38,783 nucleotides of DNA from Acidobacteria bacterium 13_1_20CM_3_53_8 (GTDB taxonomy: Bacteria; Acidobacteriota; Blastocatellia; Pyrinomonadales; Pyrinomonadaceae), in contig MNJR01000144.1 of NCBI GenBank assembly GCA_001920415.1, positions 1 to 38,783 of the forward strand, written 5' to 3'. The position numbers and the translations under genes are program-made. Positions 1 to 38,783 of the stretch are shown one piece after another. The notes below the pieces were generated by a model. The model was not told the DNA's origin. It searched no databases and saw only the letters and a list, made by a program, of their open reading frames with translations. Every line of letters begins with the position of its first letter. The first letter of the stretch is position 1.

Positions 1-993
1 CGCGGCGAAATTCTTACCGCCGCGAACGTGCTCGCATATCTTGATGCAATCGCTTCGTTCGCAGAAGTCGCGCGTGAGCACAACTATGTGCGTCCCATTG
101 TTTCCGAGCGCGTTGGTCTCAAGATTAAAGATGGCCGTCATCCTGTGCTTGAGAGAATTCTTGCAGAAGATTCTTTCGTCGCAAACGATCTTGAGCTTGG
201 GCTGGATGGTGCGCCGCAGATAGCCCTGATTACAGGCCCGAACATGTCCGGCAAATCAACATATCTGCGACAAGCCGCGTTGATTGTTCTGATGGCGCAG
301 ACGGGCTGCTTCGTTCCTGCCAGCGAAGCGCGGCTAGGCGTCTGCGACCGCATTTTTACGCGTATAGGTCTCTACGACCGTTTGGGAAGCGGCGAATCAA
401 CTTTCATGACAGAGATGGTCGAGACCGCGCAGATACTTCACAACGCAACCGTGCGCTCGCTGATTCTTCTGGACGAACTTGGGCGCGGCACTTCAACCTA
501 CGACGGGCTGGCAGTTGCGCGAGCGGTTCTGGAATACATTCACAATCATCCGGGCGTTCGTTCGCAGACTCTCTTCGCCACGCACTATCATGAGTTGACT
601 GAACTGGAAAACGTCCTGCCGCGTCTAAAGAATTTTCACGTTGAGATAGCAGAAGAGGGAAGCGAGCTTGTCTTTCTTTATCGCATAAGTCCGGGCGGAG
701 CAGAGAAAAGCTACGGCGTATATGCTGCGAAACTCGCTGGCCTGCCTCGCCCTGTGGTTCGCCGCGCGGAAGAGCTTTTGATTCACTACGAAACTCAAGA
801 GAATATTTCTACGAAAGAAACTCCGCGCCAGACTTCGCAATCACCTGAACGTGAATCCAGCATCGTGCGCGAGCTTCTAGCAACCGACATCAATTCGCTT
901 TCACCCGTAGAAGCTCTTATGAAACTCTTCGAGTTGAGAAAGCTCGCAGACGAAGAGGCGCAGCCTAATGTCCGTGTTGCGAAAAGAGCGTAG
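1..993 (+). CDS. mutS: DNA mismatch repair protein MutS, C-terminal part (5' end outside window)
   Basis: The reading frame is open from the first base, so the gene enters from the left and about 330 C-terminal residues are visible. They cover the end of the core/clamp region and the full ATPase domain. A Walker A motif GPNMSGKST, a Walker B LILLDELGRGTSTYDG and the signature block ATHYHELTELE are intact. The tail after the ATPase is poorly conserved, as usual for MutS. MutS dimers bind mismatches and use ATP to become sliding clamps that recruit MutL. The mismatch-reading N-terminal domain is outside the window, so MutS1 versus another MutS subfamily is not decided by the FxE motif; the ATPase block looks MutS1-like. 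A second, complete MutS lies at 34821-37625. The gene converges on the DMT exporter, with a heptamer hairpin between them. Confidence 0.93.
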   Translation, partial: RGEILTAANVLAYLDAIASFAEVAREHNYVRPIVSERVGLKIKDGRHPVLERILAEDSFVANDLELGLDGAPQIALITGPNMSGKSTYLRQAALIVLMAQTGCFVPASEARLGVCDRIFTRIGLYDRLGSGESTFMTEMVETAQILHNATVRSLILLDELGRGTSTYDGLAVARAVLEYIHNHPGVRSQTLFATHYHELTELENVLPRLKNFHVEIAEEGSELVFLYRISPGGAEKSYGVYAAKLAGLPRPVVRRAEELLIHYETQENISTKETPRQTSQSPERESSIVRELLATDINSLSPVEALMKLFELRKLADEEAQPNVRVAKRA

Positions 994-997
994 GTTT

Positions 998-1119
998 GAA
1001 GGGATGAGGGATGAAAGAAGGGATGAGGGATGAGGGATGAGGGATGAATAAGAGATAGTGAAAGCGTCAATACGCAACAGGCTCAATTCCTATTCATCCC
1101 TCATCCCTCATCCCTTCTC
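998..1119. repeat. Heptamer-arm inverted repeat (GGGATGA units)
   Basis: Tandem GGGATGA units at 1016-1050 are mirrored by 1091-1118, giving a stem of about 28 bp around a loop of about 40 nt. The left arm has one 7-bp unit more than the right, and a further partial unit run lies at 998-1015. It sits between the stop codons of two convergent genes, touching the stop of the minus-strand exporter gene. There is no T-tract, so it is not a canonical terminator, although an RNA hairpin here could still act on 3' ends. Confidence 0.9.
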
Positions 1120-2066
1120 TAGTGGCTCAGTGCTTCCGGGTGTTCTGACATCTCTTCAATGATTTTGCTCTTCGTTCTGCTGATGACGAGCGCGACGCCC
1201 GCAAAGATGAGCAGCGTGGCGATGCCCGTTCTACGGTTCCAGGTCTCCTGCAAAATCCAGGGCGCAAGCGCGAAGGCTATTAGAGGTTGAAGATAGATGT
1301 AGACGGCTACGGTGCTAGGCTCTACGCGAGCTAGCGCCCATGCGTTAAGGTAATAACAGCCTACGGTCGGCGCTAGGATTATATATGCGACGGCTATCCA
1401 CGTTCGTGTGCTAGCGTTCTGAAGAGAAGTTTGCGCCATCTCGTAACCGCCAACGGGAACAGTCACGAGTGTTCCGAAGATAAAAATCCACGTGATGACA
1501 GTGAGCGCGCCGTATCGCTTCACCAAATCTTTCGAGATTGCTATGTAAGCTCCATAGCAGACAGAGTTGACGAGTAGAAGAAGATTGCCGACGGTCTTCC
1601 CGCCCGTGTAATCTGCCCGAAAGGGGTCAACAAGATAGATCACTCCGCACGCGGCCAGCACTATGCCGAGCGCTTTGCGCCACGACATTGTATCGAAGCC
1701 AAGAGCTATGCTGATTAAGAGCGCGAAGACAGGAATGGTCGTGCCGATAATTGTGGAGTTGATGACGGTCGAAAGCGAAAGACCTTTGACATAGAGGAAC
1801 TGGTTGAGGACGACTCCGAGCAGGCTGTAGAGCGCAAGCAGTAAATAGTCTCTACGGCTTTCGATTACCACACGCCCTACTATGCTTTGTAGGAAAAGGA
1901 AAGCTATTGCAGCGCCGCCCACGCGGAATGCGACTAATCCAGTGCTTGGCAGAGCGCGCAGAGCAATTTTCCCGACGATAGGCCATGTCCCGAAAAGAAT
2001 TTGTACGACTATGAGGGCAAGATGAGGGGCAGCGCCACCGCGCCTGAAAGTCACGCCCGGTTTCAT
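1119..2066 (-). CDS. EamA/DMT-superfamily membrane transporter
   Basis: About 315 hydrophobic residues form roughly ten predicted membrane segments in two similar halves, the layout of EamA-domain (RhaT/YdcZ-like) exporters. The first half has the usual segment near FGTWPIVGKIALRALP, and the second half contains the NAWALARVEPSTVAVYIYLQ region typical of the second EamA repeat. Members export small metabolites such as amino acids or purines; the substrate cannot be read from sequence. I prefer the ATG at 2066; a GTG six codons upstream (2084) is also possible, and neither has a clear ribosome-binding site. It follows the E2 gene on the same strand after 146 nt, with a perfect 29-bp inverted repeat in the gap, so cotranscription with the PDH genes is uncertain. 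Confidence 0.88.
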   Translation of the reverse strand: MKPGVTFRRGGAAPHLALIVVQILFGTWPIVGKIALRALPSTGLVAFRVGGAAIAFLFLQSIVGRVVIESRRDYLLLALYSLLGVVLNQFLYVKGLSLSTVINSTIIGTTIPVFALLISIALGFDTMSWRKALGIVLAACGVIYLVDPFRADYTGGKTVGNLLLLVNSVCYGAYIAISKDLVKRYGALTVITWIFIFGTLVTVPVGGYEMAQTSLQNASTRTWIAVAYIILAPTVGCYYLNAWALARVEPSTVAVYIYLQPLIAFALAPWILQETWNRRTGIATLLIFAGVALVISRTKSKIIEEMSEHPEALSH

Positions 2067-2092
2067 AACAAGATGGTCGCGCACAGATTCAT

Positions 2093-2188
2093 GTCAGTAC
2101 CGCCTGCGGTAGCGGGCGGGTAGTATTTTGATTGCAAGCAAGTCACAAAGCCACTCGACACCCGCCCGCTACCGCAGGCGGTACTGAC
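2093..2188. repeat. GC-rich inverted repeat, family C, copy 1
   Basis: Positions 2093-2121 and 2160-2188 are exact reverse complements (29 bp) around a 38-nt AT-richer loop. The arm starts GTCAGTACCGCCTGCGG. The same arm recurs at 31271-31366 and, with a degenerate left arm, at 22637-22791. The copy lies between the E2 gene and the start of the DMT transporter. Confidence 0.93.
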
Positions 2189-2212
2189 CGCTCCTTAGTC
2201 ATAAAATCGCAA

Positions 2213-3619
2213 TCAGACGATAAGATAGAGCGGGTTTTCAAGTATGCGTTTGAATGTTTGCAGAAATCGTGCGCCCGTAGCCCCATCAACAACTCTGTGG
2301 TCGCAAGACATAGTGACGCGCATCAACTGTCTCACAACGATTTCGCCGTCACGAACAACCGGCTTAGGCGTCATCGCGCCCACAGCGAGTATGGCGGCTT
2401 CGGGCGGGTTGATGACGGCTGTGAATTCGTCAATGCCGAACATGCCAAGGTTGCTGATGGAAAAGGTTGCGCCCGTGTATTCTTCCGGGCGAAGTTTGCG
2501 TGAGCGCGCACGCTCGGCCAATTCTCTGACTTCGCCTGCAATCTGGCTTAAAGTCTTGCGCTCGGCGGCGCGCACAATGGGTGTAATCAGGCCGTCTTCG
2601 ATTGCAACGGCGACGCCTATGTCCGCGCTCTCGTAGTAGCGAACATTTTTATCCTGAAAGGATGCGTTGACCTGCGGATGTTGAATCAACGCGGCAGCCG
2701 CGACCTTGATGATTATGTCGTTGATGCTTATCTTCAGTTGCGGGTCAAGCTCGTTGATGCGGCGACGCATCTCTGCGGCCTGATCCATCTCAATCTCTGT
2801 CGTGAGGAAGAAATGTGGAACAGGCCCAAGCGATGTAGTCAAACGACGAGCTATAGTCTGGCGCATCTGCGTCATCGTCTCGTCGCGGTAAGCGGATGCG
2901 CCCTCGACTTCGGGCTGCTGATATGCTGGCCGTTCTGCTGCGCGCGCAAGCTTCTCAGGTTGCTGATCGCCCGCCTGAATCGCAGCTTCAATATCTCTTT
3001 TGATAATCCTGCCGCTTGGGCCGCTGCCCGTTAGCGTGCGCAGATTGATGCCTGCGTCGGCTGCCATCCTGGCCGCGATGGGCGAGACAATAAGACGCCT
3101 TGCTTCGCCTGTGGAAACGGAAGAGCCGTTGCCTGATGCTTCACTTGAATCCTGCGCTGGCCTTCTATCCTGAGTTTGCGAATCGGGAGCGCCGCCGCGT
3201 TCGCCTCTGAGCGGAGCGCCTTTGATTGTCTCCTGCGTTCTCTCGCCGCCGCGCTCAACTTGGGCCAACTCCTGCTCAGCGCCGTCGCCCCCGGCTTCCG
3301 CCTTCTGTTCTATCTTCTCTTTATTCTCGGCTGCTGGCTGCCCCGATCCAGCTTTGGCTTCGAGCGCGGAAATGTCTTCATCAGGCTCTGCGATAATAGC
3401 TATCAACTGACCAAGCGGCGCTGTCTCGCCCTCTTTAATCAGAATCTTTCGCAGCACACCAGTGCCTAGCGCCTGCATCTCCATAGTCGCCTTGTCAGTA
3501 TCAACTTCAGCAATCGGCTCGCCTACTGAAACCTTATCGCCCTCTTTCTTCAGCCAGCGCGCTAACTGCCCCTCCTCCATCGTAGGAGAAAGCTTCGGCA
3601 TCACAACCTGAGTTGCCAT
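2213..3619 (-). CDS. pdhC: Dihydrolipoamide acetyltransferase, E2 component of pyruvate dehydrogenase complex
   Basis: The 468-residue protein has three parts. The lipoyl domain (about 1-80) has the lipoylation lysine K43 in VDTDKATME. The peripheral subunit-binding domain (about 175-215) reads SPIAARMAADAGINL...GSGPSGRIIKRDI. The catalytic acyltransferase domain follows to the end, with the active-site motif DHRVVDG near the C-terminus. Long Ala/Pro/Glu/Gly-rich linkers separate the domains. E2 transfers the acetyl group from E1 to CoA and forms the complex core. A Shine-Dalgarno-like AAAGGA precedes the ATG. It is third in the operon after pdhA and pdhB; no E3 (lpd) gene is visible. Pyruvate rather than another 2-oxo acid is inferred from E1 alpha/beta similarity, and a branched-chain or acetoin role cannot be excluded. 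Confidence 0.93.
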   Translation of the reverse strand: MATQVVMPKLSPTMEEGQLARWLKKEGDKVSVGEPIAEVDTDKATMEMQALGTGVLRKILIKEGETAPLGQLIAIIAEPDEDISALEAKAGSGQPAAENKEKIEQKAEAGGDGAEQELAQVERGGERTQETIKGAPLRGERGGAPDSQTQDRRPAQDSSEASGNGSSVSTGEARRLIVSPIAARMAADAGINLRTLTGSGPSGRIIKRDIEAAIQAGDQQPEKLARAAERPAYQQPEVEGASAYRDETMTQMRQTIARRLTTSLGPVPHFFLTTEIEMDQAAEMRRRINELDPQLKISINDIIIKVAAAALIQHPQVNASFQDKNVRYYESADIGVAVAIEDGLITPIVRAAERKTLSQIAGEVRELAERARSRKLRPEEYTGATFSISNLGMFGIDEFTAVINPPEAAILAVGAMTPKPVVRDGEIVVRQLMRVTMSCDHRVVDGATGARFLQTFKRILENPLYLIV

Positions 3620-3652
3620 TCTTATGTCCTTTGAAAGTCTGGAGCCAGACTA

Positions 3653-3735
3653 ATTTTGGATTTTAGATTTTGGATTTTAGATTGGAAGAAGCGGAAAGCT
3701 CTTAAATCGCAAATCCAAAATCTAAAATCCAAAAT
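3653..3735. repeat. Heptamer-arm inverted repeat (TTTTGGA/TTTTAGA units)
   Basis: Alternating 7-bp units TTTTGGA and TTTTAGA at 3653-3683 are mirrored at 3711-3735, giving a perfect 25-bp stem with a loop of about 33 nt. The right arm ends on the first base of the pdhB stop codon (complement of 3735-3737). It fills the gap between pdhB and the E2 gene. Confidence 0.92.
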
Positions 3736-4718
3736 CAATCTAAATACGCTACCTCTTTTACAGCGGCGACGATCTTTTCGACGCTGGGGATTGCTTCCCG
3801 TTCAAGATTCTTTGCGTAGGGCATGGGCACGTCGGCGGCGGAGACGCGGCGCACGGGCGCGTCCAAAAAGTCGAATGCTCGCTCGGCTATCTCTGCGCTG
3901 AGTTCCGCGCCGATGCCGCAGAATGGATGCGACTCTTCGGCTATGACTACGCGGTTAGTCTTCTTAACAGAGTTGATGATTGTCTCTATATCGAGCGGGC
4001 GAAGGGTTCGCGGGTCAATTACTTCGCACGATACACCCTGCTTCTCTAATTCCTCGGCGGCCTTGAGCGCAAGCGGGACGGTCAGCGAGCGAGCTATGAT
4101 GGTGGCGTCCGTGCCCTCGCGCTTTACATCCGCGACACCAAGCGGAATTATGAAATCTTCGTCTTCTGGAACCTCGCCCTTGTTGCCGTACATGCGCTCC
4201 TGTTCCATGAAGATAACGGGATTGTCATCGCGTATGGCGCTCTTCAAAAGCCCTTTGGCGTCGGCAGGAGTTGAAGGCATGACTACTTTGAGGCCGGGGA
4301 AATGGGCGTACCACGATTCGAGCGCTTGAGAGTGCTGCGACGAAACCTGGAAAGCAGAGCCGTTGGGGCCGCGAAAGACTATAGGAATTTTGAACTGACC
4401 GCCGGACATGTAGCGCATCTTCGCGGCGGAGTTAATAATCTGATCAGTAGCAAGGATGCTGAAGTTGAAGGTCATGAACTCAATAACAGGGCGAAGACCG
4501 ACCATCGCCGCGCCAACGCCTAACCCTGCGAAGCCAAGCTCCGTGATGGGCGAATCAATCACACGCTTGTCTCCAAACTCGTCCAAAAGCCCTTTCGTCA
4601 CTTTGTAAGCGCCCTGATATTCAGCCACCTCTTCGCCCATCAGGAAGATTGTTTCGTCGCGCTGCATTTCTTCCCTGAGAGCCTGATTGAGCGCCTCGCG
4701 CATCGTTATAACTGCCAT
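3735..4718 (-). CDS. pdhB: Pyruvate dehydrogenase E1 component, beta subunit
   Basis: The 327-residue protein has the usual E1-beta length. It starts MAVITMREALNQAL and carries the pyrimidine-binding transketolase domain with the catalytic-glutamate region MGEEVAEYQGAYKVTKGL and the DSPITELGFAGLGVGAA block. The C-terminal transketolase domain has VIDPRTLRPLDIETI and EESHPFCGIGAEL. With the alpha subunit it forms the thiamine-diphosphate E1 that decarboxylates pyruvate and reductively acetylates the E2 lipoyl group. A CGGAG ribosome-binding site lies 9 nt before the ATG. The gene is second in the operon, separated from pdhA by 105 nt holding one hairpin and from E2 by 115 nt holding a different one. 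Confidence 0.95.
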   Translation of the reverse strand: MAVITMREALNQALREEMQRDETIFLMGEEVAEYQGAYKVTKGLLDEFGDKRVIDSPITELGFAGLGVGAAMVGLRPVIEFMTFNFSILATDQIINSAAKMRYMSGGQFKIPIVFRGPNGSAFQVSSQHSQALESWYAHFPGLKVVMPSTPADAKGLLKSAIRDDNPVIFMEQERMYGNKGEVPEDEDFIIPLGVADVKREGTDATIIARSLTVPLALKAAEELEKQGVSCEVIDPRTLRPLDIETIINSVKKTNRVVIAEESHPFCGIGAELSAEIAERAFDFLDAPVRRVSAADVPMPYAKNLEREAIPSVEKIVAAVKEVAYLD

Positions 4719-4743
4719 TCTATAAACTCCGAGTGATGTGAAC

Positions 4744-4825
4744 AGTTTTCAGTTTTTAGTTTTCAGTTTTAAGTAAAAGCCCGCTCGCTCTTCTTCTGAA
4801 AACTGAAAACTAAAAACTGAAAACT
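4744..4825. repeat. Heptamer-arm inverted repeat (GTTTTCA/GTTTTTA units)
   Basis: Positions 4744-4770 and 4799-4825 are exact reverse complements (27 bp), built from GTTTTCA and GTTTTTA heptamers, with a 28-nt loop. The right arm overlaps the pdhA stop codon (complement of 4824-4826): the TAG is part of the repeat unit. It is the only content of the pdhA-pdhB gap apart from the pdhB ribosome-binding site. Confidence 0.92.
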
Positions 4826-5936
4826 AATCAGTGTACACGTCCGTATAAAGCTCTTCGGGTGCGGGTTCGGGACTCTCTTCTGCGAAGCGAACTGCGTGCT
4901 CGACCTCTTCACGCACGCGCGATTCGATCTCTCCTAAAACCTTGTCGTCCAGAATCCCTTTCTCCATCAAGCTGGAAGTGAACAGCTTGATGGGATCGCG
5001 CTCCTGATGCTTTTCAATCTCGGCGCGTGTCCTGTAGTTGCCGGGGTCGGACATAGAGTGACCCATGAAACGATAGGTGCGAACTTCCAGCAGAGTCGGC
5101 AGGTTGTTTTTGCGTCCGCGCTCGACAGCACGCGCAACTGCGTCGCGCACGGCCAGAACGTCCATGCCATCAACGAACTCGCCTGCAATGTCGTAGGCGC
5201 ATGATTTCTGCGAAACGTCCGAGAGCGACATGGCGCGCTCAAGCGATGTGCCCATTCCGTACTGGTTGTTCTCGCAGATGTATATGCAGGGGAGCTTCCA
5301 CAGTTGAGCCATATTCAATGACTCGTGGAAAGCGCCCTGATTGACCGCAGCCTCGCCGAAGAAGCATAGCGTGACCTGATCCGTCCCCTTGTATTTGGTT
5401 GCGAAGGCTATGCCCGTTCCAAGAGGAATCTGCCCGCCTACAATCGCGTGGCCTCCAAGAAAATTTAGATTAACGTCGAAGAGATGCATCGAGCCGCCTT
5501 TGCCTGCGGAACAGCCTCCGGCCTTGCCGTAAAGCTCAGCCATGATTTCGTCGGGCGACATCCCTTTAGCCAGCGCATGGCCGTGATCGCGGTAGCTAGT
5601 CAGCACGTAATCGTCAGAGCGCAGCGCGGCGATAGCCCCCACAGCGACAGCCTCTTGTCCTATATAGAGATGGCAGAAGCCGCCTATCTTGCCTAGGCTG
5701 TAGGATTCAGCCGATTTCTCCTCGAAGCGACGTATGAGGATCATCTGATAGAGAAGGCGCAGAAGCTCGTCGCGCTCCTTTTCGTCAATCTTGCTTTTCT
5801 GCTCTTTCTTCTTCTCTTGATGTTGCTCTTGAAGCTCGGCTGTGTCGGCCTCTGGCGTTGCAGTTTCCATGACACTGGTGGAACTGCGCTCTTCAGCCCC
5901 CGCCCTTGACTTGCTCGGTGTAGATTGTTTGCTCAT
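4824..5936 (-). CDS. pdhA: Pyruvate dehydrogenase E1 component, alpha subunit
   Basis: The protein has about 370 residues from the ATG at 5936, which follows a GAGAG motif. A GTG 32 codons upstream (6032) is open in frame but adds poorly conserved sequence. A charged, probably disordered stretch of about 60 residues rich in Glu/Lys/Gln precedes the conserved dehydrogenase E1 domain, which begins near ELLRLLYQMILIRRFEE. The diphosphate-binding motif is visible as FFGEAAVNQG...CENNQYGMG, so the usual GDG aspartate is Glu (about residue 195). The phosphorylation-loop equivalent YRFMGHSMSDPGNYRT is present. The subunit binds thiamine diphosphate and works with PdhB. It is the first gene of the operon, with a promoter at 6071-6100. 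Confidence 0.94.
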   Translation of the reverse strand: MSKQSTPSKSRAGAEERSSTSVMETATPEADTAELQEQHQEKKKEQKSKIDEKERDELLRLLYQMILIRRFEEKSAESYSLGKIGGFCHLYIGQEAVAVGAIAALRSDDYVLTSYRDHGHALAKGMSPDEIMAELYGKAGGCSAGKGGSMHLFDVNLNFLGGHAIVGGQIPLGTGIAFATKYKGTDQVTLCFFGEAAVNQGAFHESLNMAQLWKLPCIYICENNQYGMGTSLERAMSLSDVSQKSCAYDIAGEFVDGMDVLAVRDAVARAVERGRKNNLPTLLEVRTYRFMGHSMSDPGNYRTRAEIEKHQERDPIKLFTSSLMEKGILDDKVLGEIESRVREEVEHAVRFAEESPEPAPEELYTDVYTD

Positions 5937-6070
5937 CAATTTTTCTCTCGCAACTCTTTTCAGCGCCGACTCCGGCTTACGCCACAGATATAGTGCGGTA
6001 TAAGCGTGGTTGTCGTTCGGGTGAACGCTCACGCATAGAATGCGTTACAGAGCCGATTGCGATGAGTTGG

Positions 6071-6100
6071 ATTATACGCGAGTCACGCGACGCAGTGCAA
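6071..6100 (-). promoter_or_regulatory. Sigma70-type promoter of the pdh operon
   Basis: Reading the minus strand, TTGCAC (6100-6095) and a perfect TATAAT (6076-6071) are 18 bp apart. Transcription would start near 6064. That leaves a leader of about 128 nt to the preferred pdhA ATG, or about 32 nt to the upstream GTG. It is the best promoter match seen in the window; this is by eye, not by scoring. Confidence 0.7.
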
Positions 6101-6109
6101 AAGCGTATG

Positions 6110-6156
6110 AAAAAAAGAGGGCGCACACCGGGCGATTTACGCTCTAGATGTGCGCC
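6110..6156 (-). terminator. Rho-independent terminator after the GGDEF segment
   Basis: On the minus strand an 8-bp GC-rich stem, GGCGCACA (6156-6149) with TGTGCGCC (6127-6120), is followed by CTC and seven Ts (6116-6110). It lies 24 nt downstream of the GGDEF stop codon and just upstream of the pdh promoter, so it insulates the two transcription units. It also implies that the GGDEF segment is, or recently was, the transcribed 3' end of the upstream gene. Confidence 0.85.
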
Positions 6157-6179
6157 TGTAAATGTTTCGTAGGCTGGAA

Positions 6180-6707
6180 TTATCTAAAAGTATCGTAGGA
6201 GCTTGCGGTCGGCATCGCCGAAAGTTCTGGAAGAACTTTGCGAGTGTGCTTGTCGCGCTGCATATTACGCGCGGCAGCCGTCAAAAGCTCTTCCGTTGTC
6301 TCGCCATCTGCTGGGAAGCAGGAGATGCCAATGCTCAACCCCACCTCTGTAGTGCGGCCAGTCCTGACTGTGAATTTGCATGATTGGACTGCCGCGCGGA
6401 TTCGCTCGGCAACCATGCCAGCCATCACGCTTGAAGCCATAGGCATTATCGCAACGAACTCGTCACCAGCGTAGCGTGTGAGTATGTCCATCTGCCGAAG
6501 CTCTTTCTTGATGACGGCGCCAATGTTGGCAAGCATGCGGTCGCCTACAGCGTGGCCGTATGTGTCGTTCACTTTCTTGAAGTCGTCAACGTCCATGCTG
6601 ATTACTGCCAGAGATTCTTTGTTCAGTCGCTGGCATTCGGCTATGCGTTGTTCGAGCATCATGTAGAAGGCGCGCGAATTTGGAAGGTCTGTGAGCGGGT
6701 CTGTCAA
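6180..6707 (-). CDS. GGDEF (diguanylate cyclase) domain, detached from the upstream HD-GYP gene by a frame break
   Basis: The 175 residues form a nearly complete GGDEF domain: DPLTDLPNSRAF at the start, the metal-binding MDVDDFKKVND, the active-site loop RYAGDEF (an AGDEF variant, usually active) and GLSIGISCFP. The domain makes c-di-GMP from two GTP. The only start-like codon is a TTG at 6707 without well-spaced ribosome-binding sequence. The frame stays open further upstream to about 6841 and there encodes TTEHVRLLESVCQHASSALN, the typical last helix of a GAF domain and its linker to GGDEF. This shows that the segment was the C-terminal part of the HD-GYP protein upstream. It may be translated by reinitiation or not at all. 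Confidence 0.8.
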   Translation of the reverse strand: MTDPLTDLPNSRAFYMMLEQRIAECQRLNKESLAVISMDVDDFKKVNDTYGHAVGDRMLANIGAVIKKELRQMDILTRYAGDEFVAIMPMASSVMAGMVAERIRAAVQSCKFTVRTGRTTEVGLSIGISCFPADGETTEELLTAAARNMQRDKHTRKVLPELSAMPTASSYDTFR

Positions 6708-6778
6708 CGCGCTCTCTTTTGTCTTCTCGAACGTCAGAGCGTTATTGAGCGCAGACGAAGCGTGCTGGCAAACGGATT

Positions 6779-8659
6779 CTAGAAGGCGAACGTGCTCTGT
6801 TGTATAAGAAGTGCGGCCACGCCACGAAACATACGTGTAACTTCATCCGGCACGCCCACCATATCAAGTTCGGGTGAAGCGTTGCACATGGAGCGGGCGT
6901 TGGCTATGACCCAGCCCGAAATGCCGTCGCCCACGGTCATGCGCCGCCTCTGAAAAACTTCTTCATGATCGCCCGCGACGTGAACGGGAAATGCCTTCCC
7001 GCTCTTGTCGTCAACTATGTAGATGACGCATGTGTCGAACGGAACGATTGCGCGCAGCTTGCTGGCAACGAGTGTCACAGTGTCCTGAAGGTTGAGCGAC
7101 GAGCCAATGGTTTGAGCTATCTCGTGCAGCGCGAAGACCTCGCGCTGGGCTTCTGTGATTGAACGGAAACCTGCCGTGTCGTCATCAACAGGTGAGCCGA
7201 GAATTTCTGAAGCAAGTCCTGCATCCGGCCTGGCTCCCGTTCTATCTTCCAAGGGTTCGCTTGCTACCTGCTCCTGAATGTCCTGAGCGTCAATCAGCTT
7301 GTCGAACTTTTCGACGTGTTTGATGAAAAACTCGACAACTCTCGGATCAAAGGAGCTGTTCGCCATCTTGCGCAGAAGCGAGAGTGAATCTTCGCGCGTC
7401 ATGCCTTTGCGATAGGGGCGGTCGCAGCGCGTTGCGTCGTAGAAATCAACCACAGAGATTATTCGCGCGACGAGCGGGATTGATTCACCTTTCAGACCTT
7501 TCGGATAACCTGTCCCGTCCCACTTCTCGTGGTGATAGCGTACTATGTCCTCTACTGGGTAAGGGAAGTTTACACGCTTCAGTATGTCGCCGCCCACGGT
7601 CGGGTGAATCTTCATCTTTGCAAACTCAGATTCAGTAAGCTTGCCGGGCTTGTTCAAGATGTATTCTGGAACGGCAAGTTTGCCAATGTCGTGAAGGAGC
7701 GCGCCAGCCTGTAACGCCTGCGATTCCGACTTGCTCACGCCCAAGAGCCTTCCCATCTCCGTCGCGTAAATCTGAGTGCGGCGAACGTGCCCGTGCGTGG
7801 TCTGGTCCTTAGCATCAATTGCGATGGCTAGCGACTCAATGGTGTTCATGTGAAGCTCTGCCATCTCTTTAAGATGTGTGGCCTTCTCCATCTCGGCTCG
7901 CCTTACTTCCTCCACACGTTTTTCGTCGAAACGATAGAGCAGATAGACCAGACTAATTATCAAAAGCCCAACGAAGATGGACGCGATGCTTCCGTCGTGA
8001 ATTGCAGAGTAGAAGAGCGCAGCCGAAGCAGCGCCGCCTAGCTGTGTGAGAGAAGTCCAGATAAGGCTGTCACGGGAAAGGGCTATACTGGTTTTGCCCT
8101 CTTCAAAGGCTATGTAAGCTGCGGTCGCAATCGTGCTCAGAAAATATTGAACGAGCGCCAGAACACAAAGCGGCACAAGAAGCATTCCCAAAGATAGCTT
8201 CTGTTCATTGCCGTCGGCGGCGTGGGTGGCTAGAAGGTCTACGATCAAACTGTAAAAGAAGGCTGCAACTGCTGTTGAGATAATTGCAGAGCCGGTCGTG
8301 AAAACGGTAATTCTACGCTCTGGGTTCTGGCAGGATGAGATAAACCCTATGGCTCCGGCCAGAACAATCGCTGGCCCTAAGCTATCGGCAGGAGCTATGG
8401 CGTAGAGCATGACGGCCAGGAAGATGAAAGTGTCCGCGACCGATTTATTACTCTGGCTGTTTCCATCCGCTTTTATAACAGGGACGGTCAAGCGGCTAGC
8501 CGCCAAGGTCAGCAGCAGCATGAAAGCCCACGGCGCTAAACCCGTCCATCCCAGTATAGGGAGTTTGAGAAGCGAGAAGATGGAGAAAACGAAGAGCAGA
8601 GCAGCAACAACGGAGACGCTTGCTAGCAGGGCTAGACTCTTCCAATTACCTTTTGGCAT
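6779..8659 (-). CDS. Membrane HD-GYP protein with truncated GAF domain (split from GGDEF)
   Basis: The 626-residue protein has an N-terminal region of about 235 residues with 6-8 hydrophobic segments, probably a membrane sensor. A short coiled linker and an HD-GYP domain (about 275-450) follow. Its motifs are intact: HDIGK (near residue 323), HHEKWDGTGYPKG and DFYDATRCDRPYRKG. HD-GYP enzymes hydrolyse c-di-GMP. A GAF domain starts near residue 510 (LHEIAQTIGSSLN...VPFDTCVIYIVDD...GDGISGWVIAN) but stops after FRGVAALL, with six foreign residues before TAG. The missing strands of GAF and the downstream GGDEF domain indicate an out-of-frame deletion of roughly 60-70 bp. The intact ancestor would be a TM-HD-GYP-GAF-GGDEF c-di-GMP turnover protein. 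Confidence 0.85.
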   Translation of the reverse strand: MPKGNWKSLALLASVSVVAALLFVFSIFSLLKLPILGWTGLAPWAFMLLLTLAASRLTVPVIKADGNSQSNKSVADTFIFLAVMLYAIAPADSLGPAIVLAGAIGFISSCQNPERRITVFTTGSAIISTAVAAFFYSLIVDLLATHAADGNEQKLSLGMLLVPLCVLALVQYFLSTIATAAYIAFEEGKTSIALSRDSLIWTSLTQLGGAASAALFYSAIHDGSIASIFVGLLIISLVYLLYRFDEKRVEEVRRAEMEKATHLKEMAELHMNTIESLAIAIDAKDQTTHGHVRRTQIYATEMGRLLGVSKSESQALQAGALLHDIGKLAVPEYILNKPGKLTESEFAKMKIHPTVGGDILKRVNFPYPVEDIVRYHHEKWDGTGYPKGLKGESIPLVARIISVVDFYDATRCDRPYRKGMTREDSLSLLRKMANSSFDPRVVEFFIKHVEKFDKLIDAQDIQEQVASEPLEDRTGARPDAGLASEILGSPVDDDTAGFRSITEAQREVFALHEIAQTIGSSLNLQDTVTLVASKLRAIVPFDTCVIYIVDDKSGKAFPVHVAGDHEEVFQRRRMTVGDGISGWVIANARSMCNASPELDMVGVPDEVTRMFRGVAALLIQQSTFAF

Positions 8660-9526
8660 GTTGATTCCTCTTGGCGTGACTGGAACTGCAAAGGAAGCAA
8701 AGAGCTTTAATAAAAATGAGGCATTCGGATGGTTAAAGAACTAACTCTCAGAAACCCGTGTTAAAGAAATCCAAGCGGATGCAAACGAAGTTTTACATCC
8801 AACTGAAAAATAGCTTTTTTTGCAGTCGAAGTCAAGCCTTTTTATTTATATAGAAGAGTTTAAGGCGTTCCTGCGGGTTCACGCTTCATAGAGGAGATGG
8901 GTGACTGGCAGTAGGAATTCTGTAACTATTTTAATAGAGATTTGTTCTTATGAACGGAAGTCTGGGTCATGCCGCTCCTATTTTGCTGTTTGGATTAAGA
9001 AGAGGGTTAGGGTGGCTCAGGCGCAGCAGGCGCGCAAGTATTTGAACCGTCTGAGGCTAGGAATCCGATGCTGGCGAAAAAGATTAATCGCTAGGCTTCA
9101 ATTATTTGAAATTTTTCGTTTATTTCCAGCAATTCTAGTGCTACACTGCGCGCCGCAAGATTTATGTTCTTATTTGAGCGGTCGAATCGGTCGTTGCGAT
9201 CTCTTCAAATGAAGTTTTGAAAGGAATCGCACGAGCAGCCCGCCCAGAGTGATCCGCAGGGTGCGACTCCTTCAGCTAGGAGAGGGAAAGGGGCGCTTTG
9301 AAAAGTTCTTAGCTTCGGAGGCGAGGCTCACTCGGAGAGCGTCGTCCTCGAACGTTTTTGAATCTACCTCACGCTGCCGTCCTTTAGCAGATTAGACGCC
9401 ACTGGAGGCCGGGACAGTGTGGTTCGACATTAACCGAGCGTGCGCAGGTTGTCTTTAAAAAAAAATTAGGTAAGATACACGCGCAGCTCTTAACAATTTA
9501 ACCTTTGGGTTACAGGAGAAAACTCG
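8660..9526. other. 867-nt gap without a recognisable gene
   Basis: No open frame here looks like a protein; a 103-codon plus-strand frame at 8901-9212 has implausible composition rich in Arg/Cys/Trp. The first part is AT-rich and may hold the promoter and leader of the HD-GYP gene. The second part, from about 9220, is GC-rich and holds three successive inverted repeats, described separately. A run of nine As lies near 9468, shortly before the ribosome-binding site of the next gene. Confidence 0.5.
9222..9451 (+). ncRNA. Possible structured RNA or long leader (unassigned)
   Basis: Three potential stems follow one another. (1) 9222-9232 pairs with 9261-9271 (AGGA-TCGCAC with GTGCGA-TCCT, one mismatch). 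(2) CGAGG at 9322 pairs with CCTCG at 9346 with an inner CTC/GAG. (3) ACCT-CACGCT at about 9366 pairs with AGCGTG-cgc-AGGT ending near 9450, enclosing CCACTG/CAGTG. The block ends about 75 nt before the lipoprotein ATG. I compared it mentally with tmRNA, SRP RNA, RNase P, 6S and GEMM c-di-GMP riboswitch motifs and did not get a match. It may be a leader or nothing. Confidence 0.25.
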
Positions 9527-9844
9527 ATGCGAAAAATCTTAGCGCTTATTGCCTTGCTTGCCGTCGCGGCTTTTTGGACGGGATGCTCGACAACGGAAAA
9601 CGCAAATAATGCGAACATGGGCGGGACGACGAACACCAGCACAACGACGGGTAACACCACAACAACGACAACCACGACGACCAACACAACGACCGGTCAG
9701 TCCGGCAATACCGGCATGGGGGCCAACGCTGGCAACACCCACATGGGCAACACCGGGGCTGGCAATACACACACGGGCAACACTGGGGCGGCCAACACCC
9801 ACGCGGGCAACACCGCTGCGGGTAACACGCACAACCGTAACTGA
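9527..9844 (+). CDS. Small lipoprotein with Thr/Asn tract and GNT pentapeptide repeats
   Basis: The 105-residue protein begins with a signal peptide (MRKILALIALLAVAAFWTGC) ending in a lipobox-like WTGC, so Cys20 is probably lipidated. A poly-Thr/Asn tract follows (about 30-60). Then come about eight copies of a five-residue unit with consensus (A/M/T)-G-N-T-(H/G), with His in alternate units. No family is recognised. An AGGAG ribosome-binding site lies 8 nt before the ATG. The composition suggests an extended, surface-exposed or periplasmic low-complexity chain; alternate histidines could bind metal, but that is speculation. A clear terminator follows the gene. Confidence 0.75.
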   Translation: MRKILALIALLAVAAFWTGCSTTENANNANMGGTTNTSTTTGNTTTTTTTTTNTTTGQSGNTGMGANAGNTHMGNTGAGNTHTGNTGAANTHAGNTAAGNTHNRN

Positions 9845-9872
9845 TGCAGCTTCGTTGCTGATTACTTGACAG

Positions 9873-9907
9873 AGGCGCGTTGAAATACTCAGCGCGCCTT
9901 TCGTTTT
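9873..9907 (+). terminator. Rho-independent terminator after the lipoprotein gene
   Basis: AGGCGCG (9873-9879) pairs with CGCGCCT (9893-9899); a T-G step and an inner TGA/TCA extend the stem around a 5-nt loop. TTTCGTTTT follows. It lies about 30 nt after the stop codon. Confidence 0.85.
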
Positions 9908-9956
9908 GCACGCTTCTTGAAGCCCGTACGCCGCAGACGAGAAATAGTAGATCGTT

Positions 9957-10850
9957 GTGTCTAGAGTTGAAGAAAAACCGGACTATCGCTTTATCACGCG
10001 AGAGGCTGAAGCGGTTGTTGCTGTAAAGAGTCTTGAGAGCGAACAGATAATAGGGCTGGATACGGAGACATACTGGGAGCCGCGCGAGAGCCATTCCTAT
10101 GTATCGCTCGTACAGATAGCGCCGCGAGAGGGTGAAGTTCTGGTCTTCGATCTTCTTGAGCTTGATGCCGAATTGCTGCGTCCGCTAGTAGATTCGCCGT
10201 CAATCACGATGGCTGCTCACAACGCGCGTTTCGATGAAGCTATGCTGGCCGGAACAGGTCTCAAGCCCATCGCTTTCGTTGATACTTTGCGTCTAGCTCG
10301 CTCGGCTCTGCGTCTACCTTCTTACAGTCTGGCAGGAGTCTCAGCGCATCTTTTCGGGATTGAGTTGGACAAGAGCTATCAGAAATCGAACTGGCGTCGC
10401 CGCCCTCTGACGAAAGGCCAACTCGATTACGCAGCTCTGGACGCACACATTGCTCTTCACGTCTATGAAGAGCTGACGGCGATTCTAAACGAGAGAGGGA
10501 AACTGGACGCAGCGCTTCGCAGCGCGACGCTCGTTCCTGCTACAGAAAAAAGTGATGAAGCAAGGCCACGTCGTCGCCGCGCTCCAGCTATTCCTCTCAG
10601 ACCTCTGACGGATGATGAGAAGCAGGTCGTAAAAGCTCTGAAGAGATGGAGATTTGAAAAAGCGCAGGCCGAGCACCTGCCCGCGTACATGATCTGCCCT
10701 GACAGAACGCTTGAGCACCTCGCAATAGAGATGCCGCGTGAGTTAGAGGCGCTTCTAGCTATCAACGGTCTGGGGCCGTCCCGTGTAGAGCGTTATGGAA
10801 GAGAAATATTAGAAGCATTAAATCAATTTATGAAAAATCGCCAAGTTTGA
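9957..10850 (+). CDS. rnd: Ribonuclease D-type 3'-5' exonuclease
   Basis: The 297-residue protein has a DEDDy exonuclease domain: LDTETYW (Exo I, DxE) near residue 35, MAAHNARFDEAML (Exo II) and DYAALDAHIALHVYEEL (Exo III, YxxxD). After a short Arg-rich linker (PRRRRAP) a C-terminal HRDC domain (about 215-290) reads FEKAQAEHLPAYMICPDRTLEHLA...INGLGPSRVERYG. RNase D trims 3' ends of tRNA and other stable RNAs. It is shorter than E. coli RNase D (375 aa), which has two HRDC-like domains; only one is present here. The start is a GTG with no strong ribosome-binding site. The gene is monocistronic after the terminator at 9873-9907. Confidence 0.9.
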   Translation: MSRVEEKPDYRFITREAEAVVAVKSLESEQIIGLDTETYWEPRESHSYVSLVQIAPREGEVLVFDLLELDAELLRPLVDSPSITMAAHNARFDEAMLAGTGLKPIAFVDTLRLARSALRLPSYSLAGVSAHLFGIELDKSYQKSNWRRRPLTKGQLDYAALDAHIALHVYEELTAILNERGKLDAALRSATLVPATEKSDEARPRRRRAPAIPLRPLTDDEKQVVKALKRWRFEKAQAEHLPAYMICPDRTLEHLAIEMPRELEALLAINGLGPSRVERYGREILEALNQFMKNRQV

Positions 10851-10865
10851 ATCTGCTAGGCTAAG

Positions 10866-11026
10866 AAGCTATTTCAAAACCTCTTAGCGAGCTTATCTCT
10901 TATCTTTGCTTCAGAGAGCGTGAACCCTCAATTATCATCAATCTTGAGCTTAGAGAAAATTGCATGTTCTCGCAAAGGCGCAAAGGGAAATGCTTAAGCT
11001 CGCAAAGAGGATTTTGAAATAAGCTT
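10866..11026. repeat. Family B inverted repeat, copy 1
   Basis: The outer arms 10866-10895 and 10995-11026 pair with a few mismatches; the right arm contains GCTCGCAAAGAGG. A CGCAAAGGCGCAAAG segment at 10971-10985 matches the right half of the other two copies (13143-13274 and 23720-23852), but its left partner is degraded. It lies between two convergent genes, rnd and the DUF255 gene. Confidence 0.8.
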
Positions 11027-11051
11027 AAAGTTTCAACTAATCAGGCTCGTG

Positions 11052-13109
11052 TTAGAGTTGCTGGGATAGCTCTTCGCGCGTCGTCACGGGCTGATTGCAA
11101 GCGTAGTGCTGGCAAACGTAAGCGGTCGGGCGAGAGTTTATCATCACGCGGTCGCGCAAGAGCGGCACAAGCTGAGAGATTTTATCACCAGCCTCTTCAG
11201 CCATTACGACAACCTTGTTGGGAAGATAGCGACCCCAGACCTCCAGCCTCAACTCCCTAGTCTCTTCAGCATCATACGAGCCTATCAAGACGATTTCTTT
11301 GGGCGTCGAAAGATAAAAATCCAACGCGCAGAGAAGTCTGCCAAAGGCCGAGGGGTGACGTTTCACAGTATCAGCCAGGAGGCGGAAGATTGTTACAGCC
11401 CTGCGGCTGTAATCTTCGTCACCTGACAGCGTAGCAAGACGAAGCAGCACGTCTGCTGCGACCGAATTGCCGGATGGCGTGGCGTTGTCGAAATAATCTT
11501 TCGTGCGCACGATCAACTCTTCGTGGCTCTTTCCGGTGTAATAGAAACCGCCTTCCTCCTCGTCCCAGAACTCTTCAATCATCTTGTTTGTGATTGATAG
11601 CGCTTCAGTGAGCCAAAGCAAATCACCTGTGGTTTCGTAAAGAGTAATAAGACCATCGGCGAAAAAAGCGTAATCTTCAAGATAGCCGTTCAACTTCGCC
11701 TGCCCATCTTTGTAGCTGCGAAGCAATAGACTATCTCTGCGTAAATTATCTAAAACGAAACGTGCATTGTTTTCTGCGACGCTTCTGTAATCATCGCGCT
11801 CTAGAACGGCTGCGGCTTCAGCGAAGCTCGCGAGCATCAACCCATTCCACGCCGTTAGAATTTTTTCGTCTCGACCCGGCTTGATGCGCTTCTCTCTAGC
11901 GGTAAAAAGCTTGCGCCGACCTCTTTCCAACGCAGCGGATAAAAGTTCGACCGAAACATTCAAAGAACTCGCAACTGCTTCAGGGCTTCTGCGTACATTC
12001 AGAATATTCTTTCCTTCAAAGTTTCCTCCCTCCGAAACGTCATAGTAAGCAGAAAAGAGTCGCGCGTCCTCTTCGCCCAAAATCTCTTTTATCTCATCCA
12101 GAGACCATAGAAAGAATTTCCCCTCGTGGCCTTCCGAGTCTGCGTCCTGCGTAGAGTAAAAGCCGCCGCCCGCGTCTGTCATCTCGCGCCGTACGTAATC
12201 AAGTGTTTCTTCAACCACGCGCCTGTAAAAATCATCTTTCGTTAGTTGGTACAGGTGCAGGTAGAGTTGCGAGAGAAGCGCGTTATCGTAAAGCATCTTC
12301 TCGAAGTGAGGCACTAGCCAGCGCGCGTCCGTAGAGTAGCGATGAAAGCCGCCGCCAAGTTGATCGTACACACCGCCTTCAGCCATTCGTCTGCACGTGT
12401 GCTCAACCATACTTAAAGCCTGTTCATTGCGAGTCCTGTAGAAAGTTCGCAGCAGAAACTCCATGTTCATCGGCGCAGGAAATTTTGGCGCGCCGCCGAA
12501 TCCACCGTTCGTCGCGTCGTAACTTCGCGCGATACCACGAAACGCCGCGTCGAGCAGATCAAATGAGAGACTGGAAGAAGATTCCTGCACCAGACCCATG
12601 CGGCGAAGTTCGCCCAGCATTGACACAGCCGTTTGAGTCACTTCATCTGGGCGCTCTCTGTAAGCTTCGGCAATCGCAGTCAGTATGCGCGGGAAGCCCG
12701 GCATGTTGTAGCGATCTTCTGGCGGGTAATAAGTCCCGCCGTAGAACGGCACTCCTTCGGGCGTGAGAAAGACAGTCATAGGCCAGCCGCCGTGCCCTGT
12801 CATCATCTGAACTGCGTTCATGTAAATCTGGTCAAGGTCTGGACGCTCCTCGCGGTCAACTTTGATGCTGACGAAATTCTCGTTCATCGCGCGCGCGATC
12901 TCTTCATTCTCAAACGACTCGTGCTCCATTACGTGGCACCAATGACACGCGCTGTAACCGATACTAAGAAGAATTGGCTTATCTTCCTGACGTGCCTTAG
13001 CGAACGCTTCTTCACCCCACGCATACCAGTCAACGGGATTGCGCGCGTGCTGCAAAAGGTAAGGGCTGGTTTCATTAATCAGGCGGTTTGTAAACTTCTG
13101 TTCAGTCAT
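11052..13109 (-). CDS. DUF255 / YyaL-type thioredoxin-like protein
   Basis: The 685-residue protein begins with the conserved [21 protein letters not shown] block and a thioredoxin-like domain with a CHWC motif (Cys55, Cys58), followed by a conserved [10 protein letters not shown]. The rest is an alpha/alpha toroid of the six-hairpin glycosidase type ([52 protein letters not shown]). The family is widespread in bacteria and includes the animal SSP411 protein; its biochemical role is not established, though a redox or N-acylglucosamine-epimerase-like function has been suggested by fold. Length and motif order are complete. It stands alone on the minus strand, flanked by family B repeats on both sides. 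Confidence 0.92.
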
Positions 13110-13142
13110 TTTATCCCAGACTCAAATGTAAGATTCCTACAG

Positions 13143-13274
13143 AACCTCTTTGCGAGCTTATCTCTTATCTTTGCGCCTTTGCGTGAACCATCAATTCTCT
13201 TATCACTTAAGATTGATGCTAATTGATGGTTCACGCAAAGGCGCAAAGGGAAATGCTTAAGCCCGCTAAGGGTT
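13143..13274. repeat. Family B inverted repeat, copy 2 (best preserved)
   Basis: The inner arms 13170-13196 and 13221-13247 are exact reverse complements over 27 bp, reading TTTGCGCCTTTGCG then a unique part ending TCAATT. The outer arms (AACCTCTTTGCGAGCTTA against TAAGCCCGCTAAGGGTT) pair imperfectly. The loop is 24 nt. It lies in the divergent gap between the DUF255 gene and the ETF-QO gene, so a terminator role is unlikely for this copy. Confidence 0.92.
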
Positions 13275-13492
13275 GAACTGTTGTCCCAAATTGCCTCTAA
13301 ATAATTTACTGCATTTTAACCTGTAATCGCACCGAAACCTAATGGCAATAAGAGGGACTGATTGCGATTGCGCTTGGCCGCCAGCGCGTTTCGACTAACT
13401 CGATTCTCATCTGTTATACTTTCTGACTGAATACTCATTCATTTTTCATACTTTCAGAGTTCTACTATTTTTGTTGAGGGAGCTTAATAGCT
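13275..13492 (+). other. Upstream region of the ETF-QO gene
   Basis: No gene is seen. A TATACT at 13415-13420 could be a -10 element, with only a weak -35 (TTCGAC at 13390, 19-bp spacing). A GAGGGAG motif at about 13475 is a plausible ribosome-binding site for the GTG at 13493. Confidence 0.35.
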
Positions 13493-15202
13493 GTGGAGCG
13501 GGAAACTTTAGAGATGGATGTCGTTTTCGTCGGTGCTGGGCCTGCTAATTTGGGCGGTGCGCTTCATCTGGCGCGGCTTGTGCGCGAGCACGACGAAGCA
13601 ATAGCAGAGGGAAAAAAAGAAGGCAAACCGCTCGGCTCGATAGAGATTGCGGTGATTGAAAAGGGCGCGACAGTAGGCGCTCACATTCTATCGGGCGCAG
13701 TGATGGACCCGCGTGCATTGCGCGAGTTGATGCCTGATTTCGAGGCTCAGGGCGCTCCGCTAGAATCTCCTGTTAAGGAAGATTACTTTCTGTATTTAAC
13801 GGAAAAGCGTGCGATACGTTCGCCCATTACTCCGCCGCCACTGAAGAATCACGGCTACTTCATAGTTTCCCTAAATCGTTTGACCGCATGGTTAGGTGAA
13901 AAATGTGAAGAGGCTGGAGTGAACATTTTCCCAGAATTCCCCGGCGCTGAGATGCTTTACGACGAAGAGGATCGCGTCGTTGGAGTGCGCACAGGCGACA
14001 AGGGAATTGACAAGGAGGGGAAACGTAAATCCAACTTTGAACCGGGCGTTGATCTAAGGGCGAAGGTCACTGTGCTGGGTGAAGGCCCACGTGGCTCTCT
14101 CGTCAAACAGCTTTCGCAAAGATTAAATCTGAATGAAGGACGCGAGCCGCAGGTTTATAGTCTGGGCATAAAGGAGCTTTGGGAGTTGCCGGATGATCGT
14201 TACCATACAGGGCGTGTGACGCATACGCTAGGGTATCCATCGGACGCGCAGACATACGGCGGCGGGTGGATTTACGGTATGCAGAATCGCATCATCAACA
14301 TAGGCTACGTCACAGGTCTGGACTACGGCGATCCTTTGCTAGACCCGCACGCAGAGTTTCAAAAATTCAAACAGCACCCGTTTGTTGCGCGCCTTCTTGA
14401 AGGTGGAAAGATGATTCGCTACGGCGCAAAGACAATCGTTGCGGGCGGCCTTCATGCCATGCCGCAGATTTATGCAGACGGCGTGCTGCTTGTGGGCGAC
14501 TGCGCTGGCTTCTTAAACTCGCAACGCTTGAAAGGCATACACACAGCCATCAAGAGCGGAATGCTTGCTGCCGAAACAATCTTTGAAGCTCTTCTTGCCA
14601 ACGATTTCTCGAAGAATCAATTGAAGCTTTACGAGCAATTAGTCGGTGAAAGCTGGATCATGACGGAGTTGCGAAAGGTTAGAAATTTTCACGCAGCATT
14701 TCGTCACGGGCGCTGGCTAGGGCTTGCGAACGCCGGACTACAGTTTCTGACGGGCGGGCGCGCTTGGGGAATCTTCGACCGCGCGAGCGCAGAGCCTGGG
14801 CATGAGGCTATGCGTAAACTTTCAACCTATGGCTATCACGGCGATCAGATTGAGCAGCGCTATAATGGACTACGCTTTGATGGCAAGCTGACATTCAACA
14901 AGCTCACGGACGTTTACCACGCATCGGTCAAGCACGACGAAGATCAGCCAGCGCATCTACACGTGCTCGACACTAACATCTGTTCTACACGATGCGCGGA
15001 AGAATATGGCAACCCTTGCCAGCGATTCTGCCCGGCTGCCGTTTACGAGATGGTCGAAGATGGGAACAAAGGTCGCCGCCGACTTCAAATAAATTTCTCC
15101 AATTGCGTGCACTGCAAGACCTGCGACATCATGGATCCATACCAGATAATCAACTGGGTCACACCCGAAGGCGGCGGCGGGCCTGATTACAAAGGAATGT
15201 GA
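13493..15202 (+). CDS. Electron transfer flavoprotein-ubiquinone oxidoreductase (ETF-QO)
   Basis: The 569-residue protein matches the full length of ETF-QO. It has an N-terminal FAD-binding motif VVFVGAGPANLGGALHLARL, the second FAD segment GAHILSGAVMDPRAL, the late FAD block VLLVGDCAGFLNSQRLKGIHTAIKSGMLAAE, and a C-terminal 4Fe-4S ferredoxin-like domain. The cluster cysteines are in STRCAEEYGNPCQRFCPA and NCVHCKTCDIMDP. The enzyme passes electrons from electron transfer flavoprotein to quinone in the inner membrane, linking fatty-acid and amino-acid oxidation to respiration. No etfA or etfB is in the window. A GTG start is chosen because GGGAG lies about 12 nt upstream; an ATG seven codons later is the alternative. 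Confidence 0.95.
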   Translation: MERETLEMDVVFVGAGPANLGGALHLARLVREHDEAIAEGKKEGKPLGSIEIAVIEKGATVGAHILSGAVMDPRALRELMPDFEAQGAPLESPVKEDYFLYLTEKRAIRSPITPPPLKNHGYFIVSLNRLTAWLGEKCEEAGVNIFPEFPGAEMLYDEEDRVVGVRTGDKGIDKEGKRKSNFEPGVDLRAKVTVLGEGPRGSLVKQLSQRLNLNEGREPQVYSLGIKELWELPDDRYHTGRVTHTLGYPSDAQTYGGGWIYGMQNRIINIGYVTGLDYGDPLLDPHAEFQKFKQHPFVARLLEGGKMIRYGAKTIVAGGLHAMPQIYADGVLLVGDCAGFLNSQRLKGIHTAIKSGMLAAETIFEALLANDFSKNQLKLYEQLVGESWIMTELRKVRNFHAAFRHGRWLGLANAGLQFLTGGRAWGIFDRASAEPGHEAMRKLSTYGYHGDQIEQRYNGLRFDGKLTFNKLTDVYHASVKHDEDQPAHLHVLDTNICSTRCAEEYGNPCQRFCPAAVYEMVEDGNKGRRRLQINFSNCVHCKTCDIMDPYQIINWVTPEGGGGPDYKGM

Positions 15203-15204
15203 AA

Positions 15205-15345
15205 GCAGTGACGAGCAAGAAAGAATTTTTAATCTTTAATTTATATTGTTTTCAGTTTACAGACGTAAGCTGATTGCTTTTATCTGTAAACTGAAAACAA
15301 TATGAATGAAAAATTAAAAGTGATGCTTGCTCGTCACTTATCACT
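15205..15345. repeat. Two-tier inverted repeat after the ETF-QO gene
   Basis: The outer arms AGTGACGAGCAAG (15207-15219) and CTTGCTCGTCACT (15326-15338) are exact complements. The inner arms 15243-15263 and 15283-15303 are exact complements over 21 bp (starting ATATTGTTTTCAG). An imperfect A/T-rich segment joins the tiers. The inner arm contains the GTTTTCAG unit seen at 4744-4825. No other copy of the outer arm was seen in the window. Confidence 0.88.
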
Positions 15346-15351
15346 GTTTTT

Positions 15352-15807
15352 ATGAAGCTTGCTGCTGATGCGCATGCGAAGATAGAAGCTTTTCATAGAA
15401 GCTATAGCAAGGATGGCGCGCTCAGGTTGCCTCCGGTTTACGTTTATGAAGGAAACTTTTCGCGATGGCTGACACATACCTTCGCCATTAACGCTATCAC
15501 GTTTGGAAGGCGCGTGTTCGTGAATCCCGATCTCATAGAAAAGGATGAGGGCGGGCGCTTTCTAGCGCCTGCATGGCTCATCGCTCACGAGACGACGCAC
15601 GTACTGCAATACGAGCGTGCGGGGTTCGTGGGATTTCTGATTAAATACCTTTTGGACTATTTGCGCGCGCTCAGAGAGTTAAATTGGAAACTGGACAAAG
15701 CAACGCGCATGCGCGCCTACCATGCAATCAGAATGGAACAGGAAGCGCTCGCAGCCGAAAACGCTTTTCGTCATTGGAAAGATGATGTAGGGAGCGCGAC
15801 AACCTAA
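15352..15807 (+). CDS. Small HExxH protein, DUF4157-like putative metallopeptidase
   Basis: The 151-residue protein has a zinc-binding motif AHETTHVLQYE (His79, Glu80, His83). A downstream Glu-rich helix (EQEALAAENAF, about residues 129-139) is a candidate third ligand. This resembles DUF4157-type and related HExxH domains. There is no signal peptide and only one moderately hydrophobic segment (GFVGFLIKYLLDYL), so it may be cytosolic or membrane-associated. The start ATG comes directly after the two-tier hairpin and has no obvious ribosome-binding site. Substrate and role are unknown. It converges on rpoZ. Confidence 0.75.
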   Translation: MKLAADAHAKIEAFHRSYSKDGALRLPPVYVYEGNFSRWLTHTFAINAITFGRRVFVNPDLIEKDEGGRFLAPAWLIAHETTHVLQYERAGFVGFLIKYLLDYLRALRELNWKLDKATRMRAYHAIRMEQEALAAENAFRHWKDDVGSATT

Positions 15808-15810
15808 ATC

Positions 15811-15897
15811 AAGGCAAAAGTAAAAAGGTAAAAGGAAAAAGTTAGGAAGGGATTCAACCTTCTTCACTTTTGCCTTTTACCTTTTTACTTTTGCCTT
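15811..15897. repeat. Heptamer-arm inverted repeat (GGCAAAA/GTAAAAA/GGTAAAA units)
   Basis: Positions 15811-15835 and 15873-15897 are exact complements over 25 bp, built from AGGCAAA-AGTAAAA-AGGTAAA heptamers, with a loop of about 37 nt. The right arm contains part of the rpoZ stop codon (complement of 15897-15899). It lies between two convergent genes. Confidence 0.92.
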
Positions 15898-16145
15898 TAC
15901 TGGTTCGCCTCTTCGCTATCAATCGTGAAGGGAACTTTGCCGCGCATGACTTCTTCTAGCGCTATGCGCGTAGGCTTATGTTTTTGCGGGTCTGAGTCCA
16001 CGCGCGGGTGAGCGCCGCGCTGAATCTGCTTGCTGCGCTTGGCCGCGACGATTATCAAACGATATTTTGAATCAAACGTTTGTTGGGTTTGTTCCATCTC
16101 TTCTGTTTCGGTAGTGTTCGCAGCCGCTTCTGCCGGTTTAGCCAT
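15897..16145 (-). CDS. rpoZ: RNA polymerase omega subunit
   Basis: The 82-residue protein contains the omega core: FDSKYRLIIVAAKRSKQI, then RTALEEV-like PTRIALEEVMRGKVPF. Omega helps fold and assemble the beta-prime subunit of RNA polymerase. The N-terminal 22 residues are a Thr/Glu/Gln-rich extension. A GGAGGG ribosome-binding site lies about 12 nt before the ATG. Its place directly after gmk, and yicC before that, is the classic order in many bacteria and supports the call. The stop codon lies inside the flanking heptamer repeat. Confidence 0.92.
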   Translation of the reverse strand: MAKPAEAAANTTETEEMEQTQQTFDSKYRLIIVAAKRSKQIQRGAHPRVDSDPQKHKPTRIALEEVMRGKVPFTIDSEEANQ

Positions 16146-16234
16146 ATATTTTTGCGACCCTCCGTTCTGAAAATTCTTTATGAATGCTTCGTCGGCCTAA
16201 TCAGACCATTTCGTCTCTCTAGTCTTCAGCAAAA

Positions 16235-16900
16235 CTAGCTGAAGGTGGCAAGCACGCCAATGGCCGCGCGCTCCTGTCGCTCGCGCCGCGCACGCTCCGC
16301 GTAAATTATGGAAGCCAGTTGAGCAGCAGCGCGGTCTGCATCGTCGTTGATGATGACGTAGCTGAACTCGCTGTAATGTTCTACCTCTGCTCGCGCGTTA
16401 CGCAAACGAAGCGCTAGGTCTTCCAAATCTTCTGTCCCTCTAGCAATCAGTCTCTCTCTCAACACCTCGAACGACGGCGGGAGGATGAAGACCGTAACGG
16501 ACGAAGGAGCTATGCTGCGCACGCTCTCTGCGCCCTGAACGTCAATCTCAAGAATGATGTCGCGCCCTTCGCTAAGATCGCGCTCGACCTGCGAGCAAGA
16601 GGTTCCGTAAAAGTGGCCGTGCACGGGCGCCCATTCCAGAAACTCGCCCTCGCTTTCCATAGCCTTGAAAACATCCAGCGAAACGAAAAAATAGTCGCGC
16701 CCATTTATTTCACCCTCGCGCGGCTCGCGCGTGGTGTAAGAGACAGAATAGCCAAGGTCAGGCACTGTTTTCAACACGCGGCGAATGAGCGTTCCCTTGC
16801 CGCCGCCCGATGGCGAGCTTACGACCAAGAGCATTCCGCGCCCGCCAGTCGCCCCTACGCAAGCTGCGCTCAAAACAGTATCGCCCGCATCATTCGACAT
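16235..16900 (-). CDS. gmk: Guanylate kinase
   Basis: The 221-residue protein has the P-loop SSPSGGGKGTL (from about residue 28), the GMP-binding block SYTTREPREGEINGRDYFF, EFLEWAPVHGHFYGT, and DIILEIDVQGAESV, followed by the lid and the C-terminal helix. It phosphorylates GMP to GDP. The first 22 residues are an extension compared with short Gmk proteins; the start at 16900 is preferred because GGGAG lies about 12 nt upstream and it overlaps the end of yicC by 11 nt, which implies translational coupling. An internal Met at residue 23 is the alternative. Confidence 0.95.
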   Translation of the reverse strand: MSNDAGDTVLSAACVGATGGRGMLLVVSSPSGGGKGTLIRRVLKTVPDLGYSVSYTTREPREGEINGRDYFFVSLDVFKAMESEGEFLEWAPVHGHFYGTSCSQVERDLSEGRDIILEIDVQGAESVRSIAPSSVTVFILPPSFEVLRERLIARGTEDLEDLALRLRNARAEVEHYSEFSYVIINDDADRAAAQLASIIYAERARRERQERAAIGVLATFS

Positions 16901-17768
16901 TCTGCACTTGCTCCCTGAGCTTTTCGACAGCCGTCTTTATGGTCAGCGCAGCCTCTTTTATTGCCATGTCGGAAGATTTAGAGAGCACAGTGTTGGCTTC
17001 GCGGTTCAACTCCTGTAGAAGAAAATCGAGTCGCTTGCCCGTTTCGCCTTCGCTCTCAATTGCTTCTGCGAACTGCGTGATGTGGCTGCGAAGACGCGCA
17101 ATCTCTTCCGTGATGTCGCTGCGCTCGGCCAGATAAGCAACTTCCTGCGCAAGCCTCCCTTGATCCAGTTCGATGTTCATGCCGTCGCGCACCAGAAGTT
17201 CGGAAACTCTTCTTTGAATTCGAGCGCGATAGATGTCAACAAGATCGCTCGCGGCAGCTTCGATTATCGGCACCATACGCGAGATTTCATCAAGGCGCGT
17301 TCGCATCTCGACCTTGAGCGCAATGCCTTCGCGCTCGCGCATACGTTCCAGATCGTCCAGCGCTTCGTCTATGGCGCGCTCTATGCCGCCTATCATCTCG
17401 TCGTTCATGCCGTCGCGGACTGGCTGCATAGCGCCCGGAAGACGTGCCAGCACACTGATGTCCACCTCGCCCGTCAAATCGAACTCGTGTTTCAGAGCGC
17501 GCATGGCAGAGAGGTATCCGGCGATGAGCGGACGGTTAAGCTCGTAAGAGACTTCACCAGTCCGCTCGAAAGTGATGTTCACATCAACGCGACCGCGCGA
17601 AAGACGCGAGCCTATGCGACGCTTTATCAGAGCTTCGAGCGAAGCTATCTCTCCGCCCGTGCGCAGGTGAACGTCAAGAAATCTGTTGTTCACGGTCTTC
17701 AGGTCAACTCCGACGGAATAATTCTCTCCCGTCGCAGCGCCTCGACCGAATCCTGTCATTGATTTCAT
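16890..17768 (-). CDS. yicC: YicC-family endoribonuclease
   Basis: The 292-residue protein begins MKSMTGFGRGAA, the hallmark start of the YicC/YloC family. It continues with the conserved VDLKTVNNRFLDVHLR and RGRVDVNITFERTG blocks, and ends with the DUF1732 region KRLDFLLQELNREANTVLSKSSD. Members are endoribonucleases acting on RNA decay in E. coli and Bacillus. The frame is open for 21 more codons upstream, but those are translated heptamer repeat. The true start is the ATG at 17768, directly abutting the hairpin at 17769-17858 without a Shine-Dalgarno sequence. The stop overlaps gmk by 11 nt. Confidence 0.93.
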   Translation of the reverse strand: MKSMTGFGRGAATGENYSVGVDLKTVNNRFLDVHLRTGGEIASLEALIKRRIGSRLSRGRVDVNITFERTGEVSYELNRPLIAGYLSAMRALKHEFDLTGEVDISVLARLPGAMQPVRDGMNDEMIGGIERAIDEALDDLERMREREGIALKVEMRTRLDEISRMVPIIEAAASDLVDIYRARIQRRVSELLVRDGMNIELDQGRLAQEVAYLAERSDITEEIARLRSHITQFAEAIESEGETGKRLDFLLQELNREANTVLSKSSDMAIKEAALTIKTAVEKLREQVQNVE

Positions 17769-17858
17769 TGGTGGTAAATGGTGAATGGTAAATGGTGAAT
17801 GGTAAATGGTGAATAGAGAAAGCTTTTCCATTTACCATTTACTATTTACCATTCACCA
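17769..17858. repeat. Heptamer-arm inverted repeat (GGTAAAT/GGTGAAT units)
   Basis: Units GGTAAAT and GGTGAAT alternate through 17771-17814 and are mirrored at 17828-17858; the 31-bp arms differ at two positions, both transitions. The right arm contains the ABC-exporter stop codon (complement of 17842-17844), and the left end abuts the yicC start codon. The element therefore forms the 3' end of one gene and the leader of the next. Confidence 0.92.
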
Positions 17859-19650
17859 CAAATTCCTCCTCTTCGTCTGCGAACTGTAGTTTGTAAAGAC
17901 GCTTGTATTGGCCGCCGCGCGCGAGCAACTCTGCATGCTTGCCTGTTTCAATGATACGGCCTCGCTCCATTACGACGATTGTGTCTGCGCGCCGCACGGT
18001 CGAAAGACGATGGGCGATTACGATTGTCGTGCGGTCGCGCATTAGATTATCTAACGCTCGTTGCACCAGCCGCTCGGATTCAGTGTCGAGCGAGGACGTG
18101 GCTTCGTCCAGAATCAATACGGGGGCGTCCGTCAAAACCGCGCGCGCAATTGCCAGACGCTGGCGTTGTCCGCCGGAAAGAAAGATGCCGCGCTCTCCTA
18201 CAATCGTGTCGTAACCCGAAGGAAGCTCTTTAATAAAATTGTGAGCGAAGGCTATGCGCGCGGCTTCCTCTACCTCTCTGTCTGTAGCACGGGGTCGTCC
18301 GTAAGAGATGTTGTGACGAACCGTGTCGTTGAAAAGAATTGTCTCCTGCGTAACCAGCGCGATATGTTTCCTCAGGCTCGATATACTTGCATCGCGCAAG
18401 TTAACTCCATCCCAGAGCACGCATCCATCGGAAGGATCGTGAAAGCGCGGGATGAGTTTCGTCAATGTGGATTTGCCGCCGCCCGATTCGCCTACGAGCG
18501 CAAAGACCGATCCGGCTGGTATGTGCAGACTGACCTCGCGCAGAACCACCTTCGATTCGTTATGATAACCGAAAGAAACGTCGCGCAACTCGATTGCTTC
18601 TCTCAATGGCTCGACCTCTATGGCGTTCGGCTTTTCAGGAATCTCAGCGTGCTCGTCCATCACCTCCCAGACGTGGCGCACAGCGGCCAGCGCCTGCTCC
18701 ATGCTGTTTTGCAGGCGCGAGAGTTTGCGCATAGGGTCGTAGCTTCTGAACAGGAAAAAGATGAAGGTTAGAAACTGCGCGGCGTTCATGCGCCCGGCTT
18801 CTATCTCACGCTGGCCGAAGAAGAGAAGCGCGACGACGGCCACGACGCCTATCATCTCTATGGTCGGTGGAGCGAAGCCCGCTATGCGCGACGAGCGAAG
18901 ATTAGCGCGCATGATTTCGCGCGCGACCGCTATGAATCTCTTCTGCTCTCTACCTTCGGCGCGATAAGCTTTAACAATGTTCTGGTTGGCTAGCGCTTCC
19001 TGCGCAGTGTCCGTCAAACGCTTATTGCCCTCGAATGATTCGCGCGAAAGATTGCGAAGCGCCGTGCCGAAGCGCGCCGTGAGAAAAGCAATTATCGGCG
19101 CGATTGTCAGAGAGCCAAGTGTGAGCCGCCAGTTGTAATAGAATGAAGCCGCTAGAAAACCTATCAGCGTAAAACTTTCGCGCAAGATGTCGCGCAAAGT
19201 GTTCGAGACGGCCAATTCAATCGCGGCTGCGCTGGAAACAAGACGCGAGACAAGATAATTGGAACGATGGCGCTCGAAGAAGCTGGCGGATTGCGAGAGC
19301 ACATGATGATAAAGTTCTTGCCTGAGATTAAGGACGGACGACTGACCGACAATCGCCATCAGGTAAGTTGAAAAATATTCGGCCACGCCTTTCACCAGCG
19401 TAAAAAGCAGCAGCATGATGGCAATGTTGCGCCATGCGGCGAGGCCGGAATCGGGAATAAAACGTTGAAGGCCGAAAAGCGTTGGCGTGCGTTTGCCCGA
19501 ACCTTGAGCGAAAGCCTGATCGAAGATTGGAACGATGAGCGCGCCGATTGCGCTTTCCAGCACGCCGACGACGACCATGGCGATTGTCGCCAGCAAGAAG
19601 GTCAACCAGTGCGGCTTGAGGTATTTAAATAGTCGCCGAAGATCGCGCAT
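17842..19650 (-). CDS. ABC exporter, fused permease-ATPase (MsbA-like)
   Basis: The 602-residue half-transporter has an ABC transmembrane domain with about six helices (about 1-315) and a nucleotide-binding domain. The latter has Walker A VGESGGGKSTLTK, the Q-loop VTQETILFND, signature LSGGQRQRLAIARA, Walker B VLILDEATSSLD and switch His in IVIAHRLSTV. It would work as a homodimer in the inner membrane. Family resemblance to MsbA/lipid-flippase exporters is general; the substrate is not readable. The last residues (FVVNGK) are encoded by the heptamer hairpin, which supplies the TAG stop, so the native C-terminus probably ended soon after ADEEEE. It is on the same strand as, and upstream of, yicC-gmk-rpoZ. 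Confidence 0.93.
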   Translation of the reverse strand: MRDLRRLFKYLKPHWLTFLLATIAMVVVGVLESAIGALIVPIFDQAFAQGSGKRTPTLFGLQRFIPDSGLAAWRNIAIMLLLFTLVKGVAEYFSTYLMAIVGQSSVLNLRQELYHHVLSQSASFFERHRSNYLVSRLVSSAAAIELAVSNTLRDILRESFTLIGFLAASFYYNWRLTLGSLTIAPIIAFLTARFGTALRNLSRESFEGNKRLTDTAQEALANQNIVKAYRAEGREQKRFIAVAREIMRANLRSSRIAGFAPPTIEMIGVVAVVALLFFGQREIEAGRMNAAQFLTFIFFLFRSYDPMRKLSRLQNSMEQALAAVRHVWEVMDEHAEIPEKPNAIEVEPLREAIELRDVSFGYHNESKVVLREVSLHIPAGSVFALVGESGGGKSTLTKLIPRFHDPSDGCVLWDGVNLRDASISSLRKHIALVTQETILFNDTVRHNISYGRPRATDREVEEAARIAFAHNFIKELPSGYDTIVGERGIFLSGGQRQRLAIARAVLTDAPVLILDEATSSLDTESERLVQRALDNLMRDRTTIVIAHRLSTVRRADTIVVMERGRIIETGKHAELLARGGQYKRLYKLQFADEEEEFVVNGK

Positions 19651-19754
19651 CGTTTAAGAGCGTGCGTTTGATTCTCTTTCTTGTAGGTAGGAGTAAACCG
19701 ACGCTCGGTCATCGGTAAATCAAAACTATACTTAGCACTGCGCGCGCGCGTCAA

Positions 19755-19879
19755 GGCGAAGAAGAAGAAAGTAAAAAGGCAAAAGGTAAAAGGCAAAAGG
19801 AAGGCTGAAACCACTTTTAATAAAAAGATTGGCTTCCCCTAACTTTTGCCTTTTGCCTTTTACCTTTTGCCTTCTTCGC
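19755..19879. repeat. Heptamer-arm inverted repeat (GGCAAAA/GGTAAAA units)
   Basis: Left arm units at about 19755-19800 (AAAGGCAAAAGGTAAAAGGC) mirror 19842-19879, with a loop of about 40 nt. GGCGAAGAAG/CTTCTTCGCC closes the base. It lies in the divergent gap between the ABC exporter and the response regulator, so it cannot be a simple terminator there. Confidence 0.88.
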
Positions 19880-19923
19880 CCGTGTCCCCGCGTCTTTTCT
19901 TCATCATTGCTCTTCATCTGCGC

Positions 19924-19929
19924 TATAAT
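19924..19929 (+). promoter_or_regulatory. Putative -10 element (TATAAT) for the OmpR-type regulator
   Basis: A perfect TATAAT lies 26 nt before the chosen ATG. No good -35 hexamer is seen at 16-18 bp upstream. The position supports the downstream start at 19955, since transcription would begin near 19936, after the upstream in-frame codons. Confidence 0.45.
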
Positions 19930-19954
19930 CAGGCGCGCCATAAAACTCTGGGAC

Positions 19955-20704
19955 ATGGGGTCTGAAATCGCCTTGGATCAACATACAGCGACTAAACAGA
20001 AGAGCGGGGGGCGTCTTCTAATCGTAGATGACGAGGTGGAGTTGCGCCTTCTTCTTGCAGAATACTTTCGCCGACTCGGATTTGAAGTTGAAGAGAAGGA
20101 GAACGCCGAAGCAGCAATCGAAGCCGTCTCTACGCGCCACTTCGATTGTTTCATCTTCGACGTTTCTATGCCGGGCATGACTGGCTTCGATCTGCTCAGG
20201 CGCATACGCGAGCGCGGAATACAGACTCCGACGCTATTCTTGACCGCGCACGACACCATTGATGATAAAGTCTCTGGCTTTGAAGCGGGCGCGGACGATT
20301 ATCTTGCGAAGCCTTTCAGCCCGCGCGAGCTTGAACTCAGAGTCGAAGCATTGATGAAGCGCGGCGGGACTGCCCCGCAGAAGTCTTCGGATGACGAAGA
20401 GAAGATAGAGGTTGGCGACCTTGTGGTTGACAAGCGAAGGCATGAAGTGTCGCGCGCAGGGGAACGTATAGAATTGACGCCGCTAGAATTTCAGATTCTG
20501 GAATTGCTCGCGTCCGAACCCGGTCGCGCCTGGTCGCGCAACGCGCTTCTTGATCGCGTGTGGAGCACGGATTATGAAGGCTACCAGCGCAACATTGATC
20601 CGCACATCAACAGGCTCAGAAAGAAGTTGGAAGTTGACCCGAAAAATCCACGCTACGTTCTGACGGTTCGCGGCGTCGGCTACAAACTGAACGAAGCGCC
20701 ATAA
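19955..20704 (+). CDS. OmpR/PhoB-family response regulator
   Basis: The 249-residue protein has a receiver domain (about 18-135) with acidic residues Asp25/Asp26, phospho-acceptor Asp69 in FIFDVSMPG, switch Thr in LFLTAHD and Lys in YLAKPFSPREL. A winged-helix DNA-binding domain (about 155-248) contains LTPLEFQILELLASEPGRAWSR, NIDPHINRLRKKLE and VRGVGYKL. It is a transcription regulator activated by phosphorylation. No partner kinase is adjacent. The frame is open for 42 more codons upstream, but those are translated heptamer repeat; the ATG at 19955 fits the TATAAT at 19924. Confidence 0.92.
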   Translation: MGSEIALDQHTATKQKSGGRLLIVDDEVELRLLLAEYFRRLGFEVEEKENAEAAIEAVSTRHFDCFIFDVSMPGMTGFDLLRRIRERGIQTPTLFLTAHDTIDDKVSGFEAGADDYLAKPFSPRELELRVEALMKRGGTAPQKSSDDEEKIEVGDLVVDKRRHEVSRAGERIELTPLEFQILELLASEPGRAWSRNALLDRVWSTDYEGYQRNIDPHINRLRKKLEVDPKNPRYVLTVRGVGYKLNEAP

Positions 20705-20776
20705 AATTTTTCTCAAACGTTCTTTCTGTTCACTATTCGTAGAAGCATGAAGGGCGTTTGAAATCTCTTGAATCCT

Positions 20777-22357
20777 ATGCCCAACTCTCGCCCCCTGAAA
20801 AAGATTTTACTCTCATTCCTTGTAGCACTCTCTCTTCTATTATTTGTGGGCGACGCGCGCGCACAGCGAAGACCGAATGCCAGACCCGCGCCCCAGCCAA
20901 CGCCGCAGGCTTCTGTGACTGCGAAGATAAGGCTGCGCTGGAGCGGACGCACGGACATTCCGCGCTATCGTGTTCAGGTTGCGCGCGACGCACAGTTTGC
21001 AGACATAGCGGTTGACAACGTTGTCGTCGGCAGGGAAGTGGTCGTGACAGACCTCGCGCCCGGGCGCTACTTCTGGCGCGTTGCGCCCGCAGCGCAAGAG
21101 ACTGGAAGTTTCTCTGAGGCAAAACCAATTCAGGTTGAAACCGGCGTAGTGAACGAATCTACAATCAGCACGCCTCAGCAAACTGCGACTACGCGTGTAG
21201 TAAGTTCAGCAGGTTGGCGAACAACTACTGGATATGTCCAAAAACCTCTGGCGGCTCACCTGCGCTCTGCTACAAGTTATGATTTCGTAGGCGTGAATTC
21301 CGACGGAATGGTCTTCGCGCTGGACGCAAGCAGCGGGATGGCTCTGTGGACTGCGCGCTTTCGCCCCAACGCTCGAAGAGGTGAGCAGACGGGAAACGGT
21401 GGTGCTCAACCGTTCACGCCTGTGATATTCAATTCAGCGCAAGGGCTGGCGAATGTTCTAGTCGCTTTCGACGCAGGCGTGCGCGCACTGGAAGGGGCTA
21501 CGGGGCGAGAGCTATGGCGCGTGCAGCTTGAAGAAGAGGCTACTAGCGGCGTCGCTGCGGATTTCGGCCAGCAGACGGCTAGAGAACTTGTTGTCATCGC
21601 GGGCGGCGGAAAGACTATGCTTCTCATCAATCCTGAGAGCGGGCAGATTATAAACAGAACAAAGGTCGGCTCGAATGTTATAGGCTCGCCCGTTCCTTTC
21701 GTTTATAAGAACGTGCGAGGGCTGGCTCTGGCTCTTAAAGATGGAACTCTTCAAGTGCGCGCAGAAGATGGCAGCCTCTCTGTCGAAACGAAAATAAATA
21801 CAAAGTTCACGACCGCGCCTGTCTTCGTGCAGGGGCCTTACGTTGCGATGATTCTCGTTGGGATGGAAAAAGGGTTGATTGCATTCGATGTATCAGACCT
21901 GCATCCTCTGGGAAAGATTGATTTCTCGCGCGACGGGCCGCGCGGTACTCTCACTGTATCGGATTTGGACGGAGATGGCGCGCCGGAAGTCATAGCAGTC
22001 ACAGATAGCGGGCGAGTCGTAGCCATAAGCACTATCACAGGGCAAACAACATGGGTCGCAGAGGGCGCGACCGACGCGGATTCCGCAGCCTTAGCAGACC
22101 TTGACGGCGACGGTGTTCAGGATGTGCTGGTCGCAGCTAGAACGAAATTCGCGCTAGGATTCTCAGGCCGCGACGGAAAGCTTCTGTGGGCTGCCGACGA
22201 AGAGAGTCCGCGCGCAACGAGCGTTCAGCCGACGGCGCGCTCGCTTGTTATTGCTAAGACAGGAAACTCTTCATTCCTGGTCGGCAGCGATGCGACCAGC
22301 ACAGGATTGCGCGCAATAGAACTGCCCAGACTTGGACAAAGAGCCGCAAGCCAATAG
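20777..22357 (+). CDS. Secreted PQQ-like / FG-GAP beta-propeller protein
   Basis: About 526 residues begin with a signal peptide (KKILLSFLVALSLLLF...ARAQ). A Pro-rich spacer and a fibronectin/Ig-like segment follow (about 45-125: RLRWSGRTDIPRYRVQVA...LAPGRYFWRVAP). A beta-propeller fills the rest, with PQQ-like blades (FALDASSGMALWTARF, LEGATGRELWRVQL, AISTITGQTTWVA) and FG-GAP/calcium-loop motifs (VSDLDGDGAPEVIAV, LADLDGDGVQDVLVAA). Such proteins usually bind partners or ligands in the periplasm or at the surface. There is no enzyme signature. A TTG three codons upstream (20768) is an alternative start. It follows the response regulator by 72 nt and could be cotranscribed. Confidence 0.82.
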   Translation: MPNSRPLKKILLSFLVALSLLLFVGDARAQRRPNARPAPQPTPQASVTAKIRLRWSGRTDIPRYRVQVARDAQFADIAVDNVVVGREVVVTDLAPGRYFWRVAPAAQETGSFSEAKPIQVETGVVNESTISTPQQTATTRVVSSAGWRTTTGYVQKPLAAHLRSATSYDFVGVNSDGMVFALDASSGMALWTARFRPNARRGEQTGNGGAQPFTPVIFNSAQGLANVLVAFDAGVRALEGATGRELWRVQLEEEATSGVAADFGQQTARELVVIAGGGKTMLLINPESGQIINRTKVGSNVIGSPVPFVYKNVRGLALALKDGTLQVRAEDGSLSVETKINTKFTTAPVFVQGPYVAMILVGMEKGLIAFDVSDLHPLGKIDFSRDGPRGTLTVSDLDGDGAPEVIAVTDSGRVVAISTITGQTTWVAEGATDADSAALADLDGDGVQDVLVAARTKFALGFSGRDGKLLWAADEESPRATSVQPTARSLVIAKTGNSSFLVGSDATSTGLRAIELPRLGQRAASQ

Positions 22358-22439
22358 CTTTATACAGAAATTCTCTCGCGGACGCTTACGGCGTTTCTAT
22401 CCTTCTTAATCGTTAATGAAAGAGTCGAGCTAGAAAATT

Positions 22440-22592
22440 ATGGGAATGTGGATAATCGCGGGCGCGCTCTTTCTTGTCTGGTTAATAGGCGTGCTCACAG
22501 GGCGCGGCGGCTTCATACACATCCTGCTTCTCTGCGCACTCACTGTCGCCATAGTTCAATTCGTAGCAGACCGCAGAGCCGCACGCGGCTGA
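22440..22592 (+). CDS. 50-residue membrane protein, lmo0937/DUF5670-like
   Basis: This short frame encodes MGMWIIAGALFLVWLIGVLT, a GRGG turn, and IHILLLCALTVAIVQFVADRR. Two hydrophobic segments around a Gly-rich turn and the IHILL second helix match the small lmo0937-family membrane proteins found widely in bacteria, whose function is unknown. The composition and turn support a real gene, although the ribosome-binding site is weak. It lies 83 nt after the beta-propeller gene and before a nested hairpin element. Confidence 0.75.
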   Translation: MGMWIIAGALFLVWLIGVLTGRGGFIHILLLCALTVAIVQFVADRRAARG

Positions 22593-22636
22593 ATCTTTTG
22601 TTAACCAATCTAGAGCGAATTACGATTGCATGTACA

Positions 22637-22791
22637 GGTCAGTACCGCCTGCTTAAGCTGGGCGGGTCTGTTAGCAAAGTCAAAAGTAAAAAGGTAAAAG
22701 TAAAAAGTGAGAAGAAGCCAATCTTTTTATTTTCCTTTTGCCTTTTTACTTTTGACTTCTTCACCCGCCCGCTACCGCAGGCGGTACTGAC
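22637..22791. repeat. Nested repeat: heptamer hairpin inside a family C inverted repeat
   Basis: The outer arms 22637-22667 and 22763-22791 are family C (compare 2093-2188 and 31271-31366). The right arm is intact, but the left carries a changed centre (CTTAAGCTG in place of the GGTAGC stretch). Inside, units of the GTAAAAA/GGTAAAA type at 22676-22707 are mirrored at about 22723-22762, starting and ending with AAGTCAAAAGT/ACTTTTGACTT. The heptamer element occupies exactly the loop of the family C element. Confidence 0.88.
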
Positions 22792-22838
22792 TGTGCTGCT
22801 CCCGTACACTGATCTGTAATTCGCTCTAAGGAGACTTT

Positions 22839-23294
22839 ATGGCAAATTCCAAATCGCAGCGTGAAGCAGAGGTCTGGATTCGTGAGCAGTGGTTGCCAGA
22901 TGAATTCGGACAGCCATTCCTGAAGAAGAAGCTGCAACTGCGTTCAGGAGGTAAATTCGAGTTTGATGGGGTTAGTCAGGACGAACGTATAGCGGTTTCT
23001 ATCTCTACAAACTGCGGTATCAGGAGCAGCGGCAAGAAGGCGACGCCTAAGCTGCACAAGATACGATCCGATGCTCTGTTCCTTCTTCTTCTGGACAATG
23101 TAGAGCGTCGTGTCATTGTCTTCTCCGACCGCTATATGTTCGATTTGTGCGAAGCAGAAATTAAGAATGGACGTTTTCCCATTGAAGTTGAAATAAAGCT
23201 CGCGTCGCTGCCCGCCGAGTTAGAGAGCGCCTTGGTGCAAGCACGCTGTATCGCGGCGCAAGAGGTATCTCCGACTGGGAATTTTCGTGGTTAA
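22839..23294 (+). CDS. Conserved hypothetical protein, possible PD-(D/E)XK-like core
   Basis: The 151-residue cytosolic protein follows a strong AAGGAG ribosome-binding site. It has no signal peptide. A segment GGKFEFDGVSQDERIAVSIST (about 37-57) followed by KIRSDALFLLLLD and RRVIVFSDRYMFD looks like the strand pattern of PD-(D/E)XK nuclease folds: an acidic residue in FEFD, then a beta strand where the E-x-K is expected. Here that strand reads AVSIS rather than E-x-K, so activity is doubtful. I do recall similar stand-alone proteins annotated as hypothetical. The gene converges on the lipoprotein at 23299-23673 with only 4 nt between stops. Confidence 0.7.
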   Translation: MANSKSQREAEVWIREQWLPDEFGQPFLKKKLQLRSGGKFEFDGVSQDERIAVSISTNCGIRSSGKKATPKLHKIRSDALFLLLLDNVERRVIVFSDRYMFDLCEAEIKNGRFPIEVEIKLASLPAELESALVQARCIAAQEVSPTGNFRG

Positions 23295-23298
23295 TACT

Positions 23299-23673
23299 TT
23301 AAGGTCTGCCTAGGATGTTTCGTATCTGTCGTTCGCCTTCATTGGCTATGCGGCGAACATCGTTGTTGGTGTTCCGGTTTGGCTTGCCGCTATTGAGTGC
23401 CGTTGCTCTGTTCGTATTCTTGGCGCTCTTAGTTGAATGCTCGCCCGTTTGAGTGTCCGAAGTCGTGTTTGCGTTTCGGCCTCTGGGATTCTGCAACACT
23501 GCGTTGGCAGTTGATTCGACGACCGAAGCGATGTTCGTATTCTGCGGCGTCGTTATCGCCGAGCGGTTCGAGTTGTTGCTGTTATTTGAATTCGATCCCT
23601 TGCTGGAACAACCGGTTGCCAGACAGGAGATTGATATGATTAGTGCTATAACGAATGCGTGACGTATTTGCAT
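23299..23673 (-). CDS. Small Asn/Ser/Thr-rich lipoprotein
   Basis: The 124-residue protein has a signal peptide with a clean lipobox (LATGC), followed by a low-complexity stretch rich in Asn, Ser and Thr and a basic C-terminus ending RRIANEGERQIRNILGRP. No family is recognised. The start at 23673 is supported by GAGGAG about 9 nt upstream; the frame is open 37 codons further into the family B repeat, which is not counted. It resembles the lipoprotein at 9527-9844 only in composition. Confidence 0.72.
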   Translation of the reverse strand: MQIRHAFVIALIISISCLATGCSSKGSNSNNSNNSNRSAITTPQNTNIASVVESTANAVLQNPRGRNANTTSDTQTGEHSTKSAKNTNRATALNSGKPNRNTNNDVRRIANEGERQIRNILGRP

Positions 23674-23719
23674 TGGGGCTTCTCCTCTTAAGCTGTAGAA
23701 ATAATAAGAGCACATCCAA

Positions 23720-23852
23720 AACCACCTTTGCGAGCTTTGCTCTTTTCTTTGCGCCTTTGCGAGAAACAGCAATTCTCTTAACACTCAAGGCTCATGTGAA
23801 TTGATGGTTCACGCAAAGGCGCAAAGTAAAATGCTTAAGCTCGCTAAGGGTT
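23720..23852. repeat. Family B inverted repeat, copy 3
   Basis: The left half (23720-23774: CTTTGCGAGC, then TTTGCGCCTTTGCG) mirrors the right half (23799-23852: ACGCAAAGGCGCAAAG, then GCTTAAGCTCGCTAAGGG). Compared with copy 2 the left arm has a substitution block (GAGAAACAGC in place of GTGAACCATC), so the inner stem is interrupted. It lies in a divergent gap. Confidence 0.88.
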
Positions 23853-24148
23853 GAGCAATTGCCATAGGTGTTGAAATAGCTGCTGCGACCTGCACAGTAA
23901 TAGGCGAAGTCTTAATGGAAATCAAGAGGAATAGATAGATTTTTCTCGTGGTTGACATTCGCTCGCTATGGTTCACGCTCCGTAAAGCTGTAAAATTTAA
24001 CGCTGAAGGCTTGATTATCCTGTTAACCTTCGGCAACATTTGTCTTCGATGCTGGCATCAATAGAAGCGTCGGAGATTGAAAAAGCGCTTTTCGCCCTAA
24101 AACTCTCCCGTCTCTTTTCGTTAATGACAATTCAGAAGGAGCTATCGT
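23853..24148. other. 296-nt upstream region of the OmpA-like gene, no gene seen
   Basis: No coding frame or clear RNA structure is visible. The last bases hold AAGGAG at about 24137, a good ribosome-binding site for the ATG at 24149. The divergent lipoprotein promoter would lie on the far side of the family B repeat. Confidence 0.5.
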
Positions 24149-25741
24149 ATGCGTAACCGACTCCGCTCCCCTCTCTCTTACACGCGCTTATCCAGCGCAA
24201 TCTTTACAGTTCTCTTTCTTGCAATCGTGGCCGCAGCGCAGAGCGATGTTCCGCGCCAGACCATAGCCGTCACGTACCCGCTTGATGAAACGGTGGTCGT
24301 AAAATTTCGCGGCACGACTCGTCTGCCACGCCTTTCCGGGACGGCCAAGATTAGAAGAGCCGGGAGGCGTGGGACGCGCGTTGAGTTGAGCGTAGATAAT
24401 CTGCCGCGCGCATCCGAACTCGGCGGCGTTTACACGACCTACGTGCTGTGGGCTATCTCGCCCGAAGGGCACATTGATAACCTTGGCGAGATAAAGAGAA
24501 GCGGCAGCAATTTCATTGATTCTAAACTGGACGTGACAACGCCGCTTCAAACTTTCGCGTTGATGGTTACAGCCGAACCGCATTTTCTGGTTCGCAGTCC
24601 GAGCCGAATGGTCGTACTGGAAAACCTACCGCCTCAACGACCCGGCGATGCGCAGATTGCCACCGTAAACGTTCAATATCTTGGCAACACCAGCGATTAT
24701 TTCAACGACCCGCAGATTCCAGAGATTGCCGATAGCGACCTGCGCGAAACGCCAACATCTTTGCTGGGAGCGCGACAGGCTATCAACCTTGCGCGCTACG
24801 CGGGCGCAGACAGAGATGCGGCGGACGAATTAAAAGAGGCGCAGCAACAGCTTGAGCAGGCTGAGAACGCATGGCGTTTGCATCAACCGACTCCAGAGAT
24901 TGACGCGCTCTCTCGTAGGGCAACCAGTCTAGGCGCGCATGCAGAAGAGATGGCGGGGACGCGCAAGGCAGCACGTCTTCGGCGTGAGGATACAGAAAGA
25001 CGCGACGCTGCGATACGCGATGCAGAGCGGTCTGCGTCTAGCGCCGAGGAGCAGATAACGCAACTCAGAACGGCTCTGGAAAGAGAGCAGCGACAGCGCG
25101 AGAATGCCGAACGCGATCTTGGAAACGCAAACGAGCAGGTGCGCGATCTGCGCTCTGAAATTGCGCGTATGCGAGAAGAGTTGGAGCGGGTCAGAGCCGA
25201 ATCGGAGCAGGCGAAACTTCAGCTTGCACGCATAGAGGGTGAGCGCGCGGCTGAACAGGCCAGACAGAACGCAGTGCAGCGTGCACAGCAGCAACAGGCT
25301 TCAGCCGCTAATTTCCGCCAGAGCCTGTCGCAATTCGGAAATGTGCGCGAGACTTCGCGCGGCCTCGTTCTGGTTCTACCTGAATCCTTCTGGGCTAATG
25401 CGCGAAAGAGCGATTTAACGGCTGCGGCAAATGCTAAGCTTGAACCGCTCGCGGCGCTCTTAGCCAATAATCCTGATTACCAGATCGTCATAGAATCTTT
25501 CACGGACAATCGCGGAGACCAGAACGAATTGCAGAAGCTGACGCAGGATCGCGCGCAGGCGATTGCCGAGCGACTGGTGTCAGCCGGAGTTGACAGTGGT
25601 CGGATTCAAGCGACAGGGCAGGGCGGCGGCAACCCTCTGGCGTCGAATGCAACACTGTCAGGCAGACAGCGCAATCGCCGCACTGAAATCACTTTCATAC
25701 TTCAATCTCAACCGAGCGCAGCGACAAGCGCGCAGCCATAA
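24149..25741 (+). CDS. OmpA-family outer-membrane/peptidoglycan-associated protein with coiled coil
   Basis: The 530-residue protein has a signal peptide (cleavage near AAAQS, residue 31) and a beta-rich N-terminal part (about 35-170). A helical segment (about 200-395) contains a DUF4398-like block (ARYAGADRDAADELKEAQQQLEQAENAW) and a long Glu/Arg/Gln-rich coiled coil. A C-terminal OmpA domain (about 405-520) has LEPLAALLANNPDYQIVIES, the peptidoglycan-binding NELQKLTQDRAQAIAERLVSAGV and GRQRNRRTEI. It would anchor the envelope to peptidoglycan. The ribosome-binding site is AAGGAG. Its TAA stop is the first base group of the following heptamer repeat. Confidence 0.9.
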   Translation: MRNRLRSPLSYTRLSSAIFTVLFLAIVAAAQSDVPRQTIAVTYPLDETVVVKFRGTTRLPRLSGTAKIRRAGRRGTRVELSVDNLPRASELGGVYTTYVLWAISPEGHIDNLGEIKRSGSNFIDSKLDVTTPLQTFALMVTAEPHFLVRSPSRMVVLENLPPQRPGDAQIATVNVQYLGNTSDYFNDPQIPEIADSDLRETPTSLLGARQAINLARYAGADRDAADELKEAQQQLEQAENAWRLHQPTPEIDALSRRATSLGAHAEEMAGTRKAARLRREDTERRDAAIRDAERSASSAEEQITQLRTALEREQRQRENAERDLGNANEQVRDLRSEIARMREELERVRAESEQAKLQLARIEGERAAEQARQNAVQRAQQQQASAANFRQSLSQFGNVRETSRGLVLVLPESFWANARKSDLTAAANAKLEPLAALLANNPDYQIVIESFTDNRGDQNELQKLTQDRAQAIAERLVSAGVDSGRIQATGQGGGNPLASNATLSGRQRNRRTEITFILQSQPSAATSAQP

Positions 25742-25870
25742 AAGGCAAAAGAAAGGCAAAAGGTAGAAGTAAAAAGGTAAAAGTATGGACACGCCTTGCA
25801 GGCGTGAATTATAAATTAAAAATGGCTTTGGCCTAACTTTTGCCTTTTACCTTTTTACTTTTACCTTTTT
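25741..25870. repeat. Heptamer-arm inverted repeat with conserved loop, copy 1
   Basis: GGCAAAA/GGTAAAA/GTAAAAA units at 25741-25784 are mirrored at 25834-25870. The loop (about 25785-25833) contains CACGCC-TTGCA-GGCGTG followed by AATTATAAATTAAAAATGGC. Nearly the same loop recurs at 27975-28091 and 30445-30584. The element runs from the OmpA-like stop codon to 1 nt before the kinase ATG. Confidence 0.92.
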
Positions 25871-25871
25871 T

Positions 25872-27968
25872 ATGTCGCTGCTTGAAGCAATACAACTGAT
25901 TGGTTACAGCACGGGCGCGGCGCTCCATCTGTGGATGGGAGCGCTGCTGTGGCGTCGTCGTCGCGGGCTAAATCGCGTAGAGCGCGTGCTGCTCGCGCTG
26001 ACCCTTGGCTTCGGACTGTGGCACGCGAGCAATCTCTTCATCACGCTTCATACAGTCCTGGGTCTGGACATAGAGAGATGGAGCACGCTTATGCGCATTG
26101 CGGACACGGTCGCCGTCATGAGCATAACGCTCTCTTACTCACTGCTTCTTCACGCGCACCTTCATCTATGGGCTGCTGCGAATTCGCGCCCGCTCCGTCT
26201 GAACGAGCGCGTACGCATCTTTCTCTCTTACATCCCTGCGCTCTTTCTCTTCATAGTAGTGCCGCTCATCTGGCAGGGCGCTTACGCGCCGCTCTTCGTG
26301 AAGGTGTCGCGTTACGTTCTGCCGTTTGCTGTCTGGGCCGCCTACGTGCTTGCGCTGGTGGCCGCGACGGACATTCTCATCGCGCGACGATCCGAGTCTG
26401 CTAGCGAGCGGCGCTGGATGATGATCGTCGCCGCGTCGCTTCTAATCATTGCAGTGATGGTTATCGCCACCTACGGCTTTCACCTGGGCGAAGGGACAAG
26501 TCTTGGGCTTTACCTGAAGACTATAACGAACTTGGGGTCGCTGCTTCCTTCTGCGCTCATAGCCTACTACATTTATCGTTATCACTACCTTGAGTTGATT
26601 ATCAAAGAGAGTTTGATAATCGCGTCGTTCGCTGCGGTCGTGCTGGCAATCTACCTTTACGGCATTCGCACGTTCGCCGAATGGGTTACGGCGCGCTATG
26701 GTCTTCGCGCAGGCGCGGTTGAAGCTCTTTTGATACTTGGTCTGGCGCTCTCCGCCGCTCCGTTTCGCAGGTGGCTGGAGAATAGATTCCGAAAACTCTT
26801 TGAGCAGGAAGCCTCGCTTTACCGCGACGTGGTCGCTCGCATAGGCTCGCTCGGTGGCCGTTACAAGGAGTTGCCGGAACTACTGCGTTTCGCTGAAGAG
26901 CGAACTGCGCAAACCCTTGGACTGCGCAGCGTGAGAATCATTCCTCGCTCATTCGATTCTATGGAAGAGAGTTCAGGACAGAATGAGGACAAAACTGAAG
27001 CGCGGCAAATTGAGAGTGAAGATGAGAGGTTTGCTATTAGGACAGAGGGGATTCTTAAACTCGCTCAAGAGAGCGGCCTGAGTGTGATAGAGGGTGAACC
27101 CGGTTTGCGCGAACTCGGTTGTGATCTGGCTTTTCCCCTAAAACGCGAGAATGAGCTTTTCGGCGTGATGCTCGTCGAAGGTTCGCCAGATGCTCTGACA
27201 GATGACGCGCGCGCCGTTCTTGAAGTGCTCGCAGGTCAGATAGCAATTGCTATTGAAGACTGCTGGCTCGTTGAAAAGAACGTTAAGCTAGAAAAGCGTG
27301 TGGCGCATGGCGAAAGGCTGGCGGCACTGGGACAGATGGCCGCGACGGTCGCGCATGAAGTCAAAAATCCGCTCTCGGCCATAAAATCTATTGCGCAGGT
27401 GATGAGCGAGGACGAGAAGTTGATGGGCGAGTACAGCCGCGACCTAAGCCTCATCATTGGCGAGACAGATCGCCTGAGCCGCAGCGTTACACAGCTTCTC
27501 AGTTTCGCAAGACACTCGCCGCCACCGGGCGCTCCTTCCCGTGTTGACGATCTTGTTCAGACAGTCGTTGATCTTTTCCGCCCTGAAGCCAGAACGCGCA
27601 ACGTCACACTCGAAATCCGTTGCGACGTTGACACGGAGCTTAACGGGGCGAGCGCCGCCGCCGTGCGTGACGCGCTATCGAACCTTCTCATCAACGCAGC
27701 GCAGGCCACGCCAAGAGGAGGTCGAGTGAGAATCGAGGCCGCTAAAGATAATGATTCGATCTGCATCTCCGTGACAGATTCTGGGCCGGGCGTGCCCGTC
27801 TCTGTGCGACAGAAAATTTGGGAACCGTTCTTCACAACCAGACAGCGCGGCACAGGACTCGGACTCGCCATTGTGCGCAAACGCATGGAAGAGATAGGCG
27901 GACGAGCGCGCCTCTCAACTTCAACCAACGGCCAGGGCGCGCGATTCGAGTTGCTCATCCCTTCATAA
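25872..27968 (+). CDS. Membrane sensor histidine kinase (7-9 TM, GAF, HisKA, HATPase)
   Basis: The 698-residue protein has about 270 N-terminal residues with roughly seven to nine membrane segments. A GAF domain follows (about 330-465, LAFPLKRENELFGVMLVEG and LEVLAGQIAIAIED). The HisKA domain has the phospho-acceptor His495 in TVAHEVKNPLSAIKS, and the HATPase has the N box DALSNLLINAAQATP, G1 DSGPGVP and G2 GTGLGLAIV. The layout resembles PrsK-type kinases that pair with sigma54 activators. The NtrC-type regulator at 28945-30396 is the likely partner. The ATG lies 1 nt after a heptamer hairpin and has no Shine-Dalgarno sequence; the next in-frame Met is 21 codons in, inside the first membrane segment. 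Confidence 0.92.
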   Translation: MSLLEAIQLIGYSTGAALHLWMGALLWRRRRGLNRVERVLLALTLGFGLWHASNLFITLHTVLGLDIERWSTLMRIADTVAVMSITLSYSLLLHAHLHLWAAANSRPLRLNERVRIFLSYIPALFLFIVVPLIWQGAYAPLFVKVSRYVLPFAVWAAYVLALVAATDILIARRSESASERRWMMIVAASLLIIAVMVIATYGFHLGEGTSLGLYLKTITNLGSLLPSALIAYYIYRYHYLELIIKESLIIASFAAVVLAIYLYGIRTFAEWVTARYGLRAGAVEALLILGLALSAAPFRRWLENRFRKLFEQEASLYRDVVARIGSLGGRYKELPELLRFAEERTAQTLGLRSVRIIPRSFDSMEESSGQNEDKTEARQIESEDERFAIRTEGILKLAQESGLSVIEGEPGLRELGCDLAFPLKRENELFGVMLVEGSPDALTDDARAVLEVLAGQIAIAIEDCWLVEKNVKLEKRVAHGERLAALGQMAATVAHEVKNPLSAIKSIAQVMSEDEKLMGEYSRDLSLIIGETDRLSRSVTQLLSFARHSPPPGAPSRVDDLVQTVVDLFRPEARTRNVTLEIRCDVDTELNGASAAAVRDALSNLLINAAQATPRGGRVRIEAAKDNDSICISVTDSGPGVPVSVRQKIWEPFFTTRQRGTGLGLAIVRKRMEEIGGRARLSTSTNGQGARFELLIPS

Positions 27969-27974
27969 AGATAG

Positions 27975-28091
27975 AAGGCAAAAGTAAAAAGGTAAAAGGT
28001 AAAAGTGTGGACACGCCTTGCAGGCGTGAATTATAAATTAAAAATGGCTTTGGCCTAACTTTTACCTTTTGCCTTTTTACTTTTGCCTTTC
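27975..28091. repeat. Heptamer-arm inverted repeat with conserved loop, copy 2
   Basis: Units GGCAAAA/GTAAAAA/GGTAAAA at 27976-28005 mirror 28058-28090. The loop, with CACGCC-TTGCA-GGCGTG and AATTATAAATTAAAAATGGC, is almost identical to copy 1 at 25741-25870. It starts a few bases after the kinase stop codon. Confidence 0.92.
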
Positions 28092-28191
28092 TCTAATCTT
28101 GCAGGAACTTTCATTTAACGGCAGCGTGTCAGCATGCAGAGCGCGTAAATAGTCTCACGCGCCGAAAATTTTCGCAGAAGGAGAAACCGTT

Positions 28192-28857
28192 ATGTCTCGT
28201 TTCAAAAGACTCTTGATGTCTATGCTGCTTGTAACGCTGTGCGCGTTTATGTTCGCTCCCACGACGCTTGCTCAACAGTCTCAACCAGCGCAAGCCTCGC
28301 AGCAGAGGCGCGCGAGCAGCGTGAACATGAATGCGCAAATCTATTTGATCATAGGTAGAAACCAGCAGGTTTCGGATGAAAGGCTTCCTCAACCGCTCGA
28401 ATCTGTGATGAGAGAATTACGCTCGTCGCTCCCGTACAAAAACTACGGAGTTGCTGCCGTACTTGTTACACGCTTTCAGGATGAAGGACGCGTAAGTCTT
28501 AGATGGAACGGCGGCGCGTTGTTCGCTCCGAATGCAAATGATCAGACTTTCGCGCGCACGCCTAGCTTCAACGAGTTCAAGATTGATGACATACGCATAA
28601 TAGAAGATACACAGGGGCGACCTGTGATACGACTAACGAATCTTTCATTCGCCACACACTTTCCAATTCAGGTGGGCACTACGCTCTCTGCAAACGGTAC
28701 TGGTGCCGCTCCTGAAATCCATTACGAGAACACAGGCATCTGGACAACCATTAGCCTCCATGAAGGAGAACCTGCGGTCGTCGGCAGCGTTAATGTAGGC
28801 CCTGCCGGTGACGCTCTAATCCTAGTCGTTTCCGTTAAGCGCGCAGCAGAGTTCTGA
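28192..28857 (+). CDS. Secreted protein of unknown function between kinase and regulator
   Basis: The 221-residue protein has a signal peptide (KRLLMSMLLVTLCAFMFAPTTLAQ), a Gln/Ala/Ser-rich spacer and a mature domain of about 165 residues. The mature part is predicted beta-rich: IYLIIGRNQQVSDERLPQPL, LPYKNYGVAAVLVTRFQDEG, IQVGTTLSANG and a C-terminal VVGSVNVGPAGDALILVVSV. I do not recognise the family. The LxSLPYKNY-type block recalls small domains in secretion or pilus-related proteins, but this is a weak impression. AAGGAG precedes the ATG. Its position between a histidine kinase and an NtrC-type activator suggests a target or sensor accessory of that system. Confidence 0.75.
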   Translation: MSRFKRLLMSMLLVTLCAFMFAPTTLAQQSQPAQASQQRRASSVNMNAQIYLIIGRNQQVSDERLPQPLESVMRELRSSLPYKNYGVAAVLVTRFQDEGRVSLRWNGGALFAPNANDQTFARTPSFNEFKIDDIRIIEDTQGRPVIRLTNLSFATHFPIQVGTTLSANGTGAAPEIHYENTGIWTTISLHEGEPAVVGSVNVGPAGDALILVVSVKRAAEF

Positions 28858-28894
28858 TTTTAAGGCGCGATAATCCCGTCTCTCTCACCTAGCG

Positions 28895-28910
28895 TGGCAC
28901 GCTGCGCGCA
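28895..28910 (+). promoter_or_regulatory. Putative sigma54 (-24/-12) promoter
   Basis: TGGCACGCTGCGCGCA fits the sigma54 consensus in the -24 half (TGGCACG, full match) and has GC at the required spacing in the -12 half, though the two Ts before it are replaced. Transcription would start near 28921, giving a leader of about 24 nt to the NtrC-type gene. This would be autoregulation by the activator. Confidence 0.45.
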
Positions 28911-28944
28911 AGCGAACTTTTCCCGAAAGTGATAAATTAATCGC

Positions 28945-30396
28945 ATGGGAGCGAAGGGAAACGTCTTGCGACTGCTTATTGTTGACGACGAAGAGGCCGC
29001 GCGTTACGGCATGCGCCGGGCGCTCTCCACATTTGGTTACGAAATTTCTGAGGCCGAAAGCGCAGAGGCCGCGCGCATTCTGGTAGAGAAACAGCAGCCT
29101 GATCTGTTGCTGCTCGATATGAATCTGCCGGGCGCGAGCGGCCTTGATCTTTTGCGCGAGCTACAGGATGAAAAAAAAGAAGCGCCGCTCGTAGTGATAA
29201 TAACCGCGCACGGCTCTGAACGAATGGCAGTCGAGGCTGTCAAATCCGGCGCTTACGATTACCTCTCGAAACCTTTTGAAGTTGATGACCTGCGCCTCGT
29301 CGTCAACAACGCATTAGAGACCATCAGGTTGAGGCGCGAGAACCGCAGCCTTCGCCGTCGCATAGAGAGCGAGGATGTTAAGCGCGGCGCGCTGCTTGGA
29401 GTTTCAGGAGCGATGGAGCGCGTGCGCTCCATGATAGAAAAGGTCGCAGAGACGGACGCGACCGTTCTTGTGCGCGGAGAATCAGGAACGGGAAAAGAGT
29501 TGGTCGCGCGCGAGATTCACGACAGAAGTTCTACAAGAAGAGACGGCGCTTTTGTAGCAGTAAATTGCGCCGCGCTGCCCGCCGAGCTAATCGAATCCGA
29601 GCTATTCGGCCACGAAAAGGGCGCATTTACGGGCGCTAGCGCGAGACGACAGGGAAAGTTTGAGCAGGCCGATGGCGGCACTCTCTTCCTGGACGAGATT
29701 GGAGACATGAGCGCGAACGTGCAGGCCAAACTCCTTCGCGCGCTCGAAGAGAGACGAATAGAACGTCTGGGCGGAACGGAATCAATCCCCGTTAACGTTA
29801 GAATCGTGAGCGCCACGCACCGTCCACTTGAACAGGAAATCTCTAATGGGAATTTCAGGGCAGACCTCTTCTATCGTCTACGCGTAGTCACAATTGAAAT
29901 CCCTCCCTTGCGCGAACGCCGCGAAGACATTCCTGTGCTAGCGGAATCTTTCGCACAACTCTCAGCCGAAAAATTCTCTCTGCCAGTGCGACCGATTGCG
30001 CAAACGGCGCTGCGCACTCTGATTGATTACGACTGGCACGGAAACGTGCGCGAATTGCGCAACGCCATAGAGCGCGCAGTAATCTTCGCTGAAGGCGACG
30101 AGATTCGTGAGCGCGATATGCCTGAAGAGATTAAGCCATCGCAAGCGCGCGTTCAGACGAAACAGATTGGAGAAGAAGGCGAGGAGATGCTGGACGTTCC
30201 TTTCACCGCAAGTTTTCGGGATGATAGAAAGGAGTTCGAGCGGCGCTACATTGCGCGCTGTCTGGAAGAGACTGGCGGGAACGTTACGCGAGCAGCCGCT
30301 ATCTTAGGCATGCACCGTCAATCGCTTCAACACAAATTGCGCGAGCTTGGACTCGCCCGGCGATATGTTTCTCTTGCGGAGAAGGAGCAAGAATAA
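28945..30396 (+). CDS. NtrC-family sigma54-dependent response regulator
   Basis: The 483-residue protein has a receiver domain (about 8-125; Asp14/Asp15, phospho-acceptor Asp58 in LLLDMNLPG, Lys in YLSKPFEVDD). An AAA+ domain follows (about 150-375) with Walker A GESGTGKELVARE, the sigma54-contacting GAFTGA loop (ELFGHEKGAFTGA), Walker B GGTLFLDEIGDM and the arginine-finger region. The C-terminal Fis-type HTH reads GGNVTRAAAILGMHRQSLQHKLRELG. It activates sigma54 promoters. The histidine kinase about 1 kb upstream is the likely phosphodonor. The start ATG is chosen as the only one preceding the receiver domain. Confidence 0.95.
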   Translation: MGAKGNVLRLLIVDDEEAARYGMRRALSTFGYEISEAESAEAARILVEKQQPDLLLLDMNLPGASGLDLLRELQDEKKEAPLVVIITAHGSERMAVEAVKSGAYDYLSKPFEVDDLRLVVNNALETIRLRRENRSLRRRIESEDVKRGALLGVSGAMERVRSMIEKVAETDATVLVRGESGTGKELVAREIHDRSSTRRDGAFVAVNCAALPAELIESELFGHEKGAFTGASARRQGKFEQADGGTLFLDEIGDMSANVQAKLLRALEERRIERLGGTESIPVNVRIVSATHRPLEQEISNGNFRADLFYRLRVVTIEIPPLRERREDIPVLAESFAQLSAEKFSLPVRPIAQTALRTLIDYDWHGNVRELRNAIERAVIFAEGDEIRERDMPEEIKPSQARVQTKQIGEEGEEMLDVPFTASFRDDRKEFERRYIARCLEETGGNVTRAAAILGMHRQSLQHKLRELGLARRYVSLAEKEQE

Positions 30397-30444
30397 TCCG
30401 ACAGGTGAAAGATACTTGTTGAATCACAGAGAAGATTGTTTTGA

Positions 30445-30584
30445 AAAGGCAAAGATAAAAAGGCAAAGGAAAGGCAAAAGGTAAAAGTAAAAAGGAAAAA
30501 GTGTAGGCACGCCTGCGGCGTGAATTATAAATTAAAAATGGTTTTGTCCTGACTTTTTCCTTTTGCCTTTTTCCTTTTGCCTTC
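30445..30584. repeat. Heptamer-arm inverted repeat with conserved loop, copy 3
   Basis: Long irregular arms of GGCAAAG/GGCAAAA/GTAAAAA units (30445-30499) mirror 30553-30584. The loop has CACGCC-TGC-GGCGTG followed by AATTATAAATTAAAAATGG, the same plan as the copies at 25741 and 27975 but with a shorter hairpin loop. The left arm is longer than the right. Confidence 0.9.
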
Positions 30585-30598
30585 TAATTGAGGGGACT

Positions 30599-31255
30599 AT
30601 GAAAGCTAGAATAGACGCAATCATTCAGCGCAATCAGGCAGAGTATCTTGAAAGACTACATCCGCCGAGTGTGGGCTTAATAGCGGAGATGGAAGAGTAC
30701 GCTGCCCAACATCGCGTGCCGATTGCAGACCGCGAGGTTGCGCTGTTTCTTGAAATCACTGCGCGCGCGATTTCTGCTCGCAGAGTTTTAGAGATAGGAA
30801 TGGCGATTGGCTATTCAGTCATACACTTGCTGCAAGGAATGAATGATGATGGTCTGGTCGTGACGATTGAGCCTAGCGAAGAGATGATAGCGCGCGCGCA
30901 AGACTATTTTTCAAGAGCGGGCGTCGGTGGCCGCGTGCGCATAGAGCGTGGTAAAGCGCTCGATGTGATTCCCGGATTAGATGAGACTTTCGATCTTGTT
31001 TATCTGGACGCTGTGAAAGAGGAGTACACGGATTATCTTGAAAACTGTCTGCCGCTCCTGCGCATTGGCGGCGTAGTCATAGCGGACAACGTTCTGTGGG
31101 GCGGTCAAGTCGCTGGAGAGATTCGCTCGCCGGATCAGACTGCTTCGACCGAAGCGCTGCGACTGTTCAACCAGCATCTCATTCATCATCCTCAACTGCG
31201 CGCCGAAGTGCTCTCATTCGGCGACGGCATCGCGTACGGAGTGAAGATAAAATAG
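30599..31255 (+). CDS. O-methyltransferase (class I SAM-dependent, COMT/YrrM type)
   Basis: The 218-residue protein has the family 3 O-methyltransferase fold: VLEIGMAIGYSVIHLLQGM (SAM motif I), VVTIEPSEEMIARAQ, FDLVYLDAVKEEYTDYLE (metal/SAM-binding Asp) and GGVVIADNVLWGGQV. These enzymes methylate catechol-like or other hydroxyl groups; some act on tRNA. The substrate is unknown. The ATG at 30599 has a GAGGGG ribosome-binding site about 5 nt upstream; a 12-codon upstream extension is translated repeat and is rejected. Confidence 0.9.
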   Translation: MKARIDAIIQRNQAEYLERLHPPSVGLIAEMEEYAAQHRVPIADREVALFLEITARAISARRVLEIGMAIGYSVIHLLQGMNDDGLVVTIEPSEEMIARAQDYFSRAGVGGRVRIERGKALDVIPGLDETFDLVYLDAVKEEYTDYLENCLPLLRIGGVVIADNVLWGGQVAGEIRSPDQTASTEALRLFNQHLIHHPQLRAEVLSFGDGIAYGVKIK

Positions 31256-31270
31256 ATAAGATAAGCATAA

Positions 31271-31366
31271 GGTCAGTACCGCCTGCGGTAGCGGGCGGGT
31301 ATTGTTTTAATTTATCTGTCGAGTCATAAACATTACACCCGCCCGCTACCGCAGGCGGTACTGACC
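31271..31366. repeat. Family C inverted repeat, copy 3 (perfect)
   Basis: Positions 31271-31300 and 31337-31366 are exact complements over 30 bp, with a 36-nt loop. The arm is the same as at 2093-2121. It lies between the O-methyltransferase and threonylcarbamoyl-AMP synthase genes. Confidence 0.94.
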
Positions 31367-31407
31367 GGCATGCATTTCCGCACTCAATTCTCTTGGATCA
31401 GCCGATA

Positions 31408-32040
31408 ATGATAATGCGCGATGGCGATGATGCTCGGAAGATGGCTGCGAGCATAATTGAACGTGGCGGCGTCATTGCTTTTCGCACGGATACCTTTTAC
31501 GGTCTTGGTGCTGACCCGTTCAATCGCGCTGCGCTTCGGAAAATTTTTGAGTTGAAGGGAAGAGAAGCGCGGAAACCAATTCTCGTTGTAATCAGCGACG
31601 AAAGTTTTCTGGAAAGATTTATCGCGAATCGTAGCTCGCTATTTGATGAAGTGATTCAAAAACATTGGCCAGGGGCGCTCACCATTGTTGCGAGCGCGCG
31701 CGACGAAGTTCCAGATGAATTGACTGCGGGAACAGGAACTCTAGGCGTGCGTTTACCTGATGATTCGGATGTGCGCGAGTTTGTGCGTGCGTGCGGCGGA
31801 ATACTGACCGCGACGAGCGCGAATTCTTCAAGCATGCCTCCCGCGCGCAATGCATTGGAAGTCGAAAGTTATTTCGATGACAGGATTGATCTCATTGTTG
31901 ATGCGGGTGAAGCGCGTAGCGAGCAGCCATCAAGCGTCCTGGACTTGAGCGGCGATGAACCGCGCCTAATACGTGAGGGAGTTGTCTCGCGTGAAGAATT
32001 AAGAGCGACGCTGGAAAACCTTGGCTCAAACTTGAGATGA
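31408..32040 (+). CDS. tsaC: L-threonylcarbamoyladenylate synthase (YrdC/Sua5 type)
   Basis: The protein has about 210 residues, the single-domain YrdC length. It has IAFRTDTFYGLGADPFN, KGREARKPILVVIS, HWPGALTIVASA, LGVRLPDDS and ILTATSANSSS, followed by LIVDAGEARSEQPSSVLDLSG and RLIREGVV. It makes threonylcarbamoyl-AMP from threonine, bicarbonate and ATP for the t6A37 modification of tRNAs. A TTG at 31393 is an alternative start; ATG codons at 31408 and 31414 both fit, and the ribosome-binding site is weak. Confidence 0.92.
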   Translation: MIMRDGDDARKMAASIIERGGVIAFRTDTFYGLGADPFNRAALRKIFELKGREARKPILVVISDESFLERFIANRSSLFDEVIQKHWPGALTIVASARDEVPDELTAGTGTLGVRLPDDSDVREFVRACGGILTATSANSSSMPPARNALEVESYFDDRIDLIVDAGEARSEQPSSVLDLSGDEPRLIREGVVSREELRATLENLGSNLR

Positions 32041-32093
32041 AATTTCAATTAAAGGCATGAATTAAAAATTAGCGAGCAATCGCTCTACTGACT

Positions 32094-33701
32094 TTACCTG
32101 TTCTGCACCGTTAGATTCTTGACGAATCTCCAGTCGCCGCTTGGCTCGGCGTTGATGTTGCCGACCGTCTTCTTCGCAATGATCATGTTGTTGAAGTACC
32201 AGAGCGGGAACATGGGCATCTCGCGGCTGACGATCTCTTGCGCTTGAACGTAGAGCGCTTTAGCTCGCTCGCGGTCTAGGGTTGAGACGGCTTCGGCTAG
32301 AATTTTGTCCAAGTCAGGGTTGCTGTAACGACCTCGATTAAAATTGCCGCCCGTGATGAAAAGGTCGCGCAGGAAGATTGGGTCTTGATTTCCGCCTACC
32401 CATCGTCCAGTAGTTAACTGAAACTGCCCGTTGCGCTGCGCGTCCCGGAGCGTGTTGTCTTCCAGAGATTCGATTGAGACGGGAATGCCCACTTCCTTCA
32501 ATGAATTCTGTATAACGCCTGAGAACTGGCGCACGACAGCATTGCTGGAGGAAATCTTCATCACTATAGGAGTGGAAAAACGCATCTTAGGCCCATCGCC
32601 GTCAGGGTCTCGGAAGCCCGCGTCATCAAGCAATTTTTTTGCCTTCTGTGGATCGAAGTTGTATTGCTGTCCAGCCGAATAAGCCCACGATTCCGGCGGC
32701 AGAATTGAATGCGCAATCCTCACCTGATTCAGAAGCAGACTTTTCACAATGCTCTCGCGGTCAATCGCGTAAGCAATGGCCTGACGCACGCGCGCATCGT
32801 TCAACGGAGCAGACTGCACGTTGAATAAAATATACTGAACATTGGAACCGGGCGATTGAACTAGCTGAAGATCATTGGTTTGCCCCAAACTCAAATAAGC
32901 GTCGGGTGGGAGCGAAGTATTTATGGCAAGGTCAATTCGCCCGCTTCGTAATTCAGCCTGCTGAGTGTTCGCGTCCAGAATAACGCGCACGCGCAGGTGT
33001 TTGATGCCGGGCGCGCCTTCCCAGTAATCGTCGTTCGATTGCATGTCAACGACTTGTTGTGCCGCGTCGTAGCTCACGAACTTGAATGGGCCGGAACCGA
33101 GCGGCTGCTTCTCCTGATTCTCGAAACTCCCTTCTGGAATGATTGCGACAGGCGTAGCGTTAGCAAGTAATTCAGTCCAGGGTTTACGCAATCGAAAAAT
33201 CACAGTCTTCGCGTCGGGCGCTTCTATGCTGGTAACAATGGGTTGCTTAACAAGCTTAGCCCCGGCGTTCCCGTTTGAGTTCGGGGGCTGATTAGTAGGC
33301 GCTGTGGTCTCAAAAAAAGACGCAGCCTTTGGTGAATCTGTGGTAAAGAGTTTTTCGAAAGTGTATTTCACGTCGGCGGATGTCAGAGGCTTGCCGTTAT
33401 GAAATTTCACGTTGTCGTGCAAGGTAAAGGTGACGGAAAGCCCATCGCCAGCAGTCACAATGTTCGAGGCGAGTTCGCCTACATACTCGAAATGCTCATT
33501 CTTGTGAACGAGCGTATTGAACATCAGTTGACGGAAGCGGTCGCTGGCTGCGTCATTTTTGAGAAGCGGATTCAGACTGCCCGGCGCGGACTCAAGCGCC
33601 ATGACGAACGCATCGGACTGTTTTCTTCTACAGCCTGCGGCGGCGAGTAGGATCGCAAGGAGAAGGAGAAGAGTTGTAGCTGTGAGCCGTTGCGTTCTCA
33701 T
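32094..33701 (-). CDS. ABC-type peptide/substrate-binding lipoprotein (SBP family 5)
   Basis: The 535-residue protein has a lipoprotein signal (LLLLAILLAAAGC, Cys about 24) and the full family 5 fold: LESAPGSLNPLL, FNTLVHKNEHFEYVGELASN, VKFHNGKPLTSADVKYTFEKL, PLGSGPFKFVSYD, DARVRQAIAYAIDRESIV and the late EAVSTLDRERAKALYVQAQEIVSREMPMFPLW. It would bind oligopeptides or similar solutes outside the inner membrane and deliver them to an ABC importer. No permease or ATPase genes are adjacent. The ATG overlaps by 4 nt (ATGA) the stop codon of the displaced C-terminal tail of the GH3 gene, which implies that the two genes were translationally coupled. Confidence 0.93.
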   Translation of the reverse strand: MRTQRLTATTLLLLLAILLAAAGCRRKQSDAFVMALESAPGSLNPLLKNDAASDRFRQLMFNTLVHKNEHFEYVGELASNIVTAGDGLSVTFTLHDNVKFHNGKPLTSADVKYTFEKLFTTDSPKAASFFETTAPTNQPPNSNGNAGAKLVKQPIVTSIEAPDAKTVIFRLRKPWTELLANATPVAIIPEGSFENQEKQPLGSGPFKFVSYDAAQQVVDMQSNDDYWEGAPGIKHLRVRVILDANTQQAELRSGRIDLAINTSLPPDAYLSLGQTNDLQLVQSPGSNVQYILFNVQSAPLNDARVRQAIAYAIDRESIVKSLLLNQVRIAHSILPPESWAYSAGQQYNFDPQKAKKLLDDAGFRDPDGDGPKMRFSTPIVMKISSSNAVVRQFSGVIQNSLKEVGIPVSIESLEDNTLRDAQRNGQFQLTTGRWVGGNQDPIFLRDLFITGGNFNRGRYSNPDLDKILAEAVSTLDRERAKALYVQAQEIVSREMPMFPLWYFNNMIIAKKTVGNINAEPSGDWRFVKNLTVQNR

Positions 33702-33787
33702 TGAATTTTGCCTCCATAGGTGTAGTTGAGTTTTCGATTAAGCTGCGCCACCTCGTCGGATAGTTCGCGCAAGCGCTTTGAATCAAA
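33698..33787 (-). pseudogene. Displaced C-terminal tail of the GH3 glycosidase (other frame)
   Basis: On the minus strand, in a frame different from the GH3 gene, 29 codons read FDSKRLRELSDEVAQLNRKL, then NYTYGGKIQ and a stop. The stop forms an ATGA overlap with the peptide-binding lipoprotein start. Helical, coding-like composition and coupling to the next gene suggest that this is the original end of the GH3 protein, cut off by an out-of-frame deletion near 33785. Confidence 0.55.
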
Positions 33788-34751
33788 CGGTAGCGGCGGC
33801 TGCATGATAGCCGCGACGGATTAAATCAGGGCGCGAGCAGATGAGCGGCATGTCAACGCCAGCGAAGAAGGCGCGTACGATTGCGGCTTCTATGTCGCAG
33901 TGCTTCGCAATAGCGCCCATCTCAAGATCGTCCGTCAGTATCAGATGTTGAAAGCCAAGCTCCTCGCGCAAAAGCTTAGTCACAATCCCGTTACTCAAAG
34001 ACGCAGGTTCAAGAAGTCCGCCCGCTATGCCTTGCCGAATATCAATATTGGGAAAGCCGCCATGACTGACCATGACGGCGCGAACTCGGTCGTCCTCGCG
34101 CTGGAAGAGTTCTATGTAAGGCGCAAGGTCTTGAGCAATCAGGTCGTCATGCGAAAGACGGACGATAGGCATCTCTTCGTGCGAATCAACTTCGCCTGCG
34201 CCAATGCCTGGAAAATGTTTCAGACATCCCAACAACCCTGTGCCCTGCATAGCGCGCAAGTAGACCATAGTGTAGCCCAAAACTTCGCCGGGCGAGCGTC
34301 CCCACGAACGAGAGTAAAGCCCGTTGGAGAGAAGATCGCGCTCGTCCGTCATGATTGACATCACGGGCGCGAAGTTCATTGTGAAGCCGAGCAATCGAAG
34401 GACTTCGCCGGTTATGCGCCCCAAAGAACGCGCAGCCGCAAGGTCGCCGTGTTGACGTATGGTTCGCGCCGAAGGCATTGGCGTGCAGATGCGGCGCAGA
34501 CGGTCAACAAGTCCGCCCTCTTGATCTATGCCGCAGAGCGGTGCTACTGGGAGCATCTCTCGTATCTGGTCAAGCAGGCCACGCAACTGTTCGGGCGATG
34601 CTACGTTGCGACCGAAGATGATTATCCCTCCGGGTTGAACGTGGCGTATGAGGTCGCGCGTCTCATTGTCCAGTTCAGTGCCCGGAAGACCTATGTAAAA
34701 GATTTGTCCAATCTGCTGTTCGAGCGTAAGGGAATCTAGCGTGTCTGCCAT
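33783..34751 (-). CDS. Glycoside hydrolase family 3, NagZ-like, C-terminus disrupted
   Basis: The 322-residue protein has the GH3 (beta/alpha)8 domain: LEQQIGQIFYIGLPG at the start, PGGIIIFGRN, CGIDQEGGLVDRL, the catalytic-loop motif KHFPGIGAGEVDSHEEMP (NagZ-type His in DxH) and the nucleophile Asp in LTDDLEMGAI. Such enzymes remove beta-N-acetylglucosamine, often in muropeptide recycling. There is no signal peptide, so a cytosolic site is likely. The protein stops abruptly after IRRGYHAAAATV, where relatives continue for some 25-60 residues. A coding-like tail follows in another frame (33698-33787). The catalytic domain is probably complete, so activity may be kept. Confidence 0.85.
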   Translation of the reverse strand: MADTLDSLTLEQQIGQIFYIGLPGTELDNETRDLIRHVQPGGIIIFGRNVASPEQLRGLLDQIREMLPVAPLCGIDQEGGLVDRLRRICTPMPSARTIRQHGDLAAARSLGRITGEVLRLLGFTMNFAPVMSIMTDERDLLSNGLYSRSWGRSPGEVLGYTMVYLRAMQGTGLLGCLKHFPGIGAGEVDSHEEMPIVRLSHDDLIAQDLAPYIELFQREDDRVRAVMVSHGGFPNIDIRQGIAGGLLEPASLSNGIVTKLLREELGFQHLILTDDLEMGAIAKHCDIEAAIVRAFFAGVDMPLICSRPDLIRRGYHAAAATV

Positions 34752-34820
34752 TTGAAAGAAGTTTTCGCGGGAGAATTTCTGGTTCAGAATAAATAGCCGA
34801 CCAAAATTTTAGCTTCGCGC

Positions 34821-37625
34821 TCAAACGATGCGCTTGCGTACGTTGAGAAGGAGTTCGCGTGCTTCTTCGGCTGAGAGTGTTTCTACAACAACGTTGCGAA
34901 GCTCGTCAAGAAGCGCCTGGTTCACTGCATCAAAAAGAGTGGCCTGTGCGGCGACACTTTTGCGCGCCGCGCGCCTTGCGGCTTTGCTCAATCCTACATC
35001 GTTTACTGCCCATGTCTCCCATCCATTTTTGGTCTCTTTCCCGTCCAGTTTCTGCTCCGCCTCTTCTGCGAAAACGTCCAACTCGTAACGCTCTAATCTA
35101 GCCAGCACGTCACGCGCGCGCTCAAGAACTGCTAGGGGAAGACCAGCAAGCCTCGCAACTTCAATCCCGTAAGATTTCGATGCTCGACCGCGTTCGAGTT
35201 TATGCAGGAACACAACTTCGCCTTCGCGCTCCATAGCAGTAATCTGATAGTTCTGCGCGCCGGGCAAACGCTCGGCCAGTTCCGTCAACTCGTGGTAATG
35301 AGTTGCGAAGAGCGTCTTCGCGGCGTGCTCCGCAGAGTCGTGCAAAAATTCCGCCACAGCCCATGCGATTGAAAGCCCGTCGAACGTAGCCGTGCCACGA
35401 CCTATCTCATCCAGTAGAACAAGAGAGCGCGGGGTTGCGTTGTGAAGAATCGCAGCCGTCTCTATCATCTCAACCATAAATGTGGAGCGCCCACGCGCAA
35501 GATCATCGCTTGCTCCGACGCGAGTCCATACGCGATCAATAAGGGGAAGCCGCGCTCGCTCGGCGGGCACAAACGAACCCATCTGCGCGAGAATAGAGAT
35601 AACGGCTGTTTGTCTAAGCGCGGTACTTTTCCCTCCCATATTCGGGCCTGTGATGATAAGCAGGCGATCCGTAGAGTTGTTCATGTAAATATCGTTTGGG
35701 ATGAACGGCTCTTCGCTGAAAGCTTCAATGACCGGATGACGACCCTGAACAATCTCTATCTCGTCGCTTTCGTGTATTTGAGGCCGAACGTAGGAGCGAC
35801 GCGCGGCTGTTTCGGCCAGAGAGCAGAGCGCGTCCAGCGTTGCGAGAGCGCGCGCAGTAGTTTGAATGCGCCTTGTCTCAGTTGCTATCTGCCCACAAAC
35901 ATCTGCGAATATCTCTGTTTCGAGTTGAGCTATTCGGTCTTCCGCCCCCAGAACTTTTGTCTCCCACTCTTTAAGCTCCGGTGTCGTATATCGCTCGGCA
36001 TTCGCAAGCGTCTGACGCCGCTCGTAATCAGCGGGCACGCGCGCAGCATTCGCCTTCGAGACTTCAATGAAATATCCAAAGACGTTGTTGTAGCGAATGC
36101 GTAGGGAAGCTATGCCGGATCGCGCACGCTCGCGCGCCTCAAGCGCTGCGATAATTCTCTTGGCGTCGCGGCTAGTGTTTCTCAGTTCGTCAAGCTCACT
36201 GGAAAATCCTTCTCGTATAGAGCCGCCATCGCTCAGTTTCGCAGGAGGATCATCGCTGATTGAGCGCGCGATTAACTCACGCACATCGGCCAGTTCATCA
36301 GAATTTTCGTAAAGGATTTGAAGAAGAGAAGAGGAGGCCGCCGATAAAGAAGAACGAATAGCAGGAACCTGTTTGAGCGAGCGCTCCAGCGCGCCCATGT
36401 CTCGCGGGCTGGCCGTTCGCATGTTGAGCCTGCCCATCAAACGCTCTATGTCTGAGACATCTTTCAAAAGGATGCGCAAACGGTCGCGCTTCATCTGCGC
36501 ACCAAACAACTCTGCGACCGCATCCAGCCGCGAATCAATCTCGCCTTTGCGTATAGAAGGGCGCAGCAGCCACGAGCGAAGATTGCGCGCGCCCATGCCA
36601 GTCACCGTCTCGTCAATCACTTCAAGCACAGAAGTGGCGGCGCGCGCGTGCAGGCTCTGCGATTCGACGAGTTCTAGATTTCGCACCGTTACCGAATCTA
36701 AAACAAGATGATCTTGCGGCTCGAAATAGTTTATGTCTGTCACATGAGCCGCAGAAGCTTTCTGTGTCTCCTGCGCATAATGCAAGCATGCGCCAGCCGC
36801 ACGAATGGCTTCATGCCTGCCTTCGAGCGAATAACCCGCGAGAGTTTTTACACCGAACTGCGCGCAGAGCATCGCAGCGCACGAATCCGACTGCCATAAC
36901 CAGTCATCAAGCGGTGTCAGCGCAGCTTGCGAGAATACAGAATCATCTTTTGACAGCGAAGCATCCTGATAACCCTTAGCGTCCGATAACGTCTGAGATT
37001 GCGCAGCAATCTTCTGATGATCTTGAAGCGGGAGCGGGGCTGTATGTACGGTTCCGTTGCTGGCGCTCTTTATTAGCGGGGCTAGCGAGGCTGGGAATAG
37101 AATCTCACGCGGGGCGAAGGATTCTATGTCTGCGCATATGCGCAACCATGCGCTGCTGCCTGCGGCTTCAGTTGCGCGGAACTCGCCTGTAGAAAGATCA
37201 AGGAAGGCTGCGCCCATCGTCTCGCCCGTGCCGCACAGGGCTGCAAGGTAAACGCTCTCGCGCGACTCAATCAATTGCGGGTCGAGCGCAGTGCCAGGAG
37301 TAATGACTCTGACAACTTCCCGCCGCACAAGTTTTTTAGCTTTTGTGGGGTCTTCCGTCTGCTCGCACACTGCTACGCGATAGCCCTTGCGCACCAGCCG
37401 CGCGATGTGCGTAGCCGCAGAGTGATGCGGCACTCCGCACATAGGAATAGGATCGCCGCGCTCCTTTTGCCTCGCCGTCAGCGTTATCTGAAGCTCACGC
37501 GACCCTGTGATGGCGTCTTCAAAGAAAAGCTCGTAAAAATCGCCCAGACGAAAAAAGAGAAGCGTGCCCGGATACTGCCGCTTCAGCTCATGGTATTGCT
37601 TCAACATAGGCGTCGAACTGTTCAT
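34821..37625 (-). CDS. mutS: DNA mismatch repair protein MutS (complete)
   Basis: The protein has about 934 residues from the ATG at 37625, which gives the standard N-terminus MNSSTPMLKQYHELKRQYPG. The frame is open 36 codons further, but that adds unconserved sequence. The mismatch-reading motif F-Y-E (Phe30, Glu32 in GDFYELFFEDA) marks it as MutS1. Connector, core and clamp regions follow. The ATPase has Walker A GPNMGGKST, Walker B LVLLDEIGRGTATFDG and ATHYHELTELAE. The C-terminal part is somewhat long, with a Lys/Glu-rich stretch before LFDAVNQALLDELRNV. It is the second MutS in the window (see 1-993); the ATPase sequences are clearly diverged paralogues. It is read on the minus strand towards the GH3 gene after 69 nt. 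Confidence 0.95.
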   Translation of the reverse strand: MNSSTPMLKQYHELKRQYPGTLLFFRLGDFYELFFEDAITGSRELQITLTARQKERGDPIPMCGVPHHSAATHIARLVRKGYRVAVCEQTEDPTKAKKLVRREVVRVITPGTALDPQLIESRESVYLAALCGTGETMGAAFLDLSTGEFRATEAAGSSAWLRICADIESFAPREILFPASLAPLIKSASNGTVHTAPLPLQDHQKIAAQSQTLSDAKGYQDASLSKDDSVFSQAALTPLDDWLWQSDSCAAMLCAQFGVKTLAGYSLEGRHEAIRAAGACLHYAQETQKASAAHVTDINYFEPQDHLVLDSVTVRNLELVESQSLHARAATSVLEVIDETVTGMGARNLRSWLLRPSIRKGEIDSRLDAVAELFGAQMKRDRLRILLKDVSDIERLMGRLNMRTASPRDMGALERSLKQVPAIRSSLSAASSSLLQILYENSDELADVRELIARSISDDPPAKLSDGGSIREGFSSELDELRNTSRDAKRIIAALEARERARSGIASLRIRYNNVFGYFIEVSKANAARVPADYERRQTLANAERYTTPELKEWETKVLGAEDRIAQLETEIFADVCGQIATETRRIQTTARALATLDALCSLAETAARRSYVRPQIHESDEIEIVQGRHPVIEAFSEEPFIPNDIYMNNSTDRLLIITGPNMGGKSTALRQTAVISILAQMGSFVPAERARLPLIDRVWTRVGASDDLARGRSTFMVEMIETAAILHNATPRSLVLLDEIGRGTATFDGLSIAWAVAEFLHDSAEHAAKTLFATHYHELTELAERLPGAQNYQITAMEREGEVVFLHKLERGRASKSYGIEVARLAGLPLAVLERARDVLARLERYELDVFAEEAEQKLDGKETKNGWETWAVNDVGLSKAARRAARKSVAAQATLFDAVNQALLDELRNVVVETLSAEEARELLLNVRKRIV

Positions 37626-38026
37626 AAAAATTCTGTTAACGAGAGGGTGTTGGACGCCTCGGACGCGGAAGCTTACAAATTCTGCTCGGTCGAAGACGGG
37701 CGTGAGCCTACACGTATTGCGAAGAGAAGGCAAGCCTAAGCGTCACTGTGAGAAACTTTTCCGCACTACTTTAGGTCAGGTTTGCCCTGAAGATTGAAAT
37801 TTAAGGGGAACAGGGGTTAAGCTTGCGCTTGACAGGAGACGAATCACGAAGTAGGCTATCGGCGCTCGAATGTTCTTCCACAGAAGAGGATGCGGGGCTG
37901 CGCGCGCGGCATCTTCGAATCACAGATTAACTATCATTTTTGTTACGGATTTTTGACTCGCGGCTTTACCCATTGGTCTTGTAAGTCCAGAACGGCTCTC
38001 CGCGAAGTAGGTCACCCGAACTAAAA
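37626..38026. other. 401-nt divergent gap between mutS and the LuxR-type regulator
   Basis: No convincing gene is seen. The mutS side is GC-rich and open in the mutS frame to 37733 without conservation. The part from about 37790 holds a promoter candidate at 37829-37857 reading towards the regulator. Confidence 0.45.
37829..37857 (+). promoter_or_regulatory. Putative sigma70 promoter upstream of the LuxR-type regulator
   Basis: A consensus TTGACA (37829-37834) and TAGGCT (37852-37857) are 17 bp apart. The -10 match is only half. Transcription near 37864 would give a leader of about 160 nt before the ATG at 38027. Confidence 0.45.
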
Positions 38027-38692
38027 ATGTTTCCCCAAAAGGATCACAAAAGGAGTTCCTTCGACTCTATATCCTCGCCTTTCGGTGAGCCGGGCGAACC
38101 CGCCAAAGACGGGTCAGCCATGGCGCTGCTTGCCCTAAGCCACACGCCCGTAGAGCACCACATCTACCAAGCAATGCTCATTGAAACGAGCGCGGCCAAG
38201 ACGCGCGTCGGCGCTTTCAGCACGCGCCGCTTGATGATGCTCACAGGATTGCAGGGCTACAGCACAATACGACGCGGCATCTCAGGACTTCTAAGCAAGA
38301 TGAGCATTGAGCGCTACAAGGTCGCGGGCGACGGCGCTTCGCAGCAGCTAGGGACTATTTATTTCATATACAACCCTGAAGAAGTGTTCGCGCGCCGCCG
38401 CGCCGTAGGGATAGCGCCCTATCCTAAAGAGGTGGAGGCTTACGAAGGTAGTCGCGCTTTTGGATTAGCCATAGAGCGTGTCGTAGGGCTTAACAATCTT
38501 AGCCGACGCGAGGCGCAAGTTGCGCTTTGCTGTGCAGAAGGTCTGACCAACGCGGAGATTGGCGATAAGCTGCACGTGACGGAGCAGACTGTGAAGTTTC
38601 ACCTTCGCCACATCTTCGTTAAGTTTGGCGTAAAGCGCCGCGCCGAATTGGTCTCTCGTCTTCTATGCCAGAATGCCGAGATGCCCAGATAA
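38027..38692 (+). CDS. Transcription regulator with N-terminal winged-helix-like region and C-terminal LuxR HTH
   Basis: The 221-residue protein has a central region (about 35-120: HTPVEHHIYQAMLIETSAAK, FSTRRLMMLTGLQGYSTIRRGISGLLSKMSIE) that reads like a winged helix, with its wing ending in YFIYNPEEVFARRR. The C-terminal LuxR/NarL HTH (about 155-215) is canonical: LSRREAQVALCCAEGLTNAEIGDKLHVTEQTVKFHLRHIFVKFGV. No receiver domain or ligand-binding domain is evident. Two DNA-binding modules in one chain are unusual for LuxR proteins. The first 28 residues look disordered; an ATG at 38119 is an alternative start. Confidence 0.82.
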   Translation: MFPQKDHKRSSFDSISSPFGEPGEPAKDGSAMALLALSHTPVEHHIYQAMLIETSAAKTRVGAFSTRRLMMLTGLQGYSTIRRGISGLLSKMSIERYKVAGDGASQQLGTIYFIYNPEEVFARRRAVGIAPYPKEVEAYEGSRAFGLAIERVVGLNNLSRREAQVALCCAEGLTNAEIGDKLHVTEQTVKFHLRHIFVKFGVKRRAELVSRLLCQNAEMPR

Positions 38693-38694
38693 TT

Positions 38695-38749
38695 TTGCGG
38701 GACTCGCGTAAGACCCCCTGATGACATCTTCCGCGAGTTCGCCGCATAG
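38695..38749. repeat. Imperfect hairpin after the LuxR-type gene
   Basis: TGCGGGACTCGCGTAAGA pairs imperfectly with TCTTCCGCGAGTTCGCCGCA around CCCCCTGATGACA. No T-tract follows. It begins 2 nt after the stop codon and may act on the 3' end. Confidence 0.5.
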
Positions 38750-38783
38750 AGCAGGTTTGATAATCCGGTTGCCGCCTCGCAGC

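Follow-up and report, generated by a model that had tools for sequence, protein, structure and literature searches.

A family C REPIN with a heptamer hairpin in its loop was found in the 38,783-nt stretch of DNA analyzed here (the window), which is contig C142 of a 6.10-Mb genome assembly. This composite has spread as a unit through the genome, and the window site holds a travelling pair rather than a fresh insertion. The history that we regard as likely is that of a REPIN that took up a passenger: one copy of an independent dispersed heptamer-hairpin element would have entered the spacer of one family C doublet and lost half of its centre, after which the composite would have been copied, edge to edge of its REP arms, to at least 15 places in the genome (window copy included), settling partly inside TA-ended MITE-like frames and partly outside them. 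The derived deletion of the passenger can be traced and serves as a natural tag by which one captured copy may be followed through the genome, and with such a tag the limits of transposase cargo become measurable. The composite bears on the cargo tolerance of REPINs and on the way in which gene-free repeats such as heptamer hairpins travel in genomes.

Architecture of the locus and of the family C doublet

The nested inverted repeats are located between a 50-codon ORF (22440-22592) and an ORF at 22839 and comprise, from the outside inward, a TAGAGCGAATTAC pair (22611-22828), a family C pair (22638-22791), and a heptamer hairpin (22677-22758). The left REP arm (22638-22667, forward strand, 30 nt, foot GTCAG) is of the TTAAGCT variant and the right REP arm (22763-22791, reverse strand) is of the common GGTAGCG form. 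Between them lie, all on the forward strand, a junction CTGTTAGCA of the REP arm and the heptamer arm that is common to most main-type composites (22668-22676), a left heptamer arm of AAAAGTA/AAAAGGT units (22677-22705), a centre AGTGAGAAGAAGCCAATCTTTTTA with approximate boundaries (22706-22729) in a derived form without the GGTTTC half, and a right heptamer arm (22730-22758) that is the complement of the left one. The complementarity of the two heptamer arms is 93%. DNA folding of the 231-nt region gives -69.9 kcal/mol against a shuffle mean of -23.8 (z = -14.7; none of 200 shuffles equal), the single-stranded DNA prediction being a single long hairpin. These data confirm the proposal of the earlier note that a heptamer hairpin occupies the loop of a family C element. 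Its suggestion that the left arm had lost part of its sequence proved wrong, since this arm (CTGCTTAAGCTGGGC) is one base longer than the common arm (CTGCGGTAGCGGGC) and represents a variant with 16 copies in the genome, present on both simple and composite copies (including the simple doublet L078).

The outermost layer, which the earlier note did not include, pairs TAGAGCGAATTAC (22611-22623, forward strand) with GTAATTCGCTCTA (22816-22828, reverse strand) and is possibly a TA-ended MITE-like frame. It is the weakest layer (flank score 13, just below the 99% null level of 14) and is rare in the genome, with three exact matches, two of them its own, and 7 + 8 matches at one mismatch versus 8 + 1 in controls; 67 nt of its right side recur on contig C140 at 97%. 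A possible ribosome site AGGAG (22829-22833) abuts this repeat. The ORF just 3' of the element (22839-23294, forward strand), which is of unassigned family, was sought in 96 other genomes and found in one, from another family, as a distant relative at 38% identity, and no orthologous empty site was found among them. A search of the window against Rfam at gathering thresholds gave no match, and a search for promoter and terminator consensus sequences around the element gave 0 and 2 matches, respectively (shuffle averages 0.6 and 0.8), none of which lies within the element.

Family C is a REP doublet, in which a variable spacer separates two inverted REP hairpins whose foot is GTCAG. Roughly 150 doublets are present in the genome by arm counts, and the arm start GTCAGTACCGCCTGC has 153 + 163 genome matches at up to two mismatches versus 9 + 12 for the reversed pattern. 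Folded alone, the common 29-nt arm forms an 8-bp hairpin preceded by an unpaired foot (z = -3.3), and the TTAAGCT arm folds less well (z = -2.1). As in REPINs, two inverted REPs make up one over-represented hairpin, in which the arms are near-constant and the spacers variable, with total lengths of 72-75 nt and 91-96 nt and many different loops; doublets with hairpin passengers total 139-185 nt. Two simple family C REPINs without a heptamer hairpin are located in the window itself (2093-2188, 96 nt; 31272-31365, 94 nt). Only a minority of REPINs have passengers: none of the 15 intact doublets on C1 and in most of C24 holds a heptamer hairpin, and these contigs have one one-armed copy besides (L027, at C1:185413). 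In four simple REPINs (L082:14568, L089:224, L068:6063, and L086:270) one half of the spacer, ATTGTGCG, is common to all and the other half varies, which would fit an exchange of half-loops.

Simple REPINs and composites also occupy an identical position within TIR2 frames, whose ends are terminal inverted repeats that end in TA and are dispersed in the genome (28 + 29 matches, control 0). The starts of the facing TAGGAGTTACGCAGTTGA ends in the listed TIR2 frames are separated by 116 nt or more; the TIR2 pairs examined contain a REPIN at one constant internal place, a REPIN-free frame not being seen among them.

Dispersal of the composite and history of its passenger

With the element as query, near-full copies at 83-97% identity were found in its own genome. 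The 154-nt composite has 11 other full-length sites, three one-armed copies (L018 and L022, which are cut at contig ends, and L024, which lies 0.1-0.2 kb from one), and a REP-less remnant (L019), in an assembly that is fragmented into 155 contigs and in which repeats of 150 nt, near read length, can be misjoined. When the 12 full main-type composites (window included) were aligned, the terminal 29 nt were 90-96% identical between copies and directly at the REP edge flank identity dropped to 21-37% (10-nt bins), as was also the case for seven of them taken separately (L010 and six that lie outside the TIR2 frame). Recurrence at many sites with such sharp edges at the REP ends suggests that the window composite most likely came as a unit. 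Considering that the TIR2 frame is present on at least one side of six of the 12 composites and absent in the other six, the REPIN, and not the TIR2 frame, is the common unit.

The heptamer element also occurs without REPs. Its centre GAAGCCAATCTTTTTATT has 73 genome matches at up to three mismatches versus two in controls, and one REP-free copy with the undeleted centre is located in the window (19776-19873, reverse strand). In a comparison covering 49 copies of the 73 matches, with a motif list fixed after the sequences had been seen, all 33 REP-free copies have the full centre with its GGTTTC-type half and lack the upstream AGAA, whereas all 15 REP-borne copies, as well as the remnant L019, lack the GGTTTC-type half and have AGAA. 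A derived centre in all REP-borne copies would be expected from a single capture with copying afterwards. The order put forward in the earlier note, in which the family C frame came first and the heptamer element was captured later, is thus supported for the presumed ancestor of the composite by the two forms of the centre. One further copy with a single REP arm (L028:601-760) has a CTGTTAGCAAAG junction and part of the undeleted centre, and could be an intermediate or a chimera.

Other REPINs have other passengers. Some of these are further GTAAAAA types with different centres (L023 and L026; L030, L034, L035, and L041; as well as L033, L205, L206, and the one-armed L207); a GGATGAG-type hairpin is found in L101, with a single arm in L095, and L102 has one of the GGATTTT type. 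Among the 119 genomes of the family, searched at E ≤1e-15, the composite was found at full length only in its own genome and as a diverged copy in G012, and its heptamer part alone in G030 and G010. The copy in G012 (L053, 74%) is a diverged REPIN with a heptamer hairpin inside, and a full-length match in G005 that is weaker than this cut-off (L229, 69%) is a REPIN with foot GTCAGAACC and also a heptamer hairpin inside; G012 and G005 represent two other genera. The junction pattern has 27 matches in its own genome versus one in the control, and in the 96 other genomes it gave no signal (0-8 matches each, controls 0-12).

The RAYT-type transposase and related systems

One gene of the genome encodes a RAYT-type Y1 transposase; it is located on contig C23 with family C doublets on both sides, an arrangement typical of REP-RAYT systems, in which a Y1 gene is flanked by inverted REPs of one family. 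No GTCAGNACC was found within 1.5 kb on each side of the other three Y1 loci. The C23 RAYT retains the HUH, W-A, and Y----Q motifs, of which H95, H97, Y156, and Q161 are invariant in nine aligned RAYTs, and scores 25.8 against Pfam Y1_Tnp (cut-off 23). A sequence search of solved structures with this protein, up to E = 1, gave no match. It was matched in 34 of 97 genomes, its own included, and its named relatives are mostly from Pyrinomonadaceae and other Acidobacteria MAGs. The foot GTCAG[AT]ACC is located at most 250 nt from RAYT in 15 of 18 loci, its own included, these being taken from 30 loci with L113 (at a contig edge) and L123-L133 omitted. In the named collection, where 35 of 39 loci were counted (four partial matches, L169-L172, omitted), the foot is near RAYT in 9 of 10 loci at ≥67% identity, 10 of 12 at 59-66%, and 1 of 13 below; overall, 19 of the 22 loci with 59-82% identity have it and three do not, and 61 foot sites were counted in 18.5 kb near RAYT versus 18 in 145 kb far from it.

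On the basis of this association between transposase and REPs, the C23 RAYT would be the enzyme that moves the composite, and it is probably by acting on single-stranded hairpins that it spreads it; insertions into loops may survive because both REP hairpins stay intact. Against this reading speak a score of 25.6 bits against NCBIfam NF047646 (REP-associated tyrosine transposase), below the cut-off of 80, the negative search of solved structures, the single foot-bearing locus among the 13 RAYTs below 59% identity, and the three of 22 loci above this identity that do not have the foot. Considering that the family C foot is GTCAG and not the 5' foot GT[AG]G of REP-RAYT systems, this system behaves like one of them yet falls outside the GTAG family. 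At the position of the CnGA foot, CAGT is found in family C and CAGA in many relatives.

Heptamer repeats of the cyanobacterial type are known as STRRs, and nested small repeats in cyanobacteria were reportedly described by Elhai in 2008. In the published accounts of REPIN/RAYT systems, REP doublets are units with less conserved spacers and RAYT genes lie between inverted REPs (PMC3116915, Bertels and Rainey 2011; PMC2817692, Nunvar 2010). The present system resembles those described there in its inverted REP pair, less conserved spacer, hairpin, many copies, and Y1 gene flanked by REPs of the same family, and differs from them in its GTCAG foot in place of GT[AG]G and in that some of its spacers contain a second dispersed hairpin element in full. 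For the class 3 TnpA_Y1 of Acidobacteria and Planctomycetes, PMC6006769 gives a HUH, W[TA], and Y----Q signature, a CnGA foot, and high-copy flanking structures (about 600 in Solibacter). HUH and Y----Q are found here too, a likeness by signature, and the CAGA foot of many relatives fits CnGA; however, family C has CAGT instead of CnGA and forms a clear inverted doublet. REP dimers in TA-ended palindromes are known from A. variabilis (GTAG-15) and H. neapolitanus (CGTC-1), and REP-free target palindromes were not found there (PMC3733652). REP dimers are likewise located in TA-ended palindromes in the present genome, and the listed TIR2 pairs are all too long to be REP-free, but the sequences are different and family C has further repeat hairpins both inside and outside.

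As to foreign DNA within REP units, IS1397, ISKpn1, and IS621 are insertion sequences that target REPs (PMC1525189). They are full IS elements, whereas the family C passenger is a short gene-free hairpin copied onward with its REPIN. The heptamer repeats of cyanobacteria and others, as outlined in PMC4679880, are tandem 7-nt units and mostly intergenic; the repeats studied here are like them in unit type and intergenic position, but they form hairpin arms and occur in Acidobacteriota. REP candidates in Acidobacteriota, including Chloracidobacterium, have also been tabulated (PMC12306157). REPINs and their variable spacers are already published, as are REP dimers within palindromes. The literature searched, which included few subscription papers, gave no report of a dispersed repeat hairpin that is copied further as the passenger of a REPIN.

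Nested palindromes and alternative routes to the composite

Both nesting orders exist in this genome, and as a general rule the family C-first order of the earlier note does not hold. At L082:9895-10149, the heptamer element found in the composite, here with its full centre, encloses a TA-ended frame that holds a simple REPIN; L068:17418 is similar, with a MITE-framed REPIN inside a heptamer hairpin, and at L078:6697 a MITE-framed REPIN is found inside another, weakly periodic repeat hairpin. Hairpins are abundant, with 142 in 385,902 bases (one per 2.7 kb), 124 of them mostly outside ORFs, and heptamer periodicity (lag-7 identity ≥0.62) was detected in 77 of the 142. In L064-L083 (C1 and C24) and the window, hairpins of 7-nt units belong to many unrelated families (AGTTTTC, GGATTTT, AGTCTGG, GTGATAA, GGATGAG, and GGTAAAT), some hairpins are made of 8- or 10-nt units, and some appear by eye to begin at stop codons (uncounted). 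Four nested palindromes are present at L016:613-751 and its flanks, namely a GGGGAAAA-type hairpin, a TIR2 frame, a REPIN, and a heptamer hairpin.

We tentatively consider a wider reading in which loops are a shared habitat of repeats: heptamer hairpins, REPINs, and TA-ended MITE-like frames would insert into one another in either order and to as many as four levels (L016), with insertion targeting, or surviving only in, single-stranded loops, and a filled REPIN would still move with its passenger. If this is true, RAYT systems would be small vehicles for arbitrary hairpin cargo, not movers of fixed short units. A rival explanation, in which loops are active targets, new hairpin elements being drawn to hairpins that extrude as single strands, and in which the insertion step rather than survival of loop insertions drives nesting, strikes us as doubtful. 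Both nesting orders and the REPINs with heptamer hairpins in two other genera (L053 and L229) agree with it, as does a further outer palindrome above 99% of mismatched flank pairs in 9 of 54 REPIN loci (known frames trimmed). When the frames were left in place, 12 of 18 loci lay above the 99% level of the shuffles but just one of 18 above the harsher mismatched-pair level (99% = 46), a null that shared frames inflate. Framed loci lie in a further palindrome in 8 of 29 cases, compared with a loop share of about 7.3% of non-ORF bases (crude ORF caller), giving P ~0.0009, a rough value because the loci were gathered through REP/TIR patterns and arm insertions were uncounted. The AT-richness of loops and the TA ends of the frames also speak against active targeting.

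It is rather unlikely that the REPIN at the window site was a simple one whose loop was replaced by that of a composite, through gene conversion or recombination across near-identical REP arms. The arms are indeed nearly identical among copies, the TTAAGCT and GGTAGCG types occur with various loops, and half-loops recur in different combinations; moreover, L020 and L021 have an inverted interior, and L017, which is symmetrised, has the CTGTTAGC junction at both sides, rearranged interiors which indicate that exchange between arms also happens. However, the composites outside TIR2 (L012, L013, L014, L020, and L021) have unrelated flanks up to the REP edges, and movement of the REPIN would thus be needed anyway, unless simple REPINs had been there first.

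Very improbable is a local insertion, as the earlier note had it, in which a simple family C element stood at the window site and the heptamer hairpin entered its loop, even though a related outer arm at L025 (97%, query positions 148-214) encloses a simple REPIN and REPINs of both kinds, simple and composite, are found in TIR2 frames. Copies of the composite are scattered through the genome and end at the REP edges, and the derived centre of the window copy is also that of 14 other REP-borne copies, whereas separate insertions out of the REP-free pool would not have this centre in common; insertion at the window site was therefore rejected. Growth of the heptamer arms in place within the REPIN loop by slippage is scarcely credible. 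For the main type, slippage was rejected as the sole origin of the hairpin because a dispersed element with about 70 copies has this centre, so that the loop is not where the hairpin first arose. Slippage explains only the number of units, the whole 7-nt units by which composites L015 and L016 differ being consistent with slippage inside the arms.

Beside the passenger-carrying REPIN, the window contains other repeats. Another dispersed inverted-repeat family (CTTTGCGCCTTTGCG...) is located at 10918-11007, 13148-13283, and 23726-23861, two of its copies being 86% alike over 136 nt and the third 72-78% over 90 nt. Direct repeats of 46 nt (GCTGGCAACACCCACA...) occur three times at 9728-9833 with a spacing of 30 nt and overlap with ORFs.
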